The notes under the pieces were generated by a model that did not search any database, had not been told where the DNA came from, and saw only the letters and a program-made list of their open reading frames with translations. Below, piece by piece: positions 1 to 43,824 of a DNA stretch of 43,824 bases (its first letter is position 1; every line of letters starts with the position of its first letter). The position numbers and the translations under genes were made by a program. The DNA comes from Alphaproteobacteria bacterium. Lineage in GTDB: Bacteria > Pseudomonadota > Alphaproteobacteria > ATCC43930 > CGMCC-115725. The DNA lies in NCBI GenBank assembly GCA_030041335.1, contig JASHOB010000117.1:1-43824 (forward strand). The letters run 5' to 3'.

Positions 1-1392
1 CGGCGCGGGGACGGGGAACTGGAGTATGTCGGCCGGCGCGACGGCCAGGTGAAGGTTCGCGGTTACCGGATTGAGGTTGGCGAGGTTGAGGCGGCGCTGT
101 TGAAGAGCGGCCATGTGGTGAGTTGCGCGGTTGTGGCGCGGGACGACCGGTTGATTGGCTATGCGGTTGGCAGCGGCGACGGGGCGGGATTGCGGGAATA
201 TCTGCGGCGGGAGTTGCCGGGTCATTTAGTGCCGTCGGTGGTGGTATGGCTGGAGGCGCTGCCGGTGACGCCGAGCGGCAAGGTGGATCGCGGCGCGCTG
301 CCGGCGGTGACGGGGGCGGTTGAGGGCGTCGCGTATCGGGCGCCGCGGGACCGGACGGAACTCTCGCTCCAGCAAATCTGGCGCGCCGTGCTCCCCGTTG
401 ACGACATCGGTATCAGCGACAATTTCTTCGATCTCGGTGGCCACTCTCTCCTGGCGATCAGTCTGATCAACCGTTGCAACCGTGCCTTCCATGCCGACCT
501 GCCGCTGCGCATTCTGTTCGAACAACCGAACATCGAGGGTCTCGCCAAAGCCTTGCGCGGTCGCCAGCAGCCCCGCGCCTTTTCACCGCTCGTGGCGCTG
601 CAGCCCGATGGTTTCAAGCCGCCGCTGTTTTGCATCCATCCCGCCGGCGGCACGGTGTTCTGCTACATGCACCTGGCCCGCGCCCTGGCGCCGGATCAGC
701 CGGTCTACGGACTGCAAGCGTCCGGCCTCGAGGTCGGCGAAGCGCTGCCGCGTTCGATCGCCGAAATGGCAGAGCAGTATCTGCAGTCGATTCGCGCCGT
801 GCGGCCCCATGGGCCCTATCATCTTCTGGGCTGGTCGTTCGGCGGCATCGTCGCTCACGCGATCGCAAGCCGGCTGCGCAGGGACGGCGAAACGGTGGCG
901 CTGCTCGCGCTTCTCGACGCAGCGGCGCCTCAACCGGGCGGTACGCCGCCCGACGATGGTACCGTGATGGCGGAACTCGCCAACATGCTCGCCCTCGCGG
1001 GACCCGGGAGCGCGCCCACCTCACCGACCGAGAATATCGCCGACCTGACGCGGATCGTTCGCGACAGCGGCATGTTTCCATCCGACTTCACCGCGGCGCA
1101 GACCGAGCGCCTGCTCGCGGTCTACGAGCTCACCGTACGGCTGCCGCTTGGCCACCGGCCCGAACATTTCGACGGCACCGCGCATTTGTTTGTCGCAGGG
1201 GACAGTTCCGATCCCGAGCCGCTTGCGGCAAGCTGGGCACCGTTTGTCGGCGACACCGTCGCGACCGTGATCCCGTGCAGCCACGAGCGCATGACGGCGC
1301 CCAAGGCTGCGGGCGAGATTGCCGCCGTGCTAGCGGCGCTTGTTCGCTCTGAAATTCCGCCGCCCGACCAGCAGCTGGTCGCGGCAAAATGA
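1..1392 (+). CDS. Nonribosomal peptide synthetase, C-terminal part (A-domain tail, carrier protein, thioesterase); 5' end outside window
   Basis: The frame is open from base 1, so this is the end of a larger synthetase. Residues count from the window edge. The start shows the A7/A8 core of an adenylation domain ([15 protein letters not shown], about 12-26) and the A10 motif PSGK with its lysine near 94. A peptidyl carrier protein follows, with [11 protein letters not shown] and the phosphopantetheine serine near 149. The last ~260 residues are a type I thioesterase: oxyanion region CIHPAGG, nucleophile GWSFGG (Ser ~279), Asp ~306 and His ~428. It would be the terminal module, releasing a peptide by hydrolysis or cyclisation in the cytoplasm. 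The stop is 2 bp from the stop of a convergent exporter gene. Codon third positions change from mostly G/T to mostly C near base 345, at the A/PCP junction. The product cannot be predicted because the specificity residues lie outside the window. Confidence 0.95.
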
Positions 1393-1394
1393 GC

Positions 1395-3299
1395 TCACCG
1401 GAACGCGCCGATATCGCAGACCTTGTCGTGGAACTCGCGCAGGGTGCTGCGATGGCCCACGCTCACGATCGTCGGCCGATGCGGTAGTCTGCGAATGAGG
1501 CCATAGAGTTGCGCTTCGGCTGCTTCGTCGAGGGCCGAGGTCGCCTCGTCCATGATCACGATGGACGGCTGCACCAGAAGCACGCGGGCAAACGCGAGGC
1601 GCTGTTGCTCACCGAGCGACAGGCGCAGCGACCAATTGTCGACCGTGTCGAGAAAGCGCGCGAATGCCCCGAGATTGACGAGATTGAGCACCTCCTCGAG
1701 CCGCTCGTCCCTGATTCGGCGCGAGCCTTCTTTATCTTCGCGCGGATAGAGCAGCACCTGGCGCAGCGTGCCGAGCGGCAGATAGGGCTTTTGCGGCAGG
1801 AACATCTCGAGGCCCTCGCCCAGCGCTACTTCGCCGCGGCCGAACGGCCATAGGCCGGCCATTGCGCGCAGCATCGTGCTTTTGCCGGCGCCGGTCGGTC
1901 CCTTGAGCAGCAGCGCTTCGCCGGGCGCCACTGCGAAATGCACGCCGCGCAGAAGCGCGGTGCCGTCGGGCAAGTCGATGTCGAGATTCTGCACCTCGAC
2001 GCCGCCCCCCCGGCGCAGCACGATCTGCTGCGGCGCGCGCATCGCTTCCGCGACCTGACGCATGCGGGCGTCGAAGGAACTGAGACGTTCGGTGCAAGCC
2101 TGCCAGGCCGCGATATCGGGATAGGACGTGACAATGAAGGAGAGGGCGTTTTGCACCATCCCGAACGCGCCCAGAACCTGGATCAGCCCGCCGAGTTGAA
2201 TCTGCTTGGCGAAGTACCTGGGGGCCGCGACCAAGATGGGAAACACGATCGCCGCCTGGGTGAAGCTCGCGGTAAACCAGGAAAGATGCTTGCGGCGCAC
2301 CATGATGCGATAGAAATTGTCGACGACGTTCGCAAACCGCGACCGAAAGACGGAATATTCCGGCGCCTCGCCGCCGTAGAAGGCAATGCTTTCGGCGTTC
2401 TCGCGCAACCGGATCAGGCTGTAGCGGAAATCGGCTTCGAAGCGCTGTTGGGCAAAGTTGAGCGGCACCAGGGGTCGCCCGACCTTGATGCTGAGCCAAG
2501 TCCCGATGCCCGAATAGATCAGGGCGGCCCAGACCAGATAGCCCGGAATATACCAAGTGCCCCACGTGCCAAGCGGAATCGTGGCTGGCCCCGACAAATA
2601 CCAGAGAATGAACAAGAACGAGAAGAGCGACACGACCGCCGTGAGCAGGCCGAGCGACAGGCTCATCACGTAAGTCGTGAAAAGATTGAGATCTTCTTGG
2701 ATACGCTGATCGGGGTTGTCGGTGCTACCGCCGACGAGCTGTAGCCGGAAATACGTGCGGTCGGCCAGCCAGGTTGTCAGGTAGCGGCGCGTCAGCCAAC
2801 GACGCCAGCGGATTTGCAGCATCTGGTTGAGATAGAGCGCGTACACGGTGATGACGATGTTGAACGCCGACAGGATCAAAAAAATCCAGAACTGGTAGAT
2901 GAACTCGTTATAGTCATACATCCCGAGCGCGTTGTACTCGGCGGCGCTCCACTGATTGATGCGAACATGGACATAAACGTTGGCGAGATTGAGAAGCACC
3001 ACGGCCGCCAGCAGGGTCCAGGCCGCGACCTTTTCTTCGGAGACGAAGTAGGGTTTGGTCAGCCGCCAGGCATCGAGCAGGTCGCGCCGCCGCGTTGCGG
3101 CTCGCGATGCGGCTGCGGTCGCGGCGGCGATATCAGCGCTTCGGAGCGCTTCGGCCCCGGTAATTCTCTCAAACAGCATTTCCGAAAATTCCTCCCGCGC
3201 CTTGGGCGCGCCCAGGTTTCCCTCCCACTCCGCAGCGATAACAAGCGCCCGCTTGAGTGGCGCTGCCAACGAAGACGACACCGCGACAGCGCGGCTCAT
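1395..3299 (-). CDS. SbmA/BacA-like ABC transporter, fused permease and ATPase
   Basis: This is a fused half-transporter of about 634 residues. The N-terminal half has several hydrophobic segments and the SbmA/BacA-type core (a segment containing WRRWLTRRYL, and LNFAQQRFEADFRYSLIRLREN). The C-terminal ATPase has Walker A GPTGAGKST (~467), signature LSLGEQQ (~560), Walker B IVIMDE (~580) and the H-loop histidine (~616). The family is annotated as vitamin B12/bleomycin/antimicrobial-peptide transport or as YddA-like. It lies in the inner membrane and probably works as a homodimer. Facing the synthetase end to end, it could export or import the peptide product; that is inference. The reading frame continues upstream to 3425, but the first ~42 codons there look non-coding and no strong ribosome site distinguishes 3299 from a still later start. 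Confidence 0.88.
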   Translation of the reverse strand: MSRAVAVSSSLAAPLKRALVIAAEWEGNLGAPKAREEFSEMLFERITGAEALRSADIAAATAAASRAATRRRDLLDAWRLTKPYFVSEEKVAAWTLLAAVVLLNLANVYVHVRINQWSAAEYNALGMYDYNEFIYQFWIFLILSAFNIVITVYALYLNQMLQIRWRRWLTRRYLTTWLADRTYFRLQLVGGSTDNPDQRIQEDLNLFTTYVMSLSLGLLTAVVSLFSFLFILWYLSGPATIPLGTWGTWYIPGYLVWAALIYSGIGTWLSIKVGRPLVPLNFAQQRFEADFRYSLIRLRENAESIAFYGGEAPEYSVFRSRFANVVDNFYRIMVRRKHLSWFTASFTQAAIVFPILVAAPRYFAKQIQLGGLIQVLGAFGMVQNALSFIVTSYPDIAAWQACTERLSSFDARMRQVAEAMRAPQQIVLRRGGGVEVQNLDIDLPDGTALLRGVHFAVAPGEALLLKGPTGAGKSTMLRAMAGLWPFGRGEVALGEGLEMFLPQKPYLPLGTLRQVLLYPREDKEGSRRIRDERLEEVLNLVNLGAFARFLDTVDNWSLRLSLGEQQRLAFARVLLVQPSIVIMDEATSALDEAAEAQLYGLIRRLPHRPTIVSVGHRSTLREFHDKVCDIGAFR

Positions 3300-3467
3300 C
3301 ACTAGCGGATTTCCGATTTGGCGGCAATTGATGGCTGCCCGAAGAACCTGGCCCTTTACCAATGAGCCGCCTGTCGACCCCGGGTTTTGCTGCAATTTGC
3401 AGCAAATTCGCGCTTTATTCGCCACCCGCGACGGGCCTGCAGGTGGCGCCGCCTGGACACCGACCGG

Positions 3468-4379
3468 CTAAAGTCGCACCCAGGCGTCGTACATCATCAA
3501 GCCCGAGACCCCAACGATGACCACGGCCGCCGCCATGGCGAGGCCTCGTTCCAGCCGATGTGTCTCCATGCCGGCTTTGTCGATCATCGCGATCAAGGCG
3601 CGGCGCCCGAGCACCGCCGCGACGCCGATGGTCGAGATCGTGACCGCCATGCCGATCGTCAACACGGTGACGGCGATGACGCCCAGGCCGAAGGCGCTGT
3701 TGGCGAGAGCGAAGAGCAGGATGATGATGGCGCTGGCGCAGGGGGTCAGGCCGGTAGCCAGGATCAAGCGCGGATTGAGCTTGTGGTGATCGCCCCGCCG
3801 ATGGCCTTTGCCGCCCTCGACCTGGTGATCATGGTGATGGAGTTCGCCGGTTGCGGCGCGGTAGAACATCCAAACGCCGATCACCACGATCAGCCCATAG
3901 CTGACGAACTCGACCATCGTGCCGCGGTTGAGAATCTCAATCTGCTTGGCGCGCAGTACCATCGCCAAGGTGCCAACGAGCACGATCGCCGACACGCCCT
4001 GGATCAGGGAGATTAGGCTGCCCATCAGAATGCCGCTGGTCCAGCGTGCGTGGTGCGCCACGAAATATGACGCCACCACGGTTTTGCCATGACCCGGCCC
4101 GGCCGCGTGCAGCACGCCATAGAAAAACGCAAGGCCCAGAATCAGCGCCAACGCCGCGCGTGATCCACCGCTTTCGACATCGTGGAACGCATCTGCGATA
4201 GCATCGTTGAGACGGTGCTGGCGTTCGGCGAGCCAGGTGAAAAACCCGCCGACCGGCGACGGGTCTGCAACCGCGCCCTCGGATGGCGGGCGCGCCGCGC
4301 TCTTGTGAAACGGATCCGCCAAAGTCGGCGTGCTCACCAGCACGCCGAGCAGCAGGAGCAGCGTCAATACAAGTCTCAT
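3468..4379 (-). CDS. NicO-family nickel/cobalt permease (RcnA-like)
   Basis: This is a membrane protein of 303 residues. After a signal-like segment (MRLVLTLLLLLGVLV) it has the NicO hallmark HAAGPGHGKT near 85-100, six or more hydrophobic segments, a His-rich cytoplasmic loop (ELHHHDHQ ... GHRRGDHHK) and the second hallmark GLTPCASAIIILL. RcnA-type members export Ni/Co, while other NicO proteins have been linked to uptake, so direction is not certain. The ATG at 4379 overlaps the upstream DUF1007 stop as ATGA and follows GGGGAC, which fixes this start over the in-frame GTG 21 bp earlier. NicO with DUF1007 is a recurrent pair, and DUF1007 is thought to be its periplasmic partner. Confidence 0.92.
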   Translation of the reverse strand: MRLVLTLLLLLGVLVSTPTLADPFHKSAARPPSEGAVADPSPVGGFFTWLAERQHRLNDAIADAFHDVESGGSRAALALILGLAFFYGVLHAAGPGHGKTVVASYFVAHHARWTSGILMGSLISLIQGVSAIVLVGTLAMVLRAKQIEILNRGTMVEFVSYGLIVVIGVWMFYRAATGELHHHDHQVEGGKGHRRGDHHKLNPRLILATGLTPCASAIIILLFALANSAFGLGVIAVTVLTIGMAVTISTIGVAAVLGRRALIAMIDKAGMETHRLERGLAMAAAVVIVGVSGLMMYDAWVRL

Positions 4380-4966
4380 GCTGTCCCCGAAAAATGACAC
4401 CGAACGATATGCGTCGTCAGCGGGCCGAAGGTCGTGGTGTCTTTGGTCAGCGGCGTCGGCGCGCAGGCAAGTCTGAGTTGCCCGCCGTCTGCGACCGCCG
4501 CGGCGCCGCGTTTTGCCAGTTCAAAGTCGATGTAGAATTCGGTGTCGAAGGAATCGATGTCGAGCGTGTTGGCACCGGTTGCGGGCGAAAGCGCGAGCGG
4601 CACAGTAAAGCGATAGGTCATCTTGCGGCCATCATAAGAGGCAGTGAACGCTGTGGCCTGGTTTACCGGCACCGATTTGCCGTTGAAGACGATGTCCGTG
4701 AAGTAATGCTCGTCTGCCGAATCCTTGAAGGCCTCGTCATGCAATCTAGCGATGTCCGCCCGCGTCAACGGACCTTTGGGCTGGCTTGTATAGTCGTGAT
4801 AGAGGGACGCGCTGTACATCTCGTCGAAAGTCCAGGCGATTCGCACGCCGACGATCTTGTCGCGCTGGCACAGCACTGTTGCCGAATAATCGATGAAGAC
4901 GTGGGGGTGCGCCGCAACAGGCGCCGTCATGGCGCCGAGGCACAATACCGCACAGACAAACCGCAA
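4376..4966 (-). CDS. DUF1007 family periplasmic protein
   Basis: A protein of 196 residues with a cleavable signal peptide (MRFVCAVLCLGAMTAPVAAHPHVFIDY). The mature start HPHVFI is the hallmark of DUF1007 (COG3683) proteins. Its N-terminal histidines are attractive metal ligands. The rest is a beta-rich periplasmic domain with two further cysteines (RLACAPTP, HIVRCHF). It overlaps the NicO permease gene by 4 bp (ATGA), so the two are translationally coupled. A role in presenting or scavenging Ni/Co for the permease fits the context but is not proven. Family assignment is confident; function is inferred. Confidence 0.9.
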   Translation of the reverse strand: MRFVCAVLCLGAMTAPVAAHPHVFIDYSATVLCQRDKIVGVRIAWTFDEMYSASLYHDYTSQPKGPLTRADIARLHDEAFKDSADEHYFTDIVFNGKSVPVNQATAFTASYDGRKMTYRFTVPLALSPATGANTLDIDSFDTEFYIDFELAKRGAAAVADGGQLRLACAPTPLTKDTTTFGPLTTHIVRCHFSGTA

Positions 4967-4970
4967 CGCG

Positions 4971-5258
4971 CTACCGGCTGACGATGATCGGACAGCCGCA
5001 GATGGGGCATTGTTCCGAGAGGGTGCCGAGCGACGGATTCGCGGCCAGAAGCGCCGTCAGCCGCGCCCTGATGGCATCGTGATCCGGCGACGCCACTTTG
5101 CAGCGATTGGCAATGGCGATGCCGAGCGGACTTTGCGGCCGCACCTCGACCCGCTGCATTGCCGCACCCGCCGGACGCGCCGCCGCCAGCGCCGCCACCC
5201 CGCCGATCCACCCGATCGATCCGCGCAACAATTGTCGGCGTGTTTTGAAATCGTTCAT
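4971..5258 (-). CDS. Small Tat-signal protein with a C-terminal CPICGC motif
   Basis: A 95-residue product. The N-terminus TRRQLLRGSIG followed by a hydrophobic, Ala-rich stretch ending in ARPAGAA is a twin-arginine (Tat) signal, so it is probably exported folded. The mature part is only about 60 residues and ends in EQCPICGCPIIVSR, with three cysteines in a CxxCxC arrangement that could bind a metal or be redox active. A fourth cysteine is at ~53. It sits 4 bp upstream of the DUF1007 gene and 9 bp downstream of the deacetylase gene, so it belongs to the metal operon. I do not recognise a named family. Natural composition, operon fit and signal support a real gene. Confidence 0.72.
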   Translation of the reverse strand: MNDFKTRRQLLRGSIGWIGGVAALAAARPAGAAMQRVEVRPQSPLGIAIANRCKVASPDHDAIRARLTALLAANPSLGTLSEQCPICGCPIIVSR

Positions 5259-5267
5259 GGCGTCACT

Positions 5268-6446
5268 CTAGCTCATTGCCTGCCGCCGCATCACCGACGT
5301 CAACGGTACCACTGCGACGCCGCGCGACGCAACACTCGGGAGCCACTGCGCCGTCGCCTCGAGCGTCGCGGGGTGGGGATGGCCGATGCCGATCGCCGAT
5401 CCATGTTTGCGAGCGACCTGCTCCAACACCGCGATCTGGCGCTCTACGCCGGCCACGGTCGGCACGTCGTCGAGGAAGACGTTGCGCTCGGCCGCCGGCA
5501 CATGCATCGCGGTCGCGATCGCGGCGCCGACAGTGTGCCCGATGGTCACCGAATCGAGAAACAGCAGGCCGCGCGCCTTGACCTCCTCCATCACCACCGA
5601 CATGCCGCCGCGCTCTTGAGTAAAGCGGCTGCCCATGTGGTTGTTGATGCCGACATAACCATCAAGCCTGCCCAGGCCCCAGCGCAGGCGGTCGCGGATC
5701 TCGTCGTCGGACAGCGACACCGTCAGCGCGTTAGGACCGGGATCGACCTTGGGGTTGAGCGGCTGCATCGGCACATGCACCAGAATCTCATGCTGTGCGG
5801 CACGCGCCGCGGCGGACCACCGGTCGAGATTGGGCGCGTAAGTCATGAGAGCCAGGGTCACCCCTTGGTCGAGGGCGATGGCGCGGCGCGTCGGCTCGGG
5901 GCCAAGGCCGAGATCGTCGATCACGATCGCGATCGCCGGGCGAGACCCGGTGTCGATGAACGGCCGGGCGTTCCGCAGCCAAAGCGGTTCGCCGTTTGCC
6001 GATACGGATGCCGCCGCGCGTGCCGGCGCCGCCGGTCCGCCGGCGACAACCGGCGATGTCGGTGGCGAGGGCGACGGCGCCGCGACCGGCCTTGCCGCCG
6101 CGGCGCTGGGCGACGGCGGCGACGGTTGCGGCGCTTCGATCAGTGGATCGGGCTCGATGGCCGTGACCGGTTGCGGCGGGACTGGCGGTCGCACCGCAGC
6201 GGGCTCGATCCGCGTTGTCGACAGATGCACCTCGTGCGGGAGCGGTTCTTCCTCCATCGGCAAGATCGGCTCTGCCGCCGACATGTCGGCCAGCCCATGC
6301 TCGTCTCCGGGCGCAACCCCATCGAAGAGCCGGCGTGCGATCAGCCCACCGGCCAACCCCGCGGCCAGCACCAGCCACGACCGGCGCCGCGTCAATCGCT
6401 TCGCCAACGGGGATTGGGTCTCCACCGGTTCAGAGGGCAAATTCAT
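5268..6446 (-). CDS. Divergent polysaccharide deacetylase family protein (YibQ-like)
   Basis: A 392-residue protein. One N-terminal membrane segment (SWLVLAAGLAGGLIARRLF, ~23-41) is followed by a Pro/Ala/Ser-rich linker to ~160. Then comes a divergent polysaccharide deacetylase domain (PF04748): AIVIDDLGLG near 173, the HVPMQPL segment, NNHMGSRFT, FLDSVT and GIGHPHPATLEA. The Asp-Asp and His residues match the NodB-like metal site. It is likely a membrane-anchored periplasmic hydrolase acting on the envelope. In many proteobacteria this family sits next to envC/ctpA; here instead it heads the small-Tat, DUF1007, NicO operon with a gap of 9 bp, which is unusual. Confidence 0.9.
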   Translation of the reverse strand: MNLPSEPVETQSPLAKRLTRRRSWLVLAAGLAGGLIARRLFDGVAPGDEHGLADMSAAEPILPMEEEPLPHEVHLSTTRIEPAAVRPPVPPQPVTAIEPDPLIEAPQPSPPSPSAAAARPVAAPSPSPPTSPVVAGGPAAPARAAASVSANGEPLWLRNARPFIDTGSRPAIAIVIDDLGLGPEPTRRAIALDQGVTLALMTYAPNLDRWSAAARAAQHEILVHVPMQPLNPKVDPGPNALTVSLSDDEIRDRLRWGLGRLDGYVGINNHMGSRFTQERGGMSVVMEEVKARGLLFLDSVTIGHTVGAAIATAMHVPAAERNVFLDDVPTVAGVERQIAVLEQVARKHGSAIGIGHPHPATLEATAQWLPSVASRGVAVVPLTSVMRRQAMS

Positions 6447-6522
6447 AAATCAATTCGAAACAAGGACTTGCGCGGCGGAGCTAAATAAAACCACTATCAC
6501 CCAAGATGCAAGCCAAATCGAT

Positions 6523-6547
6523 TGACGCGAAAAGACTGACGCGAAAA
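6523..6547. repeat. Tandem direct repeat of an 11-bp word, 14-bp period
   Basis: TGACGCGAAAA occurs at 6523-6533 and again at 6537-6547. The copy ends exactly where the livF stop codon begins. The repeats lie in the 101-bp gap between the HAAT operon end and the deacetylase gene start, 77-101 bp upstream of the latter. They may be a regulator site or chance. Confidence 0.6.
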
Positions 6548-7285
6548 TCAGCCGGCAGCGACCGCTCTGCCGGAGGCGAGATAGGCGCCATGGAGGATCT
6601 CCGGATGCGCCCGGAGTTCTTCGGCGTTGCCGGAAAACGCGATGTCACCACGCTCCATGACATACACCCGATTGGCCAGATTTAAGGCCAGCGTCGTAAA
6701 TTGCTCGATCAGAAGGATGCCGACGCCGCGGTTGGCGATGCCGGCAATCGTCTCGCCGAGCCGCTGCACGATGGCGGGCGCCAGGCCGAAGGACAGTTCG
6801 TCGATCAGCAGATATTTCGGCCGGCAGATCAGCGCCTGGGCCACCACGACCATCTGCTTTTGCCCGCCCGACAAATTCTGCGCGGCCAATTGCAGCCGCG
6901 GCTTGAGCTCGGGAAACACCTCAAGCGCCGCCTCGACCTCCTGATCAGCCTCGCGGCGCGAATGCATCAGCGCCGAGGCGCGCAGATTATCGATCACCGA
7001 AATATTGCTGAGCACAGGGTGGCCCTCAAGCACGATGGCTATCCCCATGCGCCGCACTGCGTCAGGGGTGTGGCCCAGCACTTCCGCCCCGTCGAGCGTC
7101 ACGCTTCCCGACTTCGCCGGCAGCGCCCCGGACATGGTCATAACCAGCGATGATTTGCCGGCACCGTTGGCCCCGAGCAGCGCCGTGATCTCGCCCGGGA
7201 GCAGACTGAGCGAAATGCCGTGGAGCACCTCGCGTCCACCGCGCAAGACGACCAGGTCGTTGACGTGAAGACTTGAAGCCGACAT
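6548..7285 (-). CDS. livF: HAAT ABC transporter ATPase, LivF type
   Basis: A 245-residue ATPase: Walker A GANGAGKSS (38-46), signature LSGGQ (138-142), Walker B YLLIDE (158-163), and the family tail in which a LivF-type DELSFGLAP replaces DEPSLGLAP. It energises import through the inner-membrane LivHM permease as a heterodimer with LivG. It is the last gene of the operon and starts 3 bp after the livG stop. HAAT systems move branched-chain amino acids, amides, urea or aromatic acids; the substrate cannot be told from this subunit. Confidence 0.93.
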   Translation of the reverse strand: MSASSLHVNDLVVLRGGREVLHGISLSLLPGEITALLGANGAGKSSLVMTMSGALPAKSGSVTLDGAEVLGHTPDAVRRMGIAIVLEGHPVLSNISVIDNLRASALMHSRREADQEVEAALEVFPELKPRLQLAAQNLSGGQKQMVVVAQALICRPKYLLIDELSFGLAPAIVQRLGETIAGIANRGVGILLIEQFTTLALNLANRVYVMERGDIAFSGNAEELRAHPEILHGAYLASGRAVAAG

Positions 7286-7288
7286 CGC

Positions 7289-7996
7289 CTACGCCGTACC
7301 CAGATAGGCGCGGCGGACCACGGGATCATCGAGCACCACGCGCGTCGGGCCAAACGCCAGCAATTTGCCGAAATCGAGCACCATGGTTTCAACGCATACC
7401 GACGCGATGAGATCGGCATCGTGATCGATTAGGACGAGTTGAGCGCCGAACCGCTCCGGAATTTGCACCAGCAAGCCGCGCAGGCGTTCAGTCTCGGATT
7501 CGTTGAGACCCGCTCCGGGTTCGTCGAGCAGGATTGCGCGTGGTTTGCCGATCAACGTCTTGCCGATCTCGATCATGCGGCGCTCATAAAGATTGAGCTG
7601 CCTGCCGGGCACGTGCGCGCGATCGGTGAGGCCGACAAAGTCCATGGCACGGCCGATCTGCGCCCGCGCTTCCTGACGCGAGGCGGCGATGTGATCGGCG
7701 ATCGCCCGAACATTGTCATGCGCTGTCATTTCGTCAACGACGAGTTCCTGCTGGAAGGTGCGCCGCAACCCCATAGCGACGCGCCGCACAGGCGAGAGCG
7801 GGCGCAGCGCAATCCCGTTCAGCGAGACGCTGCCTTTGACCGGCGTGACGAATCCCGACAACACGTTCAACAGCGTCGTCTTGCCGGCACCGTTCGGGCC
7901 GATGAGACCGCAAATCGGCGCGGTGAACTCGCCGTCGAGCGCATCGAGCGGCCGCACGCCGCCGAACTGCACGGTCAAGCTTTCGATCTTGATCAT
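7289..7996 (-). CDS. livG: HAAT ABC transporter ATPase, LivG type
   Basis: A 235-residue ATPase with Walker A GPNGAGKTT (33-41) and Walker B AILLDEPGAGLNESE. The signature loop reads LNLYERRMIEIG, where LivG proteins normally have a YGQQRRLEIA-like loop, so the usual signature Gly-Gln is missing. I chose ATG 7996 because it overlaps the livM stop as ATGA and has GAGGTG nine bases upstream. The GTG at 8008 would sit directly on that ribosome site. It pairs with LivF downstream. Confidence 0.92.
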   Translation of the reverse strand: MIKIESLTVQFGGVRPLDALDGEFTAPICGLIGPNGAGKTTLLNVLSGFVTPVKGSVSLNGIALRPLSPVRRVAMGLRRTFQQELVVDEMTAHDNVRAIADHIAASRQEARAQIGRAMDFVGLTDRAHVPGRQLNLYERRMIEIGKTLIGKPRAILLDEPGAGLNESETERLRGLLVQIPERFGAQLVLIDHDADLIASVCVETMVLDFGKLLAFGPTRVVLDDPVVRRAYLGTA

Positions 7997-9057
7997 GAGC
8001 CGCGCCACCTCATGAATTTTCGATAGAGGTTTTCGGCGAGCCCGGTGAGATGCCCCCCTATCCCGACGGGATCGCGCAGGCCGAGAAGCAGGGCAGCGCC
8101 AAAAAACAGCAGACCGACATAAGCGTTGACGTTGAAATCGATAAGCAAGGCGGGGATGAACCTGGTCAGGATCCCGCCCAAGAAGGGACCAAGCCAGAAC
8201 TCGGTACCGCCCAACAGCGTACCGATGAAGATGACGATCGAATCAGTCGGCGCAAAAGCGCTGGCATCGAGCTGGCCGAACAGGCCGGCCAACATGGCGC
8301 CGGCAACACCGGCGAGAAAACCGGAGAGCGCGAACGCCCACGCCTTATAGAAGACGATCCGAACGCCGCTTGCCATCGCCATCTGTTCATTCTTGCGGAT
8401 CAGCGCCCAGGCCCGTCCCGGCTTTGTCCGGCGGTGCGCTTCAACCAGGAAGATCGCAAGCAGCGTTACAAAGGCAACATAGAGGAAGTAGGCCGTGTCG
8501 CTGGACGCAATTTCCGGCCGCGCCATCATGATACGTTCATTGCCGCTGGCGCCGACTTGACCGAGGATACCGGGACCGCCAACGGGAAAGCTCGTCACCG
8601 TAATCACCGTCTGGAAGGCACCCGCCAGCATCAGCGTCACTAACGCCAGATAGAGGCCGCGCATGCGCAGCGCGGGCAGGCCCCAGATCATACCGACCGC
8701 AGAAGCGCCGACGCCCCCGGCGAGAATGGTCACGAAGAACGGCGGGTGGAAATAATGGTAAAACCGCAGGCTGATCCAACCGCCCACGCCGACGAGGGCC
8801 CACTGGCACAGCGACACCAGGCCGAGCTGCCCGTACAGCACGGCGCAGCCCATGAGCGTCAGGATCATGCAGTAGGCTTGCGTGAAATTCGACAGCCAAT
8901 AGCCGCCGGCGGTGAGCGCGATGGCGCCGGAGATGACGGCCACTACCACCACGATGGCGACAATGCGCAGGCGAGGCGTCACTTCGAGTGTCGGACGAGC
9001 AGCTACCATCGGTAGCGCGCCGGCATCGATTGCTTCGGTCTTGCCGAGCTCGGTCAT
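7993..9057 (-). CDS. livM: HAAT ABC transporter permease, LivM type
   Basis: A 354-residue integral membrane protein with about nine to ten hydrophobic segments. LivM features are GQLGLVSLCQWALVGVGGW near 70-90 (the GxxSxG-like motif), a LYLALVTLM segment, the LIRKNEQMAMASGV loop (family RENExxA) and LSGFLAGVAGAML. It forms the inner-membrane channel with LivH. Start and stop both use ATGA overlaps, with livH upstream and livG downstream, so the four transporter genes are translationally linked. Confidence 0.93.
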   Translation of the reverse strand: MTELGKTEAIDAGALPMVAARPTLEVTPRLRIVAIVVVVAVISGAIALTAGGYWLSNFTQAYCMILTLMGCAVLYGQLGLVSLCQWALVGVGGWISLRFYHYFHPPFFVTILAGGVGASAVGMIWGLPALRMRGLYLALVTLMLAGAFQTVITVTSFPVGGPGILGQVGASGNERIMMARPEIASSDTAYFLYVAFVTLLAIFLVEAHRRTKPGRAWALIRKNEQMAMASGVRIVFYKAWAFALSGFLAGVAGAMLAGLFGQLDASAFAPTDSIVIFIGTLLGGTEFWLGPFLGGILTRFIPALLIDFNVNAYVGLLFFGAALLLGLRDPVGIGGHLTGLAENLYRKFMRWRGS

Positions 9058-9920
9058 TCCCGTGCCCCGAGCCCCTGACCGGCGCCGACCACCATCATGA
9101 ACAGCAGGGCAGCAACGTAAGGCCCCGCGCTCCGCAGATTCGCGAAGGAGGGGAACGCAACCAGCAACGCTTCAATAAGACCACAAATCATACCGCCGAT
9201 GAACGCACCGGGCAGCGACGATAAGCGCGCGAGAATTGCAGCAGCGATCGCCGGAATAACGAGGAAGGTCATCAATCCTGGGTCGAGCCGGTTGAGATCG
9301 GCCAGCAGCAGGCCCGCAATCCCGGCGAAGGCTCCGTTGAGCATCCAGGCGAAGGAATCGGTCGCGGTGACACGGACGCCGATCACCGCGCTGATGTTGC
9401 GGTCGCTGGCCAACGAGCGCATCGCCAGGCCGATGCGTGTGCGGCTCAACAACAGGCCGACGCCGCCGACCATCGCGAGCGAGACGCCCAAGGCGATCAA
9501 TCGTGTTACCGACAGGCGCACGCCAAACAACAGCACGAAACTCAAATCGGTCGGCAAGGTAAGCCGCCGTGCCACCCCGACGCCCCAAATATATGCCATG
9601 CCGCCGAGCAGCAACAAAGCGAGCCCCAGCGTTGCAACCGCGCGGACGACGCGATCTCGATGCGCCATACGGGGTGCCACGATGCGGCCATAGGCATAAG
9701 CGATGCCGGTTGAAATGGCGATGCCGACGAGCCAGCCGAGAAGTTGCGGGACGCCGTCGCGGATCAGCTCGAAAGCCACAAAAGCGGCCAACCCGCCGAA
9801 GGCGCCAAAGGCAAAATTGAGCGTGCCCGAAGCACGATACAGAATCACGAGGCCTACGCTGGACAAGGCGTAGACGGCACCAAGACCAATCCCAGAAGCG
9901 ACAAAAGGAAGCAGATTCAT
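9054..9920 (-). CDS. livH: HAAT ABC transporter permease, LivH type
   Basis: A 288-residue permease with about eight membrane segments. The N-terminus shows the LivH signature GLGAVYALSSVGLVILYRASGTLNFAFGAFG. The cytoplasmic EAA-like loop is LAMRSLASDRNISAVIGV, close to 170-190. It begins 81 bp after the stop of the binding-protein gene at 10002 and overlaps livM by 4 bp. It is the first permease of the operon. Two upstream binding proteins could both feed it. Confidence 0.93.
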   Translation of the reverse strand: MNLLPFVASGIGLGAVYALSSVGLVILYRASGTLNFAFGAFGGLAAFVAFELIRDGVPQLLGWLVGIAISTGIAYAYGRIVAPRMAHRDRVVRAVATLGLALLLLGGMAYIWGVGVARRLTLPTDLSFVLLFGVRLSVTRLIALGVSLAMVGGVGLLLSRTRIGLAMRSLASDRNISAVIGVRVTATDSFAWMLNGAFAGIAGLLLADLNRLDPGLMTFLVIPAIAAAILARLSSLPGAFIGGMICGLIEALLVAFPSFANLRSAGPYVAALLFMMVVGAGQGLGARE

Positions 9921-10001
9921 ACTCGGTGTTATCCAAATGCCGTGGAGCAGTCCGTCGGCCGCGTCGCGTGCTGGGATTGGCTCAGTCGGCGGTAGCGTGG
10001 T

Positions 10002-11279
10002 CTATTTCGCCATATCGGAAATCTTAATGCCGAGCTTCTTCTCCGTTGCTTCGACGGAAGCGAGGCCCGGGTCTTCGTCGTTGTAGCAGCCTTCGATGGT
10101 TTTCCATTTGCCGTCGTGAATCGTGACGGTGCGCGTTACGTGATTCGGGTTATGTTCGGTTGCGCCGGGACCACCCCAGTACCATGGCTGGCATAGAATG
10201 TCGGTCACGTACGGCGTCATGTTCTGGATCGCCGCGGTCACCGTATCGCGATTGACGTCTTTTGGATTTTTGATCGTGAGCATGGCGCGAACCGCGACCC
10301 GACCAGCGATGTAACCGGCCTGAGAGAAACTGTCGCGCAAGGCGTTGCCGCCATAGGCATCCATCACCGCGGCCCAGTTCTGGTTGTCCTCGCCCTTGCT
10401 GTCGAGCGGCGCCAACTCGGCGTTCACCCAAACGCGATCGTTCCAATACTTGGTATCGATCGCCCCCGGGAACCGAACCGTGTAGAACGAGGTCGGCGCC
10501 GTCCACTTCATCTTGGCGGCACCATCTTGTTGCTCGGCGGCGGCAAAAATCTGTGCGCCGATGTCGTCGGTGCCGTAGATCATGACGGCGTCGGCATTCG
10601 TCGCCAGGATCTGCAAAACCAGCGACCCATAGTCGGGCGACACCGGATCCGAATAGATGCTCGTGACCTTGACGCCGAATTTCCGGCCCCATTCCTCAGC
10701 GCCGCCACAGCTGTAGTCTGAGCCGGGAAACTTGGGAATCGAGCAGACCGCGCTCTTGATACCGAGCTTGCGCCGGGCAAAGTCGAGCCCACCGATGCCG
10801 CTTTGTCTTGGACCCGCATTCACTTCGGCGATGTTCCTCGACTGGTAGCATTGCGGCGGGATGCCCTCGCCGATCGCCAGGATGTTCTGTTTGAGATAAA
10901 GTTCCGCGTTGGCAATGCACTCGATGACACTGGTGCTGCCAACAAGCACGTAGTCGCCGGTGTCGATTACGGCCTTTTTGCCGGCTTGCGCGGCGACGTC
11001 GAGTTTGGATTGGTCGTCTTCGTCATGATAGGCGATCGGCCGCCCGTAAATGCCGCCATTGGCGTTGACGCAATCGAAATACGCCTTAACCGCTTGATCG
11101 GCTTCCTTGAAGCTGCCGAGCCCCGTCATCGTGGTCACCGCCCCGATCGGAATCGGCTCGCCAGTCGCCGCCTTTCCGGTATTCAACCCGCAATCGGGCG
11201 CCGCAGCAACGGCGGGTGCTGCGGCAAACAGCACCGATATGGTAAACGCGCACGTCAGAAAGCTGAGCACGTGCTTCAT
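10002..11279 (-). CDS. HAAT-type periplasmic substrate-binding protein, copy 1
   Basis: A 425-residue type I periplasmic binding protein. Its signal peptide is MKHVLSFLTCAFTISVLF..AVAAA, then DCGLNTGKAATGEPIPIGAV opens the first lobe. Conserved blocks are FDCVNANGGIYGRPI, YHDEDDQSKLDVAAQAGKK and GSTSVIECIANAELYLKQ. ATG 11279 is preceded by GGGAGG at good spacing, so the 23 codons before it are dropped. It is a close paralogue of the product of 11473-12771; side by side the two agree along nearly the whole length, with about two thirds identical by eye. Ligand is unknown. It precedes livHMGF and presumably delivers to that transporter. Confidence 0.93.
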   Translation of the reverse strand: MKHVLSFLTCAFTISVLFAAAPAVAAAPDCGLNTGKAATGEPIPIGAVTTMTGLGSFKEADQAVKAYFDCVNANGGIYGRPIAYHDEDDQSKLDVAAQAGKKAVIDTGDYVLVGSTSVIECIANAELYLKQNILAIGEGIPPQCYQSRNIAEVNAGPRQSGIGGLDFARRKLGIKSAVCSIPKFPGSDYSCGGAEEWGRKFGVKVTSIYSDPVSPDYGSLVLQILATNADAVMIYGTDDIGAQIFAAAEQQDGAAKMKWTAPTSFYTVRFPGAIDTKYWNDRVWVNAELAPLDSKGEDNQNWAAVMDAYGGNALRDSFSQAGYIAGRVAVRAMLTIKNPKDVNRDTVTAAIQNMTPYVTDILCQPWYWGGPGATEHNPNHVTRTVTIHDGKWKTIEGCYNDEDPGLASVEATEKKLGIKISDMAK

Positions 11280-11348
11280 CTTTTCCCTCCCAGAGCCCTC
11301 ATCGCCGACCGGCACCGCATTTGACCGTCGGTCTGTAGTTTGGCGCAA

Positions 11349-11378
11349 AGCCTGCGCGAATCTGGGCGTCGCGTCAAG
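11349..11378 (-). promoter_or_regulatory. Putative promoter of binding-protein copy 1, shared with copy 2
   Basis: On the minus strand this reads CTTGACGCG, then GACGCCC, and CGCAGGCT about 17 bp after TTGACG. The same element occurs upstream of the paralogous gene (12848-12877) at nearly the same distance (TTGACG 98 and 105 bp from the ATGs). TTGACG matches the alphaproteobacterial -35 well; the -10 is weak. Conservation between the copies is the main support. Confidence 0.45.
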
Positions 11379-11415
11379 ACATGCACCGTCCGTCCAACGA
11401 TTGAGTTCCCCCCAA

Positions 11416-11469
11416 AAACACCGCCGGCCATGCCGGGGGCAGAGCGCGGCATGGCCGGACGCGGTGTTT
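11416..11469 (-). terminator. Strong hairpin plus U-run between the two binding-protein genes
   Basis: The arms AAACACCGC+CGGCCATGCCG (11416-11435) and CGGCATGGCCG+GAC+GCGGTGTTT (11447-11469) pair as 20 bp with one 3-nt bulge and an 11-nt loop. On the minus strand the stem ends in GTGTTTTTGGGG, giving a run of five U. It begins 3 bp after the stop of copy 2 and about 140 bp before the copy 1 start. It could end most copy 2 transcripts and set the ratio of binding protein to transporter, or protect the mRNA 3' end. Confidence 0.8.
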
Positions 11470-11472
11470 CGG

Positions 11473-12771
11473 CTACCTTAGGTTATCGTACTCTTGGTCG
11501 AATTTTTTGTTGATCCCGAGCTTTGCTTCGAGGGGAACGATCGACTTTGCGTAACTGGGATCCGCGACCGGAAAGCAACCTTCGACAAACTTAAATTTGC
11601 CGTCGTGAATCACCACGGTCCGGGTGATATGGTTGCCCTGATGCTCGGTAGCAGCCTTGCCACCCCAATACCAGGGGCCGCAGAGAATGTCGGAATAATA
11701 AGGCTTCATATTCTGGATCGCTGCGGTAACGGCGTTGCGATTGATGTCTTTCGGGTTCTTGATCGTCAACATGGCGTTGACGGCGATGCGGGCGGCGATA
11801 TAGCCGGCCTGTGAGAAACTGTCCTTCAGAACCTTTGGACCGTACGCATCCATGACGTCGTTCCAGTTCTGATTGTCCTTACCCTTAGCGTCCAGAGGAC
11901 CAAGCTCGGTGTTGACCCACAGCCGATCGTTCCAATACTTCGTGTCGATCGCGCCGGGGAACCGGGCGGTGTAGTAAGAGGTCGGACCGGTCCATTTCAT
12001 TTTGGCGGCGCCGTCTTGTTGCTCGGCGGCGTTCAGCAGCTGCGCCGCCTGATCATCGACGAAAAGCGCCTGAACGCCATCGTCGCCGGTGGCCAGCACT
12101 TGCAACGCCAGCGAGTTGAAATCTGGCGACGTAGGGTCGGCATATATACTGTCGACCTTGACGCCATACTTTTTCCCCCACGCCTCGACGCCGCCGCAGG
12201 TATAGTCCGAACCCGGGAACTTGAAGATCAGACAGACCATGCTTTTGGCACCGAGCTTACGCCGCGCATAGTCGTTGGCGCCGAGGGCGCTGGCGCGGGG
12301 GCCTGCATTGATTTCGGCGATGTTCTTCGATTGGTAGCATTGCGGCGGGATGCCAAGGCCGATCTCGAGAACGTTCTGCTTGATGTAATAATCGGCGTTG
12401 GCGATGCATTCGATGAAGCTGGTGCTGCCGATCAAGGTGTAGACGCCAATGTCGCCGACCAGTTTCTTTGCCGCCTGCGCAGCCACATCGAGTTTGGATT
12501 GATCGTCTTCATCGTGATAGACGATCGGGCGGCCGTGAATCCCGCCATTGGCGTTGACGCAATCGAAATAGGCTTTAGCGGCGAGATCGGCCTCCTCGAA
12601 ACTGCCGATGCCGCTTGCGGAAGTGACCGCACCAATCGGAATCGACTCGCCAGCAGCCGGTTTGCCTGTGTTCATGCCGCAGTCAAGCTTCGCAGCAAAC
12701 GCCGGCACGCCCGACCCGAGCAGCCAGCCCGCGGCAAGCGTGAGCGCTAACGCACTGACAATGCGCTTCAT
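11473..12771 (-). CDS. HAAT-type periplasmic substrate-binding protein, copy 2
   Basis: A 432-residue binding protein. The signal peptide is MKRIVSALALTLAAGWLLG..PAFAA, then LDCGMNTGKPAAGESIPIGAV. It has the same blocks as copy 1 (FDCVNANGGIHGRPIVYHDE, GSTSFIECIANADYYIKQ, FPGAIDTKYWNDRLWVNTEL) and the same cysteine pattern, pointing to tandem duplication. The segment around 12048-12062 (LFVDDQAAQLLNAAEQQ versus IYGTDDIGAQIFAAAEQQ in copy 1) differs more and may touch ligand specificity. ATG 12771 follows GGGAGGGAG. The longer in-frame extension to 12948 lacks a signal peptide and is rejected. It is separated from copy 1 by a hairpin terminator and has its own promoter-like element. Confidence 0.93.
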   Translation of the reverse strand: MKRIVSALALTLAAGWLLGSGVPAFAAKLDCGMNTGKPAAGESIPIGAVTSASGIGSFEEADLAAKAYFDCVNANGGIHGRPIVYHDEDDQSKLDVAAQAAKKLVGDIGVYTLIGSTSFIECIANADYYIKQNVLEIGLGIPPQCYQSKNIAEINAGPRASALGANDYARRKLGAKSMVCLIFKFPGSDYTCGGVEAWGKKYGVKVDSIYADPTSPDFNSLALQVLATGDDGVQALFVDDQAAQLLNAAEQQDGAAKMKWTGPTSYYTARFPGAIDTKYWNDRLWVNTELGPLDAKGKDNQNWNDVMDAYGPKVLKDSFSQAGYIAARIAVNAMLTIKNPKDINRNAVTAAIQNMKPYYSDILCGPWYWGGKAATEHQGNHITRTVVIHDGKFKFVEGCFPVADPSYAKSIVPLEAKLGINKKFDQEYDNLR

Positions 12772-12847
12772 TGACTCCCTCCCTGAGGCGCTCGCCTCGT
12801 CATTGCCGCGCGATCCAAGTGCCGGGCGGCCAAATTGATTTGCCGCG

Positions 12848-12877
12848 AGCCTGCGTGAAACGGGGCGCCGCGTCAAG
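12848..12877 (-). promoter_or_regulatory. Putative promoter of binding-protein copy 2
   Basis: The minus strand reads CTTGACGCGGCGCCC then GCAGGCT about 17 bp after TTGACG. It aligns with the element at 11349-11378, sharing TTGACGCG, CGCCC and GCAGGCT. It lies about 105 bp upstream of ATG 12771. The -35 is good, the -10 poor. Confidence 0.45.
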
Positions 12878-12962
12878 TTCAGAGGGTCGCCGTTAAGAGA
12901 AAGACCCCGTGGGCTTGCGCCCGGACTTGCGCGTCTGAATCTCGACAATCGGTCGCCTGAAT

Positions 12963-14237
12963 TTAGAGGCCAAACAGCCCCACCTCGAGACCGAAATGCG
13001 CCCGCGCCAGCGGAGCCGCGAAGTTGAGATACTGCGCCGAGATGTGGCTGCGATACATGGCGACGTCGCGATAATAGCGCTCGATTTTCTGGCCCTTCTT
13101 CGCCGCCGCCGAGCTTGACAAGGCATAGACGACGTCCATCGCCTCGCCGGACAGCCGCCCGGCATGCTGGATCATTGCCCAGAGGCCGATATTGTCTTCC
13201 AGTGTGATTGGGGTGCCATCCTTGGCCCAGCGCCGACAGTATTCCATGTACTTGTGTCCGGCGGACATCAGGATCCCCTCAGCGGCGTCGGTGAGCGCCA
13301 TCGCCTGGCCGAAACCGCGTTGGAAGTCGACATGCTGATAGCGCGGAATCACCGGCGGAAATAGCGTATTGCGCGTCTTGATGATTTGCTCGAATTCGTC
13401 GAGCGCCGCCTGTGCCGCGCCGAGGGTCGGCGTCACCAGCGACATATGATAGGGACCCATGACCCGGCCGAGATACATGGGATTGCCATGAAGCCGTGTC
13501 CCTGGCGTGCCGTCCATCATTGTCTCCGGAAGCGCCCACATGCCGTTGGCCGGCGTGACATAATGCGCGGGCACAAACTGGTGGTCGACACGGACGCTGT
13601 TTGAGCCCGAGGCGCGCATGCCGAGCGTCTTGTCGCCGCCCCAATCGTCGAGAATGGTCACCTGCCGCTTCGGCACGCAGACATTGACGGCATCCGGAGG
13701 ATTGCTGCCATTGAGCGCCCGGGCGCCGCCGATAAAGTGCGACGAATAGGGAATGCCCGAGCAATAATCCCATACCCCGTCGACGATGTAGCCGCCTTCG
13801 ACCGGGGTTGCGGTGCCGAGCGGCGGCGGTCGATGCGGCGCGGCAAAGAAGCCATCGGGACCGAAGAGCTCGCGCTGCCCCGTTTCGCTCCAGTGTGAAG
13901 CGACGATGAAGGGATGTGAGGCGCAGAGCGCCAAGCACCAACCGGCGCTGGGATGACCACGCGACACTTCCAACATGGTCTTGTAGAAGGTCGGCACATC
14001 AAACTCGTAGCCGCCGAAGAGGCGCGGCTGCAGGCAGCGGTAGAATCCGGCATCGAGGAAGGCTTGGTGCATTGCGGCGGAGTAGTGGCCGCGCTCATCC
14101 GCTTCTTCCTGCTCGGCGCGCAGCCGTGGCCGCAGTGCCACGGCACGTGCGATCATTTCCTCGGGCGTAAGATCGGGCTCGGGAACTGGATAGACGGGTT
14201 GCCTGCTGGTTTCGCGTTTCTGCAATGTTCTCGCCAT
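12963..14237 (-). CDS. Acyl-CoA-dehydrogenase-fold flavin monooxygenase (group D, HsaA/HpaB-type oxygenase)
   Basis: A 424-residue protein. The N-terminal helical domain has LFGGYEFDVPTFYKTMLEVSRGHPSAGW. A mid beta domain contains VDGVWDYCSGIPYSSHFIGG and MRASGSNSVRVDHQFVP, the layout of flavin-dependent two-component oxygenases rather than true acyl-CoA dehydrogenases. The C-terminal helical domain is PF08028-like. Such enzymes hydroxylate aromatic or steroid substrates with reduced flavin from a separate reductase; none is seen nearby. ATG 14237 has GGGAGA upstream. The open frame continues to 15230 only as a shadow of the opposite-strand epimerase gene. It is 191 bp upstream of binding-protein copy 2, same strand, so its substrate may be what that transporter imports. 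Confidence 0.83.
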   Translation of the reverse strand: MARTLQKRETSRQPVYPVPEPDLTPEEMIARAVALRPRLRAEQEEADERGHYSAAMHQAFLDAGFYRCLQPRLFGGYEFDVPTFYKTMLEVSRGHPSAGWCLALCASHPFIVASHWSETGQRELFGPDGFFAAPHRPPPLGTATPVEGGYIVDGVWDYCSGIPYSSHFIGGARALNGSNPPDAVNVCVPKRQVTILDDWGGDKTLGMRASGSNSVRVDHQFVPAHYVTPANGMWALPETMMDGTPGTRLHGNPMYLGRVMGPYHMSLVTPTLGAAQAALDEFEQIIKTRNTLFPPVIPRYQHVDFQRGFGQAMALTDAAEGILMSAGHKYMEYCRRWAKDGTPITLEDNIGLWAMIQHAGRLSGEAMDVVYALSSSAAAKKGQKIERYYRDVAMYRSHISAQYLNFAAPLARAHFGLEVGLFGL

Positions 14238-14345
14238 GCCCCGATCTCCCAGTAGGCCGATAATTGACCTGCCATCATGCTTCAGCCGAAGGCGGCTTGC
14301 CAATGGTGGATAAATGACGGGAATATTGCCGCCGGAGGGCGGGAG

Positions 14346-15347
14346 ATGCGGTTTGTTGTGACCGGAACGGCGGGTTTTATCGGCTTCCATGTTGCCAGGC
14401 GATTGCTGGCAGACGGTCACGAGCTGGTCGGGATCGACGGCATGACGCCCTATTACGATGTTCGGCTCAAGGAGCGCAGGCATGCGGCGCTGCTGCAGCA
14501 CGCGCATTTTCGCGCGCATCAGTTGATGTTGGAGGATGCCGAGGCGCTGCACGGGGTGTTTGCCGAGTTCGCGCCGGAAATGGTGATCCATCTCGCGGCG
14601 CAGGCCGGCGTGCGCTACAGCATCGAAAACCCGCGTGCCTATATCGACAGCAATATCGTCGGCAGTTTCAACCTCTTGGAAGCATGCCGGACGGTCAAGC
14701 CAAAGCACCTGATGGTGGCTTCGACCAGCTCTGTCTATGGCGCCAACACCGATTTTCCGTTCCGCGAGACCAGCAAAACGGATCATCCGTTGACGCTCTA
14801 CGCCGCGTCGAAAAAAGCCGTCGAGGCAATGGCGCATTCGTATGCGCATCTTTGGACCATTCCCACCACAATGTTCCGGTTTTTCACCGTCTATGGGCCC
14901 TGGGGCCGGCCGGACATGGCGCTGTTCAAGTTTGTCCGCAATATCCTTAGCGGCGAGCCGATCGATATCTACAACCACGGCCACATGTTGCGCGACTTCA
15001 CCTATATCGATGATCTGGTCGAGGGCATTGTGCGGCTGAGCGAGGCCGTCCCCGTCACCGGTCAGCCGATCGGAGACCTCGATTCGCTCAGTCCGGCCGC
15101 GCCTTACCGGGTTGTCAATATCGGCGGGGGGCAGCCGATCGATCTGATGGCCTTCATCGCCGAAATCGAAGCGGCGTTGTGCCAGAAGGCCAAGCGAAAC
15201 TACCTGCCGTTCCAGCCCGGCGACATTCACAAGACCGAAGCATCGCCGGCATTGTTGGATGCGTTGGTTGGCTACCGGCCGCAGACCCCAGTGGCGGTCG
15301 GCGTGCGCGAATTCGTCAAATGGTTCCGCTCTTACTATCAGACGTGA
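14346..15347 (+). CDS. NAD-dependent nucleotide-sugar epimerase, UDP-glucuronate 4-epimerase type
   Basis: A 333-residue short-chain dehydrogenase/epimerase. The NAD motif TGTAGFIG is at 6-13, catalytic Ser ~127-129 (STSSVYG), and YAASK with Tyr 152 and Lys 156. The blocks [37 protein letters not shown] and [16 protein letters not shown] are typical of the UDP-glucuronate epimerase group (LspL-like), which makes UDP-galacturonate for capsule or LPS. ATG 14346 has GGAGGGCGGGAG just upstream; the in-frame start at 14277 lacks one. Its stop is 3 bp from the stop of the convergent UDP-sugar dehydrogenase, and the two probably serve the same surface polysaccharide. Confidence 0.9.
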
Positions 15348-15350
15348 TGA

Positions 15351-16634
15351 CTACAGCGCCGCGTAGAAAACGGATGGCGGCAGCTTGGCGCGGTTGAGCG
15401 CTGATTTGACATCGAAAATTGCACCGCCGGCGATGACCATGTCGGCGATCGTGACGTCGCACCGCTCCCTGAAAATTCGGTGGGGCACGGCATAGACGAG
15501 GCCGTCAAGCCCAAACAATTCGCTGACGTCGACGAGGCGCACGCCGTACTCCTCGATTGCCTCCGCAGCGTCGGCCAGGGGATCGTGCACCAGTGGCTCG
15601 ATGCCAAAGCTTCTGAGCTCGTTGACGATATCGGGCACGCGGCTATTGCGCAGATCGGGCACATCCTCCTTGAACGTCAATCCGAGAATGCCGATGCGCG
15701 CTCCCTTGACGGGCCGGTTGCCGGCGATGAGCATTTTGACGAGGCGCTGGGCGACATGATTGCCCATTGCGTCATTGATGCGTCGGCCCGACAGGATGAC
15801 CTGCGGAAAATAGCCGAGCTCCTCGGCGCGGGCGGTGAGATAATAGGGGTCGACCCCGATGCAATGGCCGCCGACCAGGCCGGGCACGAAGGGCAGGAAA
15901 TTCCATTTTGTCTGTGCCGCCGCCAGCACGTCGGCCGTCGAAAGTCCAAGCCGCTCAAAGATCAGAGACAATTCGTTCATCAGCGCGATATTGAGATCGC
16001 GCTGGGTATTTTCGATGACCTTGGCTGCTTCCGCGACCTCGATGCTTGGCGCTTTGTGAATCCCCGCAGGCACGATCGCCGCGTAAACGGCGGCGACGCG
16101 CTCCGCAGTCTCGGCGTCCTCGCCCGCCACCACCTTGATGATGGTTTCAAGCCGCCGTTGCTGGTCCCCGGGATTGATCCGTTCGGGTGAATAACCAAGC
16201 TTGAAATCCTTGCCCTGCCGCAGACCCGAGGCATTCGCCAGGAGCGGGCCGCACACATTACGGGTCATGCCGGGATAGACGGTGGATTCGAAAACCACGA
16301 CAGAGCCCTTGCGCAGCACCGACCCTATCAATTCGCATGCCGCCGTGAGCGCCCGGAGATTGGGCCGCTTGCTGGCGTCGATCGGCGTCGGAACGCTGAC
16401 GACGAAAAAGCTGGTGTTCGCGATCTCGGCCGGATCAGCGGTCACCCTGAGCGTGGACGCCAACAGTTCCTGGTCGGCGACTTCGCGGGTGCGGTCGATA
16501 CCGCCGCGCAGTTCGGCGACCCGCTTCTGCGAAATATCGAAGCCGCACACGGGGGCAAATTTCTTCGCCAAGGCCAGCGCCACGGGCAATCCGACATAAC
16601 CCAGCCCGATGACCGCAAAACCGCGTTCCGCCAT
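15351..16634 (-). CDS. Nucleotide-sugar 6-dehydrogenase (TviB/WbpO-type UDP-HexNAc dehydrogenase family)
   Basis: A 427-residue protein with the three domains of the UDP-glucose/GDP-mannose dehydrogenase family. The N-terminal Rossmann motif is VIGLGYVGLP (8-17), the central domain has EAAKVIENTQRDLNIALMNE, and the active-site cysteine is in GGHCIGVDPYY (Cys 258). The C-terminal UDP-binding domain has GLTFKEDVPDLRNSR. FKEDVPDLRNS and GGHCIGVDPYYL fit the TviB/WbpO branch that oxidises UDP-GlcNAc or UDP-GalNAc; UDP-glucose cannot be excluded. The reaction is two NAD-linked oxidations giving a UDP-uronic acid. ATG 16634 follows GAGAAGG; 23 further upstream codons are open but unlikely. Confidence 0.9.
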   Translation of the reverse strand: MAERGFAVIGLGYVGLPVALALAKKFAPVCGFDISQKRVAELRGGIDRTREVADQELLASTLRVTADPAEIANTSFFVVSVPTPIDASKRPNLRALTAACELIGSVLRKGSVVVFESTVYPGMTRNVCGPLLANASGLRQGKDFKLGYSPERINPGDQQRRLETIIKVVAGEDAETAERVAAVYAAIVPAGIHKAPSIEVAEAAKVIENTQRDLNIALMNELSLIFERLGLSTADVLAAAQTKWNFLPFVPGLVGGHCIGVDPYYLTARAEELGYFPQVILSGRRINDAMGNHVAQRLVKMLIAGNRPVKGARIGILGLTFKEDVPDLRNSRVPDIVNELRSFGIEPLVHDPLADAAEAIEEYGVRLVDVSELFGLDGLVYAVPHRIFRERCDVTIADMVIAGGAIFDVKSALNRAKLPPSVFYAAL

Positions 16635-16727
16635 GCCCTTCTCGCTTCGACGCACAGCAATATCGCGGCCGGTATTGCCGTGCCAACCGTCCCGCGCTGT
16701 CAAGCACAGCGAGGGTTAGGCGCCGGC

Positions 16728-17915
16728 TTAGGCTGCAGCCGCTTCCGCCAATGGCACACGACTGATCTTGTGTGCCTGGAGCTTCGGCAGGACTTGTTCG
16801 GCGAAACGATGCATCTGGGTCAGGAACATTTCATGCGGCATCGAGCCGCGATTCATGTTGACCAGCACCGTGCCGGCGCCGACCGCCTCTGCCTCGGCGA
16901 TGATGCGTCTGGCCACCTCGTCGGCGGTACCCCAGGGCATGAACTCTGCCTGCATGCGGATGTCGTCCATCGTCTGGTCCTTGAGCCGCAGACTATCGTC
17001 ATGGGCGGCGCGCAGCTCCTTGCGCAAATGCTCTTCCGAGCCCTTTTGGAAGTACCCACCTGACTGAGCCGCAGGAATGTGGTCGAAATTGAACAGGGTG
17101 TTGTGGAAATAGATCGCGTAGGGTCCGACTTCCTCAATCGCCTGTTCCTTGCTGTCGGCGATATAGGACGAAACCATGATGTTGAGATGGCCCGGGGTGA
17201 TGCGCTTGCCGCGCCGCACCAGGCCTTGAGCGTAGTAACGGATCGTGTCGTCGCGCGCCGGGCCGGGGAGGCCGGGCGTTATCGGAATATCGTGCGCGAC
17301 CGCCCAATCGATCGAATCCTTCGAACCGGTGATCGGGACCCAAACCGGTGGATAAGGCTGCTGAACCGGGCGCGGCCACAGCGCAACGTCCCGGTACGAA
17401 TGGAACTTGCCGTCGAACGAAAAGCTCTCTTCGGTCCAAGCGCGGCGCATAATTTCGAAGCATTCGTCGAAGCGGGCGCGCGATTCCGCCAACGATACGC
17501 CGAGGATGCGGTACTCGCGTGCGGCGCCGCGCGCCACGCCGCAAATGAGGCGACCGTTGGACAGGCAATCGAGCATGGCGATTTCCTCGGCCAGCCGCAG
17601 CGGATCGTGCAGCGGCAGCAGATTGCCGTAGATCAAGAGCTTCAATTTCTTGGTGCGCTGAGCTATTGACGCGGCCAGCAAGTTGGGCGAGTTCATCAGC
17701 CCATACGGCGTGGCGTGGTGCTCGTTGAAGGCGACACCGTCATAGCCAAGGCGCTCCAGTTCCACCCACGCGTCGAGATGCTCGGCGTAGGTCTTCACCG
17801 CGACGGCGGGCTCGAAATGCTTCTTTTCCATCGGGAACGGCAGATGTTGGCCATCCGTCGTGAGGTGCTTCAGATTCTTGCCGTACTGCACCAAATCGAA
17901 CACAAATACTTGCAT
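16728..17915 (-). CDS. Luciferase-like (LLM class) flavin-dependent oxidoreductase
   Basis: A 395-residue TIM-barrel protein of the bacterial luciferase superfamily. The N-terminus MQVFVFDLVQYG is followed by AFNEHHATPYGLMNSPNLLAA, the typical NEHH motif. Further blocks are LPLHDPLRLAEEIAMLDCLSNGRL and GVARGAAREYRILGV, with the substrate/flavin region in VWVPITGSKDSIDWA. Such enzymes use FMNH2 supplied by a partner. It is divergent from the MmgE/PrpD operon, separated by 369 bp, which suggests a shared function. The open frame reaches 18248, but that part has no family match and poor composition. Confidence 0.9.
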   Translation of the reverse strand: MQVFVFDLVQYGKNLKHLTTDGQHLPFPMEKKHFEPAVAVKTYAEHLDAWVELERLGYDGVAFNEHHATPYGLMNSPNLLAASIAQRTKKLKLLIYGNLLPLHDPLRLAEEIAMLDCLSNGRLICGVARGAAREYRILGVSLAESRARFDECFEIMRRAWTEESFSFDGKFHSYRDVALWPRPVQQPYPPVWVPITGSKDSIDWAVAHDIPITPGLPGPARDDTIRYYAQGLVRRGKRITPGHLNIMVSSYIADSKEQAIEEVGPYAIYFHNTLFNFDHIPAAQSGGYFQKGSEEHLRKELRAAHDDSLRLKDQTMDDIRMQAEFMPWGTADEVARRIIAEAEAVGAGTVLVNMNRGSMPHEMFLTQMHRFAEQVLPKLQAHKISRVPLAEAAAA

Positions 17916-18284
17916 CGCCGTCTTCTGCCTTCTTCCTGTCAGGATGGTTGAGGCGCTATTTAATACCGTCTCGCCGCCGGTGACAAAGACAAAGCAGAGT
18001 GGACCGCTTGCGGTGGGTATCTGCCCATATTCGCACCGCGGGCGTGACCGCGTTTTTTTGGCCCCTCGCCGGGCGGGAACCGCGAGATGACCGCTGCCGC
18101 GAAGCCTCGCCGGCCTGACCCGCGTGGCTGCGCCCCCGGTTATGGCGCCGGCACGCCAATCTTCCTCAAGGAATGGTTGACGCCGATGCAAGGCTGTTCT
18201 CGCTAACCAGTGCAAGGGTGGCACCGGCAGGGCTATTCTATGGCGCACGCGCTTGCGGCAGCTGGCTTGGAAAGGAGCTCAGTC
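17916..18284. other. Divergent intergenic region (LLM oxidoreductase / MmgE-PrpD operon)
   Basis: No gene is supported here. It contains a short GC hairpin with seven T (18037-18059). A TTGACG word at 18177-18182 could be a -35 for the plus-strand operon, but no convincing -10 follows. AAAGGAG at 18270-18276 is the ribosome site of the MmgE/PrpD gene. No clear operator palindrome was seen. Confidence 0.5.
18037..18059 (+). terminator. Short GC hairpin with T7 run in an operon leader
   Basis: CGCGG (18037-18041), loop GCGTGA, CCGCG (18048-18052), then seven T (18053-18059). The stem is only 5 bp but all G-C. No plus-strand gene ends here, so if used it would stop read-through or attenuate the leader of the operon that begins at 18285. 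Confidence 0.35.
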
Positions 18285-19619
18285 ATGAATGTCACCCGCG
18301 ATATCGCGGCTCACGTCGCATCGCTCCGTTACGACGATTTGCCGCCGGACGTGGTCGAGCTGGCGCGTCAGACCCTGCTCGATTGGCTGGGCGTGACCTT
18401 GGCGGGATCGCGCGAGGAGTTGGCGCGCATCCTGCGTGACGAAGCGATCGAACAAGGTGGCCGGCCGGCCGCCACCATCGTCGGCAGCTCGATCACGACG
18501 GGGACGCAACAGGCGGCGCTCGTCAACGGCGCGACCGCGCATGCGCTCGATTACGACGATGCCCATTTCCTGGCTACCGTGCATTCGGGTGTCGTTACGA
18601 TTTCGGGTATGCTGGCGCTGGCAGAGCAACGCGCGGCTTCGGGTCGCGATTTCGTCGCGGCGCTGGCGGCCGGGTTCGAAGCCATCGGCGCGACCGCTGC
18701 CTTCATCGGCAACAAGCATTACCGCCTCGGTTTTCATTCGACCGGCACGATCGGCAGCTTCGGATCAGCCGCAGCCTGCGCCAATCTCCAGCGACTCGAT
18801 GCCGATGCTACCGCGACCGCTTTTGGCATCGCCGCCGCCCAGGCGGCCGGGATCCGCGCCATGTTCGGTACGATGTGTAAACCGCTTCATGCCGGAAAGG
18901 CGGCACAGAACGGGTTGATCGCCGCCGATTTGGCGGCACGCGGCTACAGCAGCAATCCGCGAGCGCTCGAGTCGGAGCTCGGCTTCGGCGCCACGCACAG
19001 TCCCGACTTCGATCCAGCGCGGCCGTTTCCGCCGCCGCCCAAACAATGGTATCTGCGCTACAACATCTTCAAATTCCACGCTGCGTGCTTCCTGACCCAT
19101 GCGCCGATCGAGTGCGCGCTCAAGGTTCGTGCTGAAGGAGCGACGGCGGACAATGTTGCGGAGATCCGTTTGCGCATTCGGGTTGATGCGCGCGACGTTT
19201 GCGGCATCCCCACCCCGCGCTCCGGCCTCGAGGCAAAATTCTCGTTGCGCCAGTGCCTCGCCGCAGTATTTGCCGGGCTCGATACCGCAGCGCTCGACAC
19301 GTTCGGCGACGCGCGGGTGACCGACCCGGCCCTGGCGGCGCTGCGCGACAAGGTCGTGATCGACTATTTGCCGGACCTGCCGCGCGGCAGAGCCGAGATC
19401 GAAGTGACGACGAAAGACGATCGCCGTCTGACTGCCGCCTTTGATTCCGGGAAGTTGGTCGAGGATCTCGCTCAGCAGCGCGCCCGTGTGCAGAACAAGT
19501 TCCGACGGCTCGCCGAGCCGGTGGTGGGTGAACGGCGGGCTGCCGAGCTCGGTGCACTCGCCATCAAGGTCGAGACGTTGCCGTCGATGCGCCAGCTGAC
19601 GGAACTATGTCTGATCTAA
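18285..19619 (+). CDS. MmgE/PrpD family protein
   Basis: A 444-residue protein of the MmgE/PrpD superfamily, which includes 2-methylcitrate dehydratase, cis-aconitate decarboxylase and iminodisuccinate epimerase. Family blocks are LARQTLLDWLGVTLAGS, NGATAHALDYDDAHF, HSTGTIGSFGSAAACANL, GTMCKPLHAGKAAQNGLIAA and KFHAACFLTHAPIECAL. The all-helical core and C-terminal lid are both present. The exact reaction is not predictable and many members act on small dicarboxylates. ATG 18285 has AAAGGAG upstream; the extension to 18210 is rejected. It is the first gene of a plus-strand uptake/catabolic operon. Confidence 0.92.
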   Translation: MNVTRDIAAHVASLRYDDLPPDVVELARQTLLDWLGVTLAGSREELARILRDEAIEQGGRPAATIVGSSITTGTQQAALVNGATAHALDYDDAHFLATVHSGVVTISGMLALAEQRAASGRDFVAALAAGFEAIGATAAFIGNKHYRLGFHSTGTIGSFGSAAACANLQRLDADATATAFGIAAAQAAGIRAMFGTMCKPLHAGKAAQNGLIAADLAARGYSSNPRALESELGFGATHSPDFDPARPFPPPPKQWYLRYNIFKFHAACFLTHAPIECALKVRAEGATADNVAEIRLRIRVDARDVCGIPTPRSGLEAKFSLRQCLAAVFAGLDTAALDTFGDARVTDPALAALRDKVVIDYLPDLPRGRAEIEVTTKDDRRLTAAFDSGKLVEDLAQQRARVQNKFRRLAEPVVGERRAAELGALAIKVETLPSMRQLTELCLI

Positions 19620-19708
19620 CGCCAGGATTGATTGCCGCCTTGTCGTGGCCTGCCCACACGGAAACGGCCCGCGTGGTACCATCGTGATCGAAATTAGGGG
19701 AGAGGACC

Positions 19709-20686
19709 ATGCAATACGCGCGGCTGGGTGGAACTGGTCTCGAGGTGTCGCGGATCTGTCTTGGCTGCATGACGTTCGCGATTGTCGGACGCGGTCATCG
19801 GCCGTGGACGCTCGACGAGGAAGGGAGCCGCCCGATCATCCGCCGGGCGCTCGAACTCGGGATCAACTTCTTCGACACCGCCAATGTTTATGCCGAAGGT
19901 TCCTCCGAAGAGATCGTCGGCCGGGCTCTCAGGGACTTCGCCCGCCGCGAGGAAGTCGTGATCGCGACCAAGGTCCACGGCCGCATGCGCCCGGGACCCA
20001 ACGGTGCCGGCCTGTCGCGCAAAGCGATCATGGCCGAGATCGACGCCAGCCTGAAACGGCTCGGCACCGACTATGTCGATCTTTATCAAATCCACCGCTT
20101 CGATCCGAAAACGCCGATCGAGGAGACGCTGGAGGCGTTGCACGACATCGTACGGTCGGGCAAGGCGCGTTATATCGGGGCCTCGTCAATGCATGCCTGG
20201 CAATTCGCCAAGATGCTCTATACGTCGCGGCTCAACGGCTGGACGCGGTTTGTCAGTATGCAGAATCACTTCAACCTGCTGCACCGCGAGGAGGAACGCG
20301 AGATGCTGCCGCTCTGCGCCGATCAGGGCATCGGCGTTATTCCGTGGAGCCCGCTGGCGCGCGGCCGGCTCAGCCGTCCCCGGGACGAAACCAGCAATCG
20401 CCAGGAGACCGATGCGCTCGGCAAGAACCTCTATACGCAATTTGAATCCGACATGAAGATCATCGACGCGGTGGGCGTTGTCGCGGCCGCGCGTGGCGTC
20501 CCGCGAGCGCAGATCGCGCTCGCCTGGCTCCTGCAAAAGGCGCCAATCACCGCGCCGATCGTCGGCGCGTCGCGACTCAATCACTTGCCGGAAGCGGCGG
20601 CAGCGGTGGATTTGAAGCTGACGAGCGATGAAATCAGGGCACTCGAGGCACCGTACGTTCCCCACATCCAAGTAGGTTTTCAATGA
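19709..20686 (+). CDS. Aldo/keto reductase
   Basis: A 325-residue (beta/alpha)8 NADPH-dependent reductase. The catalytic tetrad is visible as Asp 56 and Tyr 61 (FFDTANVYAEG), Lys 88 (IATKVHG) and His 129 (YQIHRFD). The cofactor end has QIALAWLLQKAPITAPIVGASR. It resembles the YajO/YhdN-like group acting on aldehydes or ketones. GGGGAGAGG lies directly upstream of the ATG. The gap to the MmgE/PrpD gene is 89 bp and to the binding-protein gene 69 bp, all on the same strand. Confidence 0.94.
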   Translation: MQYARLGGTGLEVSRICLGCMTFAIVGRGHRPWTLDEEGSRPIIRRALELGINFFDTANVYAEGSSEEIVGRALRDFARREEVVIATKVHGRMRPGPNGAGLSRKAIMAEIDASLKRLGTDYVDLYQIHRFDPKTPIEETLEALHDIVRSGKARYIGASSMHAWQFAKMLYTSRLNGWTRFVSMQNHFNLLHREEEREMLPLCADQGIGVIPWSPLARGRLSRPRDETSNRQETDALGKNLYTQFESDMKIIDAVGVVAAARGVPRAQIALAWLLQKAPITAPIVGASRLNHLPEAAAAVDLKLTSDEIRALEAPYVPHIQVGFQ

Positions 20687-20755
20687 CGGAAGACGCCGGC
20701 GCGAAGGTTTGACTCTCAAGAGCGCAACGGCGATCCTGCGCGGCGGAAGGAAAAA

Positions 20756-21937
20756 ATGAAAAGATTCCCCCCAACGGGCGTGGTTGCCGCAATCACAACC
20801 CTTTTCCTCGCATCGCCAATACCGTCCGTCGCCGCGTCCTACGACATCGACGTCGTGTTGCCGCTGACCGGCAGCGCCGCCTTTGTCGGGCAAGGCGAGA
20901 AGGACGCGCTCGCCGCGCTCGAAACCTATGTCGACACGAATGGCGGTATCAGGGGAAGGCCGTTGCATTTCGTCTTTCACGACGATCAGACCAGTCCGCA
21001 AATCGCGGTACAGCTCACCACCGACATTCTCGGCCGCGGGCCCGCTATCGTAATGGGATCGAGCCTGGTTGCGATGTGCCTCGCGATGGCGCCGCTGATG
21101 AAGAACGGCCCAGTGCATTATTGCCTCTCGCCTGGCGTCCACCCCAAGCCGGGCGGCTATATGTTCTCGACGAGCGCTTCGTCGACCGACCAAATTGCGG
21201 CGGTGATGCGCTATTACCGAATGAAGGGCTGGATCAAGCTGGCGACGCTAATGACCACGGACGCCAGCGGTCAGGACGGCGACCGGTCGATCGACGCGGT
21301 CTTGGCCTATCCGGAGAACAAAACCGTCACCAAAGTGATCGCCGAGCATTTCAATCCCTCGGACGTTTCGGTCGCGGCGCAGATCGCGCGCATCAAGCAA
21401 TCCGGCGCGCAAGCGATCATTGCCTGGACCACGGGGGCTCCGGCGGCGACCGTTCTGCGCGGCATGATCGAGGACGGGCTCGACGTCCCGGTGGCGCCGA
21501 CCAGCGGCAATCAGACATTCGCGGCGATGCATCAGTGGAAATCGTTTCTGCCGAAGCATCTGGTGCTGGCCTCCGCGCTCTACCCGCCGCACAAAGGCAC
21601 GTTGACGCTCGATCCGCGGGTGGAAAAGGCGCAGCAGGAGATGTATGCCGTGTTGAAGGAGCACGGTCTCAGACCCGACAACATGGTAGCCACTTCGTGG
21701 GATGCGGGGCTGATCGCCGTCGCCGGCCTGCGCAAGCTCGGTCCCGACGCGACGGCGGCACAGCTGCGCGACTACATTGCGAATTTGAGCGATTTTCCGG
21801 GCATCGACGGCATCTACGACTTCAAGAAATATCCCGAACGCGGGCTCGGCCCCGATGCTTCGACGGTCACCGCATACGACCCCAAGACCGACGACTGGAT
21901 CTGGTTGTCCGAGCCCGGCGGTGCGCCGCTGAAATGA
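20756..21937 (+). CDS. HAAT-type periplasmic substrate-binding protein
   Basis: A 393-residue type I binding protein. The signal is MKRFPPTGVVAAITTLFL..PSVAAS, then YDIDVVLPLTGSAAFVGQGEKDAL. Conserved blocks are TNGGIRGRPLHFVFHDDQTSP, STDQIAAVMRYYRMKGW and DASGQDGDRSIDAVL. It precedes the fused permease by 18 bp and is the dedicated receptor of that transporter. It is a paralogue of the product of 28570-29745: both end in GIYDF(K/R)K.P.RGL and share TSDVSV-like and SGNQTFAAMHQ/GGNMTYAQMHQ blocks. The ligand is unknown, and the group is often linked to aromatic or organic acids. Confidence 0.93.
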   Translation: MKRFPPTGVVAAITTLFLASPIPSVAASYDIDVVLPLTGSAAFVGQGEKDALAALETYVDTNGGIRGRPLHFVFHDDQTSPQIAVQLTTDILGRGPAIVMGSSLVAMCLAMAPLMKNGPVHYCLSPGVHPKPGGYMFSTSASSTDQIAAVMRYYRMKGWIKLATLMTTDASGQDGDRSIDAVLAYPENKTVTKVIAEHFNPSDVSVAAQIARIKQSGAQAIIAWTTGAPAATVLRGMIEDGLDVPVAPTSGNQTFAAMHQWKSFLPKHLVLASALYPPHKGTLTLDPRVEKAQQEMYAVLKEHGLRPDNMVATSWDAGLIAVAGLRKLGPDATAAQLRDYIANLSDFPGIDGIYDFKKYPERGLGPDASTVTAYDPKTDDWIWLSEPGGAPLK

Positions 21938-21955
21938 GGCGATAGCGCCTGGTCG

Positions 21956-23812
21956 ATGAACCAGTTCGTGCAGATTGTCGTCGGCGGGCTGCTGCAAGGT
22001 GGCGTGTTCGCCATCATCGCGCTCGGCATTTCGCTGGTCTACCGCGTCACCGGCATTGTCAATCTGGCACAGGGCGGATTCTGCATCCTGGGCGCACTGT
22101 TGCTTTATTCCCTGCAGCTCGATCTCGGCTGGCCGACCGCGCTCGCGTTTCTTGCCGCCGTGATCCTCACGGCGGCGTTTGGCGTGGCGCTCGGCGCCGC
22201 AACCTTTGTCCCGGCTCTCGCCAGGCTGCCGACGAGCAGCATGCTGATGCTGACGGCGGGTCTGCTCACTTTCATCGGCGGGCTGACCCTGATCGTGTGG
22301 GGCAGTCAGCCCTATATCGTGCCGCCCTTTTCCGGCGAGCAGCCGATCGACGTCGCGGGCATTCTGGTTCCCTCGCAGGGCCCGTGGATCGCGGTGGTCG
22401 CGATCATCATCATCGGCGGCATCTGGTACCTCATCGCGCGCACCGATATTGGCACGGCACTCATCGCCTCCGCCGAGAACCCGACGGCGGCGCGCTTCAT
22501 GGGCGTCAATGTCGCACGCCTGACCCTGTTCAGCTTCGGCCTGGCGGCCGCGATCGGCGCCGTCAGCGGCGCCGTGGTGGCGCCGATTATGTCACTGCAA
22601 TTCGACGCTGGAGGCTTTTTCACCAATGCTGGCTTTATCGCCGTCGCGCTCGGCGGAATGGCGTCGCTTCCGGGTGCGATCGCCGGCGGCTTGTTTCTTG
22701 GCGTCGCCGAGCAGCTTGCCGCAGGCTATGTGTCGTCGCTGTTTGCGAACGGCCTGGCGCTGGCGCTCCTGTTGGTCACGTTGCTGTGGCGCCCGCAAGG
22801 ATTTTTCGGCGGCAGCAGGCGGCGCCGCGATGTCCGCGACGAGCAACGTGTCTATCGCTCGGTCGTCCGCTTCAGCGGGCGTGGCACCGTCGTCGCCGCG
22901 GCGGTGTTGGTGGTGTTTCTCGCTGCCCTGCCGTATTTGGTTGGCGGCGCCTTGCTAAGCTCGCTGGTCATCACCTTGATTCTGTTCATCGCCGTGCTCG
23001 GCCTCGACGTCGCGATGGGCTATGCCGGGCAGGTCAGCCTCGGTCAGTCCGGCTTCATGGCGCTGGGCGGCTACGCGGCCGCGATCCTCGCGACCAATTA
23101 CGATGTGGCGCCTTTACTGGGCGCCGCTGCGGGCATGATTGTCTCGTTGTTTGCCGCGCTCCTGCTGTCCGTCGTTACCATGCGCTTGCAGGGCGCTTAT
23201 CTGGCGCTCGCGACGCTGACCTTCAGCCTGCTCATCGATTCGCTGACGGTTGGCTTGGTTGACGTGACGGGCGGCCCGTCGGGATTGGTCGGCATCCCAT
23301 CGCTGGCGCTCGGACCTTTGAGCCTCGGCACGCCGCGCGCCATGTACTTTTTCGTGCTGGCGCTGATCGTGCTGCTGATCGCGGCGCTGGCCGGCGGCAT
23401 GCGATCGAGCTTCGGCCGCGCGCTCTACGCCATCCGCGCCGATCAGACCGCCGCCGCGGCGCTCGGTATCAACGTGCCGCGCTATAAGGTGGCCGCGTTT
23501 GCGATCAGTGCCGTGCTGGCATCGCTGTCCGGCAGCCTTTACGCGTTCGATTTTCATTTTCTCTCGCCCGAAATGGTCAGCACGCCACGCTCCTTCGAGA
23601 TGATCGCGATGTTGATCGTCGGTGGCGAGGGAACGCTGATCGGCGGCTTGCCCGGCGCCGCACTGATCACGCTGTTGCCGACCGTGTTCCAGCCTCTTGC
23701 GCTGTACAAGACGTTGGCCGAAGGCGCGATCCTGGTGCTGGCGTTCCAATATCTGCCGGACGGACTGCTCGGTGGGGCACGGCAGCTTGGCCGCTGGGCG
23801 ATGGCGCGATGA
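21956..23812 (+). CDS. Fused LivH-LivM HAAT permease
   Basis: A 618-residue membrane protein joining both permeases in one chain. Residues 1-~290 are LivH (LLQGGVFAIIALGISLVYRV, GIVNLAQGGF). A short basic linker (GGSRRRRDVRDEQR, near 286-299) follows. Residues ~310-618 are LivM (VLGLDVAMGYAGQVSLGQSGF, YALRADQTAAAALGI-like loop reading YAIRADQTAAAALGINV). About 16 or more hydrophobic segments are present. One chain replaces the heterodimer, so the complex would be one permease plus LivG and LivF. It overlaps livG by 4 bp (ATGA). Fusions of this kind are known, but the other operon in this window keeps the genes separate. Confidence 0.94.
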   Translation: MNQFVQIVVGGLLQGGVFAIIALGISLVYRVTGIVNLAQGGFCILGALLLYSLQLDLGWPTALAFLAAVILTAAFGVALGAATFVPALARLPTSSMLMLTAGLLTFIGGLTLIVWGSQPYIVPPFSGEQPIDVAGILVPSQGPWIAVVAIIIIGGIWYLIARTDIGTALIASAENPTAARFMGVNVARLTLFSFGLAAAIGAVSGAVVAPIMSLQFDAGGFFTNAGFIAVALGGMASLPGAIAGGLFLGVAEQLAAGYVSSLFANGLALALLLVTLLWRPQGFFGGSRRRRDVRDEQRVYRSVVRFSGRGTVVAAAVLVVFLAALPYLVGGALLSSLVITLILFIAVLGLDVAMGYAGQVSLGQSGFMALGGYAAAILATNYDVAPLLGAAAGMIVSLFAALLLSVVTMRLQGAYLALATLTFSLLIDSLTVGLVDVTGGPSGLVGIPSLALGPLSLGTPRAMYFFVLALIVLLIAALAGGMRSSFGRALYAIRADQTAAAALGINVPRYKVAAFAISAVLASLSGSLYAFDFHFLSPEMVSTPRSFEMIAMLIVGGEGTLIGGLPGAALITLLPTVFQPLALYKTLAEGAILVLAFQYLPDGLLGGARQLGRWAMAR

Positions 23813-24573
23813 ACCAACCGGCGCTCGAAGCGATCGGCCTCACCAAGAGTTTCGGCGGCGTGCGCGCGGTCGCCGATCTGTCGTTCATAGTGCCGGCCGG
23901 TATCGTGGCGCTGATCGGCCCCAACGGCGCCGGCAAGACCACGGTCTTCAATCTCGTCACCAATCTCTTTCCCCCAGACGGCGGCGACGTGCGCTTTTAC
24001 GGCACCTCGCTGCGGGGGCGCACCCCCAACGCCATCGCCGGTCTCGGTCTCCTGCGCACCTTCCAGACTGCCCGCGTGTTTCCCGGCATGACGGCGTTGG
24101 AGAATGTTATGGCGGGCGCGCATCGCCACGTGCGCGTCGCCGCGGTGGCGCAAATGCTATGGCTGCCTGCGGCACTGCGTGAGGAAGCTGCGCTCCGGCG
24201 CGAGGCCGCGACAATGCTCGATCTCGTCGGCCTTGCCCGCTTTCGCGACACCCCGGCCAGCAACCTGCCCATGGGCGCGCAGAAACTGGTCGAAGTTTGC
24301 CGCGCACTCATGGCACGGCCGCGCTTGCTGCTGCTTGACGAGCCGGCGGCCGGTCTTAACGATGCCGAGACCGCCGAGACCGCGACGTTGCTCCGCGCCG
24401 CCGCCGACAGCGGCGTCACCATTCTCGTGGTCGAGCACAACATGTCGTTGGTTATGGATATTGCCGATCATGTCATTGTGCTCGATCTCGGCCGCTTGCT
24501 GGCGCAAGGCACACCCGAGGATGTGCGGCGCGACCCGCGCGTGATCGAAGCCTATCTCGGGACGGAAGCATAG
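23809..24573 (+). CDS. livG: HAAT ABC transporter ATPase, LivG type (second system)
   Basis: A 254-residue ATPase: Walker A GPNGAGKTT (37-45), family signature LPMGAQKLVEVCRALM and Walker B LLLLDEPAAGLND, with the H-loop in VVEHNMSLVMDIAD. It partners the fused permease (4-bp overlap) and the LivF that starts immediately after its TAG stop. The signature is closer to consensus than in the first operon's LivG. Confidence 0.94.
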   Translation: MNQPALEAIGLTKSFGGVRAVADLSFIVPAGIVALIGPNGAGKTTVFNLVTNLFPPDGGDVRFYGTSLRGRTPNAIAGLGLLRTFQTARVFPGMTALENVMAGAHRHVRVAAVAQMLWLPAALREEAALRREAATMLDLVGLARFRDTPASNLPMGAQKLVEVCRALMARPRLLLLDEPAAGLNDAETAETATLLRAAADSGVTILVVEHNMSLVMDIADHVIVLDLGRLLAQGTPEDVRRDPRVIEAYLGTEA

Positions 24574-25365
24574 ATGCTCGAGATTGATGGATTGCATGCC
24601 GGCTACGGCGAGATCGAAGTGCTGCGTGGCGTCGATCTTGTGGTGAACGCAGGCGAGATTGTCGCGTTGATTGGCGCCAACGGCGCAGGCAAGAGCACAC
24701 TCGCAAAGACCCTCGCCGGCCTGTTGCCGACGCGCCTCGGCCGGATTTCGTTCGAGGGCAAGCCGATCGAGCAAGTCGGGGCGCCGCAGCGCATCGCGTT
24801 GGGCATGGCGCACGTCCCCGAAGGCCGACAGATCGTCGGCGGTCTTTCGGTCAGAGACAATCTCCGGCTCGGCGCCTACGCGCAGCGCCATCGCTTGGCC
24901 CAGCGCGAGATTGCGCAGCGCATTAGCGCGGTGTGCCAACAATTTCCCGCGCTCGACCACCGCCTCGGCGAGCCCGCCGGCAACCTCTCGGGCGGTCAGC
25001 AACAGATGCTTGCCATCGCGCGCGCGATGATGGCTCAGCCACGGCTCTTGGTTCTCGACGAGCCATCGCTCGGCCTGGCACCGACGTTAGTAGCCGGGAT
25101 TTTTCGCATGATCGTTGGTCTACGGAACCGAGGCATTGCGATTTTGCTGTCGGAACAGAACGCGCGCATGAGCCTTGCGATTGCCGATCGCGCCTATGTC
25201 ATGGAGATGGGACGCATCACGCTGCAAGGAACCGGCAAGGAGCTTTTGGACAGCAGCGACGTGGCCGGGCGCTATCTCGGCGTCGGCCAGAAGATTGCTG
25301 CGTCGGCGACGGACGAGCGGCGAATGCGATTGGCGCGCGGTTTGAAGGAGATCCTGCATGGCTAA
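24574..25365 (+). CDS. livF: HAAT ABC transporter ATPase, LivF type (second system)
   Basis: A 263-residue ATPase with Walker A GANGAGKST, signature LSGGQQQM and Walker B LLVLDEPSLGLAP, all canonical LivF. It starts on the base after the livG stop and overlaps the next gene by 8 bp, so this is a compact translational unit. About 20 extra basic residues at the C-terminus (TDERRMRLARGLKEIL) extend beyond the usual end. Confidence 0.94.
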   Translation: MLEIDGLHAGYGEIEVLRGVDLVVNAGEIVALIGANGAGKSTLAKTLAGLLPTRLGRISFEGKPIEQVGAPQRIALGMAHVPEGRQIVGGLSVRDNLRLGAYAQRHRLAQREIAQRISAVCQQFPALDHRLGEPAGNLSGGQQQMLAIARAMMAQPRLLVLDEPSLGLAPTLVAGIFRMIVGLRNRGIAILLSEQNARMSLAIADRAYVMEMGRITLQGTGKELLDSSDVAGRYLGVGQKIAASATDERRMRLARGLKEILHG

Positions 25366-26164
25366 TCGCTTGTCATTGGCGCCGCTGACCATCAACGAGG
25401 CCGGACCGCTCGAACTCATTTCGGCGGCGGCCGCCGGCGGCTTCGACGCGGTTGCGTTGCGGGTGATCGGGCCGCCCGGCATTGAAACCACCGTGGTCGC
25501 CGTCGCGCAGATTCCAGAAATCCGCAAGCGCGCCGGTGACCTGGGTATTGGCATCTTTTCCACGACCGGCATCTGGCTTAGGCCCGACTTCGAGGTGAGC
25601 CGCGTCGAGCACGCGCTTGCCAACGCGGCGGCACTGGGTGCCGCTTATTGCCTTGCTGCCGGCTATGACGACGACGGGCCGCGCCTGACCGCCAACTTCG
25701 CGACGCTGTGCCGAACCGCGGCGCCGCTCGGACTGTCGATCGGCATCGAGTTCATGCCCTACCTGCCGGTCAAGAATATCGGGGATGCGGTACGGCTGGC
25801 GCAGGCGGCGGCGCAGCCCAACGCCGGGGTCATCGTCGATGCGCTGCACCTTGCCCGCTCCGGCGGCGCTCCCGGCGATGTTGCCGCAATCGAGCCGTCG
25901 CTGATCTCCTATGTCCAATTGTGCGATGCACCGCGCGAACGCCCCCCGATGCTTGAACGACGAGAGGAGTCGCTGCACCATCGGCTCTATCCGGGCGACG
26001 GCGAACTGCCGTTACATGATCTGATGGACGCACTGCCGCACGACATCACGGTGGATGTCGAGGCGCCGGTCGCGTCCGACACGCATCTCCCCTTCGACGA
26101 GCGGGCCCGTCGCGCCGGCGACGCGACCCGGCGGTTCCTGCAAAAGCATCGCGAGAGGCGCTAG
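25358..26164 (+). CDS. Sugar phosphate isomerase/epimerase family protein (AP endonuclease 2 TIM barrel)
   Basis: A 268-residue TIM-barrel protein of the xylose-isomerase-like family. Metal-site candidates are the Glu in IGIEFMPYLP, the Asp and His in VIVDALHLARSG and the Glu in VDVEAPVASD; YPGDGELPLHDLMDAL is a typical family loop. Members include isomerases, inositol enzymes and dehydratases such as 3-dehydroshikimate dehydratase (which yields protocatechuate). It overlaps livF by 8 bp and its stop overlaps the convergent PdxA gene by 4 bp. In a transport and aromatic-oxidation setting it is likely catabolic, but the substrate is unknown. Confidence 0.88.
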   Translation: MANRLSLAPLTINEAGPLELISAAAAGGFDAVALRVIGPPGIETTVVAVAQIPEIRKRAGDLGIGIFSTTGIWLRPDFEVSRVEHALANAAALGAAYCLAAGYDDDGPRLTANFATLCRTAAPLGLSIGIEFMPYLPVKNIGDAVRLAQAAAQPNAGVIVDALHLARSGGAPGDVAAIEPSLISYVQLCDAPRERPPMLERREESLHHRLYPGDGELPLHDLMDALPHDITVDVEAPVASDTHLPFDERARRAGDATRRFLQKHRERR

Positions 26165-27150
26165 GCCGCGTGGCGCTGTTGCGCGGCACCGGCGAGACGC
26201 AGCACCGCCTCGACCATGCCTTCGGATGTCGCCTGGTTGGTGCCGGCGATGTCGAGCGCACTGCCGTGTGCCACCGACGAGAACAGGACGTTCGTGCCGA
26301 TGACAAGGCCCGCGATGCGGTTCGGCGCCAACAATTTTGAGGTGATGTGGCCCTGATCGTGGATCATGACGACAAAGGCGTCATAACCGCCGCGGCGGAA
26401 CATGATATCGGCGCCGACCGGTCCGTCGACGCGAATGCCGGCGGCACGCGCAGCATCGAGCGCGGGCGCGATAAATCGGATTTCCTCGTCGCCGAACATG
26501 CCGTCCTCGCCGGCGTGCGGGTTGAGGCCCGACACGCAGATGCGCGGTGATGCTATGCCGAGCCGGCGTAGGGTCCGGTCGGTCTCGGCAACCACCTTGC
26601 GTACCCTTTCCTCGGTGATGAGCTTGACGGCACGGGCGATGCTGACATGCAGCGTTGTGTGGACGATGCGCATGTCGTCGAAGCAATGCATCAGGAACAC
26701 ATCTTCTTCCGGCACGCCGGCACAGCGCGCTACGAAACTGGGATTGCCGTCGAACGCAATGCCGGCATCGCGGATCGAGGTCTCGGTGATCGGCGCCGCC
26801 ACCACCGCGTCGACGGCGCCGGCGAGTGCTGCTTCCGTCGCGAGCCTTACGGCGGCATAAGCTGCGCGACCGTGATTCGCCGCGACCTTTCCGATAGCGA
26901 GTGGTCCGCCGAGATCGCCCGGATCGAGTATCAGCACGCCGTTGGCCGACCAGTCGATCGTGCCAGCGGTTTTGAACGCGCGAAATGTCGGCGCGAGGCC
27001 ACAGAGCGTCGCGTGCCTTGCCACAAATCCCGCATCGCCCACGAGCACGGGCTTCGCCACCGCGCAAACCCGTGGATCAAGCGCCGCCTTGAGCGCGACT
27101 TCGGGCCCGATGCCGGCGGGATCGCCGATGCTGATCGCGACCTTATGCAT
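26161..27150 (-). CDS. pdxA: PdxA-family dehydrogenase (4-hydroxythreonine-4-phosphate dehydrogenase or cis-dihydrodiol dehydrogenase)
   Basis: A 329-residue protein starting MHKVAISIGDPAGIGPEVALKA, the PdxA family opening. The three metal-binding histidines sit in MRIVHTTLHVS, GLNPHAGEDGMFG and MIHDQGHITSK. PdxA oxidises 4-phosphohydroxythreonine in vitamin B6 synthesis, but the family also holds TphB, which oxidises the cis-dihydrodiol of terephthalate. Here the gene follows a phthalate-type Rieske oxygenase on the same strand (133 bp). No pyridoxine gene (pdxJ), ksgA or DUF1537 kinase is near. I therefore favour a catabolic, TphB-like role by context. The family call is sure, the reaction is not, and the symbol names the family only. 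Confidence 0.88.
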   Translation of the reverse strand: MHKVAISIGDPAGIGPEVALKAALDPRVCAVAKPVLVGDAGFVARHATLCGLAPTFRAFKTAGTIDWSANGVLILDPGDLGGPLAIGKVAANHGRAAYAAVRLATEAALAGAVDAVVAAPITETSIRDAGIAFDGNPSFVARCAGVPEEDVFLMHCFDDMRIVHTTLHVSIARAVKLITEERVRKVVAETDRTLRRLGIASPRICVSGLNPHAGEDGMFGDEEIRFIAPALDAARAAGIRVDGPVGADIMFRRGGYDAFVVMIHDQGHITSKLLAPNRIAGLVIGTNVLFSSVAHGSALDIAGTNQATSEGMVEAVLRLAGAAQQRHAA

Positions 27151-27283
27151 GCGAAGTCCCGATTAGCATGAGCGCCATGGATCCCTCAACTCTTCGCTCC
27201 GCGGAGGCGAGCGCACCGCCCGGAACATCGGCAGACGAGCAGTCGAGAGGCCCACCACGTGGTTCCAGCCGCACAACCATTTG

Positions 27284-28558
27284 TCACACCGTCACGGGTT
27301 CGCTGAACAATTCAGGGAACAGGCCGGCGCGCGCCCCTTCCTGGAAGGGCGTGCCACACGGCAATTCGATGGCGCAAGAACGGACCTGCTGCGCCGTCAC
27401 GTCGAGGCCGGGAATCTCGCCGCCGCTGCGATTGGCCGTGGCCGCGCGCATCAGCGTTCTGCGCATCATCACGATGCCGCGGTCCGTGCTGACGAGATTC
27501 TCGAGACTACGATCCACGATCGGACCCATACTTTCTTGGAGTGACGCGTCCTGCATGCCAATGCCTTCGACGCCGCTATAGAGGATGCCCGCCTTCTGCG
27601 CGTTGCGGTCCATCAGATAGTCATTCGCCTTGTTGGCCTGTGGCACGAAGGTACCGGGAACGTATCTGACATGGATGCCGTGGCCAGCCTCCATCGCGGC
27701 GCGTTCGCGATCGGTCAAGGGCCGGCGCGGATGATAGGATAGGCTCCAGGCCCAGCAATGCTCGTCGTCAATCGGAACCCAGGCGTGACCGCTGACCGGG
27801 TTGCCCCCGCGCGGCGGGATAAGCGTGTAGAACGGCGCGAGCCATGGCGTGATCCGCCAATAATAGCGTTCACCATCGATCATGCGGCGCGCAGCGATCA
27901 GCAAGCCCCCAGAAAATTCCTCGATCTCAAACACCGGCGCGCGATCCTGGTCGGTGTACTGGTTGCCTTTGCTGCCGGCGAGAAGCGGATCGTTGCGTAA
28001 TGCGCCACCATGCAGGAAGGCAACGTGGCTTGAATCGATTCCGCCCTCGACCGCTTGCAGGTAATTGCATTCCTGCAAACGCTTCGAGATGAAGCGACGC
28101 TCGCCCGGAACCAGCGACCATTCGTAGGCGGGCGGCGCGGGCTGCAATTCCGGCGGGCCCATATAGGTCCAGATCACCTCGCCCTGCTCGAGACACGGAT
28201 AAGACTTCAGTCGTATGCGCTGGGCATGGTCGGGATGCGAAGGCAGATCCACGCATTGCCCGGTCGTGTCGTACTTCCAGCCGTGATAAGCGCAACGCAG
28301 TCCGCATTCTTCACTGCGGGCAAACCACAACGACACTCGGCGATGCGCGCAAAATTCGTCGATCAAGCCGAGCTTGCCTTCAGTGTCGCGGAACGCGATC
28401 AGCCGCTCGCCAAGAAGCTCCACGCGTACCGGCTGACAGTCGGGACCGGGCAGCTCCCGGGCGAGCAGCGCCGGGATCCAATAGCGGCGGAACAGATCGC
28501 CCATCATGGTCCCGGGTCCCGTCCTGGTCAGCAGTTCGTTTTCCTCGCGGCGATCCAT
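27284..28558 (-). CDS. Rieske non-heme iron oxygenase, alpha subunit (phthalate 4,5-dioxygenase-like)
   Basis: A 424-residue oxygenase. The Rieske cluster ligands are Cys 70, His 72, Cys 89 and His 92 (CAHRR ... CGLRCAYHGWKYD). The mononuclear iron site is His 178 and His 183 (GGIDSSHVAFLHGG) with an Asp in MQDASLQESMGPIVDR, as in phthalate dioxygenases. The start MDRREENELLTRTGPGTMMG matches that group, which needs no beta subunit. It adds O2 to, or demethylates, an aromatic substrate and needs an electron-donor reductase, which is not in the window. ATG 28558 has a GGAG site and lies 11 bp after the binding-protein stop, so import and oxidation are co-transcribed. The frame before 28558 belongs to the upstream gene's shadow. 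Confidence 0.93.
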   Translation of the reverse strand: MDRREENELLTRTGPGTMMGDLFRRYWIPALLARELPGPDCQPVRVELLGERLIAFRDTEGKLGLIDEFCAHRRVSLWFARSEECGLRCAYHGWKYDTTGQCVDLPSHPDHAQRIRLKSYPCLEQGEVIWTYMGPPELQPAPPAYEWSLVPGERRFISKRLQECNYLQAVEGGIDSSHVAFLHGGALRNDPLLAGSKGNQYTDQDRAPVFEIEEFSGGLLIAARRMIDGERYYWRITPWLAPFYTLIPPRGGNPVSGHAWVPIDDEHCWAWSLSYHPRRPLTDRERAAMEAGHGIHVRYVPGTFVPQANKANDYLMDRNAQKAGILYSGVEGIGMQDASLQESMGPIVDRSLENLVSTDRGIVMMRRTLMRAATANRSGGEIPGLDVTAQQVRSCAIELPCGTPFQEGARAGLFPELFSEPVTV

Positions 28559-28569
28559 CGCTCCATCCT

Positions 28570-29745
28570 TCACTTGCGCAATGGGACGCCGGTCGGACCG
28601 CCGACCGCATCCCATCTTTCCCTTTTTGGATTCCAACGTGTCACAATGACATTGTCCAGCGACAGGCCGCGCTGGGGTGACTTGCGAAAATCGTAGATGC
28701 CGTTGACGCCGGCCGCGCCGGTCAGGTGCTGAAGATGGTCAAGGAGTTGCCCGCCATCGGCACCGGGCGGCAGCGCGCGCAAGGCATCGACAACGATATT
28801 GGCCGGTTCCCACCCGAGGACCGAACCCTCATCTGGCCTGATGCCGGCGGCCGCAAACGCGTCATAGAATGCGCGCTGCTTGGCTGCGACCGCCGGCGGC
28901 AAGGGAATTCTCGGATCGCCGTCGATCGGCCATTCCGGCGCCGGCAGATAGAGCTCTCGAGGCAGGATGGCAGCGAATTGATGCATCTGCGCGTACGTCA
29001 TGTTGCCGCCGGTGGTGCCGACCGGCACGATGAACCCGGCCTGGATCATGGCGCGGAACACCGTCGCGATCGGGGAGCCGGTGCTCCAGGCGATGAAGGC
29101 CTGCGGTTGCGCCGCCTTCACGCGCTCAACTTGCGCCGTAACGCTGACATCGCTGGTGTTGAAATGGACGCGCGCCGCCAATTTGATATCGCGGTTCTCG
29201 GGCAGCGCCAGCAGCTCGTCGAAGCCGCGGTCCGCGTCCTGGCCGGTGGCGTCAGTGCTGGTAATGAGCGCGAGGCGCGTCCAGCCCTTGAAGCGGAAAA
29301 ACCGGATGATTGCCGCGGCCTGGTCGTGCGTCGAGACGCCCGAGGTGAAGACGTGGCTGCCCAAAGGCGGGTGAATGCCCGCCGAAAAGCACCACATCAC
29401 CGGTCCGGTCTTAACCAAGGGCGCCATCGCATTGCAGGCGGCGACATAGGTCGAGCCGAGCATCACGGGGGGATTTGTCGCCAGCGTTGCGGCGGCAAGC
29501 TGCACCGCGAGCTGCGGGCTCGATTGGTCGTCCGCGAACGAGAAATGGACAGGCATGCCGTGAATGCCGCCGGTGCGGTTGACCAGCTGCTCTTCGATCG
29601 CCAGCGCCTCGTGTTCTTGCTTGCCCAGGAATGAGCCGGCGCCCGTCAGCGACAAGGTCACCGGAATGTCGAAAACCTGCGCGGCCTCAACCGGCGCGGC
29701 ACAGCCCACCATCGCGGCCAATGCCGCGGCCAGAATCAATCGCAT
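28570..29745 (-). CDS. HAAT-type periplasmic substrate-binding protein paired with the Rieske oxygenase
   Basis: A 391-residue binding protein with signal MRLILAAALAAMVGCAAPVEAAQ. Blocks are VTLSLTGAGSFLGKQEHEAL, NRTGGIHGMPVHFSFADDQSSP and STHDQAAAIIRFFRFKGW. The order and motifs match the product of 20756-21937 (shared ancestor, moderate divergence). No permease or ATPase lies beside it on this strand, so it likely uses the fused transporter 5 kb away. It is 11 bp upstream of the Rieske gene, tying its ligand to that enzyme. It is divergent from the next binding-protein gene with 48 bp between. Confidence 0.92.
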   Translation of the reverse strand: MRLILAAALAAMVGCAAPVEAAQVFDIPVTLSLTGAGSFLGKQEHEALAIEEQLVNRTGGIHGMPVHFSFADDQSSPQLAVQLAAATLATNPPVMLGSTYVAACNAMAPLVKTGPVMWCFSAGIHPPLGSHVFTSGVSTHDQAAAIIRFFRFKGWTRLALITSTDATGQDADRGFDELLALPENRDIKLAARVHFNTSDVSVTAQVERVKAAQPQAFIAWSTGSPIATVFRAMIQAGFIVPVGTTGGNMTYAQMHQFAAILPRELYLPAPEWPIDGDPRIPLPPAVAAKQRAFYDAFAAAGIRPDEGSVLGWEPANIVVDALRALPPGADGGQLLDHLQHLTGAAGVNGIYDFRKSPQRGLSLDNVIVTRWNPKRERWDAVGGPTGVPLRK

Positions 29746-29793
29746 CGGCCCATTCTATCAGTGTAGGCTGCCGACAAAAGCTGGGAGGGACGC

Positions 29794-30978
29794 ATGTATT
29801 GTCGCATGTCTGCTGTGGTGGCGATCGCAATCCAGGCTACGGCACCCGCATTGGCCGAGAACGTGCCCGGCGTCACCGCGACCGAGATCAAGATCGGCCA
29901 GACCATGCCCTATAGCGGCCCTCTCTCCGCCTGGGGCACGGTCGGCCGGACCGAGGCGCTTTATTTCCGGATGATCAACGACCAGGGGGGCATCAACGGC
30001 CATAAGATCGACCTGATCAGCGTCGACGATGCTTACAGCCCGCCCAAAACTGTCGAGCAGGTCCGACGGCTGGTGGAGCAGGAGGAGGTCGCGTTCATTT
30101 TCAACGGTGTCGGCGTCGCCTCGAACTTTGCCGTGCGAAAGTACCTGAACGACCGCGGCGTTCCCCAGCTCTTCGCCTACGCGCCGGCTGAGGCGTTCAA
30201 CGACCCGAAGCATTTCCCCTGGTCGATCCCCTATCTGCCGAGCCTGTACATGAGCGGGCGAATGGCGGCGCGCTACTTTCTGAAGCACGCTCCCACCGGC
30301 AAGATCGCCGTGATCTACCAGAACGACGAGTCTGGGCGCGAGCATGTGCGCGGCCTCAAGGATGGGCTTGGCGATCGCGCCGCAACCATGATCGTCAGGG
30401 AAGCGAGCTACGAGCTGAGTGATCCGACCGTGGACACGCAGATCGTGGCGCTGCAGGCGTCGGGCGCGGATACGTTTTACAATGCTGCCGCGCTCAAATT
30501 CGCATCGCAGTCCATTCGAAAATCCGCCGAGCTCGGCTGGAAGCCGCTGCAATTCCTCTCCTACACCTCGGCATCGGTGGCGGCGGTGTTAAAGCCGGCG
30601 GGATTGAAGAACGCTGTCGGTATCGTCTCGGCCGCGGTCGCCAAGGATTTCACGGACCCGCTTTGGAGGGATGATCCGGCAACCAAGGACTATCGCGCTT
30701 GGATCGCGAAATACGATCCCAAGGCCGACCCGGCCGACGGTTTCGTCGCCGCGGGTTACACCGCACCAATGGTCTTGATCCAGGTCTTGAAGCAATGCGG
30801 CAGCGACCTGTCGCGCGCGAACATCATCCACCAGGCCGCCAACCTGCACGACGTGAAACTGCCGTGGCTCTTGCCGGGTATTACCTTCAGCACCAGTCCG
30901 ACCGATTATCAAGGCATCAAAACGATGCGCTTCCTGCGCTTCAACGGCGACCGTTGGGTGTTGCTAAACGACGACTGA
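29794..30978 (+). CDS. HAAT-type periplasmic substrate-binding protein
   Basis: A 394-residue binding protein. The short signal MYCRMSAVVAIAIQATAPALA leads to ENVPGVTATEIKIGQTMPYSG, the classic start of this family. It also has INDQGGINGHKIDLISVDDAY, IFNGVGVASNFAVRKYLN and VIYQNDESGREHVRGLKDGL. It is a different subgroup from the two paralogous pairs in the window. GGGAGG sits ahead of ATG 29794. It is alone on its strand: no transporter subunit follows, and its 3' end overlaps the convergent VOC gene by 15 bp. Confidence 0.93.
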   Translation: MYCRMSAVVAIAIQATAPALAENVPGVTATEIKIGQTMPYSGPLSAWGTVGRTEALYFRMINDQGGINGHKIDLISVDDAYSPPKTVEQVRRLVEQEEVAFIFNGVGVASNFAVRKYLNDRGVPQLFAYAPAEAFNDPKHFPWSIPYLPSLYMSGRMAARYFLKHAPTGKIAVIYQNDESGREHVRGLKDGLGDRAATMIVREASYELSDPTVDTQIVALQASGADTFYNAAALKFASQSIRKSAELGWKPLQFLSYTSASVAAVLKPAGLKNAVGIVSAAVAKDFTDPLWRDDPATKDYRAWIAKYDPKADPADGFVAAGYTAPMVLIQVLKQCGSDLSRANIIHQAANLHDVKLPWLLPGITFSTSPTDYQGIKTMRFLRFNGDRWVLLNDD

Positions 30979-31542
30979 TTCCTTCTTCTGCCGCGCGATG
31001 CGCTCGATGCGGGCCTTGAGTTCGGGCGACGGCCAATCCTCCAGCAGCCAGTCCGGCAGCGGCTCGCCCGGCTTGCTCAACGGCAGGGCCTCGTCCGTGT
31101 CATCCCGCCCGTTCGGGAACAGTTCCAGCGCGTAAGGCACCTCGAAATAGATTTCGAGCGTGTTGCCATCCGGATCCGCAAAATACAGGCTCCGTTGATT
31201 GACATGGTTGAGCGCGACCTTGACCGCGACACCATGCGCCTGGAGATGGATGTAGGCGTCGCGCAGCGCCGCGTAACTGCCCACCTGAAAGGCTAGATGG
31301 CCTAGCCCGATGCGCCTGCGATCTGGGCGCCCCGCCAAGTCCGGATGGCGGTCGACTTCCGGGTTGGGAGCCTGCCCGATATCCAGGGTGTGGAAATTGT
31401 CGCCCAGGGTCATGAAGACCCCGCCATGCACCGGGTCCTCCTCCGCAATCGCAAAGCCGAGCACATCACGATAGAACCGCTTGGAGACTTCCTGGTCGGC
31501 GACGCTGAGGTAGACATGGCCGATGCGTTCGAGCTTGATCAC
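30964..31542 (-). CDS. VOC superfamily protein (glyoxalase / extradiol dioxygenase fold)
   Basis: A 192-residue protein with one VOC domain. Candidate metal ligands are the His in IGHVYLSVAD, His in NFHTLDI, His in GLGHLAFQVGS and Glu in GNTLEIYFEVP. Two beta-alpha-beta-beta-beta units are visible. A C-terminal tail (from LELFPNGRDD) is rich in acidic residues and prolines. I chose GTG 31542 because GGGAGTG is well spaced and the domain begins right there; the frame extends to 31626 without support. It could be an extradiol ring-cleavage enzyme completing the aromatic route, or a glyoxalase-like protein. Confidence 0.85.
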   Translation of the reverse strand: MIKLERIGHVYLSVADQEVSKRFYRDVLGFAIAEEDPVHGGVFMTLGDNFHTLDIGQAPNPEVDRHPDLAGRPDRRRIGLGHLAFQVGSYAALRDAYIHLQAHGVAVKVALNHVNQRSLYFADPDGNTLEIYFEVPYALELFPNGRDDTDEALPLSKPGEPLPDWLLEDWPSPELKARIERIARQKKESVVV

Positions 31543-31768
31543 GTTGCACTCCCGCTGCGTCACGCAGCTTGTCGGTTGGCGACCGGTGACACGAGTAACC
31601 TTGACTGCCAGATACAGGGGTACCACCTTCCCGATTCAATTCAATAGGGAAGGTTGCGATGACGTGGTGGAGGGATCTGGGCTAACGAGCTCCCGAAATA
31701 GGTGGATTGACGGCGGCGAGGTTCGCAGGTTGCCGAGTCTTTTCGGAGCATAACCGCGATTTCGCACG

Positions 31769-32293
31769 CTAACATTTGGCAAACCGCCTCAGCGCATAGC
31801 AATGGCACCACCAGCCTTCTAGATGTCTTGGAGCGGCTGCCAACAACTGCGACACGGTATCGAGGTCATGGAGCAGACTTCGGCGCACAGGCCCTACGCC
31901 GATCGCGCCCTTTGCCAGAGCGGCACTCGCCTCCTCTTTCATTGCATCAATACGCGGCCGGTACCGGATAAGGGATTGAAGCGTTTCGGCGGATTTGAGT
32001 GCGGCTCCGATAGCCGCTCTCTGAGCGAAGACCGCACTGCCGAATTGTCGAAATTGCTCAACCGAATCCGCGAGGCGTTCTCCTTGGTCAAGGGTTACGG
32101 ATACGATGTAGATGAAGGCGACGACACCGTCGAGGGCAGCGGCCAGCCGTGGGGGACTTTCCACGACGCGCTCAAGCTCAGCGATGGTCACGACCCCGCG
32201 CTCATCCTGGGCACGAGCCGATGTCACGAGTTGGGCGACCAACGCGGTACCGAGAGCGCCGACAAGCGTCTGGCGTCTATCCACGCTTTGCAT
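31769..32293 (-). CDS. Unrecognised exported protein with Tat-like signal
   Basis: A 174-residue product. The N-terminus MQSVDRRQTLVGALGTALVAQLV ending TSARAQ is a twin-arginine-like signal with an AxA cleavage site. The mature part is helical and Ala-rich with no motif I know; it ends WWCHCYALRRFAKC, with three cysteines. Start 32293 is set by GGAGGAATGG upstream; a TTG 12 bp earlier overlaps that site. It lies 18 bp after the stop of the frameshifted DUF190 frame, so it is probably in the same transcript. Confidence 0.6.
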   Translation of the reverse strand: MQSVDRRQTLVGALGTALVAQLVTSARAQDERGVVTIAELERVVESPPRLAAALDGVVAFIYIVSVTLDQGERLADSVEQFRQFGSAVFAQRAAIGAALKSAETLQSLIRYRPRIDAMKEEASAALAKGAIGVGPVRRSLLHDLDTVSQLLAAAPRHLEGWWCHCYALRRFAKC

Positions 32294-32311
32294 CCATTCC
32301 TCCAACCCTGG

Positions 32312-32997
32312 TCAAGATCGCTGCCGGAATAAAGGCAACAATTGAAAATCGTCTGCCTGACGAGTACCGCGATCAGCCGGACGCTGACAAGGTCTTCCGC
32401 TGTTCGGTGGCGCGCCTGCCTTGCAGCTGTCGGGCATGGAACCGTGACGATTCCGCCAAATGGCAGGCACCAAGCGATACGGAAGGTCGAGAATAAAGGC
32501 GCGGGAACCACGCTTCAGCGGCAGCGTTTCGCCGCGGCGGCGGGCGGCGGAATACCGGGAAGACCCGGATGCGATGACGCGCGATTGAGGGAGGCGGCTA
32601 CCGGCAACTGTCGCCTCGATCAGGTGGCAGGCGGATGGCCGCCGAAACGTTCCCTGATGGTTTGAGAAGACCGGTACGGTGGCATCCATACGGGGTGCAC
32701 CTTCGCCGCTTCGCGTAACGAGCCCGCTTTCCATCATCTGATCGAGCGGCGGCAGAAAGGCGTTTATTTTTTCTGCCGCATCAACGATCTCGGTGACGAC
32801 CGGAAGGTCCTCGTGCAACGGCAGGAAATCCGGTTGGCGGAGGGCCGACTGCCCAAAGCCGATCATTCCGGACAGTACCGTCGCACCGGCCAGGTGTTCG
32901 TCCCGAGCCCGGCGATGATCGCTTGATAAAGCGGCTCAAGGGCCGAACCTGTCGGCCGTACCGTGAATATTCGAAGCAGCACGGCATCATGCGGCAT
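32312..32997 (-). pseudogene. DUF190 family gene, second tandem copy, broken by a frameshift
   Basis: From ATG 32997 the frame reads MPHDAVLLRIFTV...LEPLYQAIIA, a DUF190 start, then stops at 32863. The rest of the domain continues one frame over: RARDEHLAGATVLSGMIGFG, then DLPVVTEIVDAAEKINAFLP and LDQMMESGLV, which is the DUF190 core. One base is missing near 32905-32915 relative to an intact gene. After the domain (from about 32690) the frame runs on for ~125 residues of atypical composition to 32312, so the 3' end may also be altered. It overlaps the intact copy by 11 bp. A sequencing or assembly error would look the same. Confidence 0.75.
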
Positions 32998-33319
32998 TTC
33001 CACCGCGCACCCTGCGGCAGTGGATGGACGTTACCTGCTCCAAAGCCACGAGGCCGCTCGTCACCATTTCGTCGATGGTCCAAGGGAGCCCATCAATTCG
33101 CTCCTCCGTATCGACGATCTCGACCACGATCGGCCGGCGCGGACCGGCATCGACATAGAGGGCCGACCGCATGTGCCCGGACGGAGCCAAGAGCACGGTG
33201 GCGCCGCCGAACTTTGCCGGGAGCGCTTTGGCGACAATCGAAGCGTAGAGCGGCCGACCCTCATGCCCATCTTCTTCAGCCACGAAGATCCGACGCAACA
33301 TCTCGTCGACGGGGTTCAT
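32987..33319 (-). CDS. DUF190 family protein
   Basis: A 110-residue protein of the small DUF190 family (PII-like ferredoxin-fold). Diagnostic blocks are RRIFVAEEDGHEGRPLYASIV, KFGGATVL, VVEIVDTEERIDGLPWTIDEM and GLVALEQV. Members often accompany the fluoride exporter gene crcB; I find neither crcB nor a fluoride riboswitch nearby. The ATG has AAGG nine bases upstream. A second, frameshifted copy follows with an 11-bp overlap. The function of the family is not established. Confidence 0.85.
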   Translation of the reverse strand: MNPVDEMLRRIFVAEEDGHEGRPLYASIVAKALPAKFGGATVLLAPSGHMRSALYVDAGPRRPIVVEIVDTEERIDGLPWTIDEMVTSGLVALEQVTSIHCRRVRGGNAA

Positions 33320-33514
33320 GATCGGCGGCCTTCTCCTGGGCGCGATCGGCGTAGCGCCAATTCTAGTGATTCGAGTTTAGCCAGGCACGGCCTTCGCTCA
33401 TATCTCGTGCATCTCGCCAACCCAATGCATGTCGCTCTCGTCGGTCCTCGCGGCAGCGCACGGGGTCCCGCCTCTACGAGAGCGATTAGCGCGCGTCGAT
33501 CCCCAGCCTCGGTT

Positions 33515-34777
33515 TCACGGCCGGTTCAAGGTTGTCGCGTCAAAAACGATCTGGTCGTATCGCCAGAGTCGCTCCATGAACCTTCGAACGTGGTCACCAT
33601 CGGTCGCGTCCGAGCAAGTCAGCACGATATCACCAATCGAGCGTTTGCCGTCGATGGCCGCGAAAACCCGCGCCTGTGCCTCATTGATTGCAAGAGCGAG
33701 GTCCGAGTGGGTATGAGCCCGATTGATGAGGACAGCTACCGCGCCGGCCGGGAGCCGGTCCTGAACACAGAGAATCCCAGGCAACGGCAGCGGAACATAG
33801 TCCAGCCAGGCATCACCGCTAAAGGTGATCGGCTGACTTTCGATCGGGCAATCATCGCGATAGGCAATGAAGCTGTGCTTGGTCATGGTCCCGCGCAGAA
33901 GCTCGACCGCTGCATGTTGCAAGGGTGGAGAAAGGGAGGCAAGGCGTTGGCCATGCGGCATTGCCGCTATTGCGCCGCACTGTGGCATATAAGCGGCCTG
34001 CTCGTGCCAACGTGCGAATGAAAAGCCGCATCGTTCGAGCCAGGCATAAAGTTGGGGCACGGTGTAGGCACGGTCCTGCGGGTGGAGCAGAGCATCCGCG
34101 AGTGCATCGGGATTGGTGAAATCCTTGGCTCGTCTTGCAACCCCCGCAATTGGATGCTCCGGAGACAGCGCCCGGATCGTAGCCCCGAGATCCCGCAATT
34201 CGTGCTCGGCGGCGCCGATCCCGAGCAGGCGGCAGTAATCCTGCATCATGTAAATACCGGCTCGCCCATAGGCGGCATAGACCATCACATGTATCGCCCC
34301 GTCGGGCACGAGGACACTGCGCAACGCCCGCAGTCCGGCATCCGGATCGGTCAGATGGTGCAGTACGCCGGTGCAGACGATCTGATCGAACGTTCGGCCC
34401 AACGCCTGAACCTGATCGATCGCAAGCCGAAAAGTATCGAGGTTTCGCAGTCCATACTTGTCCTGAAGCTCGCGCGTGTGTCGCAAGCTCGCTTCGCTGA
34501 TGTCGATTGCCGTAACCCGAGAAGCGGGCTCACGCAACGCGTAGACCGCGGCTTGCGAGGTTCCACACCCGGCAACCAGGATCTGTCGATTTGCTCGTGG
34601 CTTGCGCGTTGGCCAAAATAGAAATGACAGAGCCTGGTGCCGATGAGCGTTGCGATCGCCGTCGCGGTGTCTGTCGAGGTTATCGATCGGCGGGGGATAC
34701 GGGTGGCGCTCGTAAAATGTCCGTACCTCCCCTGCGTTGCCCTGGGTTACGCGAGTTCTTGGCGATTCACCGGTCAT
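33515..34777 (-). CDS. Class I SAM-dependent methyltransferase with C-terminal extension
   Basis: About 420 residues. N-terminal VRTFYERHPYPPPIDNLDRH precedes a Rossmann methyltransferase domain: motif I ILVAGCGTSQAAVYA, acidic ribose ligand in VTAIDISEASLRHT, and CTGVLHHLTDPDAGLRALRSVL. A mid region of ~150 residues follows. The last ~80 residues (ALAINEAQARVFAAIDGKRSIGDIV) look like a small winged-helix domain of PqqD-like type, which may recruit a substrate. The start is uncertain: 34777 has only AAAGG very close, and in-frame starts exist at 34831 and 34843. Substrate is unknown. Confidence 0.82.
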   Translation of the reverse strand: MTGESPRTRVTQGNAGEVRTFYERHPYPPPIDNLDRHRDGDRNAHRHQALSFLFWPTRKPRANRQILVAGCGTSQAAVYALREPASRVTAIDISEASLRHTRELQDKYGLRNLDTFRLAIDQVQALGRTFDQIVCTGVLHHLTDPDAGLRALRSVLVPDGAIHVMVYAAYGRAGIYMMQDYCRLLGIGAAEHELRDLGATIRALSPEHPIAGVARRAKDFTNPDALADALLHPQDRAYTVPQLYAWLERCGFSFARWHEQAAYMPQCGAIAAMPHGQRLASLSPPLQHAAVELLRGTMTKHSFIAYRDDCPIESQPITFSGDAWLDYVPLPLPGILCVQDRLPAGAVAVLINRAHTHSDLALAINEAQARVFAAIDGKRSIGDIVLTCSDATDGDHVRRFMERLWRYDQIVFDATTLNRP

Positions 34778-34859
34778 CCTTTGTTTGCGGCCTCGTCCCG
34801 CTAGCTGGTCAACAGTGGTCCACCCTGCCATTCTCTGAACCACCTTGGATCTTAGCCGC

Positions 34860-34897
34860 GTTGGGCGGCCACCGGGAAACCGAGCGGCCGCCCCAAC
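34860..34897. terminator. Long hairpin downstream of the sulfatase gene
   Basis: GTTGGGCGGCC (34860-34870) pairs with GGCCGCCCCAAC (34886-34897) with one bulged base. The inner loop holds CGG-GAAA-CCG, a small tetraloop stem on the plus strand. It starts 13 bp after the sulfatase stop. No T-run follows, so it may act as a weak terminator or a 3' stabiliser. Confidence 0.5.
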
Positions 34898-34910
34898 CGG
34901 TTAGGCAGGG

Positions 34911-36449
34911 CTACTTGTGATGCGCCTGCTGCATGCTCCGCAGCACTTCATCGAGGTTGAAACTCGAGGCCTTCTGACGTTGTGGATACTCGGCAAAAGT
35001 AGCGAGAAACTGCGCCACAAAAGCCTGCGCCGGCACCAGCAGGAAAACGTGATCAACCAACCAATCATAGTAGGTAACTGACGTTATGTCCGCACGCTCG
35101 TAAGGATCGGTGCGGAGATTGAAAAGCTTTGGAACGCGAAGGGTGACGAAGGGTTCGGACCAGACGCGCAACGTACCGGGCTGCCGCTGCTCCATGAACA
35201 CCAGCTTCCAATTGTCGTACCGCAAAGCGACCAGCTGCTGATCGTCGTTGCAATAAAGGAACCACTGCCTTGGGCTCTTCGCCACTTGGCCGCTCAAATA
35301 CGGCACCAAATTAAAGCCGTCGAGGTGGACCTTATAGGTCATGTCCCCGATCTTGTAGCCCTTGAGCAATTTTTCGGTGACGTCGGTGTCCCCCGCCATA
35401 GCAAGGATCGTTGGCAGCCAGTCGTGATGGTGCACAATCTCGTTTGACACGCTACCCGGTTTGATCTTGCCAGGCCACCGTGCAACGCAAGGAACACGGT
35501 AACCGCCTTCCCAGTTGGTGTCCTTTTCATTCCGGAAGGGGGTCATCGCCGCGTCAGGCCATGAAAACATATTAGGCCCGTTGTCGGTGCTGTACATGAC
35601 AAAGGTGTTGTCAGCGATCCCGGCATCGTCGAGCGCCTTGAGCACGGTGCCGACGTTCTTGTCGTGATCGATCATGACGTCGTGATATTCGCTCTGCCAA
35701 CGGCCGGCTTGGCCTCGACTTTCCGGCTTGACATGCGTGCGCAGGTGCATGTGCGTGAAGTTTACCCAGAGGAAGAAAGGTTTGCCGGCTTGGGCCTGGC
35801 GCTTGATATAGGCCGCGGACCGGTCGGCAATTTCGTCGTCGATGGTCTCCATGCGCTTCTTGGTCAATGGACCGGTGTCGCGGATGGTTTGTTTGCCGAC
35901 CTTGCCGAACCGCGGATCAATCGTCGCGTCATCGCTGTCGGTCGCCTTGCATTCCAAGACGCCTCGTGGGCCAAATCGCTCGTGGAACTTCGGAAATTCT
36001 GATTCCTTCGGGTAGTCAGGGAGTTCTGGCTCTTCCTCGGCGTTGAGATGGTAAAGGTTGCCGTAGAACTCGTCGAAGCCGTGCACTGTCGGCAGAAATT
36101 CGTTGCGGTCGCCGAGATGATTTTTGCCGAACTGAGCGGTCGCATAGCCCAAAGGTTTGATTAGTTCGGCGATCGTCGGATCTTCTTTACGCAAACCAAG
36201 CGCAGCGGCTGGCATCCCGACTTTGGTCAACCCGGTCCGTAATCCGTGCTGCCCCGTGATGAACGATGCCCGTCCCGCCGTGCAGCTTTGCTCGCCGTAG
36301 CTGTCGGTGAAACGCACGCCTTCCTGGGCAATACGGTCGATGTTGGGCGTCCGGTAGCCCATCATTCCGTCGCTGTAACAACTTAAGTTGGTGATGCCGA
36401 TGTCGTCGCCCCAAATGACAACGACATTCGGCTTGTCGGATTTCGGCAT
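34911..36449 (-). CDS. Arylsulfatase family protein (sulfatase, CTAGR type)
   Basis: A 512-residue alkaline-phosphatase-fold sulfatase. Metal residues are Asp 15-Asp 16 (VIWGDDIG). The formylglycine site reads SCTAGRAS with Cys 56, Ala 58 and Arg 60, so the usual proline of C-x-P-x-R is alanine. Other blocks are FGKNHLGD, FTHMHLRTH and MYSTDNGPN. No signal peptide is present, so it is cytoplasmic as predicted here. It hydrolyses sulfate esters, or a related phosphoester. The proline change bears on maturation by a formylglycine-generating enzyme, although alanine variants occur in bacterial homologues. ATG 36449 has GGGAGAAG upstream; 36 open codons before it are rejected. Confidence 0.93.
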   Translation of the reverse strand: MPKSDKPNVVVIWGDDIGITNLSCYSDGMMGYRTPNIDRIAQEGVRFTDSYGEQSCTAGRASFITGQHGLRTGLTKVGMPAAALGLRKEDPTIAELIKPLGYATAQFGKNHLGDRNEFLPTVHGFDEFYGNLYHLNAEEEPELPDYPKESEFPKFHERFGPRGVLECKATDSDDATIDPRFGKVGKQTIRDTGPLTKKRMETIDDEIADRSAAYIKRQAQAGKPFFLWVNFTHMHLRTHVKPESRGQAGRWQSEYHDVMIDHDKNVGTVLKALDDAGIADNTFVMYSTDNGPNMFSWPDAAMTPFRNEKDTNWEGGYRVPCVARWPGKIKPGSVSNEIVHHHDWLPTILAMAGDTDVTEKLLKGYKIGDMTYKVHLDGFNLVPYLSGQVAKSPRQWFLYCNDDQQLVALRYDNWKLVFMEQRQPGTLRVWSEPFVTLRVPKLFNLRTDPYERADITSVTYYDWLVDHVFLLVPAQAFVAQFLATFAEYPQRQKASSFNLDEVLRSMQQAHHK

Positions 36450-37215
36450 CTCACTTCTCCCTTGATCGGTGAACTGGTTCTGATAGCCCCTGTTCCAGCG
36501 CGCTTGCTCGTACCACTGGCTACTTGAGGCAGAAAAAAGGTTGGCAGTCGCTCTCAATGAAATTGGACCGCCCTAAGATTATGTGGACATCAACAGATGT
36601 CTTTGGCGCGCCAGCAAAAATCGCCGCCAATCCCGTCACTCTCGGACTTCCCTCCAAGAACTCCGGCTAAAATTTTAGATGTCCGTGGTCATGGCACATA
36701 TCGGGGAAAACCCGCAAACCCACCAATCCTTTATGTTACCAGCCGATGTTGTTCGATCCGCAATTCGACCTTCTCCCGTATCTCAGCCTTGTCGCCTCAG
36801 GCTTTGATGTCCGTCCTCGGGAGTAAGGTTGCAGGCCAGTGATTGCGGAAGCGATCGTGCGGACGGCCCTCGCCCTTAGCCGTGCTCAACGCGCGCCATT
36901 GCGGCTCCGACTCGCGTCCAATATCGATTCGATATCACAGGCAGCGTCGTCGATCGCCAAGACGATGCCCGTCGCCATTGTCCGCGTCGCCGCCAAACCA
37001 AAGGATTGTCGGCGTCGTTGCCCCTTCCGTACCATTCATCGCAACTGGACGTTGGAACGCGTTCACGTGTGCCCTGAGGTCCGAGACGGGCAGCGACCAT
37101 AGAACCCACGGCTCCTTGCGGACCGGAGCCACCCCGATTAGGCACATGGACCCACTAACTTTGGACCGATACCATGATAATCCCGGGCCGTCGGACCCCA
37201 GCTGCGGAATTACCG
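36450..37215. other. Gene-poor stretch upstream of the sulfatase
   Basis: No gene is supported over about 765 bp. Short frames on both strands have no family signature and no good ribosome site. Base composition is more mixed than in neighbouring genes (for example AAAATTTTAGAT near 36670), which suggests decayed or non-coding DNA. The sulfatase promoter must lie at the left end, but no clear -35/-10 pair was seen. Confidence 0.5.
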
Positions 37216-37854
37216 ATGCGCAATGACATTCAAGACTTTGCCCGGCTCACCAATCTCGCCGACGGCATCTTCGCTGTCGCTATGACTTTTTTGGCGTTCA
37301 CTATTCAGGTGCCGACACCGGGAGCGGGGCCGGACGGTAGCTTGGCAGCGCGTCTCGGCGCCATGCTGCCGCAACTCGGCACTCTGGCCTTTAGCTTTAT
37401 CATTGCCGCGCGGGTATGGACGCTGCACTTCAAAATGCATCGAGTCATCCTGCGCGGCGACGACTTGCTCATCGTGCTGAACATGGTGTTGCTATTCGGG
37501 ATCGTCCTGATTCCCTTCAGCGCAGCCGTTCTGAGCACCTATCCGCTGTCATCACTAAGCGTCTCAATCTACGCCGCGAATGCCCTGCTGATGTTGTTGA
37601 TGGATGGGGCGATCTGGTGCTACGTCCGCGCTCGTCCTCATTTCCTGGCGGAAGGTACGCCATCTGATTATTCGGCGCGGATGATGCGATATAGCATGGA
37701 GACTGCGGCTGTATTTGGCGGCTCGATCGGGGTGGCCTGGTTCGCACCGCGCGTGGCGCTCTACGTATGGGCCCTCATCCCGGTGCTTATCCTGTTGCAA
37801 GCCCGCGACACCGCCCGGGCAAGTAGACACAACGGCGCGCCCACTCGACCTTAA
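37216..37854 (+). CDS. TMEM175-like (DUF1211) membrane channel family protein
   Basis: About 212 residues with six hydrophobic segments. TM1 is FARLTNLADGIFAVAMTFLAFTI, corresponding to the R-xxx-FSDGxFA-xxxT motif of TMEM175 potassium channels with Phe-Ser replaced by Leu-Ala. The second half lacks a clear repeat of that motif, as in many prokaryotic members, which assemble as tetramers. It lies in the inner membrane. ATG 37216 is chosen because family proteins start just before TM1; 37174 in frame is possible. No operon partner. Confidence 0.82.
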   Translation: MRNDIQDFARLTNLADGIFAVAMTFLAFTIQVPTPGAGPDGSLAARLGAMLPQLGTLAFSFIIAARVWTLHFKMHRVILRGDDLLIVLNMVLLFGIVLIPFSAAVLSTYPLSSLSVSIYAANALLMLLMDGAIWCYVRARPHFLAEGTPSDYSARMMRYSMETAAVFGGSIGVAWFAPRVALYVWALIPVLILLQARDTARASRHNGAPTRP

Positions 37855-37927
37855 GAGCGCTCGACGGGAGGTTTTCTTCCGACCTTGGTCACGCCGGAAT
37901 TCGATAATGCGCTGTCGAGATTGGCAG

Positions 37928-38044
37928 TTACGGTGCAAGTATCTGGTTCGGCACTTGCTGGAGCACCCGCCGCAAGAGCGCCGGGAGCACAGGCTCCTTC
38001 AAGGCTTTGGTCAGCAAGTTCCAAATGTTCTGCACTGTGGTCAT
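37928..38044 (-). CDS. Possible 38-residue amphipathic small protein
   Basis: ATG 38044 is preceded by GGGGAG eight bases upstream and the frame ends with TAA at 37928. The product begins MTTVQNIWNLLTKALKEP and continues with LPALLRRVLQQVPNQ. It has alternating hydrophobic and basic residues and would form an amphipathic helix. A CRP-like palindrome is centred 78 bp upstream of the start. No homologue is known to me, and such a short frame may be chance. Confidence 0.35.
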   Translation of the reverse strand: MTTVQNIWNLLTKALKEPVLPALLRRVLQQVPNQILAP

Positions 38045-38110
38045 GACGTGCTCTCCCCTTCGATCCCGCGATTTGCGATTGCCGCGATTGTGGGCGCACG
38101 CCCCGTATTC

Positions 38111-38134
38111 TGTGTGTGAAGTAGCTCACACACA
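38111..38134. promoter_or_regulatory. CRP-family operator-like palindrome, site 1
   Basis: TGTGTGTGA (38111-38119), spacer AGTAGC, TCACACACA (38126-38134): a perfect 9-bp inverted repeat. Its centre is exactly the CRP consensus TGTGA-N6-TCACA at 38115-38130. It is well placed to control the minus-strand small frame, and is far upstream of the plus-strand gene at 38438. Confidence 0.7.
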
Positions 38135-38341
38135 CCGAAGCTTTTTGGCGCTTCGAAGTTTCGCGGACTGCGCGGCTCTTTCGCGACGGCACCAATGAGG
38201 CACAACGGTACAAGCCCAAATGAATCTGCCGTCGATCGGTACGATGCCGCGCTCCGTTCGACTTGGCGCCACCCTACTTAGCCGCACCGGCTCCGCGCCA
38301 CGAAATCATGGCGCCGCCGAACATCAAAAAATCTTCGCGCA

Positions 38342-38357
38342 TGTGAACCACCTCACA
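38342..38357. promoter_or_regulatory. CRP-family operator-like palindrome, site 2
   Basis: TGTGA (38342-38346), spacer ACCACC, TCACA (38353-38357), a second exact match to TGTGA-N6-TCACA. Its centre is 227 bp from site 1 and about 88 bp upstream of ATG 38438, a usual distance for an activator site. Confidence 0.7.
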
Positions 38358-38437
38358 CGGCGTGTCGCCGAAACAGTGGTCTTTTGATGCCGACGACGAT
38401 CGCAATTCCGCGATATTGCAATGAGTGAGTGAAGGTC

Positions 38438-38677
38438 ATGAAGACCACGCTGAATGCACTGGCAATCGCACTCACTGTGACCGCCCGCTTCGTCTCCGCG
38501 CACGCTGAGGCTGCGGAACTCTTCAGTGTGAGCGTTGGCTCTCAGTCCATTGTCAACAACCGCGGACCCGACATTCCGACCAGCGGACTCTACTCGGCTG
38601 CAAGACGCCTACAAACGTCCAGCGTCCGCGGCGGAGCAGAGGCGAGGTGCGCGTATGTCTCGAGTCATCGACCGTGA
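38438..38677 (+). CDS. Small secreted hypothetical protein, possibly frameshifted
   Basis: About 79 residues: signal peptide MKTTLNALAIALTVTARFVSAHAEA, then AELFSVSVGSQSIVNNRGPD. After ~50 residues the composition becomes Arg-rich and less natural, while the frame two bases over reads RLQDAYKRPASAAEQRRGAR, so a frameshift near 38590 is possible. A CRP-like site is 80 bp upstream. No family is recognised. Start 38438 or GTG 38429. Confidence 0.45.
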   Translation: MKTTLNALAIALTVTARFVSAHAEAAELFSVSVGSQSIVNNRGPDIPTSGLYSAARRLQTSSVRGGAEARCAYVSSHRP

Positions 38678-38736
38678 CGGTGATGACCCACCCCTTGCCG
38701 TTCTGCAGGCCTGTTTTGTCGACGCCTATGCCAGCG

Positions 38737-39570
38737 TCAGAAACCCCGCACCGGCATTTCCGGTCCGCGCTGCAGCCAGTTGCGCGGCGAGTATTTGGCC
38801 CACGCATCGGTGATATGCAGCGTGTAGGCGTGGCGCGATGTGGTCGAGCGGTTGGGCGCGCTGTAGTGGGGCAACATGCCGCTGAAGCAGACCAGTGTGC
38901 CGCCCCGGACCTCGAGCGGAACGGCAGTACTGTCGGTCGGCCATGGCGTCGGTGCGACCTTCTCGACGCTGACCTTGCGCCCGTCGCGCACGAAGCGTTC
39001 GCGCAGTGGTCCGCGATGGCCGCCGGGTTCGACCCAGAGACAGCCGTTGCTGCGGTCGGCGTTCTCGAGCGCGAACCAGAAACCCGTGACCGTCGACGGC
39101 TCGGTATGGAAGAACGTCGCGTCCTGATGCCAGCGCACCTCGCCGCCGATGCCGGGCTGCTTGAAGATGTACATCGACTGCCATAGGCGCGGCTCGGCGA
39201 TGCCCAGATCGCCGACGACCTCGCCCAGGCGCGGATCGCGCGAAAAGCGATCGAACACCGGATCAAGGTCGTGCATGGCGTGGCCGATCTTATTGATTGA
39301 GAGCTTCTTCGCCTGCCTCAGCCGCCCCGTGCCGTCGAAGGCCTCTTCCTCGAAGAAGCAACGAATCTTGTCGCCCGAATCGAGGAAGTAGTCGTCACTG
39401 GTGCGCGTCTGGTCGTTGGTGCTGAAGATGCTGATTTCGGTTGGATCGAAGGCCTCGACGATTGCGGCGGCGCGGTCGCGCAAGGTGGCGATCTCGGCCG
39501 CCGACTTGAAGTCCTCGATCACGAGATAGCCATCGCGGTCAAAACCATGTTTCTGATCTTGCGTCAACAT
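38737..39570 (-). CDS. Phytanoyl-CoA dioxygenase (PhyH) family protein
   Basis: A 277-residue Fe(II)/2-oxoglutarate oxygenase. Iron ligands are His 148 and Asp 150 (VRWHQDATFF) and His 235 (MLPHYSAPN), with Arg 246 (TSRHAYT) in place to bind 2-oxoglutarate. The start LTQDQKHGFDRDGYLVIEDF and the QSMYIFKQPGIGGEVRWHQD block resemble PHYHD1-type proteins. It hydroxylates a small substrate coupled to 2-oxoglutarate decarboxylation; the substrate is unknown. ATG 39570 is where family homology begins; the open frame to 39822 has poor composition. Monocistronic. Confidence 0.92.
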   Translation of the reverse strand: MLTQDQKHGFDRDGYLVIEDFKSAAEIATLRDRAAAIVEAFDPTEISIFSTNDQTRTSDDYFLDSGDKIRCFFEEEAFDGTGRLRQAKKLSINKIGHAMHDLDPVFDRFSRDPRLGEVVGDLGIAEPRLWQSMYIFKQPGIGGEVRWHQDATFFHTEPSTVTGFWFALENADRSNGCLWVEPGGHRGPLRERFVRDGRKVSVEKVAPTPWPTDSTAVPLEVRGGTLVCFSGMLPHYSAPNRSTTSRHAYTLHITDAWAKYSPRNWLQRGPEMPVRGF

Positions 39571-40020
39571 GGGCGCATAGTCCCGCGGCGATCGGCCCCA
39601 TACAAGAGTTATCGCCAGCCACGGCTTTCGCTTCGTCCCCTTTTCTGCCGCTCTGCCCGCGCACCATCCGCACGCTTTCGCGCTGCCAGTCGGACGCTCC
39701 GCGGTCCGGGCAGAAACTCTGGTTGGCATTAAAAGCTCATCCCGAAATTGCTCATGTGCGGGGCAGCGGCGACTGTGCGCCAAAATGCCGACCTGGAGGG
39801 GCGTTTGCGTCTCTAGTGTCACCGGCCTCTTTTACGCGTTGCCCGATTTGCCGCATCTCCCCAGCGGCATGGGCCCAACTGTGCGCATGGCGGACGGTTA
39901 ACAAAAGATCACGTCCAGTCCATTAAACGAAAACCATTACTGATCATTTTCATTGCCAACGGACCTCCATCTCGCGCGCGCTCAAGCATCGCCAGACTTC
40001 GGAGGCGGAGGAGATTTATT
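39571..40020. other. Intergenic region, no gene supported
   Basis: About 450 bp between the divergent PhyH-family gene and a small exported protein gene. Short frames lack family signals. The right end is more AT-rich (CATTAAACGAAAACC near 39924) and probably holds the promoter of the gene at 40021. GGAGGCGGAGGAG at 40000-40012 is that gene's ribosome site. No operator palindrome was recognised. Confidence 0.45.
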
Positions 40021-40329
40021 ATGCGCTTACATCGAATTCTGACCGCAGCGGCACTAACCATGCTGGCCAGCGCGCCTCTCGTGACTTCCTCGCCGGCCTT
40101 CGCCCAATGGGGTGCCACAAGCCTTGGCGTTCATTTGCCGCCAATGCCGGGGTCCGGCCCACAGGCACCAATGTTCGGCGGACAGAAATCAACCACTCAG
40201 ACGTCCAAGCCGTACCAAGGACAGCAAACCGCCCAGGTGCCGGACCAGGGCTACGGCAATGGCTCACCCACATTCGTCGCGCCTGGCGTCGAACGGAACG
40301 CGGCGGGGCAGCTCGAACGGTCGTGGTAA
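40021..40329 (+). CDS. Small exported hypothetical protein, Gln/Pro/Gly-rich
   Basis: A 102-residue product. Signal peptide MRLHRILTAAALTMLASAPL..AFA with AFA-Q as the cleavage site. The mature region is low in predicted structure and rich in Gly, Pro, Gln and Thr (SKPYQGQQTAQVPDQGYGNG). GGAGGAG lies about 9 bases before the ATG. Periplasmic or secreted. I do not recognise a family; the strong signal peptide and ribosome site support a real gene. Confidence 0.7.
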   Translation: MRLHRILTAAALTMLASAPLVTSSPAFAQWGATSLGVHLPPMPGSGPQAPMFGGQKSTTQTSKPYQGQQTAQVPDQGYGNGSPTFVAPGVERNAAGQLERSW

Positions 40330-40655
40330 CCCGCGTCGGGCGAGCCAAAATTAGGAGCTAGGTCGATCACCGTCCTCAGAAGAACGGCCTAGCATCTGCG
40401 GCCGTTTGTTCCGCTCCTGCTGCTCGGGATGCGCGCGACAAAATCCGCGATGCGGCAGTCCTGCCTGAGGATCGCAGAGCCCGAGGCATCGGCGATCTTG
40501 CAGAAGAGGGATTCTCAACACAACTTCGCGCAACATCTCCCAACCAAAAACACCATGCTCATGGAACAGCCTCGGGTGATGAACCGAGACGGTTCAATGG
40601 AGCGGGCTCCGCCTCACTCCAAACAAACAACATGATCACCGCTACGAAGCATTTG
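40330..40655. other. Intergenic region between small exported protein and potassium channel gene
   Basis: About 326 bp between convergent genes. One minus-strand frame (40351-40536, 61 codons) reads RRCLGLCDPQAGLPHRGFC, with spaced cysteines that look protein-like, but its ATG touches the only GGGAG and no family is known. I leave it uncalled. No terminator with a T-run was seen. Confidence 0.4.
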
Positions 40656-41057
40656 TCAGCGGCCTTTAGAGGTTGGATCATCGGTTGCGGTCTGTAGCGC
40701 GCGGACTGCGACAGCGGCAATGAGGCCAGTAAACACAGTGCCTAATAAACCGACCAAGATGGCCAGGAACCGGGACATGGGCTGATGCGGCACTAAGTCG
40801 CCGTAGCCGATGGTGAGCCCCGTGACAAAGGTGAAGTACATCCCATCACCGAACGACCAACGCTCGATCCAAGCGACCAGAGAGCCGAGTGCAAGCTGCA
40901 ATGCAAGGATGAGGAACAACACTGGCCACACGACGTGCAGGTAGTGGCCTAGTGCGTGCAAGAACCGACTTAGTATCGCCCTCCTGATCAGTCTTCGCAT
41001 AGCCGCGCTCATCGGCCCCCATAGGTGGTCCGGCGAGAGTGGATCACGCCCTGACAT
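40656..41057 (-). CDS. Two-TM potassium channel (KcsA-like pore)
   Basis: A 133-residue protein: basic N-terminus, TM1 (VVWPVLFLILALQLALGSLV), pore helix MYFTFVTGL, selectivity filter TIGYGD and TM2 (FLAILVGLLGTVFTGLIAAVAV). TIGYGD is the K+ channel signature and four subunits would form the inner-membrane pore. No RCK or ligand domain is present. Start 41057 lacks a clear ribosome site; ATG 41012 with GGGGG upstream is an alternative. A perfect FNR/FixK-like box lies 128-142 bp upstream. Confidence 0.88.
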   Translation of the reverse strand: MSGRDPLSPDHLWGPMSAAMRRLIRRAILSRFLHALGHYLHVVWPVLFLILALQLALGSLVAWIERWSFGDGMYFTFVTGLTIGYGDLVPHQPMSRFLAILVGLLGTVFTGLIAAVAVRALQTATDDPTSKGR

Positions 41058-41485
41058 CGGAGTAGCTTGTCAGACGACCGCGACGCAATAGACCGCCAAA
41101 GTGTCATGATCGAGCGCCACCGCCGCGAATATTGAGGGCGATCGTACACCACAGTCGCAAGCGTTCATCGCAGCTATAATTTGGCTTGATTCAGATCAAT
41201 AAACTGCCCGATTCTCGATGATACACAAATCAGGCATCCCCGGCGCGCCTCTGAACGGATTCACTTGTTGTAGGACAATCGCGATTGGAGGAGCATTTAT
41301 CATGTAGACCATCTTCCATCATGAATCGACGTTGGGCGCCACCCGGCGTCCAAATGGCTATCTTGCGAGCCAAAAAGTAGTTCAAAGCAGTTCGGTTGGC
41401 TTGCAATTGCCAGCAGGTCAATCGACGCGAGAGTTTGGCATCGAGGTGCCCCCGGAGGCGGCGCCGATCGCCGACAGGAGGTCGA
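41058..41485. other. Intergenic region carrying an FNR/FixK-like box
   Basis: About 428 bp between the divergent channel gene and a small exported protein gene. The single clear element is TTGAT-N4-ATCAA at 41186-41199. AT content is raised around 41170-41230, fitting a promoter zone. AGGAGGT at 41477-41483 is the ribosome site of the plus-strand gene. Short frames elsewhere are not supported. Confidence 0.55.
41186..41199. promoter_or_regulatory. FNR/FixK box (perfect TTGAT-N4-ATCAA)
   Basis: TTGAT (41186-41190), TCAG, ATCAA (41195-41199) matches the anaerobox exactly. To the right, 22-24 bp on, lies TGATACAC, a weak -10 at class II spacing that would drive transcription toward 41486. In the other direction the channel gene starts 128 bp away. 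Oxygen-dependent control of one or both is likely if the site is used. Confidence 0.65.
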
Positions 41486-41833
41486 ATGAAATCGCGTGGA
41501 GTTTTTCGCTCTCTGGCGGCGAACGCTGCCGCGCTCCCGGTCGTTTCTCGTGCCGCCCGCGCGGGGCTTGCCCTGGAATTCATCATCATATCAGGATCAC
41601 TGATTGGCACGGTTAGTTCATTACATTCGCAAACCACTGCAGATGATGTTGCGGCTCAAATCCGCAGCCAGGGCTACCAATGTGATCAGCCGGTCACGGC
41701 TAGGCGGAATGTGGAGCTATCGAAGGCGGATTCAGCAGTTTGGACCCTTGAATGCCGCAATGCTACCTACGCAGTAAGGTTAGATCCTGACATGACGGCC
41801 CATGTCGTAAGGCTAAAGCAACAAACTCATTGA
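41486..41833 (+). CDS. Small exported or membrane-anchored hypothetical protein with a two-Cys domain
   Basis: A 115-residue protein. N-terminal basic segment, then a hydrophobic segment (ALEFIIISGSLIGTVSSL, ~29-46) that is a signal or anchor. The ~65-residue mature domain has two cysteines (GYQCDQPV and TLECRNATYAVRLD) likely forming a disulfide. AGGAGGT just upstream is a near-perfect ribosome site and sets ATG 41486. A 6-bp hairpin (GGTTGC/GCAACC, 41838-41857) follows the stop without a T-run. The family is not named, but the pattern resembles small rhizobial periplasmic proteins. Confidence 0.75.
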   Translation: MKSRGVFRSLAANAAALPVVSRAARAGLALEFIIISGSLIGTVSSLHSQTTADDVAAQIRSQGYQCDQPVTARRNVELSKADSAVWTLECRNATYAVRLDPDMTAHVVRLKQQTH

Positions 41834-42001
41834 TCTCGGTTGCCTTGTGTAGCAACCCATAGCGTCGCAGCAGATGGTCGTGTGGAGACTGTCTGCGAAG
41901 TTGCTGCCGACGGTGTCGACCTGGGGCAGCCGCTTGCGCTCAGCGGCCGTTGCCGGCCGCCACAGACAGCGGCCCGTTAATCGGATACTCCTCACTTGAT
42001 C

Positions 42002-42568
42002 CTACAAATACCGCCGCACGCGCCGGCAATAGGCGGCGTATTCAGCGCCGTAATGCGGCGCCAGATAGGCCTCCTCTCGCAGCACCTGTCGATGGAATAG
42101 AGCCGTCGCACCGGCGAGATAGAGCAGCAGCGCCAGGTTCGGAAACACCAGAAACTGGCCCAACAAGATGATCCAGAACGCGACATAGATCGGGTTGCGG
42201 CTCCACGCGAACACGCCGGTCGTGATTAGTTTGTCGGGACGTTCGTCGTCGATGCCGACGCGGAAACTGGCACCGAACGAGACGATACTCCACGCAAGGA
42301 ACAGCAGGCCCGCAAGACAAAAGACGATACCGAGCCACGCGGCGACGTCGGACACGAATAACTGCCGGTGCGCCACCGTCGGCCAACCGAATGCGTGCGC
42401 GAACACCAGATAGAAATAGAAAAACGCGACCGGCGGGATCAGAAGATCGGTCTTATCCTGCTTGCCGAAATTCATGGCGCGCACGCCCTGCCGCCGGAGG
42501 ATCGCAACGCGCACGAGCACCATCGCGAGCATGAGAAAGATGGTCAGGGCGGCAAGAAAGGCGGGCAT
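42002..42568 (-). CDS. Isoprenylcysteine carboxyl methyltransferase (ICMT/PEMT-like) family membrane protein
   Basis: A 188-residue protein with four to five membrane segments. The C-terminal catalytic core has GVFAWSRNPIYVAF (the RxPxY motif) and LREEAYLAPHYGAEYAAYCRRV, ending RRYL, as in bacterial ICMT-like proteins that bind SAM at the membrane face. The bacterial substrate is not known; prenylated proteins are not expected. Its ATG is the base after the TAG of the upstream frame (42569-42571), suggesting translational coupling. Confidence 0.88.
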   Translation of the reverse strand: MPAFLAALTIFLMLAMVLVRVAILRRQGVRAMNFGKQDKTDLLIPPVAFFYFYLVFAHAFGWPTVAHRQLFVSDVAAWLGIVFCLAGLLFLAWSIVSFGASFRVGIDDERPDKLITTGVFAWSRNPIYVAFWIILLGQFLVFPNLALLLYLAGATALFHRQVLREEAYLAPHYGAEYAAYCRRVRRYL

Positions 42569-42954
42569 CTAAAACTGCGGCTCGGTCAAGACGGGTGAGC
42601 ACACTTCTTCGACGCGTAGCAAAAATTCGCGCTGACCTTCGGTTATGGCGAGATGGCCGGGCCGATCTCGAGATTCGTCGGCGAAGGAGTTTAGATGCTT
42701 CGGTTTGACTTTGCCCTGCTGGCGCACTTCGGTCAGTCGCCAGGCCATTTTCGCGGTCGTGTCGATCTTGCGCTCCGCCGCCAGCGCGGCGACGCGGCGG
42801 TCCCCGTCAGGCCCCCGGTTCTTGCGCGCCGGTTCACCGTCATGCGCGCGATCAGCTGCTGGTGCGGCGGCACGAAGCCCCACCAGGACTTGAGGCGGGA
42901 ATCGGAGGCGGCGATCAGCGTGGTGGTGGTAGACGTCTTAGGCGCCTCGCTCAT
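42569..42954 (-). pseudogene. Unrecognised gene, probably frameshifted near 42835
   Basis: From ATG 42954 the frame reads MSEAPKTST then DSRLKSWWGFVPPHQQLIAR and loses natural composition. In the next frame, GPDGDRRVAALAAERKIDTT, KMAWRLTEVRQQGKVKPKH and ITEGQREFLLRVEEVC run to TAG at 42569. Together they give a plausible basic protein of ~128 residues broken once. A TATAAT-bearing promoter candidate precedes it and the ICMT-like gene follows without a gap. Alternatively the second frame (from ATG 42883) is an intact gene by itself. No family is recognised. Confidence 0.45.
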
Positions 42955-42994
42955 GCCCGCAATCACTTCATGGCCACAGGCTTGGAGTTAATAC

Positions 42995-43012
42995 ATTATA
43001 CGCGTCATATAA
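42995..43012 (-). promoter_or_regulatory. TATAAT -10 box inside a TTATA-N7-TATAA palindrome
   Basis: The minus strand has a perfect TATAAT (42995-43000) 28-40 bp before the candidate ATGs at 42966 and 42954. A -35 is weak (TTTCAA at 17-bp spacing). The -10 overlaps an inverted repeat TTATA-CGCGTCA-TATAA (42996-43012), which could be an operator. It stands out as an AT-rich island in GC-rich DNA. Confidence 0.45.
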
Positions 43013-43635
43013 GTAATTGAAATTGTTCAATATCCGGTGGAGACGGTGGGATACCTACCTGCCATTTTGCCGTTCCATATCAAATAGATTGCGTCTTCCT
43101 GATCGAAGTCAAAGAGATACCCGAAGGGTTCCAGGATCGAACTGGGATTTCGAACCCACGATGACGGGCCAGAGCGGAGGCGTTCAGGCGGCGCTCGATG
43201 TACGAGGCACGCCGCACCTCCATCTCCGATCCCAACGTTTCCAACCGTGCGCTGACAATCTCGGGCTTTGCCTGGGCCTTACCGCCCGGCGTCGCCGGGG
43301 CTGCTTCTCCCGCTTGAGCCAAGCGCGGTTGCTGAGATGCTCGGGGTCCTAGCGCGGTACTTGTCGGCGACAATATGCCCCGCCCGGCGCACGGTTATCG
43401 GGGTGGAGCCGTCGAGCTGCGTGAACCCCTTCCCGGAAAGATTTCCTAGATTTCGCAATTCCCCAAACCTAATACGCCAGCACGGCGAGCCTGAACGAAA
43501 TTTCACTGGCTGGCGAAAAGGCGAGCCTCTCGCCCGCCGGCACCCTCGCTAGGGAGGACCCGCTTGACTCGGCGCGCGGGCAATCCTGCGTGAACGAGCG
43601 CATTCCCGAAACCCCCGGGCTATTTCTCGACAAGG
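43013..43635. other. Gene-poor or decayed stretch near the right edge
   Basis: About 620 bp without a supported gene. Minus-strand frames give protein-like pieces (LETLGSEMEVRRASYIERRL near 43200; GFTQLDGSTPITVRRAGHIV near 43400) in different frames, so this may be a degraded gene. A TTCGAA-containing hairpin near 43145-43165 imitates a tRNA T-arm but no tRNA can be folded. No known family was identified. Confidence 0.45.
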
Positions 43636-43824
43636 TCAAGGCGCGCGGCGCGACATCGCGATGAAGGCCCGATCCTTGGGCGGCATGACCCTTATCGCTT
43701 CCCAGCGCGCGGCCTGATCCGTTAGCTTGTCGTCGCCGTAGCCGTAGTCCCTTTCGTACTTGACGACCGCGCCGAGGCTCGGCGCATAGAAGTAACGATT
43801 GACCTCGTCCAAGATCGCGCCGCA
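43636..43824 (-). CDS. C-terminal end of an unrecognised protein, cut by the window edge
   Basis: The minus-strand frame is open from the right edge to TGA at 43636-43638, giving 62 residues of natural composition: ILDEVNRYFYAPSLGAVVKY, ERDYGYGDDKLTDQ and ARWEAIRVMPPKDRAFIA, ending SRRAP. The start lies outside. The RYFYAPxLGAVVKYE pattern resembles the tail of some secreted rhizobial proteins, but I cannot name the family. Confidence 0.6.
   Translation of the reverse strand, partial: CGAILDEVNRYFYAPSLGAVVKYERDYGYGDDKLTDQAARWEAIRVMPPKDRAFIAMSRRAP

Follow-up and report, generated by a model that had tools for sequence, protein, structure and literature searches.

The locus examined here raises the question of why two perfect palindromes of the E. 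coli CRP type should stand in one intergenic region of an alphaproteobacterial genome, and what they might control. The window, i.e., the whole stretch of DNA that was analyzed (43,824 nucleotides), is the entire contig C142 of a genome of 5.17 Mb in 262 contigs. The features in and around the region are as follows.

37174-37854, plus strand: TMEM175-family gene (PF06736, E=2.8e-18), oriented convergently to the window's copy of a module described below
37928-38044, minus strand: 38-codon frame starting at the start codon of that module, read here as a putative G1 glutamic peptidase remnant
38115-38130: CRP-type site 1, TGTGAAGTAGCTCACA, with an exact TGTGA-N6-TCACA core and perfect arms that extend to 38111-38134
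38342-38357: CRP-type site 2, TGTGAACCACCTCACA, with an exact TGTGA-N6-TCACA core
38438-38677, plus strand: 79-codon frame with a signal-peptide-like start, a possible target of site 2

Both palindromes had been described in the initial annotation as exact CRP-consensus matches, and both were found; they are the sole matches in the window, even when one mismatch is tolerated. The 9-bp perfect arms ascribed to site 1 are also present in the sequence (38111-38119 and 38126-38134, separated by a 6-base loop). Under a first-order Markov model of the window, 0.018 perfect sites are expected in it and 2.2 in the genome, compared with 2 and 14 observed. The two sites thus exceed chance, as had been proposed; the figure then given, 0.04 per window, is the value for equal base frequencies and is replaced by that of the Markov model. 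With one mismatch tolerated, at least two matches were also reached in 11 of 100 shuffles of the window, and the weight of the observation therefore rests on the perfection of both sites. Their placement had been misread: rather than flanking the 38-codon frame and a secreted small protein, the sites are themselves enclosed by the two frames, which point away from each other (38044-37928 on the minus strand and 38438-38677 on the plus strand).

A motif scan of the whole genome, the check that the initial annotation had proposed, returned 14 perfect TGTGA-N6-TCACA sites and 1 match to the reversed pattern; at one mismatch or fewer, the respective counts are 55 and 20. Abundance of the motif inside genes had been named as the outcome that would speak against regulatory sites. 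By a crude codon-usage gene caller, 11 of the 14 lie outside genes, 2 at a called start codon and 1 well inside a gene. This last site, TGTGATCATGATCACA, is located inside a response-regulator gene (L005:1363-1734), probably by chance. Both palindromes of the window are very probably CRP-type operators.

To identify a candidate reader, the genome was searched with PF13545, which gave six matches, three of them above the cut-off. Two of these three proteins carry the helix TTETVSR, presumably an FNR/FixK-like motif. The third, encoded at C51:11429-12136 on the minus strand, is CRP-like, with the helix SRETTNK and the pocket FGE...PRSA; its best solved relatives fall within the CRP family, led by the mycobacterial CRP 3d0s (E=1e-31), which we take to be Rv3676. 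A CRP-family regulator with an E. coli-type recognition helix, which it had been suggested to look for, is thus encoded in the genome, its helix being of similar style, and this protein is the likely reader of both sites. The earlier inference of either a specific regulator or an acquired control region is supported in its first part by this matching gene. Acquisition is not needed to account for the sites, though a module confined to a single genome would be compatible with it.

A perfect site lies 14 bp past the 3' end of the regulator gene (hereafter crp), which forms a divergent pair with a class III cyclase gene (12331-13737, plus strand). The genome contains 40 matches to PF00211, 39 of them above the cut-off; four of the 14 perfect sites are no more than 2 kb away from a class III cyclase domain, where 0.48 would be expected, and at C100:1506 there is overlap between a perfect site and the start called for a cyclase gene.

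Alphaproteobacterial CRP/FNR regulators had been noted often to use other half-sites, but the present one is not foreign to the class: the sequence protected by CgrA of Rhodospirillum centenum, upstream of its own operon, is exactly TGTGA-N6-TCACA (PMC4681086). The palindrome is the same here and sites again lie beside the regulator gene, a likeness at the level of the sites. Clr of Sinorhizobium meliloti is likewise an alphaproteobacterial cyclic-nucleotide receptor of the Crp-Fnr superfamily, with the consensus HGTYHCNNNNGRWACA and the core GTNNCNNNNGNNAC (PMC10127613); unlike the palindrome of CgrA, this core is, by inspection, matched by none of the 14 perfect sites found here. In a review table, the sites of Clr and CgrA are flagged as similar (PMC5449483). 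The mycobacterial CRP consensus is described as similar to that of E. coli (PMC4117774). The mycobacterial protein has a recognition helix nearly identical to that of the C51 regulator, but it belongs to a distant organism and acts on other target genes.

The precedent of CgrA, together with the cyclase gene divergent from crp, also suggests that the C51 regulator could respond to cGMP, like CgrA, rather than to cAMP, which we regard as possible but doubtful. To our knowledge, PF00211 does not separate the two kinds of cyclase. The pocket of the C51 protein, with TT at the position where E. coli CRP has TS, fits cAMP as well. In our preferred reading, the genome's own CRP-type regulator would bind both palindromes, with cAMP as its most likely ligand.

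The pairing of site and regulator was then followed across the order, in 43 genomes including our own, with a match to the C51 regulator at E<=1e-40 taken as a homologue. This yielded 23 matches in 21 of the 43 genomes and loci for 20 matches, some of which end early at contig ends. Perfect sites cluster at these loci: 11 of the 20 contain one, and the 12 sites found over 67,690 bases compare with 0.03 expected at our genome's rate; the reversed-pattern control gave 0. When our own genome is left out, 10 of 19 loci and 11 sites are retained. Two of the nine other loci have a one-mismatch site and seven have neither kind. In 10 comparison loci (nine peptidase loci from other genomes of the order and L052; 31,167 bases) there were no perfect sites; one-mismatch sites occur in two of these nine peptidase loci. 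At 10 of the 11 site-bearing crp loci, a site is no more than 500 bp away from the crp match: 5' of it in four loci and 3' of it in seven, with sites on both sides at one locus. At the eleventh, the site is located about 1.3 kb upstream. In loci L053, L055, L056 and L069-L072, perfect sites often stand 3' of the crp gene instead of in front of it.

Sites per Mb are higher in the 11 genomes with a crp match than in the 18 without one (one-sided Mann-Whitney P = 0.00014 over the 29 genomes of the order with both counts, a statistic that ignores relatedness; P = 0.0003 without our own genome). Three genomes, G018, G023 and G012, have 9, 5 and 4 sites but no crp match at E<=1e-40. Lack of conservation in sister strains, the other outcome that the initial annotation had named as speaking against its reading, is what was seen for this locus: it and its module were found in our own genome only (1 of 43). 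What recurs in relatives is the perfect site beside their crp homologues. Through these neighbouring sites, the comparison links a CRP site of the E. coli type with one particular regulator gene.

The regulator-site pair is of an already known type; the unusual part is what surrounds site 1. New in this analysis is that site 1 lies within a module of about 110 bp, made up of a CRP site, a -10-like hexamer, a leader, a ribosome site and a start codon, which is present three times in the genome.

38033-38145, minus strand: window copy of the promoter-leader module, containing site 1
38087-38092, minus strand: -10-like hexamer CACAAT of the window copy, one base beyond class II register, with a putative promoter function
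38053-38058, minus strand: Shine-Dalgarno-like GGGGAG before the ATG at 38044
C257:37209-37315: module copy A, 84% identical to the window copy
C257:38664-38775: module copy B, 81% identical to the window copy

A genome search with the module recovered these three copies, the next best match having E=0.33. Copies A and B are arranged in tandem, 1.46 kb apart. The other 42 genomes of the order, of which the three from the same genus are 61-80% complete, yielded neither the module nor the 1.2-kb region of the window, and the plasmid and phage record collections contained no copy of the module. Common to all three copies are the CRP site, the -10-like hexamer, the leader, GGGAGAGCACG (GGGGAGAGCACG in the window) and the start codon; divergence begins within a few codons of the latter. 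The CRP site is the better preserved part, with 15 of 16 columns invariant compared with 65 of 97 in the remaining module (Fisher P = 0.02), and copy B has the 16-bp core of the site 1 palindrome but not its outer arms. A leader hairpin, CCGC-AAAT-GCGG, was considered and rejected, with 195 of 200 shuffles folding at least as well for the window copy, 176 of 200 for copy A and 24 of 200 for copy B. In the accessible parts of the literature on mobile promoters, promoter duplication and regulatory rewiring, we found no published duplicated CRP promoter module.

The architecture of the module resembles that of class II promoters. In E. coli class II promoters, 29.5 bp separate the site centre from the -10 hexamer and about 41.5 bp separate it from the transcription start. 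The hexamers of copies A and B (CAAAAT and CAGAAT) are exactly in this register, which would put the site centre at -41.5; the TGTGA-N6-TCACA core is likewise shared with E. coli. The differences from E. coli are that the -10-like hexamers are weak, including CACAAT of the window copy, which is also one base out, and that the promoters here are predicted; a general sigma-70 scan reported no promoter at the window copy. In our preferred reading, site 1 would be the activator site of a class II-like promoter that reads leftwards, with its start codon within about 110 bp. The scan gave no terminator-like site on the minus strand between the module and the TMEM175-like gene, so a transcript from the window copy, taken as an orphan promoter in a tentative reading given below, could run antisense into that gene.

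For site 2 the picture is less complete. Its centre lies 88.5 bp before the ATG at 38438, and no convincing -10-like hexamer was found for it at the five distances tested on the plus strand. The 79-codon frame has no Pfam match, and a search of the order's other 42 genomes brought up a single weak match to it (E=0.0065). Site 2 alone could have arisen by chance. Between sites 1 and 2, the stretch 38258-38307 resembles C257:24420-24465 over 50 bp at 84% identity with a 24-bp identical core. The latter, the only strong second copy in the genome, is located just 3' of a gene that is presumably glutathione-transferase-like, and the 3,046 bases around it contain no CRP-type site at one mismatch or fewer and one at two.

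The three copies of the module are followed by different sequences. Behind copy A lies a G1 glutamic peptidase gene (PF01828, E=2.5e-25) and then a class III cyclase gene on the same strand. The contig of copies A and B carries two class III cyclase genes (L083, C257:28724-36018), one directly after the peptidase gene. Copy B is followed by a frame of 12 codons and by a TauE gene. With a molybdopterin oxidoreductase gene (PF00174) on the opposite side of this copy (L014:558-2996), the TauE gene suggests a sulfite-related pair. Behind the window copy is the 38-codon frame, in which two stretches match peptidase gene A.

37945-38000, minus strand: homology to peptidase gene A over 56 bp, 44 of them identical, corresponding to peptidase residues 58-75
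38009-38023, plus strand: exact 15-bp match to the sense strand of peptidase gene A, in inverted orientation with respect to the frame

Frame residues 16-33 share 10 of 18 positions with residues 58-75 of peptidase A, a similarity equalled by 0 of 2000 shuffles; matches to the Caballeronia and Paraburkholderia peptidases are weak, with 30 and 162 of 2000 shuffles as good. The inverted 15-bp piece lies between the start codon and the homologous stretch and was equalled in 1 of 3000 shuffles. Mismatches to peptidase A number 4, 5 and 3 at codon positions 1, 2 and 3. Unlike the gene of copy A, the frame has no Pfam match, Peptidase_A4 (PF01828) included. It looks like a deleted, partly inverted peptidase remnant at most. 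A selected small protein is unlikely, given the lack of a Pfam match, the spread of mismatches across codon positions and the inverted part. Of the 43 genomes of the order, 8 have the PF01828 family. When named genomes were scanned with peptidase A, a search whose reach is limited to close relatives, two loci came up, in Caballeronia (64% identical) and Paraburkholderia (62%), and no module was found upstream of either of these Burkholderiales genes.

Duplication followed by loss of the coding part is the simplest account of the module. In the joint reading that we consider somewhat better than evenly supported, both palindromes are operators of the genome's own regulator, site 1 serves a class II-like promoter, and duplication copied the promoter-leader unit either along with the upstream end of a G1 glutamic peptidase gene or out of it. 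The window copy would subsequently have lost the greater part of the peptidase coding sequence by deletion and had a small piece inverted, leaving the 38-codon frame behind a perfect operator.

In a different account of its origin, the module would be a mobile or repeatedly captured promoter cassette that spread before different genes, and not what survives of duplicated peptidase genes at one end. The shared stretch is indeed a nearly complete expression unit whose end lies no more than a few codons from the start codon, copy B precedes the 12-codon frame and the TauE gene instead of a peptidase, and the tblastn matches listed (unfiltered) include no convincing peptidase remnant between copies B and A. 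Against such spread, there are only three copies, two of them in tandem, peptidase sequence does stand behind the window copy, and the plasmid and phage collections lack a match. Nor is there comparable sharing among the genome's other sites or the 28 sites of two relatives (16 of G021 and 12 of G014), where only single 20-bp matches were seen. We rate a cassette as rather unlikely. Still more tentative is the bolder idea that a nearly complete CRP-activated unit has been copied before different genes, which would have entered the regulon by promoter capture, the window copy being an orphan promoter. If true, promoter capture would be a route by which genes join a cyclic-nucleotide regulon.

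Chance palindromes are very improbable. One of the 14 sites does lie well inside a gene and the reversed control still gives 20 matches at one mismatch, but the perfect sites far exceed expectation in both the window and the genome, and the site has been kept in a three-copy module. Least credible is an RNA hairpin or terminator in place of a protein-binding site at site 1: its arms and loop would permit one and a terminator-like match on the plus strand ends at 38107, adjoining the site, but copy B dispenses with the outer arms, the palindrome itself is not among the four terminator-like matches of the scan (1.5 expected), and the identical 16-bp core turns up elsewhere, both at unrelated places and next to crp genes.

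Under the joint reading of regulator-bound operators and a duplicated, later truncated peptidase end, the window would offer a natural case of an operator that is still perfect while the gene behind it has been largely lost or exchanged. Such a case bears on how genes may enter and leave a global regulon.
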